The notes under the pieces: generated by a model
Told to the model about the DNA's origin: nothing
Database searches by the model: none
What the model saw: only the letters and a program-made list of their open reading frames with translations
Position numbers and translations under genes: made by a program
NCBI GenBank assembly: GCA_944391315.1
Contig: CALXTD010000010.1
Location: 1-51,495, forward strand
Source of the DNA: an uncultured Alphaproteobacteria bacterium
GTDB lineage: Bacteria; Pseudomonadota; Alphaproteobacteria; RF32; CAG-239
Direction of reading: 5' to 3'
Length of the DNA stretch: 51,495 nt
Shown here: one piece after another, positions 1-51,495 of the stretch
Layout: each line of letters starts with the position of its first letter
How positions within the stretch are numbered: position 1 is the first letter of the stretch

Positions 1-36
1 AGGAGTTTTTTATCTGTAAAGCTCTAAGCTCTTTGG

Positions 37-62
37 AACTACCGGCCTAGCCGGTAGTTTTC
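37..62 (+). terminator. Rho-independent terminator of a plus-strand unit entering from the left
   Basis: A perfect 9-bp stem (AACTACCGG / CCGGTAGTT, 37-45 with 51-59) with loop CCTAG is followed by TTTCTTGTT. The T-rich tail is only on the plus-strand side, so it would end a transcript coming from outside the window. No coding sequence lies in 1-114. Confidence 0.7.
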
Positions 63-68
63 TTGTTA

Positions 69-98
69 CAAAAAAAGAAGCCGCAAACGCGACTTCTT
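69..98 (-). terminator. Rho-independent terminator of rbfA
   Basis: Read on the minus strand, an AAGAAG / CTTCTT stem with an inner GCG/CGC helix (one mismatch) is followed directly by a run of T. It lies 17 bp beyond the rbfA stop codon. Confidence 0.75.
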
Positions 99-114
99 AA
101 GCAATCACAAAACG

Positions 115-504
115 TTATTTTTCATCGTTTTTAGCTAAATCACGCACCACTTTGGGATCACGCAACAGCTTTTCGATTTTATCAACTTCTTCAAAACTTT
201 TATCAATTCTAAAACTAAGCTCCGGCACATAACGCAATTCGGTCTTGGCCATAATCACTTTGCGCAAATAATTTGCCGCAAGTTGCAACCCACCGATAAC
301 CTGCTGTTCTGCTTCTTTTGATGAGGTAATGATATAAACGGAAGCATACTTCAAATCTGGAGAAACCTTAACTTCCATAACCGTAACAAGGGTATTAATT
401 CCTTGCAGATTGCGAATTTCATCACGTTCAATTTGCTTGGCAATAATTTTCTTAATTTCTTGTCCGACACGCAACTGCCGCTGAGAAGGTTCTTTATCAG
501 CCAT
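115..504 (-). CDS. rbfA: Ribosome-binding factor A
   Basis: RbfA binds the 30S subunit near helix 1 of 16S rRNA and assists late 30S maturation. The protein is 129 residues with the family layout: a basic N-terminus (QRQLRVGQEIKKIIAKQ), a KH-type core containing TVMEVKVSPDLKYASVYI, and the C-terminal LRYVPELSFRIDKSFEEVDKIEKLL. The start at 504 was chosen over upstream in-frame ATGs because AGGAGA lies 6 nt before it and the family begins at this point. In most alphaproteobacteria rbfA follows infB; here infB is 8 kb away and rbfA has its own promoter (535-563) and terminator (69-98), so it is monocistronic. The identity is secure. Confidence 0.95.
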   Translation of the reverse strand: MADKEPSQRQLRVGQEIKKIIAKQIERDEIRNLQGINTLVTVMEVKVSPDLKYASVYIITSSKEAEQQVIGGLQLAANYLRKVIMAKTELRYVPELSFRIDKSFEEVDKIEKLLRDPKVVRDLAKNDEK

Positions 505-534
505 AAAACATCTCCTAAAACAAAATCTAACGCG

Positions 535-563
535 ACTGTAGCACGAAAACACCGTCAAATCAA
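535..563 (-). promoter_or_regulatory. Candidate housekeeping promoter of rbfA
   Basis: On the minus strand TTGATT (558-563) and TACAGT (535-540) are separated by exactly 17 nt. It lies between the terminator of the upstream gene and the rbfA Shine-Dalgarno, so rbfA can be transcribed alone. Confidence 0.55.
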
Positions 564-564
564 G

Positions 565-606
565 AAAAAACAAACGGCAGGCAAAGAGAAAATCTCCCGC
601 CTACCG
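565..606 (-). terminator. Rho-independent terminator of the 969-residue protein gene
   Basis: On the minus strand CGGTAGGC pairs with GCCTGCCG (599-606 with 575-582; one G-U pair), with an inner GAGA/TCTC helix. TTTGTTTTTT follows. Confidence 0.7.
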
Positions 607-629
607 CTCTTATTGCTTTTGAAAACAGA

Positions 630-3539
630 CTATTTTCTTTCGGTCTTATCCATCGGCAACGGTTCTTTTGATCCGCTGTTGAACAAAATAGCCTCACTGA
701 TAGCCGTGTTCTTGACCGGAATATCAGTAATCTGCTTACCACAAATTTCAAGTCCGACACTCTTAAGAGCTGTCGCAATCGGCAAGAACAAGTCTGTATT
801 TTCACCACTTGCACCTGAATGAGCAAATCCGGTGATCGTACCGTCTTTATCAATCAAAGCACCGCCCAGCGTAATATTTTGAACATAAGTATCAAGCAAG
901 ATTTCCGTACCTCTGTTCTCGCTGTAACGATAACCTTTAATCTTGCCGGAATCTTCCAGATAACCCTCACCGGTATCAAAGTCAAGAATACCAAGACTCA
1001 TATAAGTCTTCTGGTTAATCGGCGGCAAAGACAAATTGAGCGACAGCGGCGTATACTCAGTCTTTCTGTCAAGATAGAGCAAAGCCGTATTCTTATCAGG
1101 ATTAATTCTGACCGCATAACCGGTAAATTGACCACCATTAATCGTGCGCAGATTATAACTGTTGTTATCTTTGGTAATCAAGTCGGCAGAAGTCAAAACA
1201 AACTGATCAGAAACAATCAAGCCCGCACCTTCTTTACCATTGGCATTAGTAATTGAGATAATTGAAGTACGAACCTTATAAACATCTTCGGCAGAAAGCG
1301 GAATGGTATAAGGCGCACGCTCAACAATGCAAAGCATATTCTGAGCTTCGATAGCATTTTTATCATCAACAGGAACATTGACCCAAGTCTCTTTACTCAA
1401 AGAACCACTGGCTTTAACACCGCCGTCTTCTTCAATGCTAACCGGAATCTTGCACATCTTGTCATCTTCATCACAACAGGTGTTAAAGATGCTATCACAC
1501 TTATCGCAAGGTTCATTAAGCTTGTTGTCTTCACAACCGCCATAAAATTTATTCGGCTCACATCCGCCGTAAATCTTATTATTGCAGTCGCAATCCGGCC
1601 CAAACAAAGTCATGTTGTTACACGGCGTTGCCGGAGCATCTGAAGTTAAAGCGGCAATTGGAGCAGCCACAGCAGCAATCGGAGCACCGACAACGGCTAA
1701 TAACGGAGAAATACCCTCGCCATCTTTAACTTCTTTTGAATAACGTTCATCAGACGGAACCGGACTAATGCTTGGGTCAAGCGGCTCAGGAGCAGCTTCT
1801 TTACTCAACAAAATATCTGCAGGCTCAGCAACCGGTTGCTCTGTAACAACAGTTTCCTCAACCACAGTTTCTTCCAAATCAAGATTGTTCAAAACAGTTG
1901 GTTGAGTATCTGCAGCAGGTTGTGCCACTGGAGCAGGAACAGGTGCTGAAAGCGGAGCCGGCGCAGGTTCAGGAGCCTGCATCGGAGCAGGTTGCGGCGC
2001 AGCCATTGGAGCCGGCGCAGGTTCAGGAGCCTGCATTGGAGCAGGTTGTGGAGCAGCCATCGGGGCCGGAGCCGGCATTGGAGCCGGTTGTGAGGCTGAC
2101 ATCGGGACTGGAGCCGACTGTGGCATTGGAGCCGGTTGCGGCGTCGGAAGTGGCGGAACCGGCGTAAGCGCAGAACCAACTTCGGGCTGTTTATTTTCTA
2201 ACGGAATCAACGGTTGTTCAGCTTTGGGAGGAACAACCGGACTTGGCATAACCGGTTTATCATCAGGCGTATAAACATATTTTGTAACACTGTTTTTACG
2301 AGCTTCATGATCAGTGTATTGACACTTAATCGGATTATGGGCTTTTTCGTGTTCAATATACTGAATCCGCTGGCTTTCTTTTTCAGCAGATGTGAAACGA
2401 TGAGAAACAACCTTCAAGAAAGCCGGATGGCTGCGAAGATTGTTAGCCGCATCAGCAAAAGCTTTTTCAACCAACAAAACCTCACCATTAGGCTCACCGC
2501 GCATCAAATCAGCATAACCATCAGTCTCACCTGACCAATAAATAACTTCTCGATTAATATCGGTAACCGTCCATTTAACCGTAATCTCCGAAGACCCGAT
2601 ACGGCTGTTTTCCATAATGGCTTCATTCCAATTATACTTATCACAAATATTCATAAAATAATTGGTGATTTCTGCCGTAATCAAATATTCCGGCAAGGGG
2701 CTCGGTGTTTCTTCAATACAAACATCATCAGGAATTTTAACAATATTGAAGCAGTCTTTAAGTTGATTATCAAAAACAGAAATAAGACGCATATTGCTTT
2801 CCATCAACCGCCCTTGGTTCAAAATCGCCTCTTTGGTAAAACGACGGCAACCAAAAATACGGAATCGATAATTTCCGAGCTTTTGCATCAAAGGACCGTT
2901 AATATCTTCATCATTGAGCTTAAAATCAACCCATTCTAACTGGATAGGCGCATACTGCCCACATTTTCCATGAATTTTATCATAAATGCTGCCGCTTGGA
3001 CGAACAACATAATTTTGCACAAAGTTATAGCGCACAACTTCTTTAACCTTAGCTTTTTTGGGCGCCCGCTGTTTGGCCTTGCATTTTTGAGGGTTAAGGG
3101 TGCAAGCCGAAGGCTGAACGGCAACTTTTTTATCGCAAAGAACAGGGTCATTGCCACAACCTTGCCCCGGAAAGATACTGTTATCTTGTCCGCTGCTCGC
3201 TTCACAGCAAGTACCGCCAAAAATGCTGCCGTCACGATAAGTCTTACCCTTAACCGTTACCACTGGAATATTTGCCGCTCTTCCATCCTGCTGAGGGTTC
3301 AAAGCTTCTTTGCGCTGCTGAATACGCGTTGTAACTTCACCGGCATATTTGCTTTTCTGATCAAAAAAGCCCATGCTCGAACTTGTATCGGTATATTCGG
3401 TCCGAATTTCTATTTCCCCGTTGCCATCATAAGCATTATTATCATATTGAGAAGCCCTAGAAGCCCTCAACGCAACAGCACTCACGCTCAGCGCCAAAAC
3501 AGAACAGGCCAACGGCTTGAAATAGCTATTTATTTTCAT
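630..3539 (-). CDS. Large secreted protein with degenerate trypsin-like C-terminal domain
   Basis: Predicted exported protein of 969 residues with no assigned function. Visible in order: a signal peptide (about residues 1-30, hydrophobic stretch before ALRASRA); a Cys-rich linker (about 100-165); a folded region (about 170-385) with beta-strand patterns such as ITVKWTVTDINREVIYWSG; a Pro/Ala/Gln/Met low-complexity stretch (about 430-550) that includes an 18-residue tandem repeat; a second Cys-rich stretch (about 640-700) with repeated GGCE-NK motifs; and a trypsin/HtrA-like domain (about 750-940). In that last domain the expected TAAH motif reads TSAD and the expected GNSGG reads TLGG, so the catalytic His and Ser both seem to be missing. 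A role as binding or scaffold protein is inference. The start at 3539 has GGAG 7 nt upstream; it follows comM by 12 bp. Confidence 0.75.
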   Translation of the reverse strand: MKINSYFKPLACSVLALSVSAVALRASRASQYDNNAYDGNGEIEIRTEYTDTSSSMGFFDQKSKYAGEVTTRIQQRKEALNPQQDGRAANIPVVTVKGKTYRDGSIFGGTCCEASSGQDNSIFPGQGCGNDPVLCDKKVAVQPSACTLNPQKCKAKQRAPKKAKVKEVVRYNFVQNYVVRPSGSIYDKIHGKCGQYAPIQLEWVDFKLNDEDINGPLMQKLGNYRFRIFGCRRFTKEAILNQGRLMESNMRLISVFDNQLKDCFNIVKIPDDVCIEETPSPLPEYLITAEITNYFMNICDKYNWNEAIMENSRIGSSEITVKWTVTDINREVIYWSGETDGYADLMRGEPNGEVLLVEKAFADAANNLRSHPAFLKVVSHRFTSAEKESQRIQYIEHEKAHNPIKCQYTDHEARKNSVTKYVYTPDDKPVMPSPVVPPKAEQPLIPLENKQPEVGSALTPVPPLPTPQPAPMPQSAPVPMSASQPAPMPAPAPMAAPQPAPMQAPEPAPAPMAAPQPAPMQAPEPAPAPLSAPVPAPVAQPAADTQPTVLNNLDLEETVVEETVVTEQPVAEPADILLSKEAAPEPLDPSISPVPSDERYSKEVKDGEGISPLLAVVGAPIAAVAAPIAALTSDAPATPCNNMTLFGPDCDCNNKIYGGCEPNKFYGGCEDNKLNEPCDKCDSIFNTCCDEDDKMCKIPVSIEEDGGVKASGSLSKETWVNVPVDDKNAIEAQNMLCIVERAPYTIPLSAEDVYKVRTSIISITNANGKEGAGLIVSDQFVLTSADLITKDNNSYNLRTINGGQFTGYAVRINPDKNTALLYLDRKTEYTPLSLNLSLPPINQKTYMSLGILDFDTGEGYLEDSGKIKGYRYSENRGTEILLDTYVQNITLGGALIDKDGTITGFAHSGASGENTDLFLPIATALKSVGLEICGKQITDIPVKNTAISEAILFNSGSKEPLPMDKTERK
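1954..2061 (-). repeat. Two tandem 54-bp coding repeats
   Basis: 1954-2007 and 2008-2061 are near-identical 54-bp units differing at a handful of positions. Each encodes 18 residues of the type PAPMAAPQPAPMQAPEPA inside the Pro/Ala linker of the 969-residue protein. Further degenerate units lie on both sides. Such linkers commonly vary in length between strains. Confidence 0.9.
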
Positions 3540-3551
3540 CAAAATACTCCA

Positions 3552-5075
3552 TCATTTTTTATAATGCGGCATCATACGGCGGTATGACAAAGCTTCAGCT
3601 ATGTGCATTCTAAGCACTTTTTCATTATTTTGCAAGTCTGCAATTGTCCTTGCTAACCGCAAAATGCGATGATAGGCTCTGGCCGAAATTTTATTTTTAT
3701 CAGCATAATTGATAAGAAGCTTCTGAGCCTCATCATCTAATACAACAGCCTTATCCAGCGCTTTTCCTTTCAAATCTGCATTTGTATGACAACCTTTAAG
3801 GCCCAAAGCTTTAAAACGATCGCTTTGAATTTTTCTTGCCGCCAAAACACGTTCACGAATTTGGGCCGAGGTTTCGCCTGTCTTAACCGAAGAAAGCTCC
3901 CATGGAGAAACGGCATGCATTTCAATTTGAATATCAATACGATCAAGTAAAGGACCCGAAATTTTAGATTGATATTCTGCAGCACAAAGCGGCGCCCTCG
4001 GACATTCAAATTCCGGCGTTCCGAGATGTCCGCAACGACAAGGATTCATCGCGGCGATAAGCTGAACTTTTGCCGGATAAGTCGTATGAGCATTAACGCG
4101 AGATATGGTGATTTTTCCGTTTTCCAAGGGTTGACGCAACGCTTCCAAGGTTGCGCGATTAAACTCCGGCAACTCATCAAGAAACAAAACACCGTTGTGA
4201 GCCAAAGAAATCTCCCCTGGTTCAGCACGACGTCCGCCACCAACCAAAGCCGGCGTCGAAGCATTGTGATGCGGCGCACGAAACGGACGCGAAAAACATA
4301 ACATACCACCCTTTAGCTCACCGGCAATCGAATGAATAATACTGGTTTCAAGAGCCTCTTCGGGTGTTAGCGGCGGCAAAATCCCCGGCAACCTGGCTGC
4401 CAACATAGACTTACCTGACCCCGGAGGCCCAATCATAAGCATATTATGCCCACCGGCAGCAGCAATCTCAAGAGCACGTTTAGCACTTTCTTGACCTTTG
4501 ACATCCGCCATATCAGGATAAACATTATTTTCAGACATTTGTTGTTTTACCGGCTGAGGAATCAGCTGTGTCCCTTTGAAATGATTGATAAGCTCAAGCA
4601 GATTATGAGGGGCCAAAATCTCTTTAATACCGGACCACGCGGCTTCCGAGCCTTGCTCTGCCGGACAAACCAACCCTTTGTTAAGACGATTAGCATGAAT
4701 AGCCGCCGGAAGAATACCGTTTACCGGCAAGATAGAAGCATCAAGCCCAAGCTCACCAAGCACGATATAGTTATCTACTTCCTCCAGAGGAATAATCCCC
4801 AGACAAGAGATAATACCAAGCGCCACCGGCAAATCATAATGAGAACCTTCTTTGAGCAAATCTGCCGGCGCAAGATTAATAGTCACTCTCTTTGCAGGAA
4901 AACTTATTCCGATAGAATTAAGCGCCGCCCGCACACGTTCACGACTTTCGGCCACCGCTTTATCCGGCAACCCGACAATAGAAAAAGCAGGCATTCCCGA
5001 AGAAATCTGAACCTGCAAATCCACATCTTGGGTATCCAAGCCATTAAAAGCAAGAGTGTTAACGCGGCTAAGCAT
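3552..5075 (-). CDS. comM: YifB/ComM family Mg-chelatase-like AAA+ ATPase
   Basis: ComM-family proteins are hexameric AAA+ helicases; ComM promotes branch migration during integration of transformed DNA. The protein is 507 residues, normal for the family. It has the N-terminal ChlI domain (MLSRVNTLAFNGLD, then GMPAFSIVGLPDKAVAESRERV), a Walker A motif GPPGSGKS near residue 218, Walker B VLFLDELPEF, a Cys cluster NPCRCG, and the C-terminal Mg-chelatase domain ending SARAYHRILRLARTIADL. The ATG at 5075 is preferred to an in-frame GTG at 5084, since it overlaps the end of the upstream lipoprotein gene and has GGTGG upstream. Many bacteria carry yifB without known competence, so the symbol names the family, not a proven role. 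Confidence 0.9.
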   Translation of the reverse strand: MLSRVNTLAFNGLDTQDVDLQVQISSGMPAFSIVGLPDKAVAESRERVRAALNSIGISFPAKRVTINLAPADLLKEGSHYDLPVALGIISCLGIIPLEEVDNYIVLGELGLDASILPVNGILPAAIHANRLNKGLVCPAEQGSEAAWSGIKEILAPHNLLELINHFKGTQLIPQPVKQQMSENNVYPDMADVKGQESAKRALEIAAAGGHNMLMIGPPGSGKSMLAARLPGILPPLTPEEALETSIIHSIAGELKGGMLCFSRPFRAPHHNASTPALVGGGRRAEPGEISLAHNGVLFLDELPEFNRATLEALRQPLENGKITISRVNAHTTYPAKVQLIAAMNPCRCGHLGTPEFECPRAPLCAAEYQSKISGPLLDRIDIQIEMHAVSPWELSSVKTGETSAQIRERVLAARKIQSDRFKALGLKGCHTNADLKGKALDKAVVLDDEAQKLLINYADKNKISARAYHRILRLARTIADLQNNEKVLRMHIAEALSYRRMMPHYKK

Positions 5076-5077
5076 AT

Positions 5078-5419
5078 CTACCACCGCGGCGTACGCTCAC
5101 CGTCACGCCAACGGCGAGTAGGATAAGTTCCGCGATGCAAAAAATCATAACTTGCAGTTTTATAAGGGATATCCCTATAACGAACATATCCTTTTCTTTC
5201 AAAAATCAAAGCACATTCTTCGGAACTTGTTGTCGGTGTTGAATAGCAATGAACAATATATTTGCTCATCGGATTAAGCAGGCTGATTTTGGTCGGCGTA
5301 TTAACAAAACAAGGAGGCGCCGCCACATAATTAACCTTTCCTTCCTCGGGAAATTCCCAAAGAGAAGAACAAGCGCTCAAAACCAAAAGCAACGGAGCGA
5401 TAAGAAAAATCCTGAACAT
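5078..5419 (-). CDS. Small predicted lipoprotein
   Basis: A 113-residue protein with a lipoprotein signal: a basic start MFRIF, a hydrophobic core, and lipobox LSAC with the lipidated Cys at about residue 17. The mature part is about 97 residues with three further Cys residues (APPCF, VHCYS, EECAL) and an Arg/Trp-rich tail (TRRWRDGERTPRW). Start 5419 was chosen because it gives a normal lipoprotein leader; the longer reading from 5464 would put a second hydrophobic stretch in front. The stop is 3 nt from the comM ATG, indicating one operon with comM and the 969-residue protein. I do not recognise the family. It probably sits at the inner or outer membrane facing the periplasm. Confidence 0.75.
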   Translation of the reverse strand: MFRIFLIAPLLLVLSACSSLWEFPEEGKVNYVAAPPCFVNTPTKISLLNPMSKYIVHCYSTPTTSSEECALIFERKGYVRYRDIPYKTASYDFLHRGTYPTRRWRDGERTPRW

Positions 5420-5505
5420 AGCACCAATTCCAAAGATAATTTCAAATAATAGCAACCATAGCACTTAATAATTAAAATATCCTAAATCTTTTTGAAAAAT
5501 TTTTC

Positions 5506-5533
5506 TTGATTTTCTTCAATTTTCGTGTATATT
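5506..5533 (+). promoter_or_regulatory. Candidate promoter of the rpsF-rpsR-rplI operon
   Basis: TTGATT (5506-5511) and TATATT (5528-5533) are separated by 16 nt. The predicted transcript starts near 5540, leaving a leader of about 100 nt before rpsF. Confidence 0.55.
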
Positions 5534-5584
5534 CCGAATGTTCCTTGCTTGAAGAGCTTGCTTTTTGGGCTATACAAATAAGGA

Positions 5585-5610
5585 CTGAGCCGAGTTTTAC
5601 TTTGGCTTAG
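5585..5610 (+). promoter_or_regulatory. Hairpin in the rpsF leader, possible S6:S18 autoregulatory site
   Basis: CTGAGCC (5585-5591) pairs with GGCTTAG (5604-5610; one G-U pair) around a 12-nt loop, 32 nt before the rpsF start. rpsF leaders of many bacteria bind the S6:S18 complex through a CCG-containing element, and a CCG lies at 5590-5592. The match is by eye only. Confidence 0.35.
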
Positions 5611-5642
5611 AATTGTTGAGAATCCATAAGGAGAATAATATA

Positions 5643-5981
5643 ATGAATAATTACGAGAGCGTGCTTATTGCACGTCAGGATCTGGGTGCATCTCAGGTTA
5701 ACAACATTGTAGAAGAGCTCTCCAATGTTATCAAAAACGAAGGCGGAAACGTTGTCCGCGTTGACAACTGGGGCTTGAAAAACCTCGCTTATCGTATCAA
5801 AAAGAACCGCAAAGGCCACTATGTTTTGATGAACATCACGGCTCCGGCTTCTGCAATTGCCGAATTTGAAAGAATTATGCGCTTTAACGAAGACATCATT
5901 CGTTATATGACCGTAAAAGTTGAACAATTCAGCGATGCTAACGACGCCAGCAGCGAATCAACCGCATCAGCAGAAGAATAA
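5643..5981 (+). CDS. rpsF: 30S ribosomal protein bS6
   Basis: bS6 pairs with bS18 on the platform of the 30S subunit. The protein is 112 residues: [15 protein letters not shown], the central [29 protein letters not shown], and an acidic tail rich in Ala and Ser. The family start and AAGGAGA (5628-5634) place the start at 5643; an ATG in frame at 5613 lies upstream of this site and is not part of the gene. It is the first gene of rpsF-rpsR-rplI, the standard bacterial order, with a 12-nt gap to rpsR. Regulation by a leader hairpin is suspected (5585-5610). Confidence 0.97.
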
Positions 5982-5993
5982 GGAGAATCGAAA

Positions 5994-6221
5994 ATGGCAA
6001 AACAAGTATTCTTTAGAAGAAAGAAAGCATGTCCGTTTTCAGGCGAAGACGCTTTGAAGATTGACTACAAAGACGTAAAACTTCTCTCCAGATATATTTC
6101 TGAAAAAGGGAAGATTATCCCCAGCCGCATTACCTCCGTTTCTGTTAAGAAGCAGAGAGAATTGGCAAGAGCAATCAAACGTGCACGTTACATCGGCTTA
6201 TTGCCGTTTGTAGCCGACTAA
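5994..6221 (+). CDS. rpsR: 30S ribosomal protein bS18
   Basis: A 75-residue basic protein of the 30S platform, partner of bS6. Recognisable elements are [12 protein letters not shown] at the start, [19 protein letters not shown] in the middle, and the RNA-binding [23 protein letters not shown] block near the C-terminus. The single Cys in ACPF is common in the family. GGAG precedes the start. It lies between rpsF and rplI with short gaps (12 and 18 nt), so all three are cotranscribed. Confidence 0.97.
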
Positions 6222-6239
6222 GCGGAAGGAGAGAAAGAA

Positions 6240-6725
6240 ATGGAAATCATTCTTCTGGAACATGTTGAAAAATTAGGCAAGATGGGCGACAAAGTAAACG
6301 TTAAAAACGGTTATGCCCGCAACTACCTTTTACCTTCAAAGAAAGCTTTGCGCGCTACTGAAGCAAACATCGCTTTTTATGAAAAGAAAAAAGCAGAGCT
6401 TGAAGCTCACAACAAAGCTTTGTTTGATGAAGCAAACAAAAAAGCAGAAGCATTAAAAGGCTTCAATGCAGTTTTGATTCGTCAAGCAGCAGAAACAGGC
6501 CAATTATATGGTTCTGTTACAATCCGCGACATTGCAAGTGCAATCAAAGAAGCCGGATTCGATGTTGAACGCCGCTGCGTATTCCTTGAGAAACCGATTA
6601 AAGACTTGGGCGTATATGAAGTAAAACTCAACTTACACCCTGAAGTATCTCAAGTTATTTTGGTAAACGTCGCCCGTACGGAAGACGAAGCCAAGAAGCA
6701 GGCAAAAGCTCATTCTGCTGAATAA
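6240..6725 (+). CDS. rplI: 50S ribosomal protein bL9
   Basis: bL9 is the elongated protein at the base of the L1 stalk of the 50S subunit. The N-terminal domain shows the signature MEIILLEHVEKLGKMGDKVNVKNG followed by YARNYLLPSKKALRAT; a long connecting helix (about 45-75) leads to the C-terminal domain (GSVTIRDIASAIKEAGFDVERR). Length is 161 residues, some 10-15 more than typical, the excess being a charged tail (EDEAKKQAKAHSAE). It is the last gene of the operon; a strong hairpin terminator follows 22 nt after the stop. Confidence 0.97.
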   Translation: MEIILLEHVEKLGKMGDKVNVKNGYARNYLLPSKKALRATEANIAFYEKKKAELEAHNKALFDEANKKAEALKGFNAVLIRQAAETGQLYGSVTIRDIASAIKEAGFDVERRCVFLEKPIKDLGVYEVKLNLHPEVSQVILVNVARTEDEAKKQAKAHSAE

Positions 6726-6740
6726 AACTTCGGTTTTAAC

Positions 6741-6778
6741 AAAAAAAGCTCTGAGTTATAAAACTCAGAGCTTTTTTT
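6741..6778. terminator. Bidirectional terminator between rplI and the convergent gene
   Basis: A perfect 10-bp stem GCTCTGAGTT / AACTCAGAGC (6748-6757 with 6762-6771), loop ATAA, is flanked by A7 and T7. It can end rplI transcripts and, in reverse, those of the gene at 6777-7319, whose stop codon lies in the T run. Confidence 0.9.
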
Positions 6779-7319
6779 AATCTAAAGAAGCAACCGGACA
6801 AGTAAAATAAGCATTGAGCTTTCCACCTGCAACAAGATTTTCAGGATTATCTAAAAAATAAATAATTCCTGCAGCTCCACCATTTCCATACTCACTATCT
6901 GTCCACAAAATATCATGAGTACAAATCGGCTCAAACCCCATTCTTATTCGCTGAATATTAATCTGCGTTAAACGTGGACGAACCTCAACCAGCCAAAAAT
7001 GCCGATCACCGCGAGAACATTTATTGCCAAGAATAGTTTGTTTTTCACAATACTTTCCTGCTTCAAACCAATCTAAATGATTAGTTGAATGCTCAATAAA
7101 TACAGCTTTTCCAGCAATAATTATTGCCTTAGGCTGCACCCCCTTTAAAGGAAACCACGAACGTTTATCGTTCTCATAAATAACTTCAAAGGAAAAACGT
7201 TCTCTAGGACCTCCTTTTTGAACAAAATATCCTCCAAAATAACGAGCCACTTCTGCCGGAGAAATTTTATTCGCTTTCATAATATTTGCAACTTGTTCTA
7301 TAACTTCTTTTTTTTCCAT
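6777..7319 (-). CDS. Hypothetical protein, paralogue family member A
   Basis: A soluble protein of 180 residues without signal peptide or membrane segment; I do not recognise a named family. It aligns by eye with the genes at 7436-7972 and 13823-14251. The N-terminal motif ISPAEVARYFGGYFVQKGG (19-37) matches VTIEDLCKRWGGEFVSKKG in the neighbour. The core motif is F-E-V-I-Y (44-48), PLKG (57-60), P-K-A-I-I-I-A-G (63-70). A C-terminal block has GFEPI (128-132) and LW-D (138-141). The unit is monocistronic: TTGACT promoter 73 nt before the start, A/T-rich leader without Shine-Dalgarno, own terminator. The N-terminal part (about 1-35) could be a small helical DNA- or protein-binding unit, but this is a guess. 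Confidence 0.75.
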   Translation of the reverse strand: MEKKEVIEQVANIMKANKISPAEVARYFGGYFVQKGGPRERFSFEVIYENDKRSWFPLKGVQPKAIIIAGKAVFIEHSTNHLDWFEAGKYCEKQTILGNKCSRGDRHFWLVEVRPRLTQINIQRIRMGFEPICTHDILWTDSEYGNGGAAGIIYFLDNPENLVAGGKLNAYFTCPVASLD

Positions 7320-7363
7320 ATAATATAATTATTAAATTGACATCATAATAAAAAAACAAAATA

Positions 7364-7392
7364 AGGCTACATTAAGTATAGACAAAAGTCAA
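7364..7392 (-). promoter_or_regulatory. Promoter of family member A
   Basis: Minus-strand TTGACT (7387-7392), 17-nt spacer, TAGCCT (7364-7369). The 22 nt at 7379-7400 are identical to those at 14317-14338 in front of member C. The -35 box follows directly after the U tract of the terminator of member B. Confidence 0.55.
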
Positions 7393-7393
7393 C

Positions 7394-7431
7394 AAAAAAA
7401 GGTTTTATCATTTAAGATAAAACCTTTTTTG
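7394..7431. terminator. Terminator of family member B
   Basis: GGTTTTATC (7401-7409) and GATAAAACC (7416-7424) form a perfect 9-bp stem, extended by A/T pairs, with loop ATTTAA. On the minus strand it ends the gene at 7436-7972, 5 nt beyond its stop, and is followed by T7. Confidence 0.9.
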
Positions 7432-7435
7432 AAAA

Positions 7436-7972
7436 TCACGGCAACAAACACATCGGCCGAACATTAAGTTTTTCACAACGGGGAGCAAAACGTGTCACTC
7501 CGTTTTCAAAATAAAGCACCCGTTTTCCCCGAAGATGAGAATAAATCCAATAAGCAGAAGAAAAATCAATCTTTTGCCCTCCGAGAAGAGTAAGCTCATT
7601 ATTAATGGCCTCAGCATTTTCAAAAAGGAAATCCCAAATTTTAAGAACACCCATATTCGCCGAATTGTTGTTAAATTTTACCAAAGCAGTTTCTTGCAAC
7701 GCTTTTGGAAAAGAAAGCTTTTGTGGCAAATCACAAAGAGCAATAAAACAATTTTTAACACAAACAGCAATCGGAACATCGCCAAACGCCTTGTAAGAAC
7801 AAACAGCACCCGACTGGTATAAGACATCAAAAGGCAAAGTCTTAGAAACAATAGCTCCTTTTTTAGAAACGAACTCTCCGCCCCATCGCTTACATAAATC
7901 TTCAATCGTGACACCTTTAATCAGCATCTCGCGAAAAATAAAATCCACCGCTTCACTTTTATCTTGATTCAT
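7436..7972 (-). CDS. Hypothetical protein, paralogue family member B
   Basis: A soluble 178-residue protein of unknown function. Like member A it has the N-terminal R-W-GGEFVSKKG motif (29-39), then FDVLYQSG (48-55), VPIAVCVKNCFIA (66-78), an MG-x4-W segment (107-113), LLGG (129-132), YW (141-142) and a terminal VRP (171-173). The core matches member C best: FDVLYQSG against PVLYQNG, the MG-W-L-N-L-LG spacing, YW, and VRP. Cys residues are frequent (seven), fitting a reducing cytoplasm. Its promoter (8020-8048) is TTGACA-N17-TAAGGA, 76 nt before the start; the leader is about 80 percent A/T and has no Shine-Dalgarno. It lies beside the repeat-rich spacer downstream of infB. Confidence 0.75.
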   Translation of the reverse strand: MNQDKSEAVDFIFREMLIKGVTIEDLCKRWGGEFVSKKGAIVSKTLPFDVLYQSGAVCSYKAFGDVPIAVCVKNCFIALCDLPQKLSFPKALQETALVKFNNNSANMGVLKIWDFLFENAEAINNELTLLGGQKIDFSSAYWIYSHLRGKRVLYFENGVTRFAPRCEKLNVRPMCLLP

Positions 7973-8019
7973 AATAAAAATATAAAAAATTATATAAATA
8001 AAAATTCAAAATCAAATTA

Positions 8020-8048
8020 TCCTTAAACGAAAAAACAATTTTTGTCAA
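8020..8048 (-). promoter_or_regulatory. Promoter of family member B
   Basis: Minus-strand TTGACA (8043-8048), 17-nt spacer, TAAGGA (8020-8025). It lies 76 nt before the start codon, the same arrangement as the other members of the family. Confidence 0.5.
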
Positions 8049-8270
8049 TATCTGGATTAATCGACCATTATACGAGTTTTTTCAAAAAGTTCGGAGAATG
8101 AGTCGAGTAATAAGATTTAAGGAAGGAAAAAGCGCAGTGTACACACTAGTACATGAGCATTTTTCCTATCCACAAAATCTGTATTAATCGACCATTATAC
8201 GAGTTTTTTTAAAGTTTAATATGTGAGTCGAATAATAAGAATTTAGGAATTTTGCGAGCAAGTGCTAAGC

Positions 8271-8298
8271 AAAAACAACCGTTGCTCCGGTTGTTTTT
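8271..8298. terminator. Hairpin terminator downstream of infB
   Basis: A perfect 11-bp stem AAAAACAACCG / CGGTTGTTTTT (8271-8281 with 8288-8298) with a 6-nt loop. It can act in both directions and is the best candidate for the 3' end of the rimP-nusA-ylxR-infB transcript. It lies inside the larger second repeat unit. Confidence 0.7.
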
Positions 8299-8438
8299 GT
8301 CTGCAAACTCTTTGGAACATCTTGTTGAGCTAGGCTGCGAAAGCTGCCGCAGCGAAACTAGATGCCTAAGGTACACAGAAGTACGTGACCGAGCAAAATA
8401 TCCGACAATTCTGTATTAGTCGACCACAGAGTAAACTT

Positions 8439-10949
8439 TTAAAGGGTTGGAGCTATCTCCTCCACCTCATAACACTCAATAAAATCGCCAACTTGAATGT
8501 CGTTGTAGTTTTCAAAACTCATACCACATTCATAACCGGATTTTACTTCACGAACATCTTCTTTGAAGCGTTTGAGTTGAGCAAGAGCACCGTCGTGAAT
8601 AACAACGTTATCACGCAACAGGCGAACCTTTGCCCCACGTTTAACAAAGCCCTCGGTAACCATACAACCGCCAACTTTACCAACGCCGGTAATATTGAAG
8701 ACATTGCGAATTTCAGCATAACCAATAATCTTTTCTTTAAGCTCAGGCGTTAACATTCCCTCCAGCGCTTTCTTAATATCGTCAACCACATCATAGATGA
8801 TGGAATAATAACGAATATCAACACCATCTTGACGGGCAAGATCACGCGCATGAGGAATGGCGCGAACGTTAAATCCGATAATAAAGGCATTTGAAGCTTT
8901 TGCTAAAGTAACATCTGAATCTGAAATCGGACCAACCGCCGAATGCAGAATCTGAACACTAACTTCGTCATTAGAGAGCTTTTTAATTGTTCCCTCGATG
9001 GCTTCGATAGAACCTTGAACATCGGCCTTGATAATAACCGGAAGATGTTTAACTTCACCGGACTTAATTTTATCAAGCATTTGCTCCATAGCCGATTTCG
9101 CGCTCTTAACTAACTTAGCGTCACGCTCTTTACGAATACGATAATTGGTAACTTCTTTAGCCTGAGCCTCGTCTTTAACGATAACAAAATCATCACCGGC
9201 GGCCGGTGTACCTTGCAAACCAAGGATTTCAACCGGAGTTGCCGGACCGGCCTCAGTCATTTTCTTACCATGTTCATTAAACATTGCACGAATATGGCCC
9301 CATTCTTTTCCGGCAATACAAATATCGCCGACATGAAGCGTTCCGTTCTGAACCAAAACAGTTGCAACCGAACCACGGCCTTTTTCCATTTTAGCTTCAA
9401 CCACAGCACCTTGGGCCAAACGGTTTGGATTTGCTTTCAAATCAAGAATTTCTGCTTGCAGCAAAATAGCTTCGACCAACTTATCAATATTGATTCTCTT
9501 CTTAGCAGAAACCTCGGCGCACAAACTATCACCGCCCATCTCTTCAACCGCAATCCCGTGTTGCAGCAAAGCTGTCTTAACTTTCATCGGATCAGCACCC
9601 GGCAAATCGATTTTGTTAATAGCAACCACAATTGGCACTTCAGCGGCCTGAGCATGACGAATAGCCTCAACTGTTTGCGGCATAATGCCATCATTAGCAG
9701 CCACAACCAAGACCACAATATCCGTAACTTTTGCACCACGAGCACGCATTTCGGAGAAAGCTTCGTGTCCCGGAGTATCAATAAAGGTAATTTTTTTACC
9801 GCCGGCAACTTCAATCTGATAAGCACCGATATGCTGAGTAATACCACCGGCTTCACGAGCAGCCACATTGGTCTCGCGCAAGGCATCAAGCAATGATGTT
9901 TTACCATGGTCTACGTGTCCCATAACCGTAACAACCGGCGCTCTTGGCTGCAAATCATCTGCAGTATCTTGCGGACCGGTCAAACCCTGCTCTACATCAC
10001 TATCAGCCACACGTTTAACCTTATGGCCAAACTCTTCAACCACGATTTGAGCCGTATCAGCATCAATTGGTTGGTTAATAGTAGCCATAACACCGAGAGC
10101 CATCAATTTTTTAATAACCTCGGCACTTTTTTCTGCCATACGGTTAGCCAATTCCTGAACAGTAATAATTTCAGGAACAACAACCTCTTTAATAATTTTT
10201 TCAGCAGGTTGTTGCGGAGCTTGCTGAGGTTTCGGCTGTTTTTTCTTAAAGCGACGACGCGGAGCTCCATAACCATAATCATCGTCATCATCATCCATTG
10301 AACCCATAACATTATGAAGATTAACTTTTCCTCCACGACGTTGTGGTTCAAAGCTGCGCTTCATAATCTTTTTACGCTCTTGTTCAAAAACTTCTTCTTT
10401 GCTTAAAGACTTTCCGCCTTTTTGAGAACGATAAGAACTATCATCATCATTATCTTCGTCATCATCAAAATCACGAGGTCTCTTATCCTTAGCCTTTGAA
10501 GCTGCACGTTCTTCCGCCGCAGCTGATTTTTCAGGATTAACGGCAGAATCAGGCTGTGTCTCAACTTTTTGAGGCTGTTTAACTTCTTGCTTTTGCTGGC
10601 TTTGAGCCTTTTCTTTTTCTTGTTCTTCAGCTTGTTTTTGTGCTTTAAGAGCCTCTTCTTGTTCACGACGCAACTGACGCTGACGCTCTTTTTCTTCCTC
10701 TTCAAGACGACGCTTTGCCTCATGCTCTTTTGCTTCGGCAATCAACTTAAGCTTAGCGGCCGTAGCATCATCAATCTGCACTTTAGGTTCTTCTTTTTTA
10801 GCTGCAGAAATAATTCTTTTTTTGCGCACCTCAACCTGAACGATCTTTTTGCCATCATTATGGTTTTTAGCGGCATCACCCACATTTTTAAGGGTAAGGG
10901 TAGATTTCCCTGATAATGTCAACCTGCTTTTTGCACTATCTTCTGTCAT
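8439..10949 (-). CDS. infB: Translation initiation factor IF-2
   Basis: IF2 is the GTPase that brings initiator tRNA to the 30S subunit and promotes subunit joining. Length is 836 residues. The N-terminus [13 protein letters not shown] is typical of alphaproteobacterial IF2, followed by a long charged Lys/Glu/Gln coiled-coil and Asp-rich segment (about 40-240). The IF2_N helix ([20 protein letters not shown]) precedes the G domain with [14 protein letters not shown] (G1), DTPGHEAF (G3) and NKIDLPGA (G4). Domains II-IV follow, ending in [11 protein letters not shown]. Fourth and last gene of rimP-nusA-ylxR-infB, 30 nt after ylxR. rbfA, its usual follower, is elsewhere. Confidence 0.97.
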
Positions 10950-10979
10950 TAATATCTTTCTCCATATCGTCTTTTTAAT

Positions 10980-11549
10980 TTACGCATTCAAAAACTGCTC
11001 ATAACGTTTCAGTTCTCGATAAACGGCATTTGCCATATCGCCCTTGAGTAAGGCGGCATGAACCGTATTAACTTTATCCAGTGCCTTATCCAACTCCTCA
11101 ACATTAAACAAAGTCAAAACCTCTAAACTTCCGGCAACAGCCAAAATTTTCTGATGTCCATCATCACCGGCATCAACAGCCTCTAACAAAAAAGCTGCTT
11201 TATTTTTGATAACAGCATCTTTAACTTTTTCAAAACCGGCAACAAACTGCCCTGCTTTTCTTGCAAAATTAAGCATATCAAAGCATTTTTTCTTCAACAA
11301 AGTCTCAACCATAGGCACAAGGGCATCTTCCACATGAGCCTTTCCTTTTGTAACTTTTGCAAAAAGATGTTTATTTACTGCCGTTTCGAGCAACTTCTTT
11401 GAATTAGAAACATAAATTCCCTTTCCCGCCAGTTTTTTATAAAAATCGGGCACAACCGTATTACCGTTAACCAATACAAAACGAAGCATATCGGTCTTAG
11501 GTTTTATCTCACCACTGGCAATACATTTTCTATGAATATCTTTTTCCAT
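10980..11549 (-). CDS. ylxR: YlxR-type RNA-binding protein with L7Ae-like second half
   Basis: A 189-residue protein of the RNA-binding family found between nusA and infB. The N-terminal YlxR (DUF448) domain shows RKCIASGEIKPKTDMLRFV and KKLAGKGIYVSNSKKLLETAV. The second half (about 90-180) has FDMLNFARKAGQFVAGFEKVKDAV, typical of the L7Ae-like module fused to YlxR in alphaproteobacteria. YlxR acts on RNA; in other bacteria it modulates RNase P or gene expression. GAGG precedes the ATG at 11549, and nusA ends 41 nt upstream, so it is cotranscribed with nusA and infB. The family call is firm; the cellular function is not settled. Confidence 0.9.
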   Translation of the reverse strand: MEKDIHRKCIASGEIKPKTDMLRFVLVNGNTVVPDFYKKLAGKGIYVSNSKKLLETAVNKHLFAKVTKGKAHVEDALVPMVETLLKKKCFDMLNFARKAGQFVAGFEKVKDAVIKNKAAFLLEAVDAGDDGHQKILAVAGSLEVLTLFNVEELDKALDKVNTVHAALLKGDMANAVYRELKRYEQFLNA

Positions 11550-11590
11550 TATGTTTCACCCTCAAAGCCGCCAGAGCGGAGGAAAAGCTA

Positions 11591-13135
11591 TTACAGCTTT
11601 TCCCCGTCAGAAGCGTTTTCATCATCAGCAAACCAGTGTTCACGAGCTTCCATGATGATTTTATTAGCCTCGGTTTGTGAAATAACATTTTCACCGAGCA
11701 TTTCAATAAGCTCATCAGCAGCCAAATCACCAAGATCATCAAGAGTTTTAACACCTTTTTCAGCAAGGGTCAAAATCATATCCTGATCCAAACCGCTAAT
11801 ACCCATAAGCTGGTCATCAATACCGAGAGACTTTTTCTTGTTTGCAAATTCGGCATCACGTTTAGCAACAAACTCTTTTGCACGATTCTGCAGTTCTTTA
11901 GCCACATCTTCATCAAAACCTTCGATTTCAGAAAGCTCAGACAAATCAACCAAAGCAATTTCATCAACAGTAGAGAAACCTTCAGCAATCAAGAGATGAG
12001 CAATCATCTCATCAACATCCAAAGCTTCCATAAAGCGCTGAGAACGAACCTTGTTTTCATTAGAACGACGTTCTTGCTCTTGCTCTTCGGTCAAGACATC
12101 AATATCACAACCCAAAAGCTGAGAAGCGAGCTTAACATTCTGACCGCGGCGACCGATAGCAATAGAGAACTGGTCTTGAGCAACAACAGCCTCTATACGG
12201 TTATTTTCCTCGTCAAGAACAACTTTTGTAACTTCTGCCGGAGCCAGCGCACTGACAATGTACTGAGCCTTATCGTCAGAATAAGGAACAACGTCGATTT
12301 TTTCACCCTGAAGTTCATTAACAACGGCTTGAACTCTGATACCGCGCAATCCAACACAAGCACCAACAGCATCAACAGTCATATCGTCTGCTTTAACGGC
12401 AATTTTGGCCTTAGACCCCGGATCACGAGCAACACCCATAATTTTAACAATTCCATCATAAATTTCAGGAACTTCTTGGGTAAAGAGCTTAGCCATAAAT
12501 TCAGGGCAAGTACGAGATAAAAAGATTTGCGGACCTTTGTTTTCGCGACGAACATCTAAAACATATGCACGAATGCGGTCACCATTCTTAAACTTTTCTC
12601 TCGGAATAATTTCATCACGACGCAAAATAGCCTCGGTCTTACCAATATCGAGAACCACATTGCCAAATTCGATTCTTTTAACAGTACCGTTAACAATCGT
12701 ACCGATTTTTTCTTTATATTCTTCAAACTGCTTATTACGCTCAGCTTCACGAACTTTTTGTACGATAACTTGTTTTGCGGTTTGAGCGGCAATACGACCA
12801 AAATCAATCGGAGGAAGAGCATCAACCAAAAAATCACCGACTTTAGCATCAGCCTTATAATTTTTAGCCAACTTCAAAGGCAGCTGAGCCGCTTCATTTT
12901 CAATAATGGCATCATCAGCCACAACTTCGCGATAACGAGACAAAGCAATAGCGCCGGTTTTGCGATCAATTTTAGCGCGAATATCATGCTCAGCACCATA
13001 TTTAGAGCGAGCACCTTTTTGAATGGCAACTTCCATTGCTACAAAAACATCTTCGCGGTCAATATTTTTTTCACGAGCCACAGTATCGGCAACTAAAATA
13101 ATTTCCGGTCTCGGCATGCTTTCCATATTTTCCAT
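11591..13135 (-). CDS. nusA: Transcription termination/antitermination factor NusA
   Basis: NusA binds RNA polymerase and nascent RNA and affects pausing, termination and antitermination. The 514-residue protein has the N-terminal polymerase-binding domain (VADTVAREKNIDREDVFVAMEVAIQKGARSKYG), an S1 domain (GTIVNGTVKRIEFGNVVLDIG), two KH domains (DAVGACVGLRGIRVQAVVNEL; FSIAIGRRGQNVKLASQLLG) and C-terminal helix-hairpin-helix acidic repeats (ISGLDQDMILTLAEKGVKTLDDL). The start at 13135 has GAGG 8 nt upstream; the TTG at 13141 lies too close to it. It follows rimP by 26 nt. A terminator-like hairpin in the operon leader (13694-13722) may make NusA control its own synthesis. Confidence 0.97.
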   Translation of the reverse strand: MENMESMPRPEIILVADTVAREKNIDREDVFVAMEVAIQKGARSKYGAEHDIRAKIDRKTGAIALSRYREVVADDAIIENEAAQLPLKLAKNYKADAKVGDFLVDALPPIDFGRIAAQTAKQVIVQKVREAERNKQFEEYKEKIGTIVNGTVKRIEFGNVVLDIGKTEAILRRDEIIPREKFKNGDRIRAYVLDVRRENKGPQIFLSRTCPEFMAKLFTQEVPEIYDGIVKIMGVARDPGSKAKIAVKADDMTVDAVGACVGLRGIRVQAVVNELQGEKIDVVPYSDDKAQYIVSALAPAEVTKVVLDEENNRIEAVVAQDQFSIAIGRRGQNVKLASQLLGCDIDVLTEEQEQERRSNENKVRSQRFMEALDVDEMIAHLLIAEGFSTVDEIALVDLSELSEIEGFDEDVAKELQNRAKEFVAKRDAEFANKKKSLGIDDQLMGISGLDQDMILTLAEKGVKTLDDLGDLAADELIEMLGENVISQTEANKIIMEAREHWFADDENASDGEKL

Positions 13136-13161
13136 TATCAAATCCTCATTATTTATAAAAG

Positions 13162-13665
13162 TTATTGTAAATCAGAATCATCTTGCGCGTCGGCAAACTC
13201 TTGCAACAACGCATCGGTAATTAAAATTTTGGCCTTTGCCACATCAGCAAAAGGAATGGCATAAACTTTGTCATCCATTTCAAATGAAATAATACCTTTA
13301 TCATCAATAGAAATAATTTTTCCCTTAAAGCGCTTTCTCTTCTCAATTTCGCAAGAAGTTTCAACTTTAGCCTCATATCCGGCAAAGCGCTTAAAATGAG
13401 CAGGCTTAGTCAATGGTCTGTCGATTCCCGGAGAGCTAACCTCTAAAGAATATTGACTTTCGATAGGATCTTTATCATCAAGCACATCAGACAAAGCGCG
13501 GCTAACTTTAGCACAATCATCAACCGTAATATTTTTACCGTCTTTGCGATCAATCATAACCTGCAAAGTCGGATTTTTAGCCCCAACTGTTAAAACACGA
13601 ATAAGCTCATAGCCTTCTTTTTCAACAACGGGCTCAATCAAAGAATAAAGCGGATGTTCCTGCAT
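13162..13665 (-). CDS. rimP: Ribosome maturation factor RimP
   Basis: RimP assists 30S assembly and usually opens the nusA-infB operon, as here. Length is 167 residues. The N-terminal alpha/beta domain shows LIEPVVEKEGYELIRV and VDDCAKVSRALSDVLD, then the signature SLEVSSPGIDRPLTKPAHFKRFAG, and the C-terminal SH3-like domain (FKGKIISIDDKGIISFEM). It ends in an acidic Gln/Asp tail. AAAGGA lies upstream of the ATG at 13665. The promoter is probably TTGCTT-N16-TATAAA, with a hairpin plus U run between it and the start codon. Confidence 0.96.
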   Translation of the reverse strand: MQEHPLYSLIEPVVEKEGYELIRVLTVGAKNPTLQVMIDRKDGKNITVDDCAKVSRALSDVLDDKDPIESQYSLEVSSPGIDRPLTKPAHFKRFAGYEAKVETSCEIEKRKRFKGKIISIDDKGIISFEMDDKVYAIPFADVAKAKILITDALLQEFADAQDDSDLQ

Positions 13666-13693
13666 AAGGTCGATTCCTTTTAACTAAGTTAAC

Positions 13694-13722
13694 AAAAAAG
13701 CGGGGTTTTTTGACCCCACTTT
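13694..13722 (-). promoter_or_regulatory. Possible attenuator in the rimP-nusA operon leader
   Basis: Minus-strand AAAGTGGGG (13714-13722) pairs with CCCCGCTTT (13697-13705; one G-U pair), loop 8 nt, followed by TTTTTTG. It lies downstream of a promoter candidate (TTGCTT, N16, TATAAA, near 13750-13778) and 29 nt before the rimP start, so transcripts must pass it to reach the operon. It could instead be a second terminator for the gene ending at 13823, but that gene has its own hairpin. Confidence 0.5.
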
Positions 13723-13793
13723 CAAACTAATATTCCCAACTATGTCGACTTTATACCATAAATTTTTAAAAAAGCAAGCACAAAATAAAAAAA

Positions 13794-13816
13794 AGGCCCT
13801 GCAAAAGCAGAACCCT
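13794..13816 (-). terminator. Terminator of family member C
   Basis: On the minus strand a stem of about 9-10 bp (AGGGTTCTGC with GCAGGGCCT, three G-U pairs) around TTTT is followed by a run of eight T. It lies just beyond the stop at 13823. Confidence 0.65.
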
Positions 13817-13822
13817 AAAAAC

Positions 13823-14251
13823 TCATTTCAGTTTTATAACCGGCCGCACCTTATAAAACAAAAGCGTATCAGAAGGCATACTGCGCACAAGGTGAAAACC
13901 AACAATCCCCATACAATATTCGGCATTTTCCTTTTGATCAAACCAGTAAGGTGAGTCAAAAACAATCGGCTTAAAGCCAATTAGCGCGGCCGTTTTGTTA
14001 AAATCTTTCAAAGAACTTCCCAGCAAAGCATTCCACGCACGCTTACTTCCCATAGAAATACGAAAAGATTTAAAGCGCAAAGACTTGCAATGCCGTCGAG
14101 CCGACGATAAGAGCATCCTTTTTGATACGGCATCCATAAAAGCAAACTCACCGACAACAATAGCAACAGGCTTAAGGCCATTTTTCAAAGGTACCAATGA
14201 TTGACACCCATTCTGATAAAGAACCGGTAACGGAAAAATATTATCATCCAT
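13823..14251 (-). CDS. Hypothetical protein, paralogue family member C
   Basis: A soluble protein of 142 residues with no recognised family name. It lacks the GG-FV N-terminal domain of members A and B and begins directly with the core: PVLYQNG (9-15), PLKNG (21-25), KPVAIVVGEFAFMD (27-40), MG-x4-W (67-73), IGFKPI (91-96), YW (102-103), VRSM (122-125), VRP (136-138). A longer reading from a TTG at 14323 was rejected because its first codons are the promoter itself and it would add a hydrophobic leader absent from the paralogues. The start at 14251 has no Shine-Dalgarno, in an A/T-only leader. Promoter at 14303-14330. Confidence 0.72.
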   Translation of the reverse strand: MDDNIFPLPVLYQNGCQSLVPLKNGLKPVAIVVGEFAFMDAVSKRMLLSSARRHCKSLRFKSFRISMGSKRAWNALLGSSLKDFNKTAALIGFKPIVFDSPYWFDQKENAEYCMGIVGFHLVRSMPSDTLLFYKVRPVIKLK

Positions 14252-14302
14252 AAAAATAAATATTAAAATTATAAATAAAAAAATACGAATCACTAATTTG
14301 GG

Positions 14303-14330
14303 ATATAAAGCAAGATTAGACAAAAGTCAA
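14303..14330 (-). promoter_or_regulatory. Promoter of family member C
   Basis: Minus-strand TTGACT (14325-14330), 16-nt spacer, TTATAT (14303-14308; or TATATC at spacing 17). The surrounding 22 nt (14317-14338) equal those before member A. It abuts the end of lptG (14341). Confidence 0.6.
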
Positions 14331-14340
14331 CAAAAAAAGA

Positions 14341-15450
14341 TTATCCGTCTTCTAATCTCAATAGGACTGAAACACTGACCAACGCCGTAATCAAAATCGG
14401 CGTCCACACAGCCATAAACGGGGGCAGATAAGAATTAAGCCCAAAGGCATAAATAACCTGCGACGCAAAATAAACCACAAATCCGGAAACTATACCGCCA
14501 ACGATAAGGAACAAGACACCGCCTTTGCGCATATTCGGACGCAGAGCAAAAACCGCGGCAACAAGAACCATCGCACAAAGTAAAAAAGGCGACGCTAACA
14601 AAGATAGATAACGCATTTTATGTTTCACAGCCGAAAAACCCGATTTTTCATAAAACCGAATAGTATCTGGCAGATCCCAAAAAGATATAGCCTCCGGATC
14701 CACAAAATTTTCTTTTATTCTATCCAGATTTATTGATGTTTTATAAGAAACTTTGTTCAAATCAATACGCGGCTTTCCTGTTTCAAAAACCTTAACATCT
14801 CTAAGCTCAAACTTCTGATCTTTTAGCACCGCCATAAAAGAATTAAGCTGGCGCAAGATTTGAGAATCACGATCAAGCTCTAAAATATCTACATCATAAA
14901 GATAAAGCGTATCTTCATCTTGCTGATGAACAGACTTTGCCTCCAGCACAAGCACTCTGTCATTATCAACCGCTTCTCTGATCCACAACCCTTTGTTCGA
15001 AAAAAGAACCGCTTTCGGATTTTTCGTTTTCAAACGATAATCAAGTGTTTCAAAAATCTCATTCATATAAGAGGCCACCGGATTAATCACGGCCACATTA
15101 ATAACTCCGACCATAAACACGGCAAACAGTACCGGCGCCAAAAAGCCCCAAACCGAAACACCGGCCGCCCGCACAATCACAAATTCACTGTTTTTGCTCA
15201 AACGCCAAAAAGTAGCCATCGCCGCAATCATCATCACGAACGGAAACACCATTTCCAAGGTCTTTGGCAGCTTCATAATCACCAGCTGGATTACAAAACC
15301 GGCAGAAATATCCGGCCGATCAGCCACACGACGCAGCATATCAATCATCTCAAACATAAACACGATACCAATGACCATCAGCAATACGGACAGAAAGTTC
15401 CATATTATCTGCTTCATCAAATAGCGACCGAGAATTGAGTTTGGTTTCAT
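14341..15450 (-). CDS. lptG: LPS export ABC transporter permease LptG
   Basis: With LptF and LptB, LptG forms the inner-membrane ABC transporter that extracts lipopolysaccharide and pushes it along the Lpt bridge. The 369-residue protein has the YjgP/YjgQ layout: N-terminal ILGRYLMKQIIWNFLSVLLMVIG, three membrane helices, the SEFVIVRAAGVSVWGFLAPV coupling segment, a periplasmic beta-jellyroll (about 135-265), and three C-terminal helices. Start 15450 matches family length; the reading from 15516 would add an extra hydrophobic leader. It stands alone here, with lptF 25 kb away next to lptD. Assigned as LptG rather than LptF because the other copy matches LptF better. Confidence 0.88.
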   Translation of the reverse strand: MKPNSILGRYLMKQIIWNFLSVLLMVIGIVFMFEMIDMLRRVADRPDISAGFVIQLVIMKLPKTLEMVFPFVMMIAAMATFWRLSKNSEFVIVRAAGVSVWGFLAPVLFAVFMVGVINVAVINPVASYMNEIFETLDYRLKTKNPKAVLFSNKGLWIREAVDNDRVLVLEAKSVHQQDEDTLYLYDVDILELDRDSQILRQLNSFMAVLKDQKFELRDVKVFETGKPRIDLNKVSYKTSINLDRIKENFVDPEAISFWDLPDTIRFYEKSGFSAVKHKMRYLSLLASPFLLCAMVLVAAVFALRPNMRKGGVLFLIVGGIVSGFVVYFASQVIYAFGLNSYLPPFMAVWTPILITALVSVSVLLRLEDG

Positions 15451-15530
15451 AAAACTACGCCTTACAAAATCATCATTAATTGCTGCTAAGATAAACAAAA
15501 AGAAAAATCTTCGCAATCAAAAAATAACAG

Positions 15531-16457
15531 CTAGAGCAAATTCATGGAAAGATAGCGTTCAAAAGCATCAGGTAAAATAACCACAATATTTTTATGCTTA
15601 AAGGCCGAACGTTCTGCTAATTTAACCGCCGCACACAAAGCCGCACCGGCAGAAATCCCGATAGAAAGCCCCTCAAGCCGCGCTGTTAGTTTGAGCATTT
15701 CAACAGCTTCTTCATCGCTCACATCAAAAACCTCATCAACCAGCTCCGGATTATAAAACTTTGGTACAAAACCGGCACCGATTCCCAAAATTTTATGCGC
15801 TCCGGCTTGACCTCCGTTCAAAACCGGACTAGACAAGGGCTCTACCGCAGCCACAAACAAATCAGGATTACAACTTTTCAACGCCGAGGCAACACCTGCC
15901 AAGGTACCGGCTGTTCCGACCGCACTGACAATCGCATCAACATTTCCACCGGTTTGCTCCATAATTTCCATACTGGTGCCCAAACGATGAGCATTCGGAT
16001 TAGCCTCGTTTTCAAATTGCTTAAGCAAAATCACATTCGGATTTTTTTGAGCAAGAATAGCTGCTTTATTAATAGCGCCGGTCATTCCGTCTTCTTTCGG
16101 GGTCAAAATAACTTCTGCCCCAAACAGTTTCATCAGCCCAATTCTTTCAGCCGACATATTTTCAGGCATGGTAATAACCAGCTTATACCCTTTCGCCGCG
16201 CATAAAGCCGCCAAACCGATACCCATATTGCCGGAAGTCGCCTCAACAAAAACCGAATTTTCATTAACCCGACCGGATTTTTCCGCCTCTTCAATCATCT
16301 TAAGAGCCGCGCGGTCTTTTATCGAAAAAGCCGGATTATAAGCCTCGCATTTGGCTAAAACATTGGCTTTAAGATTAAAATGTTTTATCAGCCGATTCAT
16401 TTTCAACATCGGCGTATTACCAACCATTTCCGCCACGGAATTATAAATTTTACGCAT
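15531..16457 (-). CDS. cysK: Cysteine synthase-like PLP enzyme
   Basis: O-acetylserine sulfhydrylase family: PLP-dependent conversion of O-acetylserine and sulfide to cysteine. Length is 308 residues, typical for CysK. The PLP lysine is in NPAFSIKDR (about 38), with GNTP near the start, SPVLNGG, HKILGIGAGFVP and GISAGAALC. Two motifs deviate: the substrate loop TSGNTG reads TSGNMG, and the phosphate loop GTGGT reads GTAGT. The substrate might therefore differ (for example O-phosphoserine or cystathionine-type chemistry). The start at 16457 has AGAGGA 5 nt upstream and matches family length. No serine acetyltransferase is adjacent. Confidence 0.85.
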   Translation of the reverse strand: MRKIYNSVAEMVGNTPMLKMNRLIKHFNLKANVLAKCEAYNPAFSIKDRAALKMIEEAEKSGRVNENSVFVEATSGNMGIGLAALCAAKGYKLVITMPENMSAERIGLMKLFGAEVILTPKEDGMTGAINKAAILAQKNPNVILLKQFENEANPNAHRLGTSMEIMEQTGGNVDAIVSAVGTAGTLAGVASALKSCNPDLFVAAVEPLSSPVLNGGQAGAHKILGIGAGFVPKFYNPELVDEVFDVSDEEAVEMLKLTARLEGLSIGISAGAALCAAVKLAERSAFKHKNIVVILPDAFERYLSMNLL

Positions 16458-16552
16458 AGTTTCCTCTAATTTGTTCATAAAGCGCAAAATAAACTTCTTT
16501 TATCGTCGCTTTTTGTTATGATAAGAACACTATAAAGGAAAATACTAAATAA

Positions 16553-17131
16553 ATGATAAAATTCAAAGCAAAAATAGCATTAATCGCAACAGCTCTGCTC
16601 CTAAGCTCAGGCGCACAGGGAACAAGCCTTGACGAGATATATCGCGATGTTATTCGCTCAGATAACAGCGGCTACCTCCCGATATATGTAAAAAACCGCA
16701 ATGCGCCGCAGTTTTTGCTTGATGAAGAAAAACTCAAAGAAGCTCAAAATATTCCTCCGGTTGTGACCGAACCCCAAAAAAACATGGTAATAGACTTTGA
16801 GGATTACCGCCTAAAAAGAGAACAAGAAGAAACAGCCAAAACAGAACGCTGGCTTAAAGCAATTGAGGCAGTAAAAAAGAACAACGTCAAACCAATGGAT
16901 CTTCATGAAATTGAGACAAGAGAAGAAGCCTCTGACCCAACAGCCACAGAAATTTTAGCTTTTATGTATGCACGCGGCATCGGCGTTAAAATGAACCTCA
17001 TAAAAGCTTTTAAACTATATCGCAAAGCAGAACAACTCAATGTTCCCAATGCAAAAGACAATGCCATAAAAGTCTATAAGGTCATGACGCCTGATCAACG
17101 CGCCAAGCTCAATACTTCTTCAAACAATTAA
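16553..17131 (+). CDS. Periplasmic protein with a Sel1-like repeat
   Basis: A 192-residue protein with a signal peptide (MIKFKAKIALIATALLLSSGAQG, cleavage near 23). The mature part has a charged helical middle (about 75-120) and one Sel1/TPR-like repeat near the C-terminus: ATEILAFMYARGIGVKMNLIKAFKLYRKAEQLNVPNA (about 135-170). Sel1 repeats mediate protein-protein contacts. It is divergent from cysK and convergent with the NUDIX gene, which ends 3 nt after its stop. The function is unknown; a small envelope adaptor is the likely class. Confidence 0.75.
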   Translation: MIKFKAKIALIATALLLSSGAQGTSLDEIYRDVIRSDNSGYLPIYVKNRNAPQFLLDEEKLKEAQNIPPVVTEPQKNMVIDFEDYRLKREQEETAKTERWLKAIEAVKKNNVKPMDLHEIETREEASDPTATEILAFMYARGIGVKMNLIKAFKLYRKAEQLNVPNAKDNAIKVYKVMTPDQRAKLNTSSNN

Positions 17132-17134
17132 AAA

Positions 17135-17629
17135 TCACTCAGCCAAAGCTTTCAGTGCTATTTCGTGAATAAAATTAAGCTTTACCTGCCGCCGCAACAC
17201 ATCATCAATCGCCACCCATTCGGCAAATCCGTTCTCCGGCGTTTTCCACTTTTCCTGCGCCACATCAAAACGAAAAGATGAAACATCATAAAGCATAAAC
17301 TTTTGTTTATAAATATAAAAAGTCCCTTCCGGAGGTTCATCATCAGCAAAATAACGCACCACCTGTTCAAAAGCTTTTTCATAACGATCAAGCATAATTT
17401 CGAGCCCTGTTTCTTCATAAAGTTTTCTAAACAAACAGTCTCGAACATTTTCTTTTCTTCGACAACTTCCACCCGGAAATTCCGCAACATCATAATGAGG
17501 CGGATAAGTCAGCAAAAGACACCCGTCTTTTACCAACAAAGCAAAAAATCCTTCTTTTTCAGAGGGAATAGCCGCCTCACAATAATGTTCGCGCCCGTTA
17601 CGGTCGAAAAAAATCAAAGAATTATCCAT
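17135..17629 (-). CDS. NUDIX hydrolase domain protein
   Basis: NUDIX enzymes cleave nucleoside diphosphates linked to another moiety. The 164-residue protein has the fold's box at about residues 53-76: GGSCRRKENVRDCLFRKLYEETGL. Compared with G-x5-E-x7-REU-x-EE-x-GU the first Glu, the Arg and the terminal EE are kept, but the Glu of RE is Lys. Because the EE pair carries most metal ligands, activity may survive. It is translationally coupled to gmk: its ATG (17627-17629) overlaps the gmk stop. Substrate cannot be read from sequence. Confidence 0.85.
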   Translation of the reverse strand: MDNSLIFFDRNGREHYCEAAIPSEKEGFFALLVKDGCLLLTYPPHYDVAEFPGGSCRRKENVRDCLFRKLYEETGLEIMLDRYEKAFEQVVRYFADDEPPEGTFYIYKQKFMLYDVSSFRFDVAQEKWKTPENGFAEWVAIDDVLRRQVKLNFIHEIALKALAE

Positions 17630-18284
17630 TTTTTGCTTCTCTGCGCAAAGCTTCAACAAATTCTTTCAAACCAGTCTGACGCACACGCTTCATTCTCTCG
17701 CCCGAAATAATTTTTTGCACTTTTAAGACGGTTTCGTTCAAATTAACGTTCACAATAACATAGTCAAACTCGTCCCAATGGCTGACTTTATCATCAAACT
17801 GTGCCATTCTTTTAGCAATAACTTCGGCAGAATCTGTTCCACGCCCCACCAAACGCCGACGCAATTCCTCAACCGAAGGCGGCAAAATATAAATCGTGAC
17901 CACATCATCGGGGGCTTTTTTCTTCATCTGACGCGCACCGACCCAGTCCATATCAAACAACACATCTTCCCCGACATTAATAAAGCTGTCCACTTCACGG
18001 CGAAGCGTTCCATAACGATGGCCGTATTGAGAATCAACATGCTCATAAAAAGCATCTTCGGCAATCAGCTTGTCATATTCCTCATCACTTAAGAAATAAT
18101 AATCAACACCATCGACCTCACCTTCACGTTTTGCGCGTGTTGTAGCAGAAACCGAAAATTTAATATGCGGGTCTTGTGCCAAAACTTCTTTGCAAACAGC
18201 ACCTTTGCCGGCACCGGAAGGCCCTTCAATAATAAACATCGCACCGCGGCGAACTTTTTTAAGATAATCAATAACATCAGCCAT
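17622..18284 (-). CDS. gmk: Guanylate kinase
   Basis: Phosphorylates GMP to GDP with ATP. The 220-residue protein has the P-loop EGPSGAGKGAV near residue 20, the GMP-binding SATTRAKREGEVDGVDYYF, YGHRYGT, DMDWVGARQMKKKAPDDVVTIYILPPS and the lid Arg cluster LRRRLVGRGTD. A C-terminal extension of about 15 residues (RMKRVRQTGLKEF) is somewhat longer than usual. It starts 5 nt after the yicC stop, whose GGAG serves as its Shine-Dalgarno, and overlaps the NUDIX gene. The yicC-gmk pair is a common bacterial order. Confidence 0.96.
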   Translation of the reverse strand: MADVIDYLKKVRRGAMFIIEGPSGAGKGAVCKEVLAQDPHIKFSVSATTRAKREGEVDGVDYYFLSDEEYDKLIAEDAFYEHVDSQYGHRYGTLRREVDSFINVGEDVLFDMDWVGARQMKKKAPDDVVTIYILPPSVEELRRRLVGRGTDSAEVIAKRMAQFDDKVSHWDEFDYVIVNVNLNETVLKVQKIISGERMKRVRQTGLKEFVEALRREAKNG

Positions 18285-18289
18285 AGTCT

Positions 18290-19195
18290 TTACTCCATAT
18301 TTTGCACTTGTTCGCGCAGTTGTTCAATCAAAGCCTTAAGCTCCATACCAAAATTTGTAAGCGTTATATCCATTGACTTTGAGCAAGTAGTGTTTGCCTC
18401 ACGATTAAGCTCCTGACAAAGAAAATCAAGCCGTCTTCCTGCCGGTTGCGATGATTCCAACAACTCGGCAAAAGTCTTCATATGCGCTTTAAGGCGGTCA
18501 ATTTCTTCTCTTATATCAGCACGCGTAACATAAAGAACAATTTCTTGAGCCAATCGCTCTTCTGACACAGCCGGCAAGTCACCGCTAAGCTCAACCACAC
18601 GACTTTGCAACCCTTCCTTAATTTTCTGAGGCAGCTTTTCAAACAAAACCTCTATCTGCCCAACAATTTTATTAATCTTTGCGCCGATTTCGAGCAACGC
18701 CCCCTTAATTTTTTCACCTTCGGCAAAGCGTGCTTCTTTAAGCTTTTCACAAGCTTTCACAAAACTGTCTTTAAGAGCTTTCTTCAATTCTTCTATCTGA
18801 TTGTCATCAAGACGTTTGTCTGCAAAATCAATCACCTGTGGCAAAGCCAAAAGTTCGCCCAAAGACGGCGCCCGAAACTTATCGCCATATTTAGTCGCTA
18901 CTTCATTAGCCGCTTCTGCCAGCTGATTAAGCAAATCAACATTCACCTGCGGCTGTTTCTCCAAAAGCTGAGAATTCAGCTCTAAAAAAACACTGACGCT
19001 TCCGCGAGAAAAATACCCCGCCGCAATTTCTTTAAGCTCCAAAGACAAACTATCCAAAAAGGCCGGCAACTTAAACTTAATATCCAAATTTTTACCATTC
19101 ACGCTTTTTATTTCAAAAGCCCAGTCATATTTAAGATTTGCAATATCAGCCTTTCCCTCAACACGGGCAAAACCCGTCATACTAGCAATGTGCAA
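18290..19195 (-). CDS. yicC: YicC/YloC family endoribonuclease
   Basis: YicC-like proteins are Mg-dependent endoribonucleases implicated in small-RNA turnover. The 301-residue protein begins HIASMTGFARVEG, has the conserved SVNGKNLDIKFKLP and RGSVSVFLELN in the N-terminal domain, and the C-terminal DUF1732 block with SQPAGRRLDFLCQELNREANT and a closing ALIEQLREQVQNME. The start is a TTG at 19195: AGGAG lies 7 nt before it, while the first ATG (19180) is 22 nt from it and would remove the residues before SMTGFAR. It is upstream of gmk in one operon. Confidence 0.92.
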   Translation of the reverse strand: MHIASMTGFARVEGKADIANLKYDWAFEIKSVNGKNLDIKFKLPAFLDSLSLELKEIAAGYFSRGSVSVFLELNSQLLEKQPQVNVDLLNQLAEAANEVATKYGDKFRAPSLGELLALPQVIDFADKRLDDNQIEELKKALKDSFVKACEKLKEARFAEGEKIKGALLEIGAKINKIVGQIEVLFEKLPQKIKEGLQSRVVELSGDLPAVSEERLAQEIVLYVTRADIREEIDRLKAHMKTFAELLESSQPAGRRLDFLCQELNREANTTCSKSMDITLTNFGMELKALIEQLREQVQNME

Positions 19196-19273
19196 AACCG
19201 CTCTCCTAAGATTTTATTTTTCAGAATTATAGATTAAACTGAATAAAAAATATTTCAATAAGGAATTTCAAAA

Positions 19274-20053
19274 ATGAATGACACATCAAGACAAGACAAT
19301 ATCCTCATCACCGGCGCCAGCAGCGGCATTGGCGAGGCTTTAGCAATATATTATGCCAAAACCAGTGCTAAAAATCTTTATATTTGCGGCCGCAATAAAG
19401 AAAGATTGGAAGAAGTCGCCCGCAAATGCAAAGAACTCGGTGCCGAGATCGAAAGCAAAATTCTTGATGTAACAAACAAAGAAGAAATGAAAAACTGGAT
19501 TGAAAGCAGTAACCAGAAATCGCCGTTAAATATTGTTATAGCCAATGCCGGCGTCGGCACGGTCAACGAAACACCGGATTCGATATACAATACTTTTAAC
19601 ATAAATTTGTTTGGCGTCTTAAATACGGTTCTGCCAACTGTTGAAATCTATCGTCAAAATCCGCTGACTTCGGCTTCTCGTCGCCCGACCATTGTGTTGC
19701 TCAGCTCTATTGCCGGTTATCATGGCTTGGCCACCTGCCCGTCATACAGCGCCAGCAAAGCCGCTGTTAAGGCTTATGGCGAAGCTCTGAGAGTCAAGCT
19801 CAAACCCGAAGGTATTAATGTCAATGTCGTCTGCCCCGGATTCGTCCGCTCACGCATTACCGACCAAAACACCTGCCCCATGCCGTTTTTCATGGAAGCA
19901 CCGGAAGCTGCCAAAGCCATCGCCGAAGGCATCAAACAAGATAAAGCAATTATCTCTTTCCCGTTTCCGTTGCGTTTTGCCGCATGGTTTGGTTCGATTC
20001 TGCCAAACTGCATCAGTGACTTTATCTACCGCAAATTGCCTTATAAGGCTTAA
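19274..20053 (+). CDS. Short-chain dehydrogenase/reductase
   Basis: Classical SDR fold of 259 residues, NAD(P)-dependent oxidoreductase of unknown substrate. Seen: the cofactor loop TGASSGIGEA (about 13-22), the Arg of CGRNKERLEE (suggesting NADP), DVTN, NAG (about 90-92), the SS pair before AGYHG with catalytic Tyr and Lys in YSASK (about 157-161), and PGFV after it. The C-terminus has a short hydrophobic segment (PFPLRFAAWFGSILP) that may touch the membrane. AAGGAA precedes the ATG. It is convergent with the AmpG-like gene, overlapping it by 4 nt. Confidence 0.88.
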   Translation: MNDTSRQDNILITGASSGIGEALAIYYAKTSAKNLYICGRNKERLEEVARKCKELGAEIESKILDVTNKEEMKNWIESSNQKSPLNIVIANAGVGTVNETPDSIYNTFNINLFGVLNTVLPTVEIYRQNPLTSASRRPTIVLLSSIAGYHGLATCPSYSASKAAVKAYGEALRVKLKPEGINVNVVCPGFVRSRITDQNTCPMPFFMEAPEAAKAIAEGIKQDKAIISFPFPLRFAAWFGSILPNCISDFIYRKLPYKA

Positions 20054-21342
20054 GACTTATCAGGATTTTTGACCGCGCGTTTTTGCAAAAGATAAAGCAC
20101 AAACAACCCCGGAATAACCATCAATGAGGTAATGGAGAAAAACATCGGCCAACCGACCAATTCGACCATTTTTCCGGAAGTTGCCGCCACCGCATCACGT
20201 GCCAAACTCATTAGAGAAGACAACAACGCATATTGCGTTGCGGTATAAGCCACGCTGCATAAAGACGAAAGATACGCGACAAAAGCGGCCATGCTCATAC
20301 CACCGGAAATATTATCAAGAGTGATACAACCGACCAACATCCAAATATTATGCCCTGCATAAGCCTGCGCCACAAAAACCAGCGTCGTCACCCCTTGCAA
20401 AATTCCGCAAATCCACAAAGAGCGAAACAATCCGCACCGACTAACCACAATACCGCCGATAATTCCGCCCAAAATTGTCGCGCCCATACCAAAAAACTTT
20501 GACACCGAGGCAATCTCAATCATCGAAAATCCCATGGCTTTGTAAAACACATTGGCCATCGGCCCCATATAGGCATCACTCATTTTATAAAGAAAAACAA
20601 AGAGCAAAATAAGCTTCCAGTCTGACCGCTTCATAAAATCGGCAAAAGGCGCGATAACCGCCTTTTGCATAAAAGCGATAAAGCGTTCTCTCCGCGATCC
20701 GATAACCTTAATCTCATGAAATTCGACGTCTTTGCATGGTTCTTTAGCCAGCAATATCGTAAAGATTCCAACCAACGCACCACCGGCCATAATTAAATAA
20801 ACCTCTTGCCAAGATAAAAACGAAGCCAGCCATAAAGCCACCGCACCGGAAAACAACATTCCCAAACGATAGCCCAGAACAAAGATTGCCGCAGCCGCTC
20901 CTTGCTCTTCGTCATCAAAAGATTCGATTCGAAAAGCGTCAAGCACCACATCTTGCGAAGCCGACGCCAGAACCACCACCACCGCTACTGTTGCCAAAAG
21001 CAACGGATTTTCGGCAGGATTAATCAACGCCATAAGGACTAAAGAAACCAGCAAAACAATCTGCGTCAGCAAAGCCCAACTTCGCCGCCGCCCCATACGC
21101 CCCAAAACCGGAAGACGCAAGCGGTCAATCAACGGCGCCCAAAGCCATTTAAAACTGTATGGCGTTTTAACTAAAGAAAACACCCCGATAAGCGCATAAG
21201 ACACCTCGGCTGCATCAAGCCATAAGCTAAGCGTTCCGCCCACCAACATAAGGGGAAGCCCGCTTGAAAAACCAAGCCCGATCATAACCGCCATCCGACG
21301 GTCAGCATAAATTTGAAGCGCACGAAGCCATCTGTTTAACAT
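20050..21342 (-). CDS. ampG: AmpG-like MFS permease
   Basis: AmpG imports GlcNAc-anhydroMurNAc peptides for cell-wall recycling. The 430-residue membrane protein has about 12 hydrophobic segments. The family pattern is clear at the start: GLGFSSGLPLMLVGGTLSLWL, PYSFKWLWAPLIDRL, GRRRSWALLTQ and SQDVVLDAFRIE. AmpG paralogues with other cargo exist, so muropeptide transport is probable rather than shown. No recycling enzymes such as nagZ or ampD are in the window. It stands alone, convergent with the SDR. Confidence 0.85.
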   Translation of the reverse strand: MLNRWLRALQIYADRRMAVMIGLGFSSGLPLMLVGGTLSLWLDAAEVSYALIGVFSLVKTPYSFKWLWAPLIDRLRLPVLGRMGRRRSWALLTQIVLLVSLVLMALINPAENPLLLATVAVVVVLASASQDVVLDAFRIESFDDEEQGAAAAIFVLGYRLGMLFSGAVALWLASFLSWQEVYLIMAGGALVGIFTILLAKEPCKDVEFHEIKVIGSRRERFIAFMQKAVIAPFADFMKRSDWKLILLFVFLYKMSDAYMGPMANVFYKAMGFSMIEIASVSKFFGMGATILGGIIGGIVVSRCGLFRSLWICGILQGVTTLVFVAQAYAGHNIWMLVGCITLDNISGGMSMAAFVAYLSSLCSVAYTATQYALLSSLMSLARDAVAATSGKMVELVGWPMFFSITSLMVIPGLFVLYLLQKRAVKNPDKS

Positions 21343-21414
21343 AACATTTCCTCTAAAATTGGCTTTCAGCTTAGCCCAACAAGCTTAAAAAAGACTAAAG
21401 AAGACAAGACAAGC

Positions 21415-21443
21415 CTTGCATTTTTCGCCCCGACATCCTAAAT
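21415..21443 (+). promoter_or_regulatory. Candidate heat-shock (RpoH-type) promoter of hslVU
   Basis: CTTG (21415-21418), 18 nt, CCTAAAT (21437-21443). This resembles the alphaproteobacterial RpoH pattern CTTG-N17/18-CYTATNT with one mismatch. A similar CTTG-N18-ACTAAGT lies before grpE (35486-35514). Confidence 0.4.
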
Positions 21444-21480
21444 AAAAACAAAAGAACCAAAAAATAACGAAAGGAAAAGC

Positions 21481-22011
21481 ATGACAACCATACTCTGCGT
21501 CCGCAAAAACGGCACGGTAGCCATGGCCGGAGACGGACAAGCCACGTTAGGAGAATCAACCATATTCAAATCAACTTCGGTAAAAGTCAGACGCATCGGC
21601 AACGGCAGCATCATTGCCGGATTCGCCGGCGCCGCCGCAGATGGTATTACCTTAATCGAGCGGCTGGAAGAAAAGCTTGAACAAAACGCTTATCAGTTAA
21701 AACGCGCCGCTGTATCTTTGGCAAAAGATTGGCGCATGGACAAGTATTTAAGACAGCTCCAAGCCGTGATGATTGTTGCCGACAAAGACATTTCACTGGT
21801 CATTTCCGGCACCGGAGAAGTCATGGAACCTGACGACGGCATCATCGGCATCGGCTCCGGCGGAAATTATGCCATGGCCGCCGCCAAGGCCTTAGCGGAA
21901 GTCAATGACTTCAGCGCCGAAGAAATCGCAAAAAAAGCCTTAAAAATAGCCGGCGACATTGATGTTTATACCAATCACAACGTAATCATAGAAAAAATAG
22001 AGAGCAAATAA
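21481..22011 (+). CDS. hslV: ATP-dependent protease subunit HslV
   Basis: HslV is the proteasome-like peptidase of the HslUV complex. The 176-residue protein starts [11 protein letters not shown]: the second-position Thr becomes the catalytic N-terminal nucleophile once Met is removed. Family blocks are [62 protein letters not shown] and [18 protein letters not shown] precedes the start. hslU starts 1 nt after its stop. A possible heat-shock promoter lies about 40 nt upstream. Confidence 0.97.
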
Positions 22012-22012
22012 G

Positions 22013-23326
22013 ATGACCGCAAATTTCAGCCCGAGAGAGATTGTCTCGGAACTCGACCGCTTTATTGTCGGCCAAGAAGAAGCCAAAAAAGCCGTAGCCA
22101 TAGCCTTAAGAAACCGCTGGCGTCGTATGCAACTGCCGGAACAATTAAAAGAAGAAATTGTCCTGAAAAACATTTTGATGGTCGGCCCAACCGGTGTCGG
22201 TAAAACCGAAATTTCACGCCGCTTGGCCAAATTGGTAAAAGCCCCGTTTGTAAAAGTTGAGGCCACTAAATTTACCGAAATAGGCTACGTCGGCCGCGAT
22301 GTTGAATCTATCATTCGCGACTTGGTTGAAACCGCCATAAATACCACCAAGCTTGAACAACGCAAATCCGTTCGGGTTAAGGCGGAGGCCGCCGCCGAGG
22401 AACGCCTGTTAAAAGCCTTGGTCGGTAAAGATTCGGGCGAAGAAACCCGCCAAAAATTCAGAGAAATGCTGCGCTCCGGTTCTTTGGATAATAACGAGAT
22501 TGAGATTGATATTATCGACAACGGCAATGCCAGCATGCCAACAATCGACATCCCCGGAATGCCCGGCGCCCAAATGGGCATGATAAGCTTGGGCGATTTA
22601 CTGGGCAAACCTTTTGGTGACAAATACAAAACCCGCAAACTCAAAGTCGCAGACGCCCGCAAAATCATCATTGATGAAGAAAGCGACAAACTTTTGGATA
22701 ACGACAACATCACCGTCCAAGCTATTAAATCGGTTGAAAACGACGGCATTGTCTTCATTGATGAAATTGATAAAATCTGCGCCAAAGACGAGCGCCGCGG
22801 TGGCGATGTCTCCAGAGAAGGCGTCCAGCGCGACCTCTTGCCTTTAATTGAAGGTACGATTGTCAATACAAAATACGGTGCAGTCAAAACCGACCATATT
22901 TTGTTCATTTGCTCGGGTGCTTTTCACTTGTCCAAACCGTCAGATTTACTGCCGGAATTACAAGGCCGCCTACCGATTCGCGTTGAATTAAAGGCCTTGA
23001 GCAAAGAAGACTTCATCAAAATCTTGAAGGAGCCGGAGGCTAACCTGACCGAGCAATATATCGCTCTTTTGGGAACAGAAAACTTCACCCTCAAATTTGA
23101 TGACGAAGCAATTGAAAAAATTGCCGACATAGCGGTTGCGATTAACGAAAATGTTGAAAACATCGGCGCCCGCCGCCTGCACACGGTTTTAGAGATTTTG
23201 CTTGAAGACATCAGTTTCAACGCCTCGGACCGCAGCGGCCAAACCGAAACCATAACCGCTCAAATGGTTGAAGACAAACTTCAAAAATTCACCAAAGCAA
23301 CCGACCTTTCAAAATTCATTTTATAA
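22013..23326 (+). CDS. hslU: ATP-dependent protease ATPase subunit HslU
   Basis: AAA+ unfoldase that feeds substrates to HslV. The 437-residue protein has [34 protein letters not shown] at the start, Walker [10 protein letters not shown] (about 62-70), the pore motif [12 protein letters not shown], the long I-domain (about 110-240), Walker [12 protein letters not shown], the sensor segment [10 protein letters not shown], sensor 2 [12 protein letters not shown] and a C-terminal tail ending SKFIL, which inserts into HslV. It is directly downstream of hslV. Confidence 0.98.
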
Positions 23327-23340
23327 GGCGAGTGCAAAAG

Positions 23341-24435
23341 ATGAACCGTCGCAATTTCGGCATTTACATTCATTGGCCCTTTTGCCGCAGTAAATGCCCT
23401 TATTGCGACTTTTTTTCACAAGTCAAAAAAGACATTCCACAAGAAAAGATCATCGAAGACTATATCCAAGAGCTTGACTTTTACCATGACTTAACTTCAA
23501 CAGAACAAGTCAGCAGCATTTTTTTCGGCGGTGGCACACCGTCGCTAATCAAGCCCCAACTGATTGCGCGCTTAATTGAAGAAATCGAAAAAAAATGGAG
23601 CTTACGAGCAGATATCGAAATCTCACTTGAAGCCAACCCCAACACCGACAGTCCGACATTATTTTCCGACTTAAAATCAGCCGGAATCAATCGCTTGTCA
23701 CTTGGCGTTCAAGCCCTAAACGATAAGGATTTGAAGTTTTTAGGCCGCACACACAATGCCGCCCAAGCCCAAACCGCCATCGAGAAAGTTCTTAAAACTT
23801 TTAACAATCACTCCATGGACTTAATTTACGCCCGCCCCGAGCAAAAACTAGATGCTTGGCAACAAGAACTATCGCAAGCCATCGGATTCGGTTTTAAGCA
23901 CTTATCACTGTATCAATTAACGATTGAAGAAGGCACCAACTTTGCCAAACGCGGTATTAAGGCTTTGGAAGAAAACACCGCTGCCAAAATGTACGATGTC
24001 ACCACCGATTTTTTAGCTGAGCACGGCTACCCGCGTTACGAAGTTTCAAACTTTGCCACACCACAATACCAGTGCCGCCACAATTTGCTTTATTGGCAAG
24101 GAGATAACTACCTCGGCATCGGACAAGGCGCACACGGCCGAATAAAAACCACAGAAAACAAAATTTACGCCACGACCTACCGCTGCCAACTTGAAGAACT
24201 ATCACCGGAAGAACGTGCCGAAGAATTATTGCTAATGGGCCTCCGCCTTGATAAGGGAATCAACAAGAAAAACTTTAAAGAACTTTGCGGAAAAGACTTT
24301 TCAAATATAACCGATTCGCAAAAAATCACAGAGCTCGAAAAACTTGGTTTCATACAAGACAATCAAAACACCGTCCGCCTAACAAAAAAAGGCTTTCCGC
24401 TCATGAATCACATTTTGTCTGAGATAGTAATTTAA
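23341..24435 (+). CDS. hemW: Radical SAM heme chaperone HemW
   Basis: HemW is a radical SAM protein that binds heme and resembles coproporphyrinogen dehydrogenase HemN. The 364-residue protein has YIHWPFCRSKCPYCDF with the CxxxCxxC cluster motif; the preceding HWPF is typical of HemW, and the extra Cys of HemN (CxxxCxxCxC) is absent, Phe taking its place. FFGGGTPSL, EANPNT, GINRLSLGVQ and YEVSNFATPQYQCRHNLLYW also fit. The ATG at 23341 is preferred over a GTG at 23332, with AAGGCGAG 8 nt upstream. It follows hslU by 14 nt. In many alphaproteobacteria hemW follows rph-rdgB; those genes are 8 kb away here. Confidence 0.93.
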   Translation: MNRRNFGIYIHWPFCRSKCPYCDFFSQVKKDIPQEKIIEDYIQELDFYHDLTSTEQVSSIFFGGGTPSLIKPQLIARLIEEIEKKWSLRADIEISLEANPNTDSPTLFSDLKSAGINRLSLGVQALNDKDLKFLGRTHNAAQAQTAIEKVLKTFNNHSMDLIYARPEQKLDAWQQELSQAIGFGFKHLSLYQLTIEEGTNFAKRGIKALEENTAAKMYDVTTDFLAEHGYPRYEVSNFATPQYQCRHNLLYWQGDNYLGIGQGAHGRIKTTENKIYATTYRCQLEELSPEERAEELLLMGLRLDKGINKKNFKELCGKDFSNITDSQKITELEKLGFIQDNQNTVRLTKKGFPLMNHILSEIVI

Positions 24436-24677
24436 CTTTCCTGATTAAAATATGCAACCGCATCAATAATCTTAGTCAAATCAAACGGCGAAATTTTTTC
24501 TTTTCCCTCAAGAAGCGCATCAAGCCGAGCCGGTTCAATACCGGATTTTTTTGAAATTTCTTCTTTTGACAAAGAGGAAGCCTCAACCAATCGGCTAACT
24601 TTAGCTAGCATCTGCGCTTGCAAAGTTGCAAGCACAAAATCATCATCAGAAAAAACACAGGAAACCAAATCAGTCAT
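24432..24677 (-). CDS. Small helix-turn-helix protein
   Basis: An 81-residue protein. Residues 30-75 (LVEASSLSKEEISKKSGIEPARLDALLEGKEKISPFDLTKIIDAV) have the spacing of an XRE/Cro helix-turn-helix: helix, SKEEISKKSG as positioning helix, IEPARLDALLEG as recognition helix. It lacks an effector domain. The start at 24677 has GGAGG 7 nt upstream. It is convergent with hemW, overlapping by 4 nt, and preceded by a leader with inverted repeats (24690-24830). A DNA-binding regulator is plausible; targets are unknown. Confidence 0.7.
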   Translation of the reverse strand: MTDLVSCVFSDDDFVLATLQAQMLAKVSRLVEASSLSKEEISKKSGIEPARLDALLEGKEKISPFDLTKIIDAVAYFNQES

Positions 24678-24862
24678 CAAAAATCCTCCAATCAAACAAC
24701 AAAACTCTGCCCAAGGCCAAGAGCTGGAGGGAAATAGGCACGTTCAAAAAAGTCCGAGTCCACATTTCCACGATAATTTCGCAAAAACACTCAAATGTGT
24801 CCCTAGAAGATAATCATGATTTTTTAAAAGACAAGAGAAAAGATAAAAATTTTTATAAAAAA
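24678..24862 (-). promoter_or_regulatory. Spacer with inverted repeats before the HTH gene
   Basis: Minus-strand reading from a weak promoter (TTGTCT, N16, TATCTT) gives a leader of about 120 nt with nested inverted repeats: CACATTT/AAATGTG, GAGT/ACTC, GGAAAT/ATTTCC and CGA/TCG. It could fold as a structured leader or small RNA. I could not match it to any known riboswitch, 6S or SRP RNA. Confidence 0.3.
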
Positions 24863-24886
24863 AAGAGGGCTCAATGCCCTCTCATA
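24862..24886 (-). terminator. Terminator of trxA
   Basis: On the minus strand GAGGGC and GCCCTC form a 6-bp stem with loop ATTGA, followed by eight T. It is 18 nt past the trxA stop. Confidence 0.85.
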
Positions 24887-24903
24887 ACCAAAAAAACTAA
24901 AAA

Positions 24904-25218
24904 CTACAGATTAGCCTCAATCCAAGAAACCATTGTAGACTTCGGATTAAGTCCGACTTTAACATCAATTTGTTTTCCGTCTTTGAACAAAAAAATTGAA
25001 GGAATGCTTCTGATTCCAAGCTCGGAAGCTTTGTTCGGAGATTCATCAACATTCATTTTGCAGATTTTTACTTTATCGCCCATCTCCTTAGAAATCTCTT
25101 CCAAAATCGGAATCATCTGACGGCACGGACCGCACCATTCAGCCCAAAAATCAACCAATACCAAACCTTTTGCATTCAAAACTTCGGCATCAAACTGAGA
25201 ATCATTAATTGCTAACAT
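24904..25218 (-). CDS. trxA: Thioredoxin
   Basis: Small cytoplasmic disulfide reductase. The 104-residue protein has the full thioredoxin fold: VLVDFWAEWCGPCRQMIPILEEI with the WCGPC redox site (about 29-33), the buried Asp in VDFWA, and the cis-Pro loop IRSIPSIFLFKDG. AAAGGGAG precedes the start. The gene is monocistronic, between the HTH gene and addA, with its own terminator. Confidence 0.97.
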   Translation of the reverse strand: MLAINDSQFDAEVLNAKGLVLVDFWAEWCGPCRQMIPILEEISKEMGDKVKICKMNVDESPNKASELGIRSIPSIFLFKDGKQIDVKVGLNPKSTMVSWIEANL

Positions 25219-25299
25219 AGAATCTCCCTTTCATAAAAAAACTGTTGTAACTTAATATAGGGTATAAAATCCAAGAATAAAAGACTTTTCTTATAAAAA

Positions 25300-28200
25300 T
25301 TAATCGAGCGGCATTAAAAAGGCGGTATCCGTCCACAAAATAAAGCAATGCACGGCCTTTTGCGGATAGATTTTTTCAACCAGCTGTTTATAAGCTGCCA
25401 ATTGCTTTTTATAAATCTGCGGAACATCGTCAATCGTTTTGGCTGCCGGACGATTTGTTTTGAAATCAATAATCAAAACCTCATCATCTCGCACCACAAG
25501 GCGGTCAATTTGCGCCGAAACAATCTTTCCGTCAGCTTGCCCCATCAGCGGCACTTCCGCTTTTGAACCAACGCCAAAAACTTTTTCAAAAGCCGGATTC
25601 TCCAACAAATGCAAAACCTCATGCAAAATAATTTCATGCTGTTTTGTTGGAAGATCCGCAGCATTAGCACTCAAAAAGTCCAAAATAACAGAACGCAAAT
25701 CTCCCTGCTTAACATCTGGTAAAAATTGTAATAGCTTATGAATAACCCGCCCACGACGAAAACGATGCTCATCTTCTTTAAAAATAGGAGAAACCAAGGC
25801 TGATTCTGAAAGTTCATCTTCTTCATCAGGACGCGACGGCGTATAAGGCTTTGCTAACAAATCCTCTTCGGGAGCAGGCTCAAACAACCACTCGGGGACT
25901 TCTAAACTTTTATTTCCGGCCACATCGACTTTTTGTTTCTTTTTTTCATCCTGCTCAACAAACTCTTGCTCTGTTTCCACAAACAAGCAACCATCATCTT
26001 CTTCCTTGGCATTTTCAGCAAAGTTACGCCGACAAACATCATACCAGCAGTCGCCCTTAATGGCGTTTTTACTCTTATACCCACAAATACAAAGCCTGTC
26101 TTCAGCGCGTGTCAAAGCCACATAGAGCAAACGACGATATTCTTCCAAAGCTTTTTGATTCTGCCTTTGATTAATTTTAAGACAAATATCATCATAATCT
26201 GCTGACTTAAGCGGAAAGTACATCAGCTCGTCCCACAACATCGCGGCTTCTTTCTTTTCCGAAGCAACGCGTACCGTATCCGGCAAAATCACGATTGGCG
26301 CCTGCAAACCTTTAGAACCATGCACCGTCATCAAGCGAACAAGATTTTGCGAGGCTTGCTCTTGCTCACGCTTAATTTCAACCTCGTCTTGCGTAATCCA
26401 ATCAATAAAAGATTGCAAACTCGGCACATGATCCTGTTCAAAAGCAACAGTCAGATTCATAAATTCATCAATACCGTCTTCAACCTCTTTTCCCATCCGA
26501 GCCACAAACTTTTTTCGCCCCGAAAGTTTGTTCAGAATAAAAGAATAAAGCTCAAACGGACGAACATAATCCACCTTGTTCAAAAGCTGTTGCAACTCTG
26601 CATATACCGCAGCAAATTTTTCGCTTTTAGAAAGCCTTGTCAGCAAAGGAGCACCTTCGCGCTTATAACAAAGGTCAAACAAATCCATATCATCAAGCCC
26701 CCACAAAGGCGACTTCAAGATTTCGGCAAGTGTCAAATCATCAGTCGGTAACAGCAAAAACTTTCCGATTCCGATTAGGTCTTGAATCGCCATCTGCTCC
26801 AAGAGCTTGATTTTATCAACACCGGCTACTTCCACCCCAATTTTCTTGCAGGCTCTGACAAATTCTTCCACAAAAGCATTACGACGTTGAACCAAAACCA
26901 AAAAATCACCATATCTGACCGGCCGTTTCTTAGATTTAAGGATTTCGCCTTTATCGACCATAGACTTAATTTTTTTTGCAATATCCTCAGCCAAACGCGA
27001 ACTGGTTGAAGCCGCACTTGTTTTTTCAATCGGCGGCAACCACTCATCCGGATTATCATCGGGCAAAGGCTCAACAAGCGGCCAAAGCTCAACTTTTCCG
27101 GCATCCCCCACACGAAAGGGCACATGCGTAATATCTTGCTCCGGCAAAACCACGCCTTTTTTAGCTGTTTCATCACCAAAAACAGTGTTTACAGTATCTA
27201 AAACCGCCGCGGTTGAACGAAAAGAAACATCAAGCTTAACTTCCTCAAAGTTGTTTGAAACCTCATGAAAATAGCGCCGCATATTTTCAAATTCTTCCGG
27301 ATCAGCTCCCTGAAAACTATAAATGGATTGCTTACGGTCCCCAACGGCAAACACCGTCCGAATAATATCATCAGCCCCTATTCCGGCAAAAAACTCTTCC
27401 GTCAAAGCCTTAACAATTGCCCATTGGTCAGGGGATGTATCTTGCGCCTCATCAATCAAAACACTGTCTATACCACCATCAAGCTTATACATCACCCATT
27501 GCGCAACAGCCTGATTCTCCAACAAATGCCGTGTCAGAACAATAAGGTCTTCATAGTCCATCTTTGAATGCAGAGCCTTATAAGCATTATAACCTCTAAT
27601 AAGCTCTTCTGACAAAAGCAACACCGCTTTTGTTGACGTAAACACCCGCAAAGACACCAACTTGTTCTTCATATCAAGAACGCGCTGAGCCTCTTCCTTT
27701 ATCAACGAATCAACCCCAGAATCAAATGCTCTAGCGTCTTTTGTAGCAAGCTTCGTTTTTTCTTCTTGTGTTACAAAACAAGCGGCATAATCTTTAAAAG
27801 AAACGCTTGCATCGCCTTCCCAAAATTTTGCAATCACCAAAGCGCGATCAACATCTGTTTTTGAGCCATGCTGAAGAACTAAAATAATTCTTTGCACATC
27901 CACCAGGCGTCCTTTGTTCAAAAACGAGGCTATCAAAGTTTCTTCCGTATCATCAGGAGAAATACCAAACTTCTGCGCCAAAGCGGCAAGAATCTCCTCC
28001 ATAGAATGATATGTCGAAAGAAAGCGCACCAACTTGTTTCGATTTTCGGCAATCGCCTTAAATACATTAGGAAATCTCGATTCGCTGATATTTTGTGTTA
28101 AGTAAACAATCGCTTTTGCCGCTTCGCTATCAGGAGATTGTTCAATTTTTTGCAATAAGTGAGTTTTTACATCATCAAGAGCTTCGGCCGCCATACGATC

Positions 28201-28683
28201 GTCCATCACCGAAAAATATGGCGAAACCTGAGCCTCTAACGGAAATCGCTTTAACACTTCCTGACAAAAGCTGTGAATAGTCTGAATTTTCATTCCCCCA
28301 GGCGTATCAAGCAACAAGGCAAAAAGCTGACGCGCTTTTGCTTCCAGCAAAGCATATTCTTTGGCCGATTCTGGTAAACTTCCAAGCAAATTATAAAGCT
28401 CTTTATGCAACGTTTCATCGCTTGCCACCGCCCATTCGCTCAACCGTTTGGCTATACGGTCATTCATCTCAACAGCCGCCGCTTTTGTGTATGTAAGACA
28501 AAGAATTTTAGCCGGATTCACATTATTTAAGAGCAAACGCAACACTCTATCCGACAACACCTTCGTTTTTCCGGTTCCGGCAGAGGCTTCTACCCAAACG
28601 GACTTTAACGGATTTGACGCACGTCTTTGCTGCCCACTGGCCAGCTCTCCGCGGTTTTTACGAATATCGGCACATTCGGTCAT
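25300..28683 (-). CDS. addA: Double-strand break repair helicase-nuclease AddA
   Basis: AddA is the UvrD-like helicase and nuclease subunit of AddAB, which resects double-strand breaks for RecA. The 1127-residue protein has Walker A VEASAGTGKTKVLSDRV near residue 30, motif Ia LTYTKAAAVEMNDRIAKRL, motif II region VLIDEAQDTSPDQW, motif III GDRKQSIYSFQGA, motif V MTVHGSKGLQAPIVIL, motif VI LYVALTRAEDRL, and a C-terminal RecB-type nuclease with LIIDFKTNR (about 1070). GGAGG lies 10 nt before the ATG, and addB ends 15 nt upstream, so the two are one operon. Confidence 0.96.
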   Translation of the reverse strand: MTECADIRKNRGELASGQQRRASNPLKSVWVEASAGTGKTKVLSDRVLRLLLNNVNPAKILCLTYTKAAAVEMNDRIAKRLSEWAVASDETLHKELYNLLGSLPESAKEYALLEAKARQLFALLLDTPGGMKIQTIHSFCQEVLKRFPLEAQVSPYFSVMDDRMAAEALDDVKTHLLQKIEQSPDSEAAKAIVYLTQNISESRFPNVFKAIAENRNKLVRFLSTYHSMEEILAALAQKFGISPDDTEETLIASFLNKGRLVDVQRIILVLQHGSKTDVDRALVIAKFWEGDASVSFKDYAACFVTQEEKTKLATKDARAFDSGVDSLIKEEAQRVLDMKNKLVSLRVFTSTKAVLLLSEELIRGYNAYKALHSKMDYEDLIVLTRHLLENQAVAQWVMYKLDGGIDSVLIDEAQDTSPDQWAIVKALTEEFFAGIGADDIIRTVFAVGDRKQSIYSFQGADPEEFENMRRYFHEVSNNFEEVKLDVSFRSTAAVLDTVNTVFGDETAKKGVVLPEQDITHVPFRVGDAGKVELWPLVEPLPDDNPDEWLPPIEKTSAASTSSRLAEDIAKKIKSMVDKGEILKSKKRPVRYGDFLVLVQRRNAFVEEFVRACKKIGVEVAGVDKIKLLEQMAIQDLIGIGKFLLLPTDDLTLAEILKSPLWGLDDMDLFDLCYKREGAPLLTRLSKSEKFAAVYAELQQLLNKVDYVRPFELYSFILNKLSGRKKFVARMGKEVEDGIDEFMNLTVAFEQDHVPSLQSFIDWITQDEVEIKREQEQASQNLVRLMTVHGSKGLQAPIVILPDTVRVASEKKEAAMLWDELMYFPLKSADYDDICLKINQRQNQKALEEYRRLLYVALTRAEDRLCICGYKSKNAIKGDCWYDVCRRNFAENAKEEDDGCLFVETEQEFVEQDEKKKQKVDVAGNKSLEVPEWLFEPAPEEDLLAKPYTPSRPDEEDELSESALVSPIFKEDEHRFRRGRVIHKLLQFLPDVKQGDLRSVILDFLSANAADLPTKQHEIILHEVLHLLENPAFEKVFGVGSKAEVPLMGQADGKIVSAQIDRLVVRDDEVLIIDFKTNRPAAKTIDDVPQIYKKQLAAYKQLVEKIYPQKAVHCFILWTDTAFLMPLD

Positions 28684-28698
28684 TATAGCACGCCTCCG

Positions 28699-31590
28699 TT
28701 ACTCATCATCGGCATCTCCCTTAACTTTCCACTCCGGCACCCGAGCCAGATTAAAATAATCAGAATATTTCGGCGCATAAGAAGGATTCGGCTGACAATA
28801 ATAAGGGGTGTCAGGTTTATCAAAAGTATTAATCAAAACGAGCAAATTCTCTTGGTTTTTCTTCAAAACATCATCAATCTTCTTAGATAAAAATGTTTCT
28901 TTTGTACCGAGTTGCCAATAAACTAACCCTGCCGTTTTCTTAGCCGCTAATCCATTAAAACCACCGTTAGACGCAATCAATCCTTCGATCGGCAGCTGCG
29001 GCGCATAACCCTTGATGATTTCATTAGCTGAGCGCGCACTTCCGGTTTTATAATCAAGAATAATATATTGTCCATCTTTTGTTTCATCAATTCGATCTGC
29101 TTTTGCGGTTATCTCAAAATCTCCGCCCGCAGCTTTAAAAACAATAGAGCCCGAAACTTCACAATGAATTCTGGCAATATCTTTACGATATTCTGATTCT
29201 GTCTGCACCAACCAATGAATACTTTTAACAAAATTCGGCCACCAAAAAGCCCGTTTTTCCAAATCGACCTCATTCTCGGCAAAATATTCTTCCCCGAGTT
29301 TTAGCAAAATCTCTTCAGCATTATTAGGATATTCTGTCGGATAGCGACGATTAAACACTTCCAAAACCTTATGAACAAGTGTTCCGTAATCACTAAAATC
29401 AAGTTCTCGATTCAAATCATTAAGCGGATATAGCTTAAGAATATGGCGTGCAAAAATCTGATACGGATCACGCATAAGCACTTCAACCGTACTGGCCGAC
29501 AGCTTTCGCGGCCGAGCATCAAGCGGAGGCTTAGGAGCCGGAGGAAAGAACGGCACCGGCGCACTTGGTTTATCCAACAACTCACCCAAAGTCAAATATT
29601 CAAAAGCATAAAGATTTTCAATACTACTCCCCAAAGCCGCCAATACAGTCTGCAAACGCAACCACCAACGAGAATAAGACATTGGCGTACTTTGCACCTT
29701 TGCGGCACGAGTTAAAACAACATTTTCACCACAAAGAAAATCAGCAAAATCTTTTGCTAAAATACCAACGGCTTTTTCCGGCAACGGCAAGCCAAAACTT
29801 TTTTTCATCGGGCGCGACATCCACGGATCAGCATCTGCGGCTTTTGGCCAAGCCCCTTCATTAACTTCACCAATAATCAATAAATCAAAATGGCAAAGTC
29901 TGGCCTCTATCGGCCCCAAAATCTTTAAGCGAGGATGCGTTCCATAGCGTGGCCGCACCGTAACCCCGACCATAAGAGATTCGAGTAAATCAAGATATTC
30001 ATTTCCGTTAAGCTTATCAAGCATAGCGGCTTCATCATAAAGAGAAGATAAAAATCCTGCCGCTGATTCGCCGTCATCGCCACGCCACAAAACAGCCGCA
30101 CCATTTTTCTCAGGTGTAGACGCCAGCTTTTCCGCCGCCAGAATATGAGCTTCCAACAAATTTTTAAGATTATCAGCGGAAGCAAGCAAATCATGCAAAG
30201 GACTGAGCTGCTGTTTCAAAGAATCAAAAATTCCAACAATATCCGGATTCTCTGACGGCTCATCGGCCCGCAAAACTAATTTTTCAAAATCGCGCACTTT
30301 TCGCCGAACCGTAGAATAATCCTCACCATTAGCAAAAAACGGATGTTTCATCAAAGCCAACAGCGGCACCGGCGCAAAATCTTCCAAACAAGCCTGAATA
30401 ATAAGCCGCAAAAATGCTCCGACCGGAGAAAGAGAAAGCGGTTTTCCGGCAGAATCATCAACCTTAACATCCCAGCGCTCCAGCTCTGCCGCAACCCGAC
30501 GCGCCAAATTTCTGTCGGTAGTAACCAAAGCCGCCGTCTTTTCAGGCTTTTCCAAAACCTCTCTCATCAATAAAGAAACAGCCACTGCCTCTTGCCGCAA
30601 ATCCGGACAATCAATAACCGAAAGCCCCTGCGCGGCTTGTGGCATAATTTTTTCAGTCACCAAACCACGCCACTTATCGGTAGTAGATGCAGGCCGCATA
30701 AGTTCGGAAACCATTTTTTCCCGCTGAGGATTAACCACGGAGCAAAAATCAACTACCTCAAAACGATTAACCCCGATAAAGTCCAATAGTTGCTTGATTT
30801 CAAATTGCGGATGAGATTCATCAAGCTTATCATAGCTTTGCGTATCAAGATTTTTATCAACGCCATAAAGAATAAGCTCACCGTTTGGCAGATCAAGAAC
30901 TGTTTTCACCAAGCGTCGCATCATCGGATAAGTCGCAGTTGTTCCGGCCACCACAATTCGCTTTGAAGGCGGATGCTTTTGCCAAAAGCGACATTGCAAA
31001 TCAAGCAAAATATTGCGCCTCTCCGCCGGATCAACCAAATTGTTTTCTTTCAAATAAGCCGGCCATCTCTGCGTCACGATTTCCAAAAAGCGAAGCGTAT
31101 CAAGCCAATGCTGAGCATATTCTTCGGGAACAAGATTTTTCAAATTATCAAAAGAAAGCTGTTCATTATGCACATCATCAATAAGCTGACACAAAGATTG
31201 CGCCAAAGAACAAGCCTGCTGCGCTGAAAATTTATCCAAGCCAAAGGACGGTGCTTCCTGCATAATCTGTTTTGTAAACCACAACAAACGCCTAAAGGAC
31301 GGCACCGCCGCCGGCAAATTTTTAAGCTCTTCAGAAAAATCAAAGCCCGAAACAAACAGCTCATCTTCTTCCACATCACCCAAAGGCATCATCTGCGGCA
31401 AAAGTGTGGGCTTAAGCCCTTGCGCACGCACAAAGGCTTCCTTCAAATTTTGACACGCACGACGATTCGGCAACAGAAACAATACTTCTGACAAGCCCAA
31501 TGGCACTGCCGAATATTCATCTAAAAACCTCTGCGCCACAACGTCCACAAACGCCGCACTCGCCGGAATATTAAAAACATTTTTCATCAT
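28699..31590 (-). CDS. addB: Double-strand break repair protein AddB
   Basis: AddB partners AddA and supplies a second RecB-type nuclease. The 963-residue protein follows the alphaproteobacterial AddB pattern: VFNIPASAAFVDVVAQRFL at the start, EVLFLLPNRRACQNLKEAF, a degenerate helicase body, KILGPIEARLCHFDLLIIGEVNEGAWP, and a C-terminal nuclease with YGTLVHKVLE and YIILDYKTGS. The N-terminus has two Met codons in tandem (31590 and 31587) and no Shine-Dalgarno. A TTGACT-N16-TAAACT promoter ends only 6 nt before the first ATG, so the mRNA may be leaderless. Confidence 0.94.
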   Translation of the reverse strand: MMKNVFNIPASAAFVDVVAQRFLDEYSAVPLGLSEVLFLLPNRRACQNLKEAFVRAQGLKPTLLPQMMPLGDVEEDELFVSGFDFSEELKNLPAAVPSFRRLLWFTKQIMQEAPSFGLDKFSAQQACSLAQSLCQLIDDVHNEQLSFDNLKNLVPEEYAQHWLDTLRFLEIVTQRWPAYLKENNLVDPAERRNILLDLQCRFWQKHPPSKRIVVAGTTATYPMMRRLVKTVLDLPNGELILYGVDKNLDTQSYDKLDESHPQFEIKQLLDFIGVNRFEVVDFCSVVNPQREKMVSELMRPASTTDKWRGLVTEKIMPQAAQGLSVIDCPDLRQEAVAVSLLMREVLEKPEKTAALVTTDRNLARRVAAELERWDVKVDDSAGKPLSLSPVGAFLRLIIQACLEDFAPVPLLALMKHPFFANGEDYSTVRRKVRDFEKLVLRADEPSENPDIVGIFDSLKQQLSPLHDLLASADNLKNLLEAHILAAEKLASTPEKNGAAVLWRGDDGESAAGFLSSLYDEAAMLDKLNGNEYLDLLESLMVGVTVRPRYGTHPRLKILGPIEARLCHFDLLIIGEVNEGAWPKAADADPWMSRPMKKSFGLPLPEKAVGILAKDFADFLCGENVVLTRAAKVQSTPMSYSRWWLRLQTVLAALGSSIENLYAFEYLTLGELLDKPSAPVPFFPPAPKPPLDARPRKLSASTVEVLMRDPYQIFARHILKLYPLNDLNRELDFSDYGTLVHKVLEVFNRRYPTEYPNNAEEILLKLGEEYFAENEVDLEKRAFWWPNFVKSIHWLVQTESEYRKDIARIHCEVSGSIVFKAAGGDFEITAKADRIDETKDGQYIILDYKTGSARSANEIIKGYAPQLPIEGLIASNGGFNGLAAKKTAGLVYWQLGTKETFLSKKIDDVLKKNQENLLVLINTFDKPDTPYYCQPNPSYAPKYSDYFNLARVPEWKVKGDADDE

Positions 31591-31596
31591 AAGATG

Positions 31597-31624
31597 AGTT
31601 TATGACATTAAGCATAATAGTCAA
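31597..31624 (-). promoter_or_regulatory. Candidate promoter of addB-addA
   Basis: Minus-strand TTGACT (31619-31624), 16-nt spacer, TAAACT (31597-31602). The predicted start point falls on or beside the ATG at 31590. The -35 box follows directly after the U run of the preceding terminator. Confidence 0.5.
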
Positions 31625-31625
31625 T

Positions 31626-31657
31626 AAAAAACCTGAGTTTTAAAAACTCAGGTTTTT
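31626..31657. terminator. Terminator of family member D
   Basis: ACCTGAGTTTT (31631-31641) and AAAACTCAGGT (31643-31653) are perfectly complementary; on the minus strand the stem is followed by TTTTTT. It ends the gene at 31662. Confidence 0.88.
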
Positions 31658-31661
31658 GTAA

Positions 31662-32009
31662 TCAAACATCAAGCACGGCAACACATTCAAAAATTCCCTC
31701 TCTAAAATGAAAGAGCTTAAAACAAATTCCATGCATAGAACGAACCATAATTGCATCACCAAAATAAGTTATATGCCCTATTTTTTCTTCCGTATCATAA
31801 AAAGAAGAATCAATGGCCATCCCATAAGCTAAAATCGCATTAAGCACATCAAGCGTAAAATGGCTATAACACTCATCCTCAATGGCAATTATCATTCCAT
31901 AAAAGCTCACACCAACAGCCAATCTTACAGGCCCCACAGGACATTCTTTGCACAAGGAGCGTAAAACATCTTCTTTGGTTGGCTTTCTGAATTCTTCATT
32001 CTGCTTCAT
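31662..32009 (-). CDS. Hypothetical protein, probable paralogue family member D
   Basis: A soluble protein of 115 residues and the most diverged of the four. It matches member C in PVRLAVGVSFYGMI (27-40, against KPVAIVVGEFAFMD) and in the C-terminal block IDSSFYD (66-72, against FDSPYWFD) followed by VRSM (89-92, identical in C) and an FR near the end. The start at 32009 was chosen because the earlier ATG at 32051 lies inside the -10 region of its own promoter (32047-32076). There is no Shine-Dalgarno; the leader is A/T-rich. It is a monocistronic unit between rdgB and addB. Its -35 box overlaps the rdgB stop codon. Confidence 0.65.
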   Translation of the reverse strand: MKQNEEFRKPTKEDVLRSLCKECPVGPVRLAVGVSFYGMIIAIEDECYSHFTLDVLNAILAYGMAIDSSFYDTEEKIGHITYFGDAIMVRSMHGICFKLFHFREGIFECVAVLDV

Positions 32010-32046
32010 AACCCAATAATTTAATAACAATAAAATAATTGCTTTT

Positions 32047-32076
32047 TGCATATCATGCTAGGCAAAGACTTGTCAA
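32047..32076 (-). promoter_or_regulatory. Promoter of family member D
   Basis: Minus-strand TTGACA (32071-32076), 18-nt spacer, TATGCA (32047-32052). The -35 lies over the rdgB stop codon (32073-32075) and 67 nt before the start of member D. Confidence 0.5.
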
Positions 32077-32675
32077 CTTTTCTTTTTTTCCTTAAAAATC
32101 TCGGCAATCATTTTCTGAAAAGCGCGTCCGCGATGTGAAATAGCATTTTTTTCTTCATTAGTAAAATTAGCAAAACTCTTGCTATATCCTTCTGGAATAA
32201 AAATCGGATCATAGCCAAAACCGTTAGAGCCGGATTTTTCTTCAGCGATTGTGCCATTAACGCGTCCTTCAAAAACCTTTGTTCTTCCGTTTGGCTTAGC
32301 CACCGCCAACACACAAGAAAAATAGGCCGAACGATCTTTTGAACCTGTTGCCTTAATCTCATCAAGCAACATATCCATAGCCTTATCAAAATCACGGTTT
32401 GGAGCATATCGTGCGGAATAAACCCCTGGTTTTCCATCCAAACAATTAACACACAAACCAGAATCATCACCCAAGCAATAAAAGCCGCTCATTTTTGCCA
32501 GCGTCTCAGCCTTAAGTCGAGCATTTTCTTCAAAAGTTTTGCCCGTTTCCTCAACATCAGGCAACTTCAAATCATCAGCAGAAACAACATCTACTTGATA
32601 AGGCGCAAGCATTTGCTTAATTTCTTTAATTTTTCCTTGATTATGACTGGCAACGACAAGTTTTGCAAATTTCAT
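32073..32675 (-). CDS. rdgB: RdgB/HAM1 non-canonical purine NTP pyrophosphatase
   Basis: Hydrolyses dITP, ITP and XTP to monophosphates, cleaning the nucleotide pool. The 200-residue protein has the family marks: LVVASHNQGKIKEIKQML (substrate loop SHNxGK), EETGKTFEENARLKAETLA, CLGDDSGLCVNCLDGKPGVYSARYA with the catalytic Asp, GSNGFGYDPIFIPEGYSKSFA and the terminal ISHRGRAFQKM. It overlaps rph by 4 nt, the usual rph-rdgB pair. Confidence 0.96.
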   Translation of the reverse strand: MKFAKLVVASHNQGKIKEIKQMLAPYQVDVVSADDLKLPDVEETGKTFEENARLKAETLAKMSGFYCLGDDSGLCVNCLDGKPGVYSARYAPNRDFDKAMDMLLDEIKATGSKDRSAYFSCVLAVAKPNGRTKVFEGRVNGTIAEEKSGSNGFGYDPIFIPEGYSKSFANFTNEEKNAISHRGRAFQKMIAEIFKEKKKS

Positions 32676-33388
32676 TTTGATACCCCTAAAACATTTTTCT
32701 GCACATTGATAAGCTCAGCAATGCCTTTTTTTGCCAAAGAAAAAAGCTTATTAAATTGCTCTTCGGAAAAAGGCTCGCCCTCGGCCGTACCCTGAATTTC
32801 AACGATTCGATGATTCTCTGTCAGCACAAAATTCATATCTGCTTGAGCTGAAGAATCTTCCTCATAATCCACATCAAGCACTTCCTCACCGTTTGACACG
32901 GCACAAGACACCGCTGCCACAAAATGCATAATCGGATTCTTAGCAATTTTTCCTTCTTTCAAAAGTTTTTCAAAAGCCAGATACAAGGCCACAAATCCGC
33001 CGGTAATTGAGGCCGTGCGCGTTCCGCCATCTGCTTGCAAAACATCGCAATCAACAACAATTGAAATCTCCGGAATAAGCGTTAAGTCCACACCGGCACG
33101 CAAAGCGCGCCCGATAAGGCGCTTAATTTCTTGTGACCGACCGGATGGTTTTGTTGTTTCACGAGAATTACGCGTTTGTGTTGCTCGCGGCAACATAGCA
33201 TATTCAGCAGTAACCCAACCTCTTTCTTGTCCTTTTAGCCAAGCAGGTACTTTATCTTCAACAGAGGCCGTACAAACAACATGCGTATTTCCGCATTTAA
33301 TCAAGCAAGAGCCCTCGGCATAAGGATTAAAATGCGATATAATCTCAACCTGACGCAATTCATCAAAACTTCGCCCCGAATGACGCAT
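32672..33388 (-). CDS. rph: Ribonuclease PH
   Basis: Phosphorolytic 3'-5' exoribonuclease that trims tRNA and rRNA 3' ends. The 238-residue protein begins MRHSGRSFDELR and has GSCLIKCGNTHVVCTASVED, GWVTAEYAMLPRATQTRNSRE, the SGRSQEIKRLIGRALRAGVDL block, and DCDVLQADGGTRTASITGGFVAL, all diagnostic. AGGAG precedes the ATG. It is 19 nt downstream of glgA and overlaps rdgB, so glgA-rph-rdgB may be one transcript. Confidence 0.97.
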   Translation of the reverse strand: MRHSGRSFDELRQVEIISHFNPYAEGSCLIKCGNTHVVCTASVEDKVPAWLKGQERGWVTAEYAMLPRATQTRNSRETTKPSGRSQEIKRLIGRALRAGVDLTLIPEISIVVDCDVLQADGGTRTASITGGFVALYLAFEKLLKEGKIAKNPIMHFVAAVSCAVSNGEEVLDVDYEEDSSAQADMNFVLTENHRIVEIQGTAEGEPFSEEQFNKLFSLAKKGIAELINVQKNVLGVSK

Positions 33389-33407
33389 AATAACAAACTC
33401 CTAACCG

Positions 33408-35456
33408 TTAAATTCCATAATGAAACAAGTTATAATACTTCTGAATAGCTCCTTCTGACCAACTAAAATCTTTCTTCATGGCAGCCATTTTCATCGCGGA
33501 TATAATATCTGGATTTCGATAAAAAATTTCAAGCACATTTTTCAACATATCCGCAAAAGCATTCACGTTATTTTTAAGCCTTTGTGCAGCCAAATTACTA
33601 CCATAAACACGGCTTTTTCCAACAAAAAATACCTCTGTTCGAAAACCGTCCACACCATTGGTGATTGTATCAACCAACCCGCCTGTTGACATAGCCAAAG
33701 GCAAAGCCCCTTTTGCCATCGCCTCCATCTGGGTCAAACCACAAGGCTCAAAGCGGCAAGGCATCAAATAAAAATCTGAAGCAAGTTGTGCGGCATAAGC
33801 CAGCTCATCTTTATACCCATGAAAGAGAATTATTCTTTCACCAAGCTTTGGATTCGCAAGGCTAACTTCATCTTTAACTCGTTTCAAATACTCAAAAATC
33901 TCAGCATCACCGGCTCCCCCCAATACAAAAATCGGAAAAGACCCACTGAAATTAACTTTTTTGGTCTTCTGAGCCAAGCGCAGCAAAGCATCAGCCACAA
34001 TATCATAGCCTTTTTGCTCAACCATTCGACTTGTGGCACAAAGGACCGGTGTCTTATCAAAATCATCAATCGACTTTGACAAATCTTTAAGCTTATAAAA
34101 TTCAACTGCCGGAAATTTTTCTTTCCGAAGAGCTTCATCTTTGGCCAATCGACCGATAAGGTTTAGAAAAGCCTTTTTGTTCTGTGTTTTCTTAGCTAAC
34201 GAATTTTCATCAAACACACAAAACTCATTTGTATCAAAAAAGCGATTTAACTGCTCAATTTTAGCCGCATTCGGAGCAATTTTCACTTTATCATAACCAT
34301 TAACGATTCCAAGAAAGGTTCTATGGTCTTTTCTGATTTTAAGAATATCGCGAAAATCCCAACCAAATTCCAAAAACCGAGAAACTTCTTCCAAATAATT
34401 TTTAGACACTGTCACCACACGGTCAGCCAAATGCAAACTACATGCTGCTTGGTTATAACAGTCATAAACGATGAGTGTATTTTGCGTTCTCGGATTCGCA
34501 TTTTTAACGGCTTTTGCGTTTTTATAAATCAGATTTGCCGCATATTCATAAGCCGAATTCAGCAACCGACGTGTATTTTTATAATCCCAACCTTGATAAC
34601 CAAGATGATGAGCAATGTGAATAATCGGCAAATTTCTAAGCTTTTCACCTAAAGCGGAATCCATCACTCCTTGCTCTTCTTGCGCAAAGGTAAAATATTT
34701 GAGCAAACCGGCCAACTCACCGCAGTGCCAATCATTTGCCACAATCATATTTGGATAAGCTAACGGATTATAGCTGTTTTCTGCCACATCTTTCAGCAAG
34801 ACATAAATCGCTTTTGAGAAAAAGGCAAAACGCTCAACCTCATTAACCCCATTTTCATTAAGCACATAGCAACCACCTTGTGCTGAAGGATTGTTTTTAT
34901 GAGGATTAATTGAAAAAAAACGGTTATTTTCCAATAAAATATAATCCACGCCATCCAAACTGGTTTGATAAACCACAACCCGATGGTTTGAAAGTTTGTT
35001 TTCTTCAATAATGAACGGAACCTCAATAGTGGTCAAACGCTTAAGCTGAGCCTTTTTTCCTTCTGCGCCGATATAAACAAGCGTTTCAGAATTAAACTCT
35101 GCCTTCTTTTTTCCGGTATCACCAACATAGAGCGGGGTAACAACTTTTATATTGTCACCTTCATTTCCATAAGTCCGATTATAAGCTTCCGGCAATTCTG
35201 AGGCAATAACCCCCAGTCCGCCCATTTTCATAAAACTTGCAGTTTCGGCACTCACCATCCAAGCATCAAGCTTTCCCGAAAGCGGCCAAATTTCTTTACC
35301 ATAACATTGTGTACGAGCAAGTTGTTGAATTTCACGAGTAATATAAGTTGTCGGAATAAAAAAGCGTTGAGAATTTTTTTTGCGATTAAACAATGGCGGC
35401 AGCATTTTGAAATTAGACATTACAAAAATTTCTTCAGTACCGGCACCCATCGACAT
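33408..35456 (-). CDS. glgA: Glycogen/starch synthase, GT5 family, with N-terminal extension
   Basis: Transfers glucose from a nucleotide sugar to growing glycogen. At 682 residues it is about 200 longer than usual GlgA. The family start, normally at residue 1-10, is WMVSAETASFMKMGGLGVIASELP at about residue 70; KxGGL is the nucleotide-sugar motif. The C-terminal domain has TSRMVEQKGYDIVADALLRL and MPCRFEPCGLTQMEAMAKGALPLAMSTGGLVDTI, with the catalytic Glu in FEPCGL. The first 65 residues (MSMGAGTEEIF, FFIPTTYITREIQQLARTQCYG) match nothing I know. The start at 35456 has AAGGG 5 nt upstream. No other glycogen gene is nearby; synthesis of a storage polysaccharide is inferred. Confidence 0.88.
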   Translation of the reverse strand: MSMGAGTEEIFVMSNFKMLPPLFNRKKNSQRFFIPTTYITREIQQLARTQCYGKEIWPLSGKLDAWMVSAETASFMKMGGLGVIASELPEAYNRTYGNEGDNIKVVTPLYVGDTGKKKAEFNSETLVYIGAEGKKAQLKRLTTIEVPFIIEENKLSNHRVVVYQTSLDGVDYILLENNRFFSINPHKNNPSAQGGCYVLNENGVNEVERFAFFSKAIYVLLKDVAENSYNPLAYPNMIVANDWHCGELAGLLKYFTFAQEEQGVMDSALGEKLRNLPIIHIAHHLGYQGWDYKNTRRLLNSAYEYAANLIYKNAKAVKNANPRTQNTLIVYDCYNQAACSLHLADRVVTVSKNYLEEVSRFLEFGWDFRDILKIRKDHRTFLGIVNGYDKVKIAPNAAKIEQLNRFFDTNEFCVFDENSLAKKTQNKKAFLNLIGRLAKDEALRKEKFPAVEFYKLKDLSKSIDDFDKTPVLCATSRMVEQKGYDIVADALLRLAQKTKKVNFSGSFPIFVLGGAGDAEIFEYLKRVKDEVSLANPKLGERIILFHGYKDELAYAAQLASDFYLMPCRFEPCGLTQMEAMAKGALPLAMSTGGLVDTITNGVDGFRTEVFFVGKSRVYGSNLAAQRLKNNVNAFADMLKNVLEIFYRNPDIISAMKMAAMKKDFSWSEGAIQKYYNLFHYGI

Positions 35457-35485
35457 ATTTCCCTTCAATTAAAAAACGCTTTGCT

Positions 35486-35515
35486 CTTGACACAGCCAAA
35501 CAGAATAACTAAGTT
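35486..35515 (+). promoter_or_regulatory. grpE promoter, housekeeping and possibly heat-shock type
   Basis: TTGACA (35487-35492), 17-nt spacer, TAAGTT (35510-35515) is a good housekeeping promoter. The overlapping CTTG (35486-35489)-N18-ACTAAGT resembles the candidate heat-shock element before hslV. No CIRCE inverted repeat is seen. Confidence 0.5.
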
Positions 35516-35567
35516 TTAAGATAAAGGTAATGTAACATAATCAACCGAACATTTAAAGAGGAAAGCA

Positions 35568-36152
35568 ATGAAAGACCACAAAAAAGAGACAGAACAACCG
35601 ATTGATGAAGAAATTTTGGAAGAAGAAATAAAAGAACCTCAAGCAGAGGAGCTCTCAGCCGAAGTTTCTGCTGAAGAGGACGAGGAATTGCTTCGCCTCA
35701 AAGAAGAAAACCAAAAACTTAAAGAAAATTTTTTAAGAGCCTATGCTGACGCTGAAAACACCAAAAAGCGTTGCGCTCAAGAAATTGAAAAAAATAATAA
35801 ATACGCGATTTCCTCTTTTGCAAAAAATTTGCTAAGCGTTGCCGATAACCTTGACCGCGCCTTAAAGTCGATTCCCGAGGACAAAAAGGACGATTGCGAA
35901 CACCTAAAAAACCTCTTAGCAGGTGTTGAAATGACCCAGCACGAGCTGACCAAAGTCTTTGAAAAATTCGGAATTAAAAAGATGGAAATTATCGGCACCA
36001 AGTTTGACCCGAACTTCCATCAGGTTATCCAAGAGGTTGAAGACAAAGAAAAAGCCAATGGCACGATTATCAGCGAGCTTCAAAGCGGCTATATGATAAA
36101 CGACCGCATCTTGCGCGAGGCCATGGTTGTCGTCAGCAAAGGCGGAAAATAA
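35568..36152 (+). CDS. grpE: Nucleotide exchange factor GrpE
   Basis: Exchange factor for the DnaK chaperone. The 194-residue protein has an acidic disordered N-terminus (1-45), the long dimerising helix (LRLKEENQKLKENFLRAYADAENTKKRCAQEIEKNNKYAISSFAKNLL), and the C-terminal beta-wing FGIKKMEIIGTKFDPNFHQVI with GTIISELQSGYMINDRILREAMVVVSK. AGAGGAAAG precedes the ATG. The order rph-hrcA-grpE is common in alphaproteobacteria; here hrcA is absent and glgA takes the place next to rph. Confidence 0.96.
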   Translation: MKDHKKETEQPIDEEILEEEIKEPQAEELSAEVSAEEDEELLRLKEENQKLKENFLRAYADAENTKKRCAQEIEKNNKYAISSFAKNLLSVADNLDRALKSIPEDKKDDCEHLKNLLAGVEMTQHELTKVFEKFGIKKMEIIGTKFDPNFHQVIQEVEDKEKANGTIISELQSGYMINDRILREAMVVVSKGGK

Positions 36153-36170
36153 AAAAATACAGATTCCACA

Positions 36171-36208
36171 AAAAAAGAGAGAAAGGCTTTCACCAATCTC
36201 TCTTTTTT
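36171..36208. terminator. Bidirectional terminator between grpE and ftsK
   Basis: AAAAAAGAGAGA (36171-36182) pairs with TCTCTCTTTTTT (36197-36208) around a 14-nt loop. It lies between the convergent stops of grpE and ftsK, and serves both. Confidence 0.85.
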
Positions 36209-36223
36209 AGACTCAAAATAAAC

Positions 36224-38560
36224 CTACAACACTTGTCGCCGTCCGGTATGGTCAGGAGCGGAAATAATTCCCTCTTCTTCCATACGGTCGATAATGGTTG
36301 CTGCACGGTTATAGCCGATTCTCAAACGCCGCTGAACATAACTTGTTGACACTTTTTTATCATTGCGCACAATCTCAACTGCCTGGCGATAAAGGTCTTC
36401 ATCGCTACCGCCGCCACCCATATCCGACTTATCAAACACGGCTGATGAAGAACCGCCCTTATCGGTATTAAGCTCACCTTCGGTAACCCCTTCAACATAT
36501 TCGGGGGCTTTTTGCGCTTTAATGAATTCCACCACTTTTTCAATTTCGGCATCAGGAGCAAAACCACCATGAACACGCTGCGGACGTTGTCCTGCCGGCA
36601 TATAGAGCATATCGCCTCGTCCCAAAAGTTGCTCCGCACCTTGCTCGCCCAAAATCGTACGACTATCGATTTTTGAGGTCACTTGATAGCTGATTCGTGT
36701 TGGAAAGTTCGCTTTAATCGTACCGGTAATAACATCAACCGACGGACGCTGTGTCGACATAATCAAGTGCAAACCGGCCGCACGAGCCATCTGCGCCAAA
36801 CGCTGAATAGCCGCCTCAACCTCTTTTCCGGCCACAAGCATTAAATCCGCCATTTCATCAACCACAATAACAATATACGGCAGCGGTGTTAAATCCAGTT
36901 CTTGCTCTTCATAAATCGGCTTGCCTGTTTCAGAATCAAAACCGGTTTGTACCGTACGTTTAATAATTTCTCCGCTGGCTTTAAGCTCTTTAAGTTTTTG
37001 GTTATAACCCATGATATTACGCACATTAAGCTGAGCCATGGCACGATAACGTTCTTCCATTTCGCGCACTGCCCATTTCAAGCCGATAACCGCTTTTGCC
37101 GGATCGGTAATAACCGGCGTCAACAAATGCGGAATACCATTATACATTGAAAACTCAAGCATTTTCGGGTCAATCATGATGAGCTTGCATTCATCTGGTG
37201 TCATTCGGAAGAGCAAAGATAAAATCATGGCATTAACACCGACAGACTTACCTGAACCGGTTGTACCGGCAACCAACAAATGCGGCATTTTTGCCAAATC
37301 AGCATAAACATTGCGCCCGCCGATATCTTTTCCGAGAACAACATTAAGCTCATTTTTGCTCTTTTTGAACTGTTCATCTTCAATCAAATCGCGCAACCAA
37401 ACTGTTTCACGGTTTTTGTTCGGCAACTCAATACCGATTGTATTAGACCCCGGAACCACGGCGATTCGCACGGAAACCGCCGACATCGAACGCGCAATAT
37501 CATCAGCCAAACCGATAACGCGCGCGGTTTTTGTTCCCGGAGCCGGCTCAAGCTCATAAAGCGTAACCACCGGCCCTGGACGAACTTTAACAATATTCCC
37601 GTGAACGCCGAATTCTTCCAATACGCCTTCAAGCTCACGAGCAATTGCATCAAGCTCTTTTTCACTTAAATTTGTTCCGCCTTTAGCCGCCGGACGTGTT
37701 AATAAGGCAACATCAGGGAAAACATATCCATCATTTTTGGAAGTAGCTTTAGGTTTAGCCGCCGAGCGTTTTTCTTTATCTTCCGAAGATTTTTCATCAC
37801 TTGAGGTCGATTCGTCAGAAAGTTTTGGCTCTTTACGAACTTTTTCTTTTTTAGGAGCACGAGTTAAAACAACCTCTTCCTCCCCATCATCAACTTCAAC
37901 GGCACGACGTCTGAACAATTTTCCAAAGATGAAACAAATCCTTGCAACAACTTTATACAAATACAAACACCAAATCGCAATAATATGATAGGTTTTAACC
38001 GAAACAAACTTCGTCCAGCGCCACCAATCTTTGCAAGTGATTCCCATAGCATAATCAAAGCCCATCATCATTAAGACAAAGAGCAACACCGCAACCATAA
38101 TATCGGCATAAGCCAAAGGATAAAGCGTATTAACAAAAGTCATAATATGCGAAAGCACAAAACCACCGCACACACCGCCCAACTCAAGCCAACCGGCAGC
38201 CGGCGGAAATGCCGCAAAAAACGCACAACCGCAAACCAACCCGACAATCCAAGCAAACACTCTCGAATAAGGGTTAATCACCGGCCTCAATCGTGCCAAA
38301 GAAATACCCCAAGCAATAAAGACCAGTAAAAACAATGACAACACAATACCAAAAAACGACACAGAAAAATCAGCAGAAATCGCACCGACCAGCCCCAAAA
38401 GATTGCGCACGGGCTGCCCGTTTGCCACATTCATGGCATTATCTTCAGGTTGATAAAAAATTGATGCAACAATAACCATAAGAGCTGCAACAGACAATGC
38501 AACACCACCAAAGCGCTGCAAAAAGCGGTTTAACCAAGATTTTTTCTTTTTCTTCGCCAT
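36224..38560 (-). CDS. ftsK: DNA translocase FtsK
   Basis: FtsK anchors at the septum and pumps chromosome DNA toward dif for resolution by XerCD. The 778-residue protein has an N-terminal domain with four or five membrane segments (about 15-210), a short charged linker (about 215-275; compact compared with the long linker of E. coli), the motor with Walker A VAGTTGSGKSVGVNAMI and Walker B IVIVVDEMADLM, and the C-terminal gamma winged helix (RNDKKVSTSYVQRRLRIGYNRAATIIDRMEEEGII) that reads KOPS. A TATAAT (38605-38610, minus strand) upstream may be its -10. Divergent from fabD. Confidence 0.96.
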   Translation of the reverse strand: MAKKKKKSWLNRFLQRFGGVALSVAALMVIVASIFYQPEDNAMNVANGQPVRNLLGLVGAISADFSVSFFGIVLSLFLLVFIAWGISLARLRPVINPYSRVFAWIVGLVCGCAFFAAFPPAAGWLELGGVCGGFVLSHIMTFVNTLYPLAYADIMVAVLLFVLMMMGFDYAMGITCKDWWRWTKFVSVKTYHIIAIWCLYLYKVVARICFIFGKLFRRRAVEVDDGEEEVVLTRAPKKEKVRKEPKLSDESTSSDEKSSEDKEKRSAAKPKATSKNDGYVFPDVALLTRPAAKGGTNLSEKELDAIARELEGVLEEFGVHGNIVKVRPGPVVTLYELEPAPGTKTARVIGLADDIARSMSAVSVRIAVVPGSNTIGIELPNKNRETVWLRDLIEDEQFKKSKNELNVVLGKDIGGRNVYADLAKMPHLLVAGTTGSGKSVGVNAMILSLLFRMTPDECKLIMIDPKMLEFSMYNGIPHLLTPVITDPAKAVIGLKWAVREMEERYRAMAQLNVRNIMGYNQKLKELKASGEIIKRTVQTGFDSETGKPIYEEQELDLTPLPYIVIVVDEMADLMLVAGKEVEAAIQRLAQMARAAGLHLIMSTQRPSVDVITGTIKANFPTRISYQVTSKIDSRTILGEQGAEQLLGRGDMLYMPAGQRPQRVHGGFAPDAEIEKVVEFIKAQKAPEYVEGVTEGELNTDKGGSSSAVFDKSDMGGGGSDEDLYRQAVEIVRNDKKVSTSYVQRRLRIGYNRAATIIDRMEEEGIISAPDHTGRRQVL

Positions 38561-38674
38561 AATGACACCAAAAAAACATCAAAAAAACACTAAAACTTGG
38601 TGGCATTATAGAAGCAAAACCTCAATTTTATCTTAACAAAAAGGTCAAGATTCTGACTAAATGTGTTTTAATCC

Positions 38675-38702
38675 TTGACTTTTGGGCACAAATATCTAAA
38701 GC
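38675..38702 (+). promoter_or_regulatory. Candidate promoter of fabD-fabG
   Basis: TTGACT (38675-38680), 16-nt spacer, TAAAGC (38697-38702), 50 nt before the fabD ATG. Confidence 0.4.
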
Positions 38703-38751
38703 TTAAACAGAATAAAAACAGGTCTAACAAAGTATAGGAAGAAACAATTTT

Positions 38752-39696
38752 ATGAAATATGCTTTTGTATTTCCCGGACAAGGATCACAATTTGTCGGCA
38801 TGGGAAAAGAACTTTCCGAAAGCTTCAAATCAGCAAAAGAAGTCTATGAAGAAGTTAACGAAGCCCTATCACAGGACTTATTTAAAATCATGGTCGAAGG
38901 CCCCGAAAGCGAATTAACCAAAACCGCAAACACTCAACCAGCCTTAATGGCACACTCAATGGCTGTTGTCCGTGTTTTAGAAAAAGAATTCGGCATTAAA
39001 TTAAAAGACAAAGCCTCTTATGTTGCCGGCCATTCTCTTGGAGAATATACGGCAGCTTGTGCCGCCGGCGTTTTCTCTTTAGCCGATACCGCAAGATTGC
39101 TTCGTACCCGTGGTGAAGCCATGCAACAAGCCGTTCCGCTCGGATTCGGTGGTATGGCCGCTGTTTTGGGCGTATCTTTCAAGGATATTGACGCTTTGGT
39201 CGAAGCCTGCAACGACGAAAACAATTTATGCGTCGCCGCTAATGATAACTCTGACGGACAAGTTGTATTGTCCGGACACATGGCGGCAATAGAAAAAGCC
39301 GTTGCTATTGCTTCCGAATTTGGTGCTAAAAGATGTGTCAAACTTCCGGTCAGCGCACCATTCCATAGCCCGTTAATGCAACCGGCTGCCGAAGTTATGG
39401 CAAAAGCATTGGAAGAAGTTGAAAGTCACTCTGCTCAAATTCCGTTGATTGCTAATGTCACGGCTCAAGTTGAAAGTTCTAAAGAAGAAATCATCAAGAA
39501 TTTGATAAAACAAGTCACCGGCACCGTACGCTGGAGAGAAAGTGTAAACTTCATGAAAGAAGAAGGCGTAACCGACGCAGTAGAACTTGGCGCCGGAAAG
39601 GTTCTGACGAATATTATCAAAAGAAGTCAGCCGGAAATTCACGCAATTTCAGTCGGCAGCCCGTCTGAAATCGAAGAACTGGCAAAAAATTTATAA
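38752..39696 (+). CDS. fabD: Malonyl-CoA:ACP transacylase
   Basis: Loads malonyl groups from CoA onto ACP for fatty-acid synthesis. The 314-residue protein has FPGQGSQFVGMGKEL at the start, GHSLGEYTAAC with the catalytic Ser (about 91), the Arg of RTRGEAMQQA, and VSAPFHSPLM with the catalytic His (about 203). AGGAAG precedes the ATG. It is followed by fabG after 24 nt; the terminator after fabG means the usual acpP and fabF are not in this operon. Confidence 0.97.
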   Translation: MKYAFVFPGQGSQFVGMGKELSESFKSAKEVYEEVNEALSQDLFKIMVEGPESELTKTANTQPALMAHSMAVVRVLEKEFGIKLKDKASYVAGHSLGEYTAACAAGVFSLADTARLLRTRGEAMQQAVPLGFGGMAAVLGVSFKDIDALVEACNDENNLCVAANDNSDGQVVLSGHMAAIEKAVAIASEFGAKRCVKLPVSAPFHSPLMQPAAEVMAKALEEVESHSAQIPLIANVTAQVESSKEEIIKNLIKQVTGTVRWRESVNFMKEEGVTDAVELGAGKVLTNIIKRSQPEIHAISVGSPSEIEELAKNL

Positions 39697-39720
39697 ACAC
39701 ATAAAGAAAAGGAAAAACAA

Positions 39721-40458
39721 ATGTTTGACTTAACAGGAAAAGTAGCCCTCATCACTGGCGCCGCCGGCGGCTTGGGCGACAAAATTGCCCGCACTCTTCA
39801 TGCTCAGGGTGCCACCTTGGCTTTAACCGACATGAGAGCCGAGCCGATGGAAAAATTAAAAGCCGAATTAGGCAGCCGCGTTGAAGTTTTCACCGCCAAC
39901 CTGACTGATGCTGAAGCTGTAAAAACTTTGGTTGATGATGTTGAAAAGAAAATGGGCAAAATTGACATTTTGGTAAACAACGCCGGTTTAACCCGCGACA
40001 ACATCTTCATCCGTATGAGCGACGAAGAATGGCAGCTTGTTCTTGATGTCAACTTAACCGCTGGCTTCAAACTGGCTCGCGCTGCTGTCAGAGGCATGAT
40101 GAAACGCCGCTTTGGTCGCATTATCGGTATTGCTTCTGTTGTTGGTGTTATGGGTAACGCCGGACAAGCTAACTATGCAGCATCCAAAGGCGGTATGATT
40201 GCTATGAACAAGAGCTTGGCACAAGAAGTTGCTTCTCGTGGCGTAACCGTAAACTCAATCGCTCCGGGCTTTATCAGAACCCCGATGACTGATGTTTTAA
40301 CAGATGATGTTAAAGCCAAATTAATGGCTCGTATTCCTGCCGGAAAACTTGGTGAAGCTCAGGATATTGCTAACGTTGTTGCTTTCTTGGCAAGTGATGA
40401 AGCACAATACATCACCGGTCAAACGATCAATATCAATGGTGGTATGGCCATGATCTAA
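39721..40458 (+). CDS. fabG: 3-oxoacyl-ACP reductase
   Basis: NADPH-dependent reduction of 3-oxoacyl-ACP in fatty-acid elongation. The 245-residue SDR has the cofactor loop TGAAGGLGD (about 12-20), NNAGLTRDN (about 87-95), the catalytic SVVGVMGNAGQANYAASKGG (Ser, Tyr, Lys) and VNSIAPGFIRTPMTD, all typical of FabG; a C-terminal YITGQTININGGMAM closes it. The second gene of fabD-fabG. A strong terminator follows 22 nt after the stop. Confidence 0.96.
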   Translation: MFDLTGKVALITGAAGGLGDKIARTLHAQGATLALTDMRAEPMEKLKAELGSRVEVFTANLTDAEAVKTLVDDVEKKMGKIDILVNNAGLTRDNIFIRMSDEEWQLVLDVNLTAGFKLARAAVRGMMKRRFGRIIGIASVVGVMGNAGQANYAASKGGMIAMNKSLAQEVASRGVTVNSIAPGFIRTPMTDVLTDDVKAKLMARIPAGKLGEAQDIANVVAFLASDEAQYITGQTININGGMAMI

Positions 40459-40480
40459 ACCGCTAAGGTTTTGATTTTAA

Positions 40481-40509
40481 AAACGGAAGATTTTTCTTCC
40501 GTTTTTTTA
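40481..40509 (+). terminator. Terminator of fabD-fabG
   Basis: AAACGGAAGA (40481-40490) and TCTTCCGTTT (40495-40504) form a perfect 10-bp stem with loop TTTT, followed by a T run. Confidence 0.92.
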
Positions 40510-40552
40510 TGATAAAAAACGCAGAGAAATGGTTTAAAAACAACATCATGTG

Positions 40553-40581
40553 TTGACTTTTTAACAGAATTCCCCTACAAA
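40553..40581 (+). promoter_or_regulatory. Candidate promoter of lptF-lptD-surA-rsmA
   Basis: TTGACT (40553-40558), 17-nt spacer, TACAAA (40576-40581), 34 nt before the lptF ATG. Confidence 0.5.
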
Positions 40582-40614
40582 TTCATAATATAAAAACAGA
40601 TAGCTATCATTATA

Positions 40615-41748
40615 ATGAAAATATTGAACAAATACATATTAAAGCAGGTATTAATAGGCTTCCTGCTGGTAAGTTTTTCGCTGCTGGCCATATTGTGGTT
40701 GACCCAGTCGCTTCGCTTTGTCGAACTGGTAACCAACAAAGGCCTGCCGATAGGCTTGTTTGTTCAAATGACTTCACTGCTCATGCCCCGCTTGTTTTCA
40801 TTATTATCACCGATTGCAGCTTTTGCAGCGGTTTTGTTCGTTTATAACCGCATGCTGGGCGACCGCGAATTAATCGTTATGAAATCAGCTGGTATAAGTC
40901 CTTTCCGCAGCATATTACCAACACTATATTTCGGCATAGCCTTATCTTTCTTTAACCTGTATTTAAATATCTGGGGAATACCGCAAGCAGAGGCCGCGTT
41001 CAACGAACTTGAGTGGAAAGTAAAAAATGATGTATCTCACTTAATTTTCCGCGAAGGACAATTTACGGAAATTCAACCCAATATGACCATTTTCATTTCC
41101 AAGCACGAACCCGACGGTTCAATGAGCAACCTCCTGCTCAATGATGAGCGCAATCCCAAAACCAAAAGCACCGTTTCTGCCGAAAAAGGGCGCATTGTTT
41201 ATACCAACAAAGGTCCTCGTGTTATTTTGGTAAACGGCGTCCGACAAGAAATTAACAAACAAGACCACCAGTTTTCTTCGCTTTCTTTCAAACGCTATTC
41301 TGTTGACCTCGGGTATAATAAAACTCAAAAAGAAAAAAGCGAAGATGCTCGCGAAAAAACAACTTTAGAACTCTTAAACGCCGATGAAGACAAAAGCTTG
41401 AGCGAAGGAGAGATTCGCCACTATGTGGTAACCGGCCACAAAAGATTATTAAATCCATTTTACAATCTTCTGTTTGCATTAATCGGATGTTTAGGATTGG
41501 TTATTGGCAACTTTAACCGACGTGGCCAAACAAAAATAATCTCTCTATCGATTCTCTCCATGGTCATCTTACAAAGTTTGTCCCTCACACTTGAAAATCT
41601 CGCAGCTAAAAATTTAGGCTTTTTGATTGGAATGTATTTAAATTTTGCGATTCCATTGGCTTTAGTTGCTTATCTAACATTCTTTTACAATCCGGCCAAA
41701 AGAAAGCACCACCACCCTGCCCAAGGAGAAGAACAAGATGAAAAATAA
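40615..41748 (+). CDS. lptF: LPS export ABC transporter permease LptF
   Basis: Partner of LptG in the LptB2FG extractor. The 377-residue protein has the LptF layout: KILNKYILKQVLIGFLLVSFSLLAILWL, the cytoplasmic coupling segment YNRMLGDRELIVMKSAGISPFRSILP, a periplasmic jellyroll (about 135-255), and three C-terminal helices. The DRELIVMKSAG motif favours LptF over LptG. No clear Shine-Dalgarno precedes the ATG. It overlaps lptD by 11 nt, and surA and rsmA follow, so LPS export and outer-membrane assembly are coordinated. Confidence 0.9.
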   Translation: MKILNKYILKQVLIGFLLVSFSLLAILWLTQSLRFVELVTNKGLPIGLFVQMTSLLMPRLFSLLSPIAAFAAVLFVYNRMLGDRELIVMKSAGISPFRSILPTLYFGIALSFFNLYLNIWGIPQAEAAFNELEWKVKNDVSHLIFREGQFTEIQPNMTIFISKHEPDGSMSNLLLNDERNPKTKSTVSAEKGRIVYTNKGPRVILVNGVRQEINKQDHQFSSLSFKRYSVDLGYNKTQKEKSEDAREKTTLELLNADEDKSLSEGEIRHYVVTGHKRLLNPFYNLLFALIGCLGLVIGNFNRRGQTKIISLSILSMVILQSLSLTLENLAAKNLGFLIGMYLNFAIPLALVAYLTFFYNPAKRKHHHPAQGEEQDEK

Positions 41749-44086
41749 ATTTATCCTGTTTTTATCCACTATTTTAATAAGCGGTGTCAGTCTTTTTCCG
41801 ACCAATACTTATGCTGATGAAGACGAGTTTATGGAAGATCAGCAAAGAGAATATGAGAAACAATATATCGCCGGACAAGTAAAAAACAGAGACGATTCTA
41901 CAACTGCCCCCAAAGCAGAGATAAAACCCTTAAACATAACCGGCTTTTTTGACGCTCAAACCGCCAAAGAAGCCTCTGAAAGCACAAATGAAGAAGACAT
42001 TTACTTCAGTGCCGACGAGATGATAAACGACAATAAAGAACAAACCATCACGGCGCTAGGCAATGTAAACATCATCAGAAATGACATTACAATCGTTGCA
42101 GACAAAGTCACCTATAACCAAGTAACAGATGTTGTAACCGCCAGTGGCAATGTTATTATTGTTGAAGAAAGCGGTAATGTTGCTTTTTCAGATTATGTTG
42201 AGCTGACCGATAAAATGTCCAAAGGCTTTATGGATAACGTCAAAGTCACGATGGCAGATGAAACCAAAGTCACGGCAAAAAAATTCCGCCGTTTAGCAAA
42301 CAACAATAAAGAGATGGAAGATGCCACTTACACACCTTGTGACGCCTGCGAAAATTCCTCTCCTTTATGGCAACTGAGTGCTTTTGACGTCACCCATGAT
42401 GCAGAAAGTCAAAACGTTATTTACAACAACGCATTTCTTGAGCTCAAAGGTATTCCTGTTCTTTACACCCCTTATTTTTCTCATCCGGACCCAAGTGTAA
42501 AAAGACGCTCAGGATTTTTATTTCCGAACTTAAGCAGCACTAGCTACTTAGGACAAAGTATTACACCAAAATACTATTGGTCCATAGATGAACACCAAGA
42601 CTTTCTTTTTAGTCCGACCTTTACAACAGACCGCGGTATTTTATGGGGTGGAACCTATCGTAAATATCTTGAACGTGGCTATATGGAAACAAGCGGCACC
42701 TACATCAATGCTGAAGTAAGAAACGAAAATTATAAAAGACGAAAGCTCCCTGAATATGGTGAAAAGAAAGATCGCGGCAGTCTCTATTTTAAGGGTAGAT
42801 ATGAAATTAACAACAAATGGGTAGGAAATGCCGATTTAAAATATGTTTCAGACAAAGACTACCTGAAAGATATTTCTCTTCCACAAAAAGATGATATGTG
42901 GCTAACCTCTCACATCGGCGCCCAAATGTTCGAAAACAGAGATTATGCAGACATCAGCGCCTATTATTACAAGCTCATAAGCACCATAGGCTTACCGAAT
43001 AATGAAGAAAAACCATTTGTCATGCCGGTCATGACTTATGAAAACATCAGCGATTCGAATAGTTACGGAGCATATTTCAAAAACACCTTTAATATGGCAT
43101 CAGTCTACCGTGAAGACGCAGCCAGCGACCAACGCCTGACCATGATAAATTCATGGAATTTGCCTTATACTAGCCCCTATGGCGAAAAATACAAATTCGT
43201 AGCTTCGGTCAAATCAGACTTATATTACATTGATAATTACGTTAACGAAGAAGGCAATGACTTCACCGGCACGGTAGCACGCGTATTTCCACAAATTGGC
43301 GTAGAATGGCGTTTGCCGTTTGTCAAAGCCACAGAGACATCACGTCAAATTATTGAGCCGGTTATTGTAGCAGCCTTATCTCCTAACGGAGGAAATAAAG
43401 ATAACAAAATTCCTAACGAAGACAGTCAAGATATTGAACTAGATGATACAAATATCTTGAGTCTTGACCGCTACGCCGGATACGATCGTAATGACTCCGG
43501 CAGCCGCATCAGCTATGGTATAAACTGGAGTGCATACGACGACCGAATGGGACGCACCTCAGCCTTTATCGCCCAAAGTTATCGCTTTAACAAAAGCGAA
43601 GGCTTCGGCGAATATCTTGATCAAAGAAGCTACTTCAGTGACTATGTCGGAAGAATCAATGCCACACCGAACGAATATTTGGACTTAAACTATCGCTTCA
43701 CCATTGATAAAGACACCTTCAACTTTAACTACAACGAGTTGACGGCCGGAATAGGTCCCAATATGATGCGCTTATACATCTCTTACATCTATCTGCAAAA
43801 CAACAAAAACGCAACCATTCAAGGATACAGAGAACGTCAAGAACTCTATACGGCGTTGAACATCGGTTTAAGCAGAGACTGGACCTTAAGGCTATATAAC
43901 CGTCAAGACCTTGCCGAGATTGACAAGTCTCTTGAATATGGTGGCTCCGTCATCTACGAAGATGAATGCATGAAGTTTATATTAAACCTCGAGCGTTATA
44001 ATTATGACACGCCTGATTACGATGATGATTACGAATACACGGCAACCTTTATGTTCAAAACATTAGGAATGATTGGTTCAGAATAA
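41738..44086 (+). CDS. lptD: LPS assembly outer-membrane protein LptD
   Basis: LptD with LptE inserts LPS in the outer leaflet. The 782-residue protein has a signal peptide (about 1-26, ending NTYA), an OstA/LptA-like beta-jellyroll (about 85-190: IYFSADEMINDNKEQTITALGNVNII and DKVTYNQVTDVVTASGNVII), a Cys pair in TPCDACENSSPLWQL, the KRRSGFLFPNL plug-barrel junction, and a C-terminal barrel rich in alternating aromatic strands. It starts inside lptF with GGAGAAG upstream. Fewer Cys are present than in E. coli LptD; the usual C-terminal pair is not visible. Confidence 0.93.
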   Translation: MKNKFILFLSTILISGVSLFPTNTYADEDEFMEDQQREYEKQYIAGQVKNRDDSTTAPKAEIKPLNITGFFDAQTAKEASESTNEEDIYFSADEMINDNKEQTITALGNVNIIRNDITIVADKVTYNQVTDVVTASGNVIIVEESGNVAFSDYVELTDKMSKGFMDNVKVTMADETKVTAKKFRRLANNNKEMEDATYTPCDACENSSPLWQLSAFDVTHDAESQNVIYNNAFLELKGIPVLYTPYFSHPDPSVKRRSGFLFPNLSSTSYLGQSITPKYYWSIDEHQDFLFSPTFTTDRGILWGGTYRKYLERGYMETSGTYINAEVRNENYKRRKLPEYGEKKDRGSLYFKGRYEINNKWVGNADLKYVSDKDYLKDISLPQKDDMWLTSHIGAQMFENRDYADISAYYYKLISTIGLPNNEEKPFVMPVMTYENISDSNSYGAYFKNTFNMASVYREDAASDQRLTMINSWNLPYTSPYGEKYKFVASVKSDLYYIDNYVNEEGNDFTGTVARVFPQIGVEWRLPFVKATETSRQIIEPVIVAALSPNGGNKDNKIPNEDSQDIELDDTNILSLDRYAGYDRNDSGSRISYGINWSAYDDRMGRTSAFIAQSYRFNKSEGFGEYLDQRSYFSDYVGRINATPNEYLDLNYRFTIDKDTFNFNYNELTAGIGPNMMRLYISYIYLQNNKNATIQGYRERQELYTALNIGLSRDWTLRLYNRQDLAEIDKSLEYGGSVIYEDECMKFILNLERYNYDTPDYDDDYEYTATFMFKTLGMIGSE

Positions 44087-44101
44087 CAAAAGGAACACGC
44101 A

Positions 44102-45181
44102 ATGAAAAAAATAATATTTTCGATAATGGCAATAATCTTAAGCATATCTAATGCAGCAGCCTTTGACTTTTCATCAATAGACCCCAGACTGTCATCTGAC
44201 AGAAACGGAAGCTCAAATACTGAAACAAGCGAAGATAGTGCAGAAAAATCGAAAGTATTCCGCAGTCCGCAAAGCATGACCCAAGCCGTTGAAAAAAAGG
44301 CCGCACCCAGCCTTTCTCCAATAAAAAGCAGCACGGTAAAAATCGTTGCCGTTGTTAATGGAGACATCATCTCGAGCGAAGATTTGGACGACCGCGTTAA
44401 AGCCTTTATCATGAGCAGCCAAATTCCGGTAAATGATGAAAACAAGGCCGTAATTTACCAAAGAGTTTTAAGCTCAACAATTGATGAAAAACTAAAAGTT
44501 CAGGAAGCCGAAAAAAACGGAATCAACATAACCGAAGCCGACATAGACGCTTCAATTGCTAATTTTGAAGTAGGTAACAAAATCGGCAAAGGAAAAATGA
44601 AAAACGTTTTGAGAGAATATGGTGTTTCAGAAAAAGCTTTTAGAGAACAAATGAAAGCTGACTTAGCTTGGATAAGACTGATTCGTCAAAGAGTAGAAAG
44701 AGAAGGCGGCATCAGCAATAAAGATGTTCAACAAGAATTGGCAAATGCCGAAAAAGACTTTTCTACGTCAAAATACCAACTTTCAGAAATATTTATCAGC
44801 GGCAAAAACAAGGCTCGCGTAAACGAAGTGTCTGAAGCCTTAAAGAACGACCCACGCTTTGAGTATTATGCCTTCCAGTTTTCAGAGAGTCCGACAGCCT
44901 CTGCCGGCGGACAACTGGGCTGGATAAACATCGATTCTTTGAGCGAACCTCTGCAAAAAGCTGTCAAGAAGCTAAAAGCCGGTGAAATTTCAGAACCAAT
45001 AAAAGTTGGTGAAGATTATTATATTATGAAACTGGGACAAGTTTATAACCCAAGCTCAAACAAACACATGCCAACCGAAAAAGAAATCAGACAGTTTTTA
45101 GAAAACCAACAACTGGATACAACGGCCACCAAATATATTCAACAACTCCGCCAAAAAGCCGTTATTGAGTTCCGAGGATAA
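44102..45181 (+). CDS. surA: Periplasmic peptidyl-prolyl isomerase, SurA type
   Basis: SurA-like chaperone for outer-membrane proteins. The 359-residue protein has a signal peptide (MKKIIFSIMAIILSISNAAA), a SurA N-terminal domain (VAVVNGDIISSEDLDDRVKAF, then IDEKLKVQEAEKNGINI) and a single parvulin domain (QLSEIFISGKNKARVNEV to VGEDYYIMKLGQV), where E. coli SurA has two. AAAGGAAC precedes the start, 15 nt after lptD. The position between lptD and rsmA is the usual one. It could equally be called a PpiC/SurA-family isomerase. Confidence 0.88.
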   Translation: MKKIIFSIMAIILSISNAAAFDFSSIDPRLSSDRNGSSNTETSEDSAEKSKVFRSPQSMTQAVEKKAAPSLSPIKSSTVKIVAVVNGDIISSEDLDDRVKAFIMSSQIPVNDENKAVIYQRVLSSTIDEKLKVQEAEKNGINITEADIDASIANFEVGNKIGKGKMKNVLREYGVSEKAFREQMKADLAWIRLIRQRVEREGGISNKDVQQELANAEKDFSTSKYQLSEIFISGKNKARVNEVSEALKNDPRFEYYAFQFSESPTASAGGQLGWINIDSLSEPLQKAVKKLKAGEISEPIKVGEDYYIMKLGQVYNPSSNKHMPTEKEIRQFLENQQLDTTATKYIQQLRQKAVIEFRG

Positions 45182-45183
45182 AT

Positions 45184-46038
45184 ATGGGATTATCTGCCGC
45201 TGAAATCATAGATAGCTTACCCAGCCTTCGAGTTACGGTTGAGGCACATGGACTATTGGCAAAAAAATCCTTAGGCCAAAACTTTTTACTGGATAGAAAC
45301 ATCACCGACAAAATCATTCGCCTTTCGTTAGAAAAACAAAATAAGGATTCATTTGCCGGTGATAACATCTATGAAATTGGCCCCGGCCCCGGAGGATTAA
45401 CACGTTCCATTCTAAGACAAGAGCCGAAGAAGTTAACGGTTATTGAAATGGATGACCGCTGTATCAGCATTATGGAAGACTTGCAGGCACGCTTTAAGAA
45501 TAGACTGGAAATTATCAACGGCGACGCCTTGACGATTGATATAAAAAGCCGAGATGAAGCACCACGTCATATAATCAGTAATTTGCCCTACAATGTATCT
45601 GTTCCCTTACTGACCGGTTGGTTAAAAGATATCGAACATTTCGAGAGCCTAACCCTTATGTTCCAAAAAGAGGTTGCGGAAAGAATTATGGCCCCGATAA
45701 ACACCAAAGACTACGGACGTTTATCGATTCTATCGCAATTAAATTGCAAAATAGAAAAATTAATGGACTTAAATCCAAACTGCTTCACACCGGCACCCAA
45801 GATATGGTCAAGCGTTTTACTGTTCCGCCCATTAGAAAACAGACCTAATGCCCAAGAGCTCAAAAAGCTGGAGCATTTAACCACTTTAGCCTTTAGCCAG
45901 CGGCGCAAAATGGTTCGTCAAAGTTTAAAGTCAATCAACGGAATTTCAGAAAAATTAGCTTCGTTAGGAATAGAAGAGACCCGCCGCGCGGAGCAAATTT
46001 CACCACAAGAATACTTAAAACTGGCTTCCATAATATAA
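45184..46038 (+). CDS. rsmA: 16S rRNA dimethyladenosine transferase RsmA (KsgA)
   Basis: Dimethylates A1518 and A1519 of 16S rRNA with S-adenosylmethionine. The 284-residue protein has KKSLGQNFLLDRNITDKII, EIGPGPGGLTRSIL (SAM loop), VIEMDDRCISIM, the catalytic NLPYNVSVPLL (about 136-146), and C-terminal FSQRRKMVRQSLKS. It starts 2 nt after the surA stop, with GAGG in the surA end. pdxA, which often lies between surA and rsmA, is missing. Confidence 0.97.
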   Translation: MGLSAAEIIDSLPSLRVTVEAHGLLAKKSLGQNFLLDRNITDKIIRLSLEKQNKDSFAGDNIYEIGPGPGGLTRSILRQEPKKLTVIEMDDRCISIMEDLQARFKNRLEIINGDALTIDIKSRDEAPRHIISNLPYNVSVPLLTGWLKDIEHFESLTLMFQKEVAERIMAPINTKDYGRLSILSQLNCKIEKLMDLNPNCFTPAPKIWSSVLLFRPLENRPNAQELKKLEHLTTLAFSQRRKMVRQSLKSINGISEKLASLGIEETRRAEQISPQEYLKLASII

Positions 46039-46065
46039 TTTTTTACAAATTGACAAAAAAAATTC

Positions 46066-46094
46066 TTGCAAAAAAAGATTTAACGTGCTAATTT
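46066..46094 (+). promoter_or_regulatory. Candidate promoter of the ACP-like gene
   Basis: TTGCAA (46066-46071), 17-nt spacer, TAATTT (46089-46094), 59 nt before the ATG at 46153. The leader is A/T-rich without Shine-Dalgarno, as in the paralogue family A-D. Confidence 0.45.
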
Positions 46095-46152
46095 CAACGC
46101 GTTAAATTTATTATTTTATTTATTTATTAATCATAAAAAAATTATAAGCATT

Positions 46153-46899
46153 ATGGAATTACAAGAATTATTATCAAAGTACAAAGAAGTCGAAAACAAG
46201 ACCATCTCTGTCATCAAAAAGAAAGAATTTGTTGAAGCTGTTGAGCCCCTGCTCGGCAAAGAGGACACTCTTAAACTCTACGCACTGAGAAGAGCAATTT
46301 TAATTTCCGAGCTGGCCGACACTATCAAAGAATTCCCGCGCTTACACAAAAAGCAAACGCTTCGCTTGTTTGAAAAGACAGCCTGCGTCAAGAAAGAAGA
46401 CAGCATTTCCGGTGGACGCATTATGAGAGAAACCTTGATTGACCTGGTAGAAACTCTTGAAGCCTACACCGGTAGCAAAATCACTCAAGATTGTGACGCT
46501 CCGTTGCGCTATTTGGAAGACTTTTGCGATGAAGACGAAGTTGTCACGATTGAAGACATTGCCGACTACTTCTCGGAAAGACAAGACCGCAAGATTTCCA
46601 AAATAATCGCCCGTTCCAACCCGTCATTCATCGAAACATGGAAAAAGAAGCAGGAGCAGCAAAATTCCCGCAAAAGAGTCAAAGAATATTTGGCAGAATC
46701 ATGCGGGGTTAAGCTTGAAGAAATCAGAGAAACCGACAAGGTCATCATCTTGCATCCCTGCGAAAGCTCCGTCGGAAAAGATGACTACTACATCATCATC
46801 TACTGGATGGAAGACGCGTTCAACAAGATGCTTCCCAAAAACTTCGACTGCAACCAACGTACAGTCGGTGAACTGATTGACTTCTTTGCAGACCTCTAA
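46153..46899 (+). CDS. Hypothetical protein with ACP-like C-terminal domain lacking the carrier serine
   Basis: A soluble, charged 248-residue protein. The C-terminal quarter (about 172-247) follows the acyl carrier protein pattern: helix RKRVKEYLAESCGVKLEEI, then GKDDYYIIIYWMEDAFNKMLP where ACPs have G-x-DSL-x2-V-x3-LE-x-F-x3-IP, and RTVGELIDFF for the last helix (T-V-G-D-L-I). The Ser of DSL is Asp, so it cannot carry phosphopantetheine at the usual site. The first 160 residues are helical and Lys/Glu-rich and match nothing I recognise. It is monocistronic: TTGCAA promoter, no Shine-Dalgarno, terminator at 46907. A role as ACP mimic or adaptor is inference. Confidence 0.7.
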   Translation: MELQELLSKYKEVENKTISVIKKKEFVEAVEPLLGKEDTLKLYALRRAILISELADTIKEFPRLHKKQTLRLFEKTACVKKEDSISGGRIMRETLIDLVETLEAYTGSKITQDCDAPLRYLEDFCDEDEVVTIEDIADYFSERQDRKISKIIARSNPSFIETWKKKQEQQNSRKRVKEYLAESCGVKLEEIRETDKVIILHPCESSVGKDDYYIIIYWMEDAFNKMLPKNFDCNQRTVGELIDFFADL

Positions 46900-46906
46900 A
46901 AAATGT

Positions 46907-46938
46907 AAAAGGAAGGTTTTTTTTAACCTTCCTTTTTT
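46907..46938. terminator. Bidirectional terminator between the ACP-like gene and nth
   Basis: AAAAGGAAGGTT (46907-46918) and AACCTTCCTTTT (46925-46936) form a perfect 12-bp stem with loop TTTTTT. It serves both convergent genes. Confidence 0.92.
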
Positions 46939-47573
46939 CATATCCGCTTATCAGCTGAATGACAAAATTCTTTGATCGGACATTTGTCACAATCTGGCTT
47001 CTGCGCCTTGCAAATATAACGCCCGAAAAGAACCAACCAATGATTAGCATTTTTAACATAATTATCCGGTAGAACGGAAAGCAAATCTTTTTCCACCTCA
47101 AGCGGCGTTTTCCCTTGGCTAAAATCAAGCCGATGAGCGATTCTAAAAACATGGGTATCCACTGCCAAAGTCGGCTGATTAAACCATACATTAAGCACCA
47201 CATTTGCGGTTTTACGCCCCACGCCGGATAGTTTTTCCAAAGCTTCGCGATTCGCCGGAACTTCAGAATTATATTTTTCCACCAACTCTTGAGAAAGCGC
47301 GATAATACTTTTGGCTTTGTTATTATAAAGACCAATGGTCTTGATATAAGATTTTAAGTTTTCCAAACCAAGAGAAAGCATTTTCTGCGGCGTATCAGCA
47401 ATTTTGAACAACGATTCTGTCGCGCGATTAACCCCCTTGTCGGTAGATTGCGCCGAGAGCACAACCGCCACCAAAAGCGTATAAGCATTATGAAAATTAA
47501 GCTCGCACCGTGGATTCGGATCAAGCTTATCAAACACCGCCATAATATCGAGAATTTCTTTTTTACTGCGCAT
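46938..47573 (-). CDS. nth: Endonuclease III
   Basis: DNA glycosylase/AP lyase removing oxidised pyrimidines. The 211-residue protein has the helix-hairpin-helix LSGVGRKTANVVLN with the catalytic Lys in GRK, the catalytic Asp in VDTHVFRIAHR, and the 4Fe-4S ligand spacing C-x6-C-x2-C-x5-C in CKAQKPDCDKCPIKEFC. It is coupled to tsaD: its ATG overlaps the tsaD stop by one base (TAATG). Confidence 0.96.
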   Translation of the reverse strand: MRSKKEILDIMAVFDKLDPNPRCELNFHNAYTLLVAVVLSAQSTDKGVNRATESLFKIADTPQKMLSLGLENLKSYIKTIGLYNNKAKSIIALSQELVEKYNSEVPANREALEKLSGVGRKTANVVLNVWFNQPTLAVDTHVFRIAHRLDFSQGKTPLEVEKDLLSVLPDNYVKNANHWLVLFGRYICKAQKPDCDKCPIKEFCHSADKRI

Positions 47574-48649
47574 TAGGCCTTCACTCCGCCGGCACCGGCT
47601 GCTTTCGGAGCATTTTCATCTAAAGGCCAGCGCGGACGCGGCTTAAAGTCCAAAGAATTGGTTAGCCCCTTTTGAAAACGCTCTAACCCTGCCCAAGCAA
47701 TCATAACGCCGTTATCAGTGCAGTAACGAATAGGAGGTGCGGCAAAAGTCAATTTGTTATTCTTAGCCAAACGCTCCAGTGCCATACGCAAATAAGAATT
47801 TGCTGCCACCCCTCCGGCAACAACAAGGTCGTTTCCATCAGGATAATTAGATTTAAAATATTTTATGGCTTTCTCGAGCTTAATAAGCAAACACTCGGTT
47901 GCCGTTTTCTGAAAACAAGCACAAATATCCGCCACATCTTGCTTTGGCAAAATCGCATGTTCCACTTTTCCATCAGGAGAATAAGATTCGATGATTTTTC
48001 GCACAGCTGTTTTCAGACCGGAGAAAGAAAGGTTCAAATCACCGGAGTTTTGCAACGGATGCGGCAGAGTAAAACGATTCTCATTCCCTTGATCGGCAAG
48101 TTTTTCAATCATTGGTCCACCGGGATAACCTAAATTAAGCATCTTTGCCACTTTATCAAAAGCCTCACCGGCCGCATCATCAATCGTTGTGCCCAAACGT
48201 TCATATTGACCGACATCTTTCACCACCAAAATCTGACAATGCCCGCCAGAAACCAATAATAACAAATAAGGATAAGTCACACCGGCGGTTAAGCGTGCAG
48301 TCAGGGCGTGCCCTTCAAGGTGATTAACCGCCACAAAGGGCTTATTAAGAGCCAAAGCCAAAGCCTTTGCCGCCATAACACCGACCACAACGCCACCAAT
48401 AAGACCCGGACCGGAAGAAGCCGCAATCGCATCTAGCTCTTGTGGCTTAACACCGGCTTTCTTTAACGTAAGCTCAATAATTTCATCAATATGCTCCAAA
48501 TGAGCGCGTGCCGCTACTTCCGGCACCACCCCGCCAAATTTTTTATGTTCTTCTTGCGAGAGCACAACTTCGCCCAAAATTTCTCTATCATCAGAAACAA
48601 CGGCGGCGGCTGTTTCATCACAGCTGCTCTCAATACCTAAAACAATCAT
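47573..48649 (-). CDS. tsaD: tRNA threonylcarbamoyladenosine synthase TsaD
   Basis: Transfers the threonylcarbamoyl group to A37 of ANN-decoding tRNAs. The 358-residue protein has GIESSCDETAAAVV at the start, the metal motif HLEGHALTARL (about 108-118), LLLVSGGHCQI, DDAAGEAFDKVAKMLNLGYPGGP and the closing CTDNGVMIAWAGLERF. It is divergent from the Mic60 homologue, a neighbourhood typical of alphaproteobacteria, and cotranscribed with nth. Confidence 0.97.
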   Translation of the reverse strand: MIVLGIESSCDETAAAVVSDDREILGEVVLSQEEHKKFGGVVPEVAARAHLEHIDEIIELTLKKAGVKPQELDAIAASSGPGLIGGVVVGVMAAKALALALNKPFVAVNHLEGHALTARLTAGVTYPYLLLLVSGGHCQILVVKDVGQYERLGTTIDDAAGEAFDKVAKMLNLGYPGGPMIEKLADQGNENRFTLPHPLQNSGDLNLSFSGLKTAVRKIIESYSPDGKVEHAILPKQDVADICACFQKTATECLLIKLEKAIKYFKSNYPDGNDLVVAGGVAANSYLRMALERLAKNNKLTFAAPPIRYCTDNGVMIAWAGLERFQKGLTNSLDFKPRPRWPLDENAPKAAGAGGVKA

Positions 48650-48738
48650 TTGTATATTCCAAAATATAGTATTGCAGTTTTAATTTAATCTTTTAAGATT
48701 ATATACACTAGAAAAAGACAGATGACAAGGATTTTACA

Positions 48739-49797
48739 ATGAGCAAAAACAAAACACTCTCCTCCAACCCCAAAGTTGAAGAAATCAAAGAAAAACAAAT
48801 AGAAGAACAAGAAACTTCTTCTGAAGATAATACCGCCGCAAACAAAATGTATGGACACCTTATGGCAAGAATAGCCATGTGGATTATCTTTTTTGCCATA
48901 ATTGCCGGCTTATGGATAAAACCTGAGATATTGCAGCAAATAATTTCACATTTTGAAATGCCGCAACAAACAAACGCTGCCGGCGCGCCAAGTATCAAAC
49001 AGCTGGAAAAACAAATTTATAGCTTGCAAAACCAAATCAGAAACCTGCAAAGAACAACTTCAACCGGCAATTTTGATACCGAAAGCATAAAAGCTTTGAA
49101 TAACCGCATTTCAAATTTTGAAAAACAAAACATTGCGCTGATTGAAACCAAAGCCGACAAAGAAAGCCTAATGGGCATCATAAACCGCCTTGATCGTATT
49201 GAAGAACGCCTAAACAACATGGCAAAAATTTCTGATCAAGGTGCTTTGATATTATCTGCCGTTATGATGATTAAAGACAGCGCCGAAAAAGGCAACAGCT
49301 TTGAATACGAAGCCGAAATGCTGTCACAACTAACCGCGCAAGAAACTCAAATGCAAAATTCAGTAAGGATTATCAACAGCTACGCTCAAAGAAAAATCCC
49401 AAGCAAGCAAGAGCTGCAAGAAAAATTTGCTCAAGTCCGCAAAGTTGTAGAAAAAGCCGAACAAGAACGTGAGATAAAAGACAAAAACTGGAAAGAGCGC
49501 TTGAATATGAAATTTCAAGAAGTTGTCCAAATAAAACACACCAACCAACAAGAAAATGAAACAGCTCAACCGGATTTGCTGAGTGCAGCACAAAAAGAAG
49601 TCGATACCGGCCACTTTGCTCAAGCAATAACTTTGCTGAATGCATCACCGGACCTCGTTTCACAAAATCCGATTCTCCAAGAATGGATATCATCTGCTCA
49701 AACACATATTAGTTTTAATCAAGCCATATCTCAGCTCAGCAGCAGCTCTCTTGCCTTGATGAAACTCAACTATGTACAGACTAAAGCCGCAAACTAA
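48739..49797 (+). CDS. Mic60/mitofilin homologue
   Basis: Alphaproteobacterial Mic60-type protein; in relatives with intracytoplasmic membranes it shapes membrane curvature. The 352-residue protein has a charged cytoplasmic N-terminus (1-43), one membrane helix (MWIIFFAIIAGLWI, about 47-60), a long periplasmic coiled coil (about 85-175 and 220-265), and the C-terminal mitofilin signature: NWKERLNMKFQEVVQIK then SAAQKEVDTGHFAQAITLLNASPDL and EWISSAQTHISFNQAISQL. Length is typical. In most alphaproteobacteria hemC and hemD lie between tsaD and this gene; both are missing here. It may be cotranscribed with the ADP-dependent kinase 25 nt downstream. Confidence 0.85.
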   Translation: MSKNKTLSSNPKVEEIKEKQIEEQETSSEDNTAANKMYGHLMARIAMWIIFFAIIAGLWIKPEILQQIISHFEMPQQTNAAGAPSIKQLEKQIYSLQNQIRNLQRTTSTGNFDTESIKALNNRISNFEKQNIALIETKADKESLMGIINRLDRIEERLNNMAKISDQGALILSAVMMIKDSAEKGNSFEYEAEMLSQLTAQETQMQNSVRIINSYAQRKIPSKQELQEKFAQVRKVVEKAEQEREIKDKNWKERLNMKFQEVVQIKHTNQQENETAQPDLLSAAQKEVDTGHFAQAITLLNASPDLVSQNPILQEWISSAQTHISFNQAISQLSSSSLALMKLNYVQTKAAN

Positions 49798-49822
49798 ACA
49801 ACTTTATATAAGGATAAAAGAA

Positions 49823-51220
49823 ATGGAAAATCAGGAACTAAAAAAACTCTGGCTCAAAAATTTTTCAACCGTACCTGAAACTTTGAAAAGAATGAAAGAA
49901 GTCGGAGCTGTAGCCACCGCGTTTAATACAAATATTGACGCCGTTCTTAAGGTCAGCGGCAAAAAAATCGTAGAGTTAGCAAAACAACTCGGACTTGGGT
50001 TAAAAGAACTTGAAGACATCAAACAAACCAAACTTGAACAACCATCTGATGTTTTGAAAGGGCTTTTCAAATGTTTCAAAAATGGCATTGCCGAAGAATG
50101 GTTAACCGAAGACACTTTAGTTTATGACTGGATGGTCGAAAACTTAGGTTATGACCGCCTCCAAATGGGAGGACAAGGCGGCATTGTAGCAAATGCTTTG
50201 GCCGTTACCGGCGTCCAAAAAGTTTATGCCCACACCAATTCTTTGCCCAAACTTCAAGCAGAACAGTTTTTAAAAAGAGAAAACCTGATGTCCTTTGACC
50301 ATGAAGGCAAAGAAAAACCGGCTTACAGCATTAACCGCGAAGTTGATATTCCGTTGATTCACTGGATTCTCGAATTTGATAAAAACGACAGCGTCGAACT
50401 TGATGGAAAAACCTTCACTTGTCCGAAGTCAAACCGCTTTATTGCAACTTATGACCCGCTCAATTTGCATTTAGTCATGGACGAACACTTCGTAAACAAT
50501 ATGGCCAAGAAAAAAATTGATTACATTGTCTTATCCGGATTCCATGCTTTGACCGAAAAAAATAACGGCGTCAAATTGCAAGATGATGCTCTTCCGATTA
50601 TCAAAGGCTGGAAAGACAACGGTGACTTAATTCACCTTGAAATTGCATCAACCCAAGACATTGCCGTCAGAAAAGCAATTATTAAAAAGATTGCTCCGAT
50701 TGTCGATTCTGTTGGCGTTAATGAGCGAGAAGCAATTGACATTCTTGAAGTCATCGGCTATGAGGACTTAGCAGAAAAATGTAACAAAGACACTCATAGT
50801 GTTAATATGTTTGAAGCAATATTAAACATCAAAAAACACATCAAAACACCGCGCATTCAGTTGCACATGTTTGGTTTATACATCACCATTCAAGACAAAG
50901 GTTATAAGGTTAAACCGGAAGAAAACTTAAGAGGCATGATGTTAGCTGCCACGGTTGCTGCCGGAAAGGCCGGAACCGGAAATATCAATGAGGAAAAGAA
51001 CCTTCTTTGGGCACAAGGACAAGAAGTATCGGATATCGGCTTAAATGAGTTGCGTGACCTGTCAGAGCATATTAAAAAGCCTGAACTATTAAGCCACGGC
51101 ATTGCAGAATTTGATGGCTTTGACATCATCGCCATTCCAACAATTTTGGTAGAAAAACCGGTAACTTTGGTCGGTATGGGCGATACCATTTCATCAATAT
51201 CACTGGTCGGTGCCAGATAA
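49823..51220 (+). CDS. ADP-dependent glucokinase/phosphofructokinase family protein
   Basis: Ribokinase-superfamily sugar kinase of the ADP-dependent type, known chiefly from euryarchaeal glycolysis and animal ADPGK; these phosphorylate glucose or fructose 6-phosphate with ADP. The 465-residue length fits (about 450-490). Motifs: NTNIDAVLKV near the start, RLQMGGQGGIVANALA (GG-x-GG-x-AN), the metal-binding NxxE in VGVNEREA, and the catalytic GxGD in VGMGDTISSISL (about 450). Glucose versus fructose 6-phosphate cannot be decided. Start 49823 has AAGGAT upstream and excludes a 17-residue extension overlapping the Mic60 gene. Terminator at 51238. Confidence 0.85.
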   Translation: MENQELKKLWLKNFSTVPETLKRMKEVGAVATAFNTNIDAVLKVSGKKIVELAKQLGLGLKELEDIKQTKLEQPSDVLKGLFKCFKNGIAEEWLTEDTLVYDWMVENLGYDRLQMGGQGGIVANALAVTGVQKVYAHTNSLPKLQAEQFLKRENLMSFDHEGKEKPAYSINREVDIPLIHWILEFDKNDSVELDGKTFTCPKSNRFIATYDPLNLHLVMDEHFVNNMAKKKIDYIVLSGFHALTEKNNGVKLQDDALPIIKGWKDNGDLIHLEIASTQDIAVRKAIIKKIAPIVDSVGVNEREAIDILEVIGYEDLAEKCNKDTHSVNMFEAILNIKKHIKTPRIQLHMFGLYITIQDKGYKVKPEENLRGMMLAATVAAGKAGTGNINEEKNLLWAQGQEVSDIGLNELRDLSEHIKKPELLSHGIAEFDGFDIIAIPTILVEKPVTLVGMGDTISSISLVGAR

Positions 51221-51237
51221 AACAATTTTATCACCTT

Positions 51238-51268
51238 AAAGAGCGTTGTTGCAAAACACGCTCTTTTT
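51238..51268 (+). terminator. Terminator of the ADP-dependent kinase gene
   Basis: AAAGAGCGT (51238-51246) pairs with ACGCTCTTT (51258-51266), with an inner GTT/AAC helix, followed by a T run to 51272. Confidence 0.88.
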
Positions 51269-51304
51269 TTTTCGTCACTCTCCCATTTTTCTTTAAAATG
51301 TCTG

Positions 51305-51333
51305 TTGCAAGTAAACCAAATTTATGCTATATT
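51305..51333 (+). promoter_or_regulatory. Candidate promoter of the partial gene at the right end
   Basis: TTGCAA (51305-51310), 17-nt spacer, TATATT (51328-51333), 35 nt before the start codon. Confidence 0.55.
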
Positions 51334-51367
51334 AGATTCGTGAAGACAAGCTAAGAAAGGTGATATT

Positions 51368-51495
51368 ATGTTGAATACGCGGAATTATGCGGTTTTGACC
51401 GTAATGCTGTCGGCGGCAGGATTGTTGCCGATGAGCGCAATGGCAAATATTTCTTTTACCGAGGGTGGAGAACGACTTATCAACACACTTCACAC
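51368..51495 (+). CDS. Secreted protein, N-terminal fragment only
   Basis: Open to the window end (42 codons). The translation starts MLNTRNYAVLTVMLSAAG and continues LLPMSAMA-N, a clear signal peptide with cleavage after AMA at about residue 24. AAAGGTGAT precedes the ATG. Too little remains to name the protein; it is exported. Confidence 0.65.
   Translation, partial: MLNTRNYAVLTVMLSAAGLLPMSAMANISFTEGGERLINTLH

Follow-up and report, generated by a model that had tools for sequence, protein, structure and literature searches.

An uncultured alphaproteobacterium very probably encodes an ADP-dependent glucokinase (ADP-GK) of the PF04587 family, the sole glucose kinase found in its genome. The gene lies in the 51495-nucleotide stretch of DNA analysed here (hereafter the window). 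Family, fold, motifs, glucokinase-type residues, distribution and the lack of a detectable Glk or ROK kinase were observed directly, and from these we infer the phosphate donor, the sugar and the physiological role. The enzyme would convert ADP and glucose to AMP and glucose 6-phosphate. As no other glucose kinase was detected, free glucose probably enters glycolysis through it.

The gene is present as a single copy in a 1.53-Mb assembly that is 97.9% complete (Table 1). Its open frame spans 49772-51220 on the forward strand, and the start at 49823, chosen in the first-pass annotation, is to be preferred over 49772 because the ATGs of relatives align there, an AAGGA-type ribosome site lies shortly 5′ and the alternative ATG falls within the upstream gene. 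The host can be assigned to the alphaproteobacteria because the products of addA and addB in the window exceed the alphaproteobacterial equivalog cut-offs, and because ftsK, lptF/G and tsaD are also encoded there. The gene upstream of the kinase is called mitofilin-like from its position and layout, its product having no Pfam match. Screening the window for Rfam families returned zero matches.

Table 1. Positions of the predicted ADP-dependent glucokinase gene, its motif codons, its conserved neighbours and the PFK-A gene (window positions unless a locus is named).
Feature	Position	Strand	Basis
Predicted ADP-dependent glucokinase gene, 465 aa	49823..51220	+	PF04587 full length; fold; glucokinase-type residues
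NxNxD, putative sugar-binding, codons of N35-T-N37-I-D39	49925..49939	+	Alignment to AncMsPFK N32, N34, D36
E92 codon, glutamate shared by glucokinases and bifunctional enzymes	50096..50098	+	Alignment; PMC7948494
L178-I-H180 codons, in place of PFK Lys and Asn	50354..50362	+	Alignment
D211 codon, in place of PFK Arg	50453..50455	+	Alignment
HxE motif H271-L-E273, putative Mg-ADP site	50633..50641	+	Alignment
NxxE motif N300-E-R-E303	50720..50731	+	Alignment
GxGD motif G451-M-G-D454, putative catalytic base	51173..51184	+	Alignment
Mitofilin-like membrane protein gene, conserved neighbour	48739..49797	+	Synteny in g1, g3, g4, g6, g13
tsaD, conserved neighbour	47573..48649	-	PF00814; synteny in g1, g3, g4, g6, g13
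PFK-A gene, only PFK of the genome	L053 5091-6173 (contig C1 61090-62172)	-	GGDGSMNI

The PF04587 family is mainly archaeal and animal. The Pfam profile (ADP_PFK_GK) matched residues 30-462 of the window protein over profile positions 3-429 of 430 (E 1.9e-74), with a score of 251.4 bits against a cut-off of 27. This bears out the initial proposal of an ADP-dependent glucokinase/phosphofructokinase family member in an alphaproteobacterium. The family motifs HxE, (N/D)xxE and GxGD were all present, the latter two, at N300-E303 and G451-D454, being motifs that the proposal had named. Matches were likewise obtained to the NCBIfam equivalog models of the archaeal ADP-PFK and ADP-GK enzymes (E 1e-58 to 1e-65), all below their cut-offs, with the ADP-GK models reaching 206 versus 387 bits and 197 versus 554 bits; these cut-offs serve for naming and are set for proteins closely related to the archaeal enzymes. 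Because the models match yet stay under cut-off, the window protein is, judged by its sequence, a divergent member, and the low score weakens the equivalog claim and not the family claim. The best PDB sequence match was 6c8z, the ancestral Methanosarcinales phosphofructokinase AncMsPFK (1.4e-64, 33% identity), and identity to characterised enzymes ranged from 28-33%.

An AlphaFold2 model built from nine close relatives (pLDDT 84, pTM 0.83) showed the ribokinase-like domain plus small domain of the solved members, consistent with an enzyme made up of a large ribokinase-like domain and a small lid. When the model was compared with known structures using Foldseek and VIA-align, the top places were all taken by ADP-dependent sugar kinases. 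The best scores were to the ADP-glucokinases of P. horikoshii, T. litoralis and P. furiosus (Z 44.0, 42.8 and 42.5), with fructose 6-phosphate-bound AncMsPFK (6xio) just below at Z 42.0. Archaeal members spanned Z 34-44, mouse ADPGK (5ccf) shared the family fold at Z 31 with ~21% identity in the structural alignment, and other ribokinase-fold enzymes reached at most 22. The first-pass annotation had named a better match to another ribokinase branch as fatal to its reading; neither in the profile searches nor in the structural comparison did any such branch outscore PF04587. As modelled, the fold by itself does not discriminate glucokinase from phosphofructokinase.

The discrimination is made by the sugar-binding residues, which were previously mapped with AncMsPFK mutants (PMC7948494). 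In that numbering glucokinases share E90 with bifunctional enzymes, phosphofructokinases share K179, N181 and R212 with them, and N181 is replaced by histidine in a specific glucokinase (PMC7948494). Residues of the window protein were read from an alignment to 6c8z, in which a check row returned the published residues. The protein has glutamate at the E90 position (E92) and leucine, histidine and aspartate in place of Lys179, Asn181 and Arg212 (L178, H180 and D211), followed by H241 and by NxxE instead of DxxE. This set was identical in 27/27 alphaproteobacterial relatives examined, all of which, like the window protein, lack the Lys, Asn and Arg of fructose 6-phosphate binding. Where the window protein has L/H/D/H, phosphofructokinases and bifunctional enzymes show K/N/R/Q; the P. 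horikoshii phosphofructokinase has A, K, N and R at the specificity sites, and the P. horikoshii glucokinase differs from the window protein only by a cysteine at the K179 position. Since the glucokinase residue set is present and the residues binding fructose 6-phosphate are replaced, glucose is the predicted sugar and the protein is predicted to be an ADP-glucokinase and not an ADP-PFK. Of the double name given initially, the residues favour the glucokinase half over the phosphofructokinase half. Glucose would be contacted by D39, E92, Q118, H180 and H241, with N35 close by. The family and its motifs point to ADP as the phosphate donor, with Mg-ADP probably bound via HxE and NxxE and D454 of GxGD as the likely catalytic base.

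The closest known counterparts are the Thermococcales ADP-glucokinases (5o0j, 1ua4, 4b8s; EC 2.7.1.147), which share the whole-chain fold (Z 42-44), the three motifs and the glucose-type residues E92, H180, D211 and H241; they differ in that identity is 29-32% and the host of the window protein is an alphaproteobacterium. A tree of 29 rows, without eukaryotic or other bacterial members and with long branches (alphaproteobacterial stem 2.15), placed the alphaproteobacterial clade on the Thermococcales glucokinase side of the split from phosphofructokinases (96/93). It pointed to no donor for a transfer.

Two other substrate assignments have to be weighed. The protein could be an ADP-dependent phosphofructokinase, or a bifunctional enzyme of the methanogen and Thermococcales type (6c8z, 5od2, 5k27, 1u2x), acting on fructose 6-phosphate; these enzymes share its family, fold and catalytic motifs, 6c8z gave the highest BLAST score, and the phosphofructokinase equivalog model TIGR02045 was among the best matches. 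However, all three residues that mark fructose 6-phosphate binding are replaced, as is DxxE, in the window protein and in every relative, and a PFK-A is already encoded in the genome, which makes this assignment very unlikely. It is also unlikely that the same fold serves another main substrate (mannose, glucosamine, galactose or a nucleoside) or another donor (ATP, CDP or GDP). Low identity to characterised members, the long stem branch, the missed NCBIfam cut-offs and the ROK kinases that accompany ADP-GK in many relatives would allow for it, but the glucose contacts are those of the P. horikoshii glucokinase except for leucine in place of cysteine at one site, and neither a Glk nor a ROK kinase was found in the genome. 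An ADP-glucokinase remains the preferred assignment.

ADP-GK was found in 102/126 genomes of the alphaproteobacterium's own family, covering 15/16 genera. Genus g12 mostly lacks the gene, which has mostly been lost there. A second family of the same order carries it (G865, 55% identity). Outside the family, a class sample of ~380 genomes contained a single carrier (G174, 55% identity), and a phylum sample contained only the genome itself (G000) plus a weak partial match in another family (G783, 53 bits), which was left out of the residue comparison. On the G174 contig, an iron-only hydrogenase and a NuoF-like subunit are encoded together with ADP-GK (L055 3402-6948), which points to anaerobic life. 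The genes tsaD and mitofilin-like adjoin ADP-GK in five genera (g1, g3, g4, g6 and g13), and the G+C content of the gene (40.2%) is native to the window (41.8%). The same tsaD-mitofilin-ADP-GK locus of alphaproteobacterial type occurs in a MAG labelled 'Lactobacillaceae bacterium' (JAISVX010000001.1, L030), whose label is probably wrong.

Because the gene is present in most genomes of the family, at a conserved locus and with native composition, it is an old, vertically inherited family trait that was present in the family ancestor. Its rarity elsewhere in the class makes a transfer into the ancestor of the lineage plausible. The acquisition by transfer suggested in the first reading is thus tenable as an old event, and not as a recent or isolated one. 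Searches for a donor gave no match among viral contigs and phages, and among plasmids only haloarchaeal matches at 23-27% identity. A binning contaminant or a recent archaeal transfer might be thought of, given a mainly archaeal family and one carrier outside the family among the class genomes. Both readings are contradicted, and exceedingly unlikely, since the contig consists of alphaproteobacterial genes, the kinase is family-wide, the locus recurs in five genera and the G+C content is native.

Profile searches of the genome for Glk (PF02685) and ROK (PF00480) gave no match. This absence, established by single-family profile searches of a 97.9% complete MAG, was repeated in most g1 genomes. 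A search with the profile of pyruvate phosphate dikinase (PPDK) found, besides PPDK itself, only a 756-aa GAF-containing protein of the EI-Ntr type and no sugar-type enzyme I of the PEP-phosphotransferase. A full ATP-dependent set, which together with ATP preference would have spoken against an ADP-driven role, is not what the genome shows: neither Glk nor ROK was detected, and the PFK-A that is present bears an ADP signature.

Some family members have a ROK kinase besides ADP-GK. Among genomes at least 98% complete, a full-length ROK occurred in 11/11 that lack ADP-GK, whereas a ROK or Glk occurred in 16/49 that have it (p 4e-5); within g12 a ROK was found in 18/18 ADP-GK-negative versus 3/6 positive genomes. 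A kinship-aware paired test on the tree, comprising 4 independent changes, did not find the exchange of ADP-GK and ROK significant, and the models that the ROK proteins matched best, although below cut-off, were those of N-acetylmannosamine kinase. Mutual replacement of ADP-GK and ROK/Glk was accordingly dropped to a lead. In g12 (G012, G034, G043 and others; L043, L102) the ADP-GK-negative genomes all retain ROK, and in two ADP-GK-positive g12 genomes (G124 and G869) the ROK scores higher and is apparently a different one.

The sequence GGDGSxxI is a signature of those PFK-As that depend on ADP; they occur mainly in cyanobacteria and in some alphaproteobacteria, and assays on the enzymes of Azospirillum and others confirmed the ADP dependence (PMC11609450). 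The PFK-A of the genome carries this signature as GGDGSMNI, and ADP use is predicted from it; its best NCBIfam model is PRK14071, annotated as ATP-dependent. Isoleucine was found in 39/41 readable PFK-A sequences of the family and valine in two, in a set that includes the genome's own sequence and counts three genomes twice. The rule is not watertight, as GGDGSxxI also occurs in an Ilyobacter plasmid PFK of uncharacterised donor use. Together, the two sequences suggest that both priming kinases of the genome use ADP. PPDK scored above its curated cut-off in the genome and in 53/56 family genomes, and pyruvate kinase is present in 55/56. The parts fit together because PPDK consumes AMP, the product of ADP kinases, and the kinases and PPDK would work together. 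AMP would most likely be recycled by PPDK (PEP + AMP + PPi to pyruvate + ATP + Pi) and adenylate kinase.

In the modified Embden-Meyerhof pathway of Thermococcales, an ADP-GK and an ADP-dependent PFK are combined with a third enzyme, which forms ATP out of AMP and PEP. The genome offers a matching trio: an ADP-GK and an ADP-dependent PFK, both predicted, and an enzyme converting AMP and PEP to ATP. It differs in that the predicted ADP-PFK is of the unrelated PFK-A fold (GGDGSxxI; PMC11609450 type), in that the AMP-using enzyme is PPDK, and in that pyruvate kinase is present too. We tentatively propose, with about as much to be said against it as for it, that in this family both ATP-spending steps of glycolysis are ADP-dependent through two unrelated folds (PF04587 ADP-GK and PFK-A-type ADP-PFK), with PPDK recycling AMP using PEP and pyrophosphate, as an independently assembled bacterial parallel to what is found in Thermococcales.

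In a review on glycolysis from 2025, ADP-glucokinase is placed under archaea and does not appear among the bacterial routes of glucose phosphorylation (PMC12965863), and the occurrence of the PF04587 family in bacteria was already noted (PMC7948494). We found no mention of ADP-GK in the literature on gut alphaproteobacteria and RF32. The enzyme family is thus already known, and what is new is its lineage-wide role and the pathway combination. ADP-GK is the rule across a family of small-genome uncultured alphaproteobacteria, and this genome has no detected ATP-dependent glucose kinase. The lineage may begin glycolysis without direct ATP expenditure; if its PFK-A is also ADP-dependent, it would be a natural test of ADP-primed glycolysis outside hot archaea. 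It would also offer a non-thermophilic ADP-glucokinase for assays.

Glycogen storage had been proposed initially from a glgA in the window. The gene in question (33408-35468, reverse strand) encodes a 685-aa glycosyltransferase that has the two synthase domains and exceeds the glgA model in length by ~200 aa. Its score of 203 bits falls short of the 328-bit cut-off, and it is a divergent glgA-like protein. Because of this low score, glycogen storage is at most weakly suggested. A 969-aa frame elsewhere in the window (630-3542, reverse strand) had no match in an NCBIfam search at E 1e-8. Adjoining pfkA (L053 812-5017) are three tandem cysteine-rich paralogues, probably secreted, that have in common a repeated C-terminal domain (GKTPIxVVVYK ... 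WSSSE).
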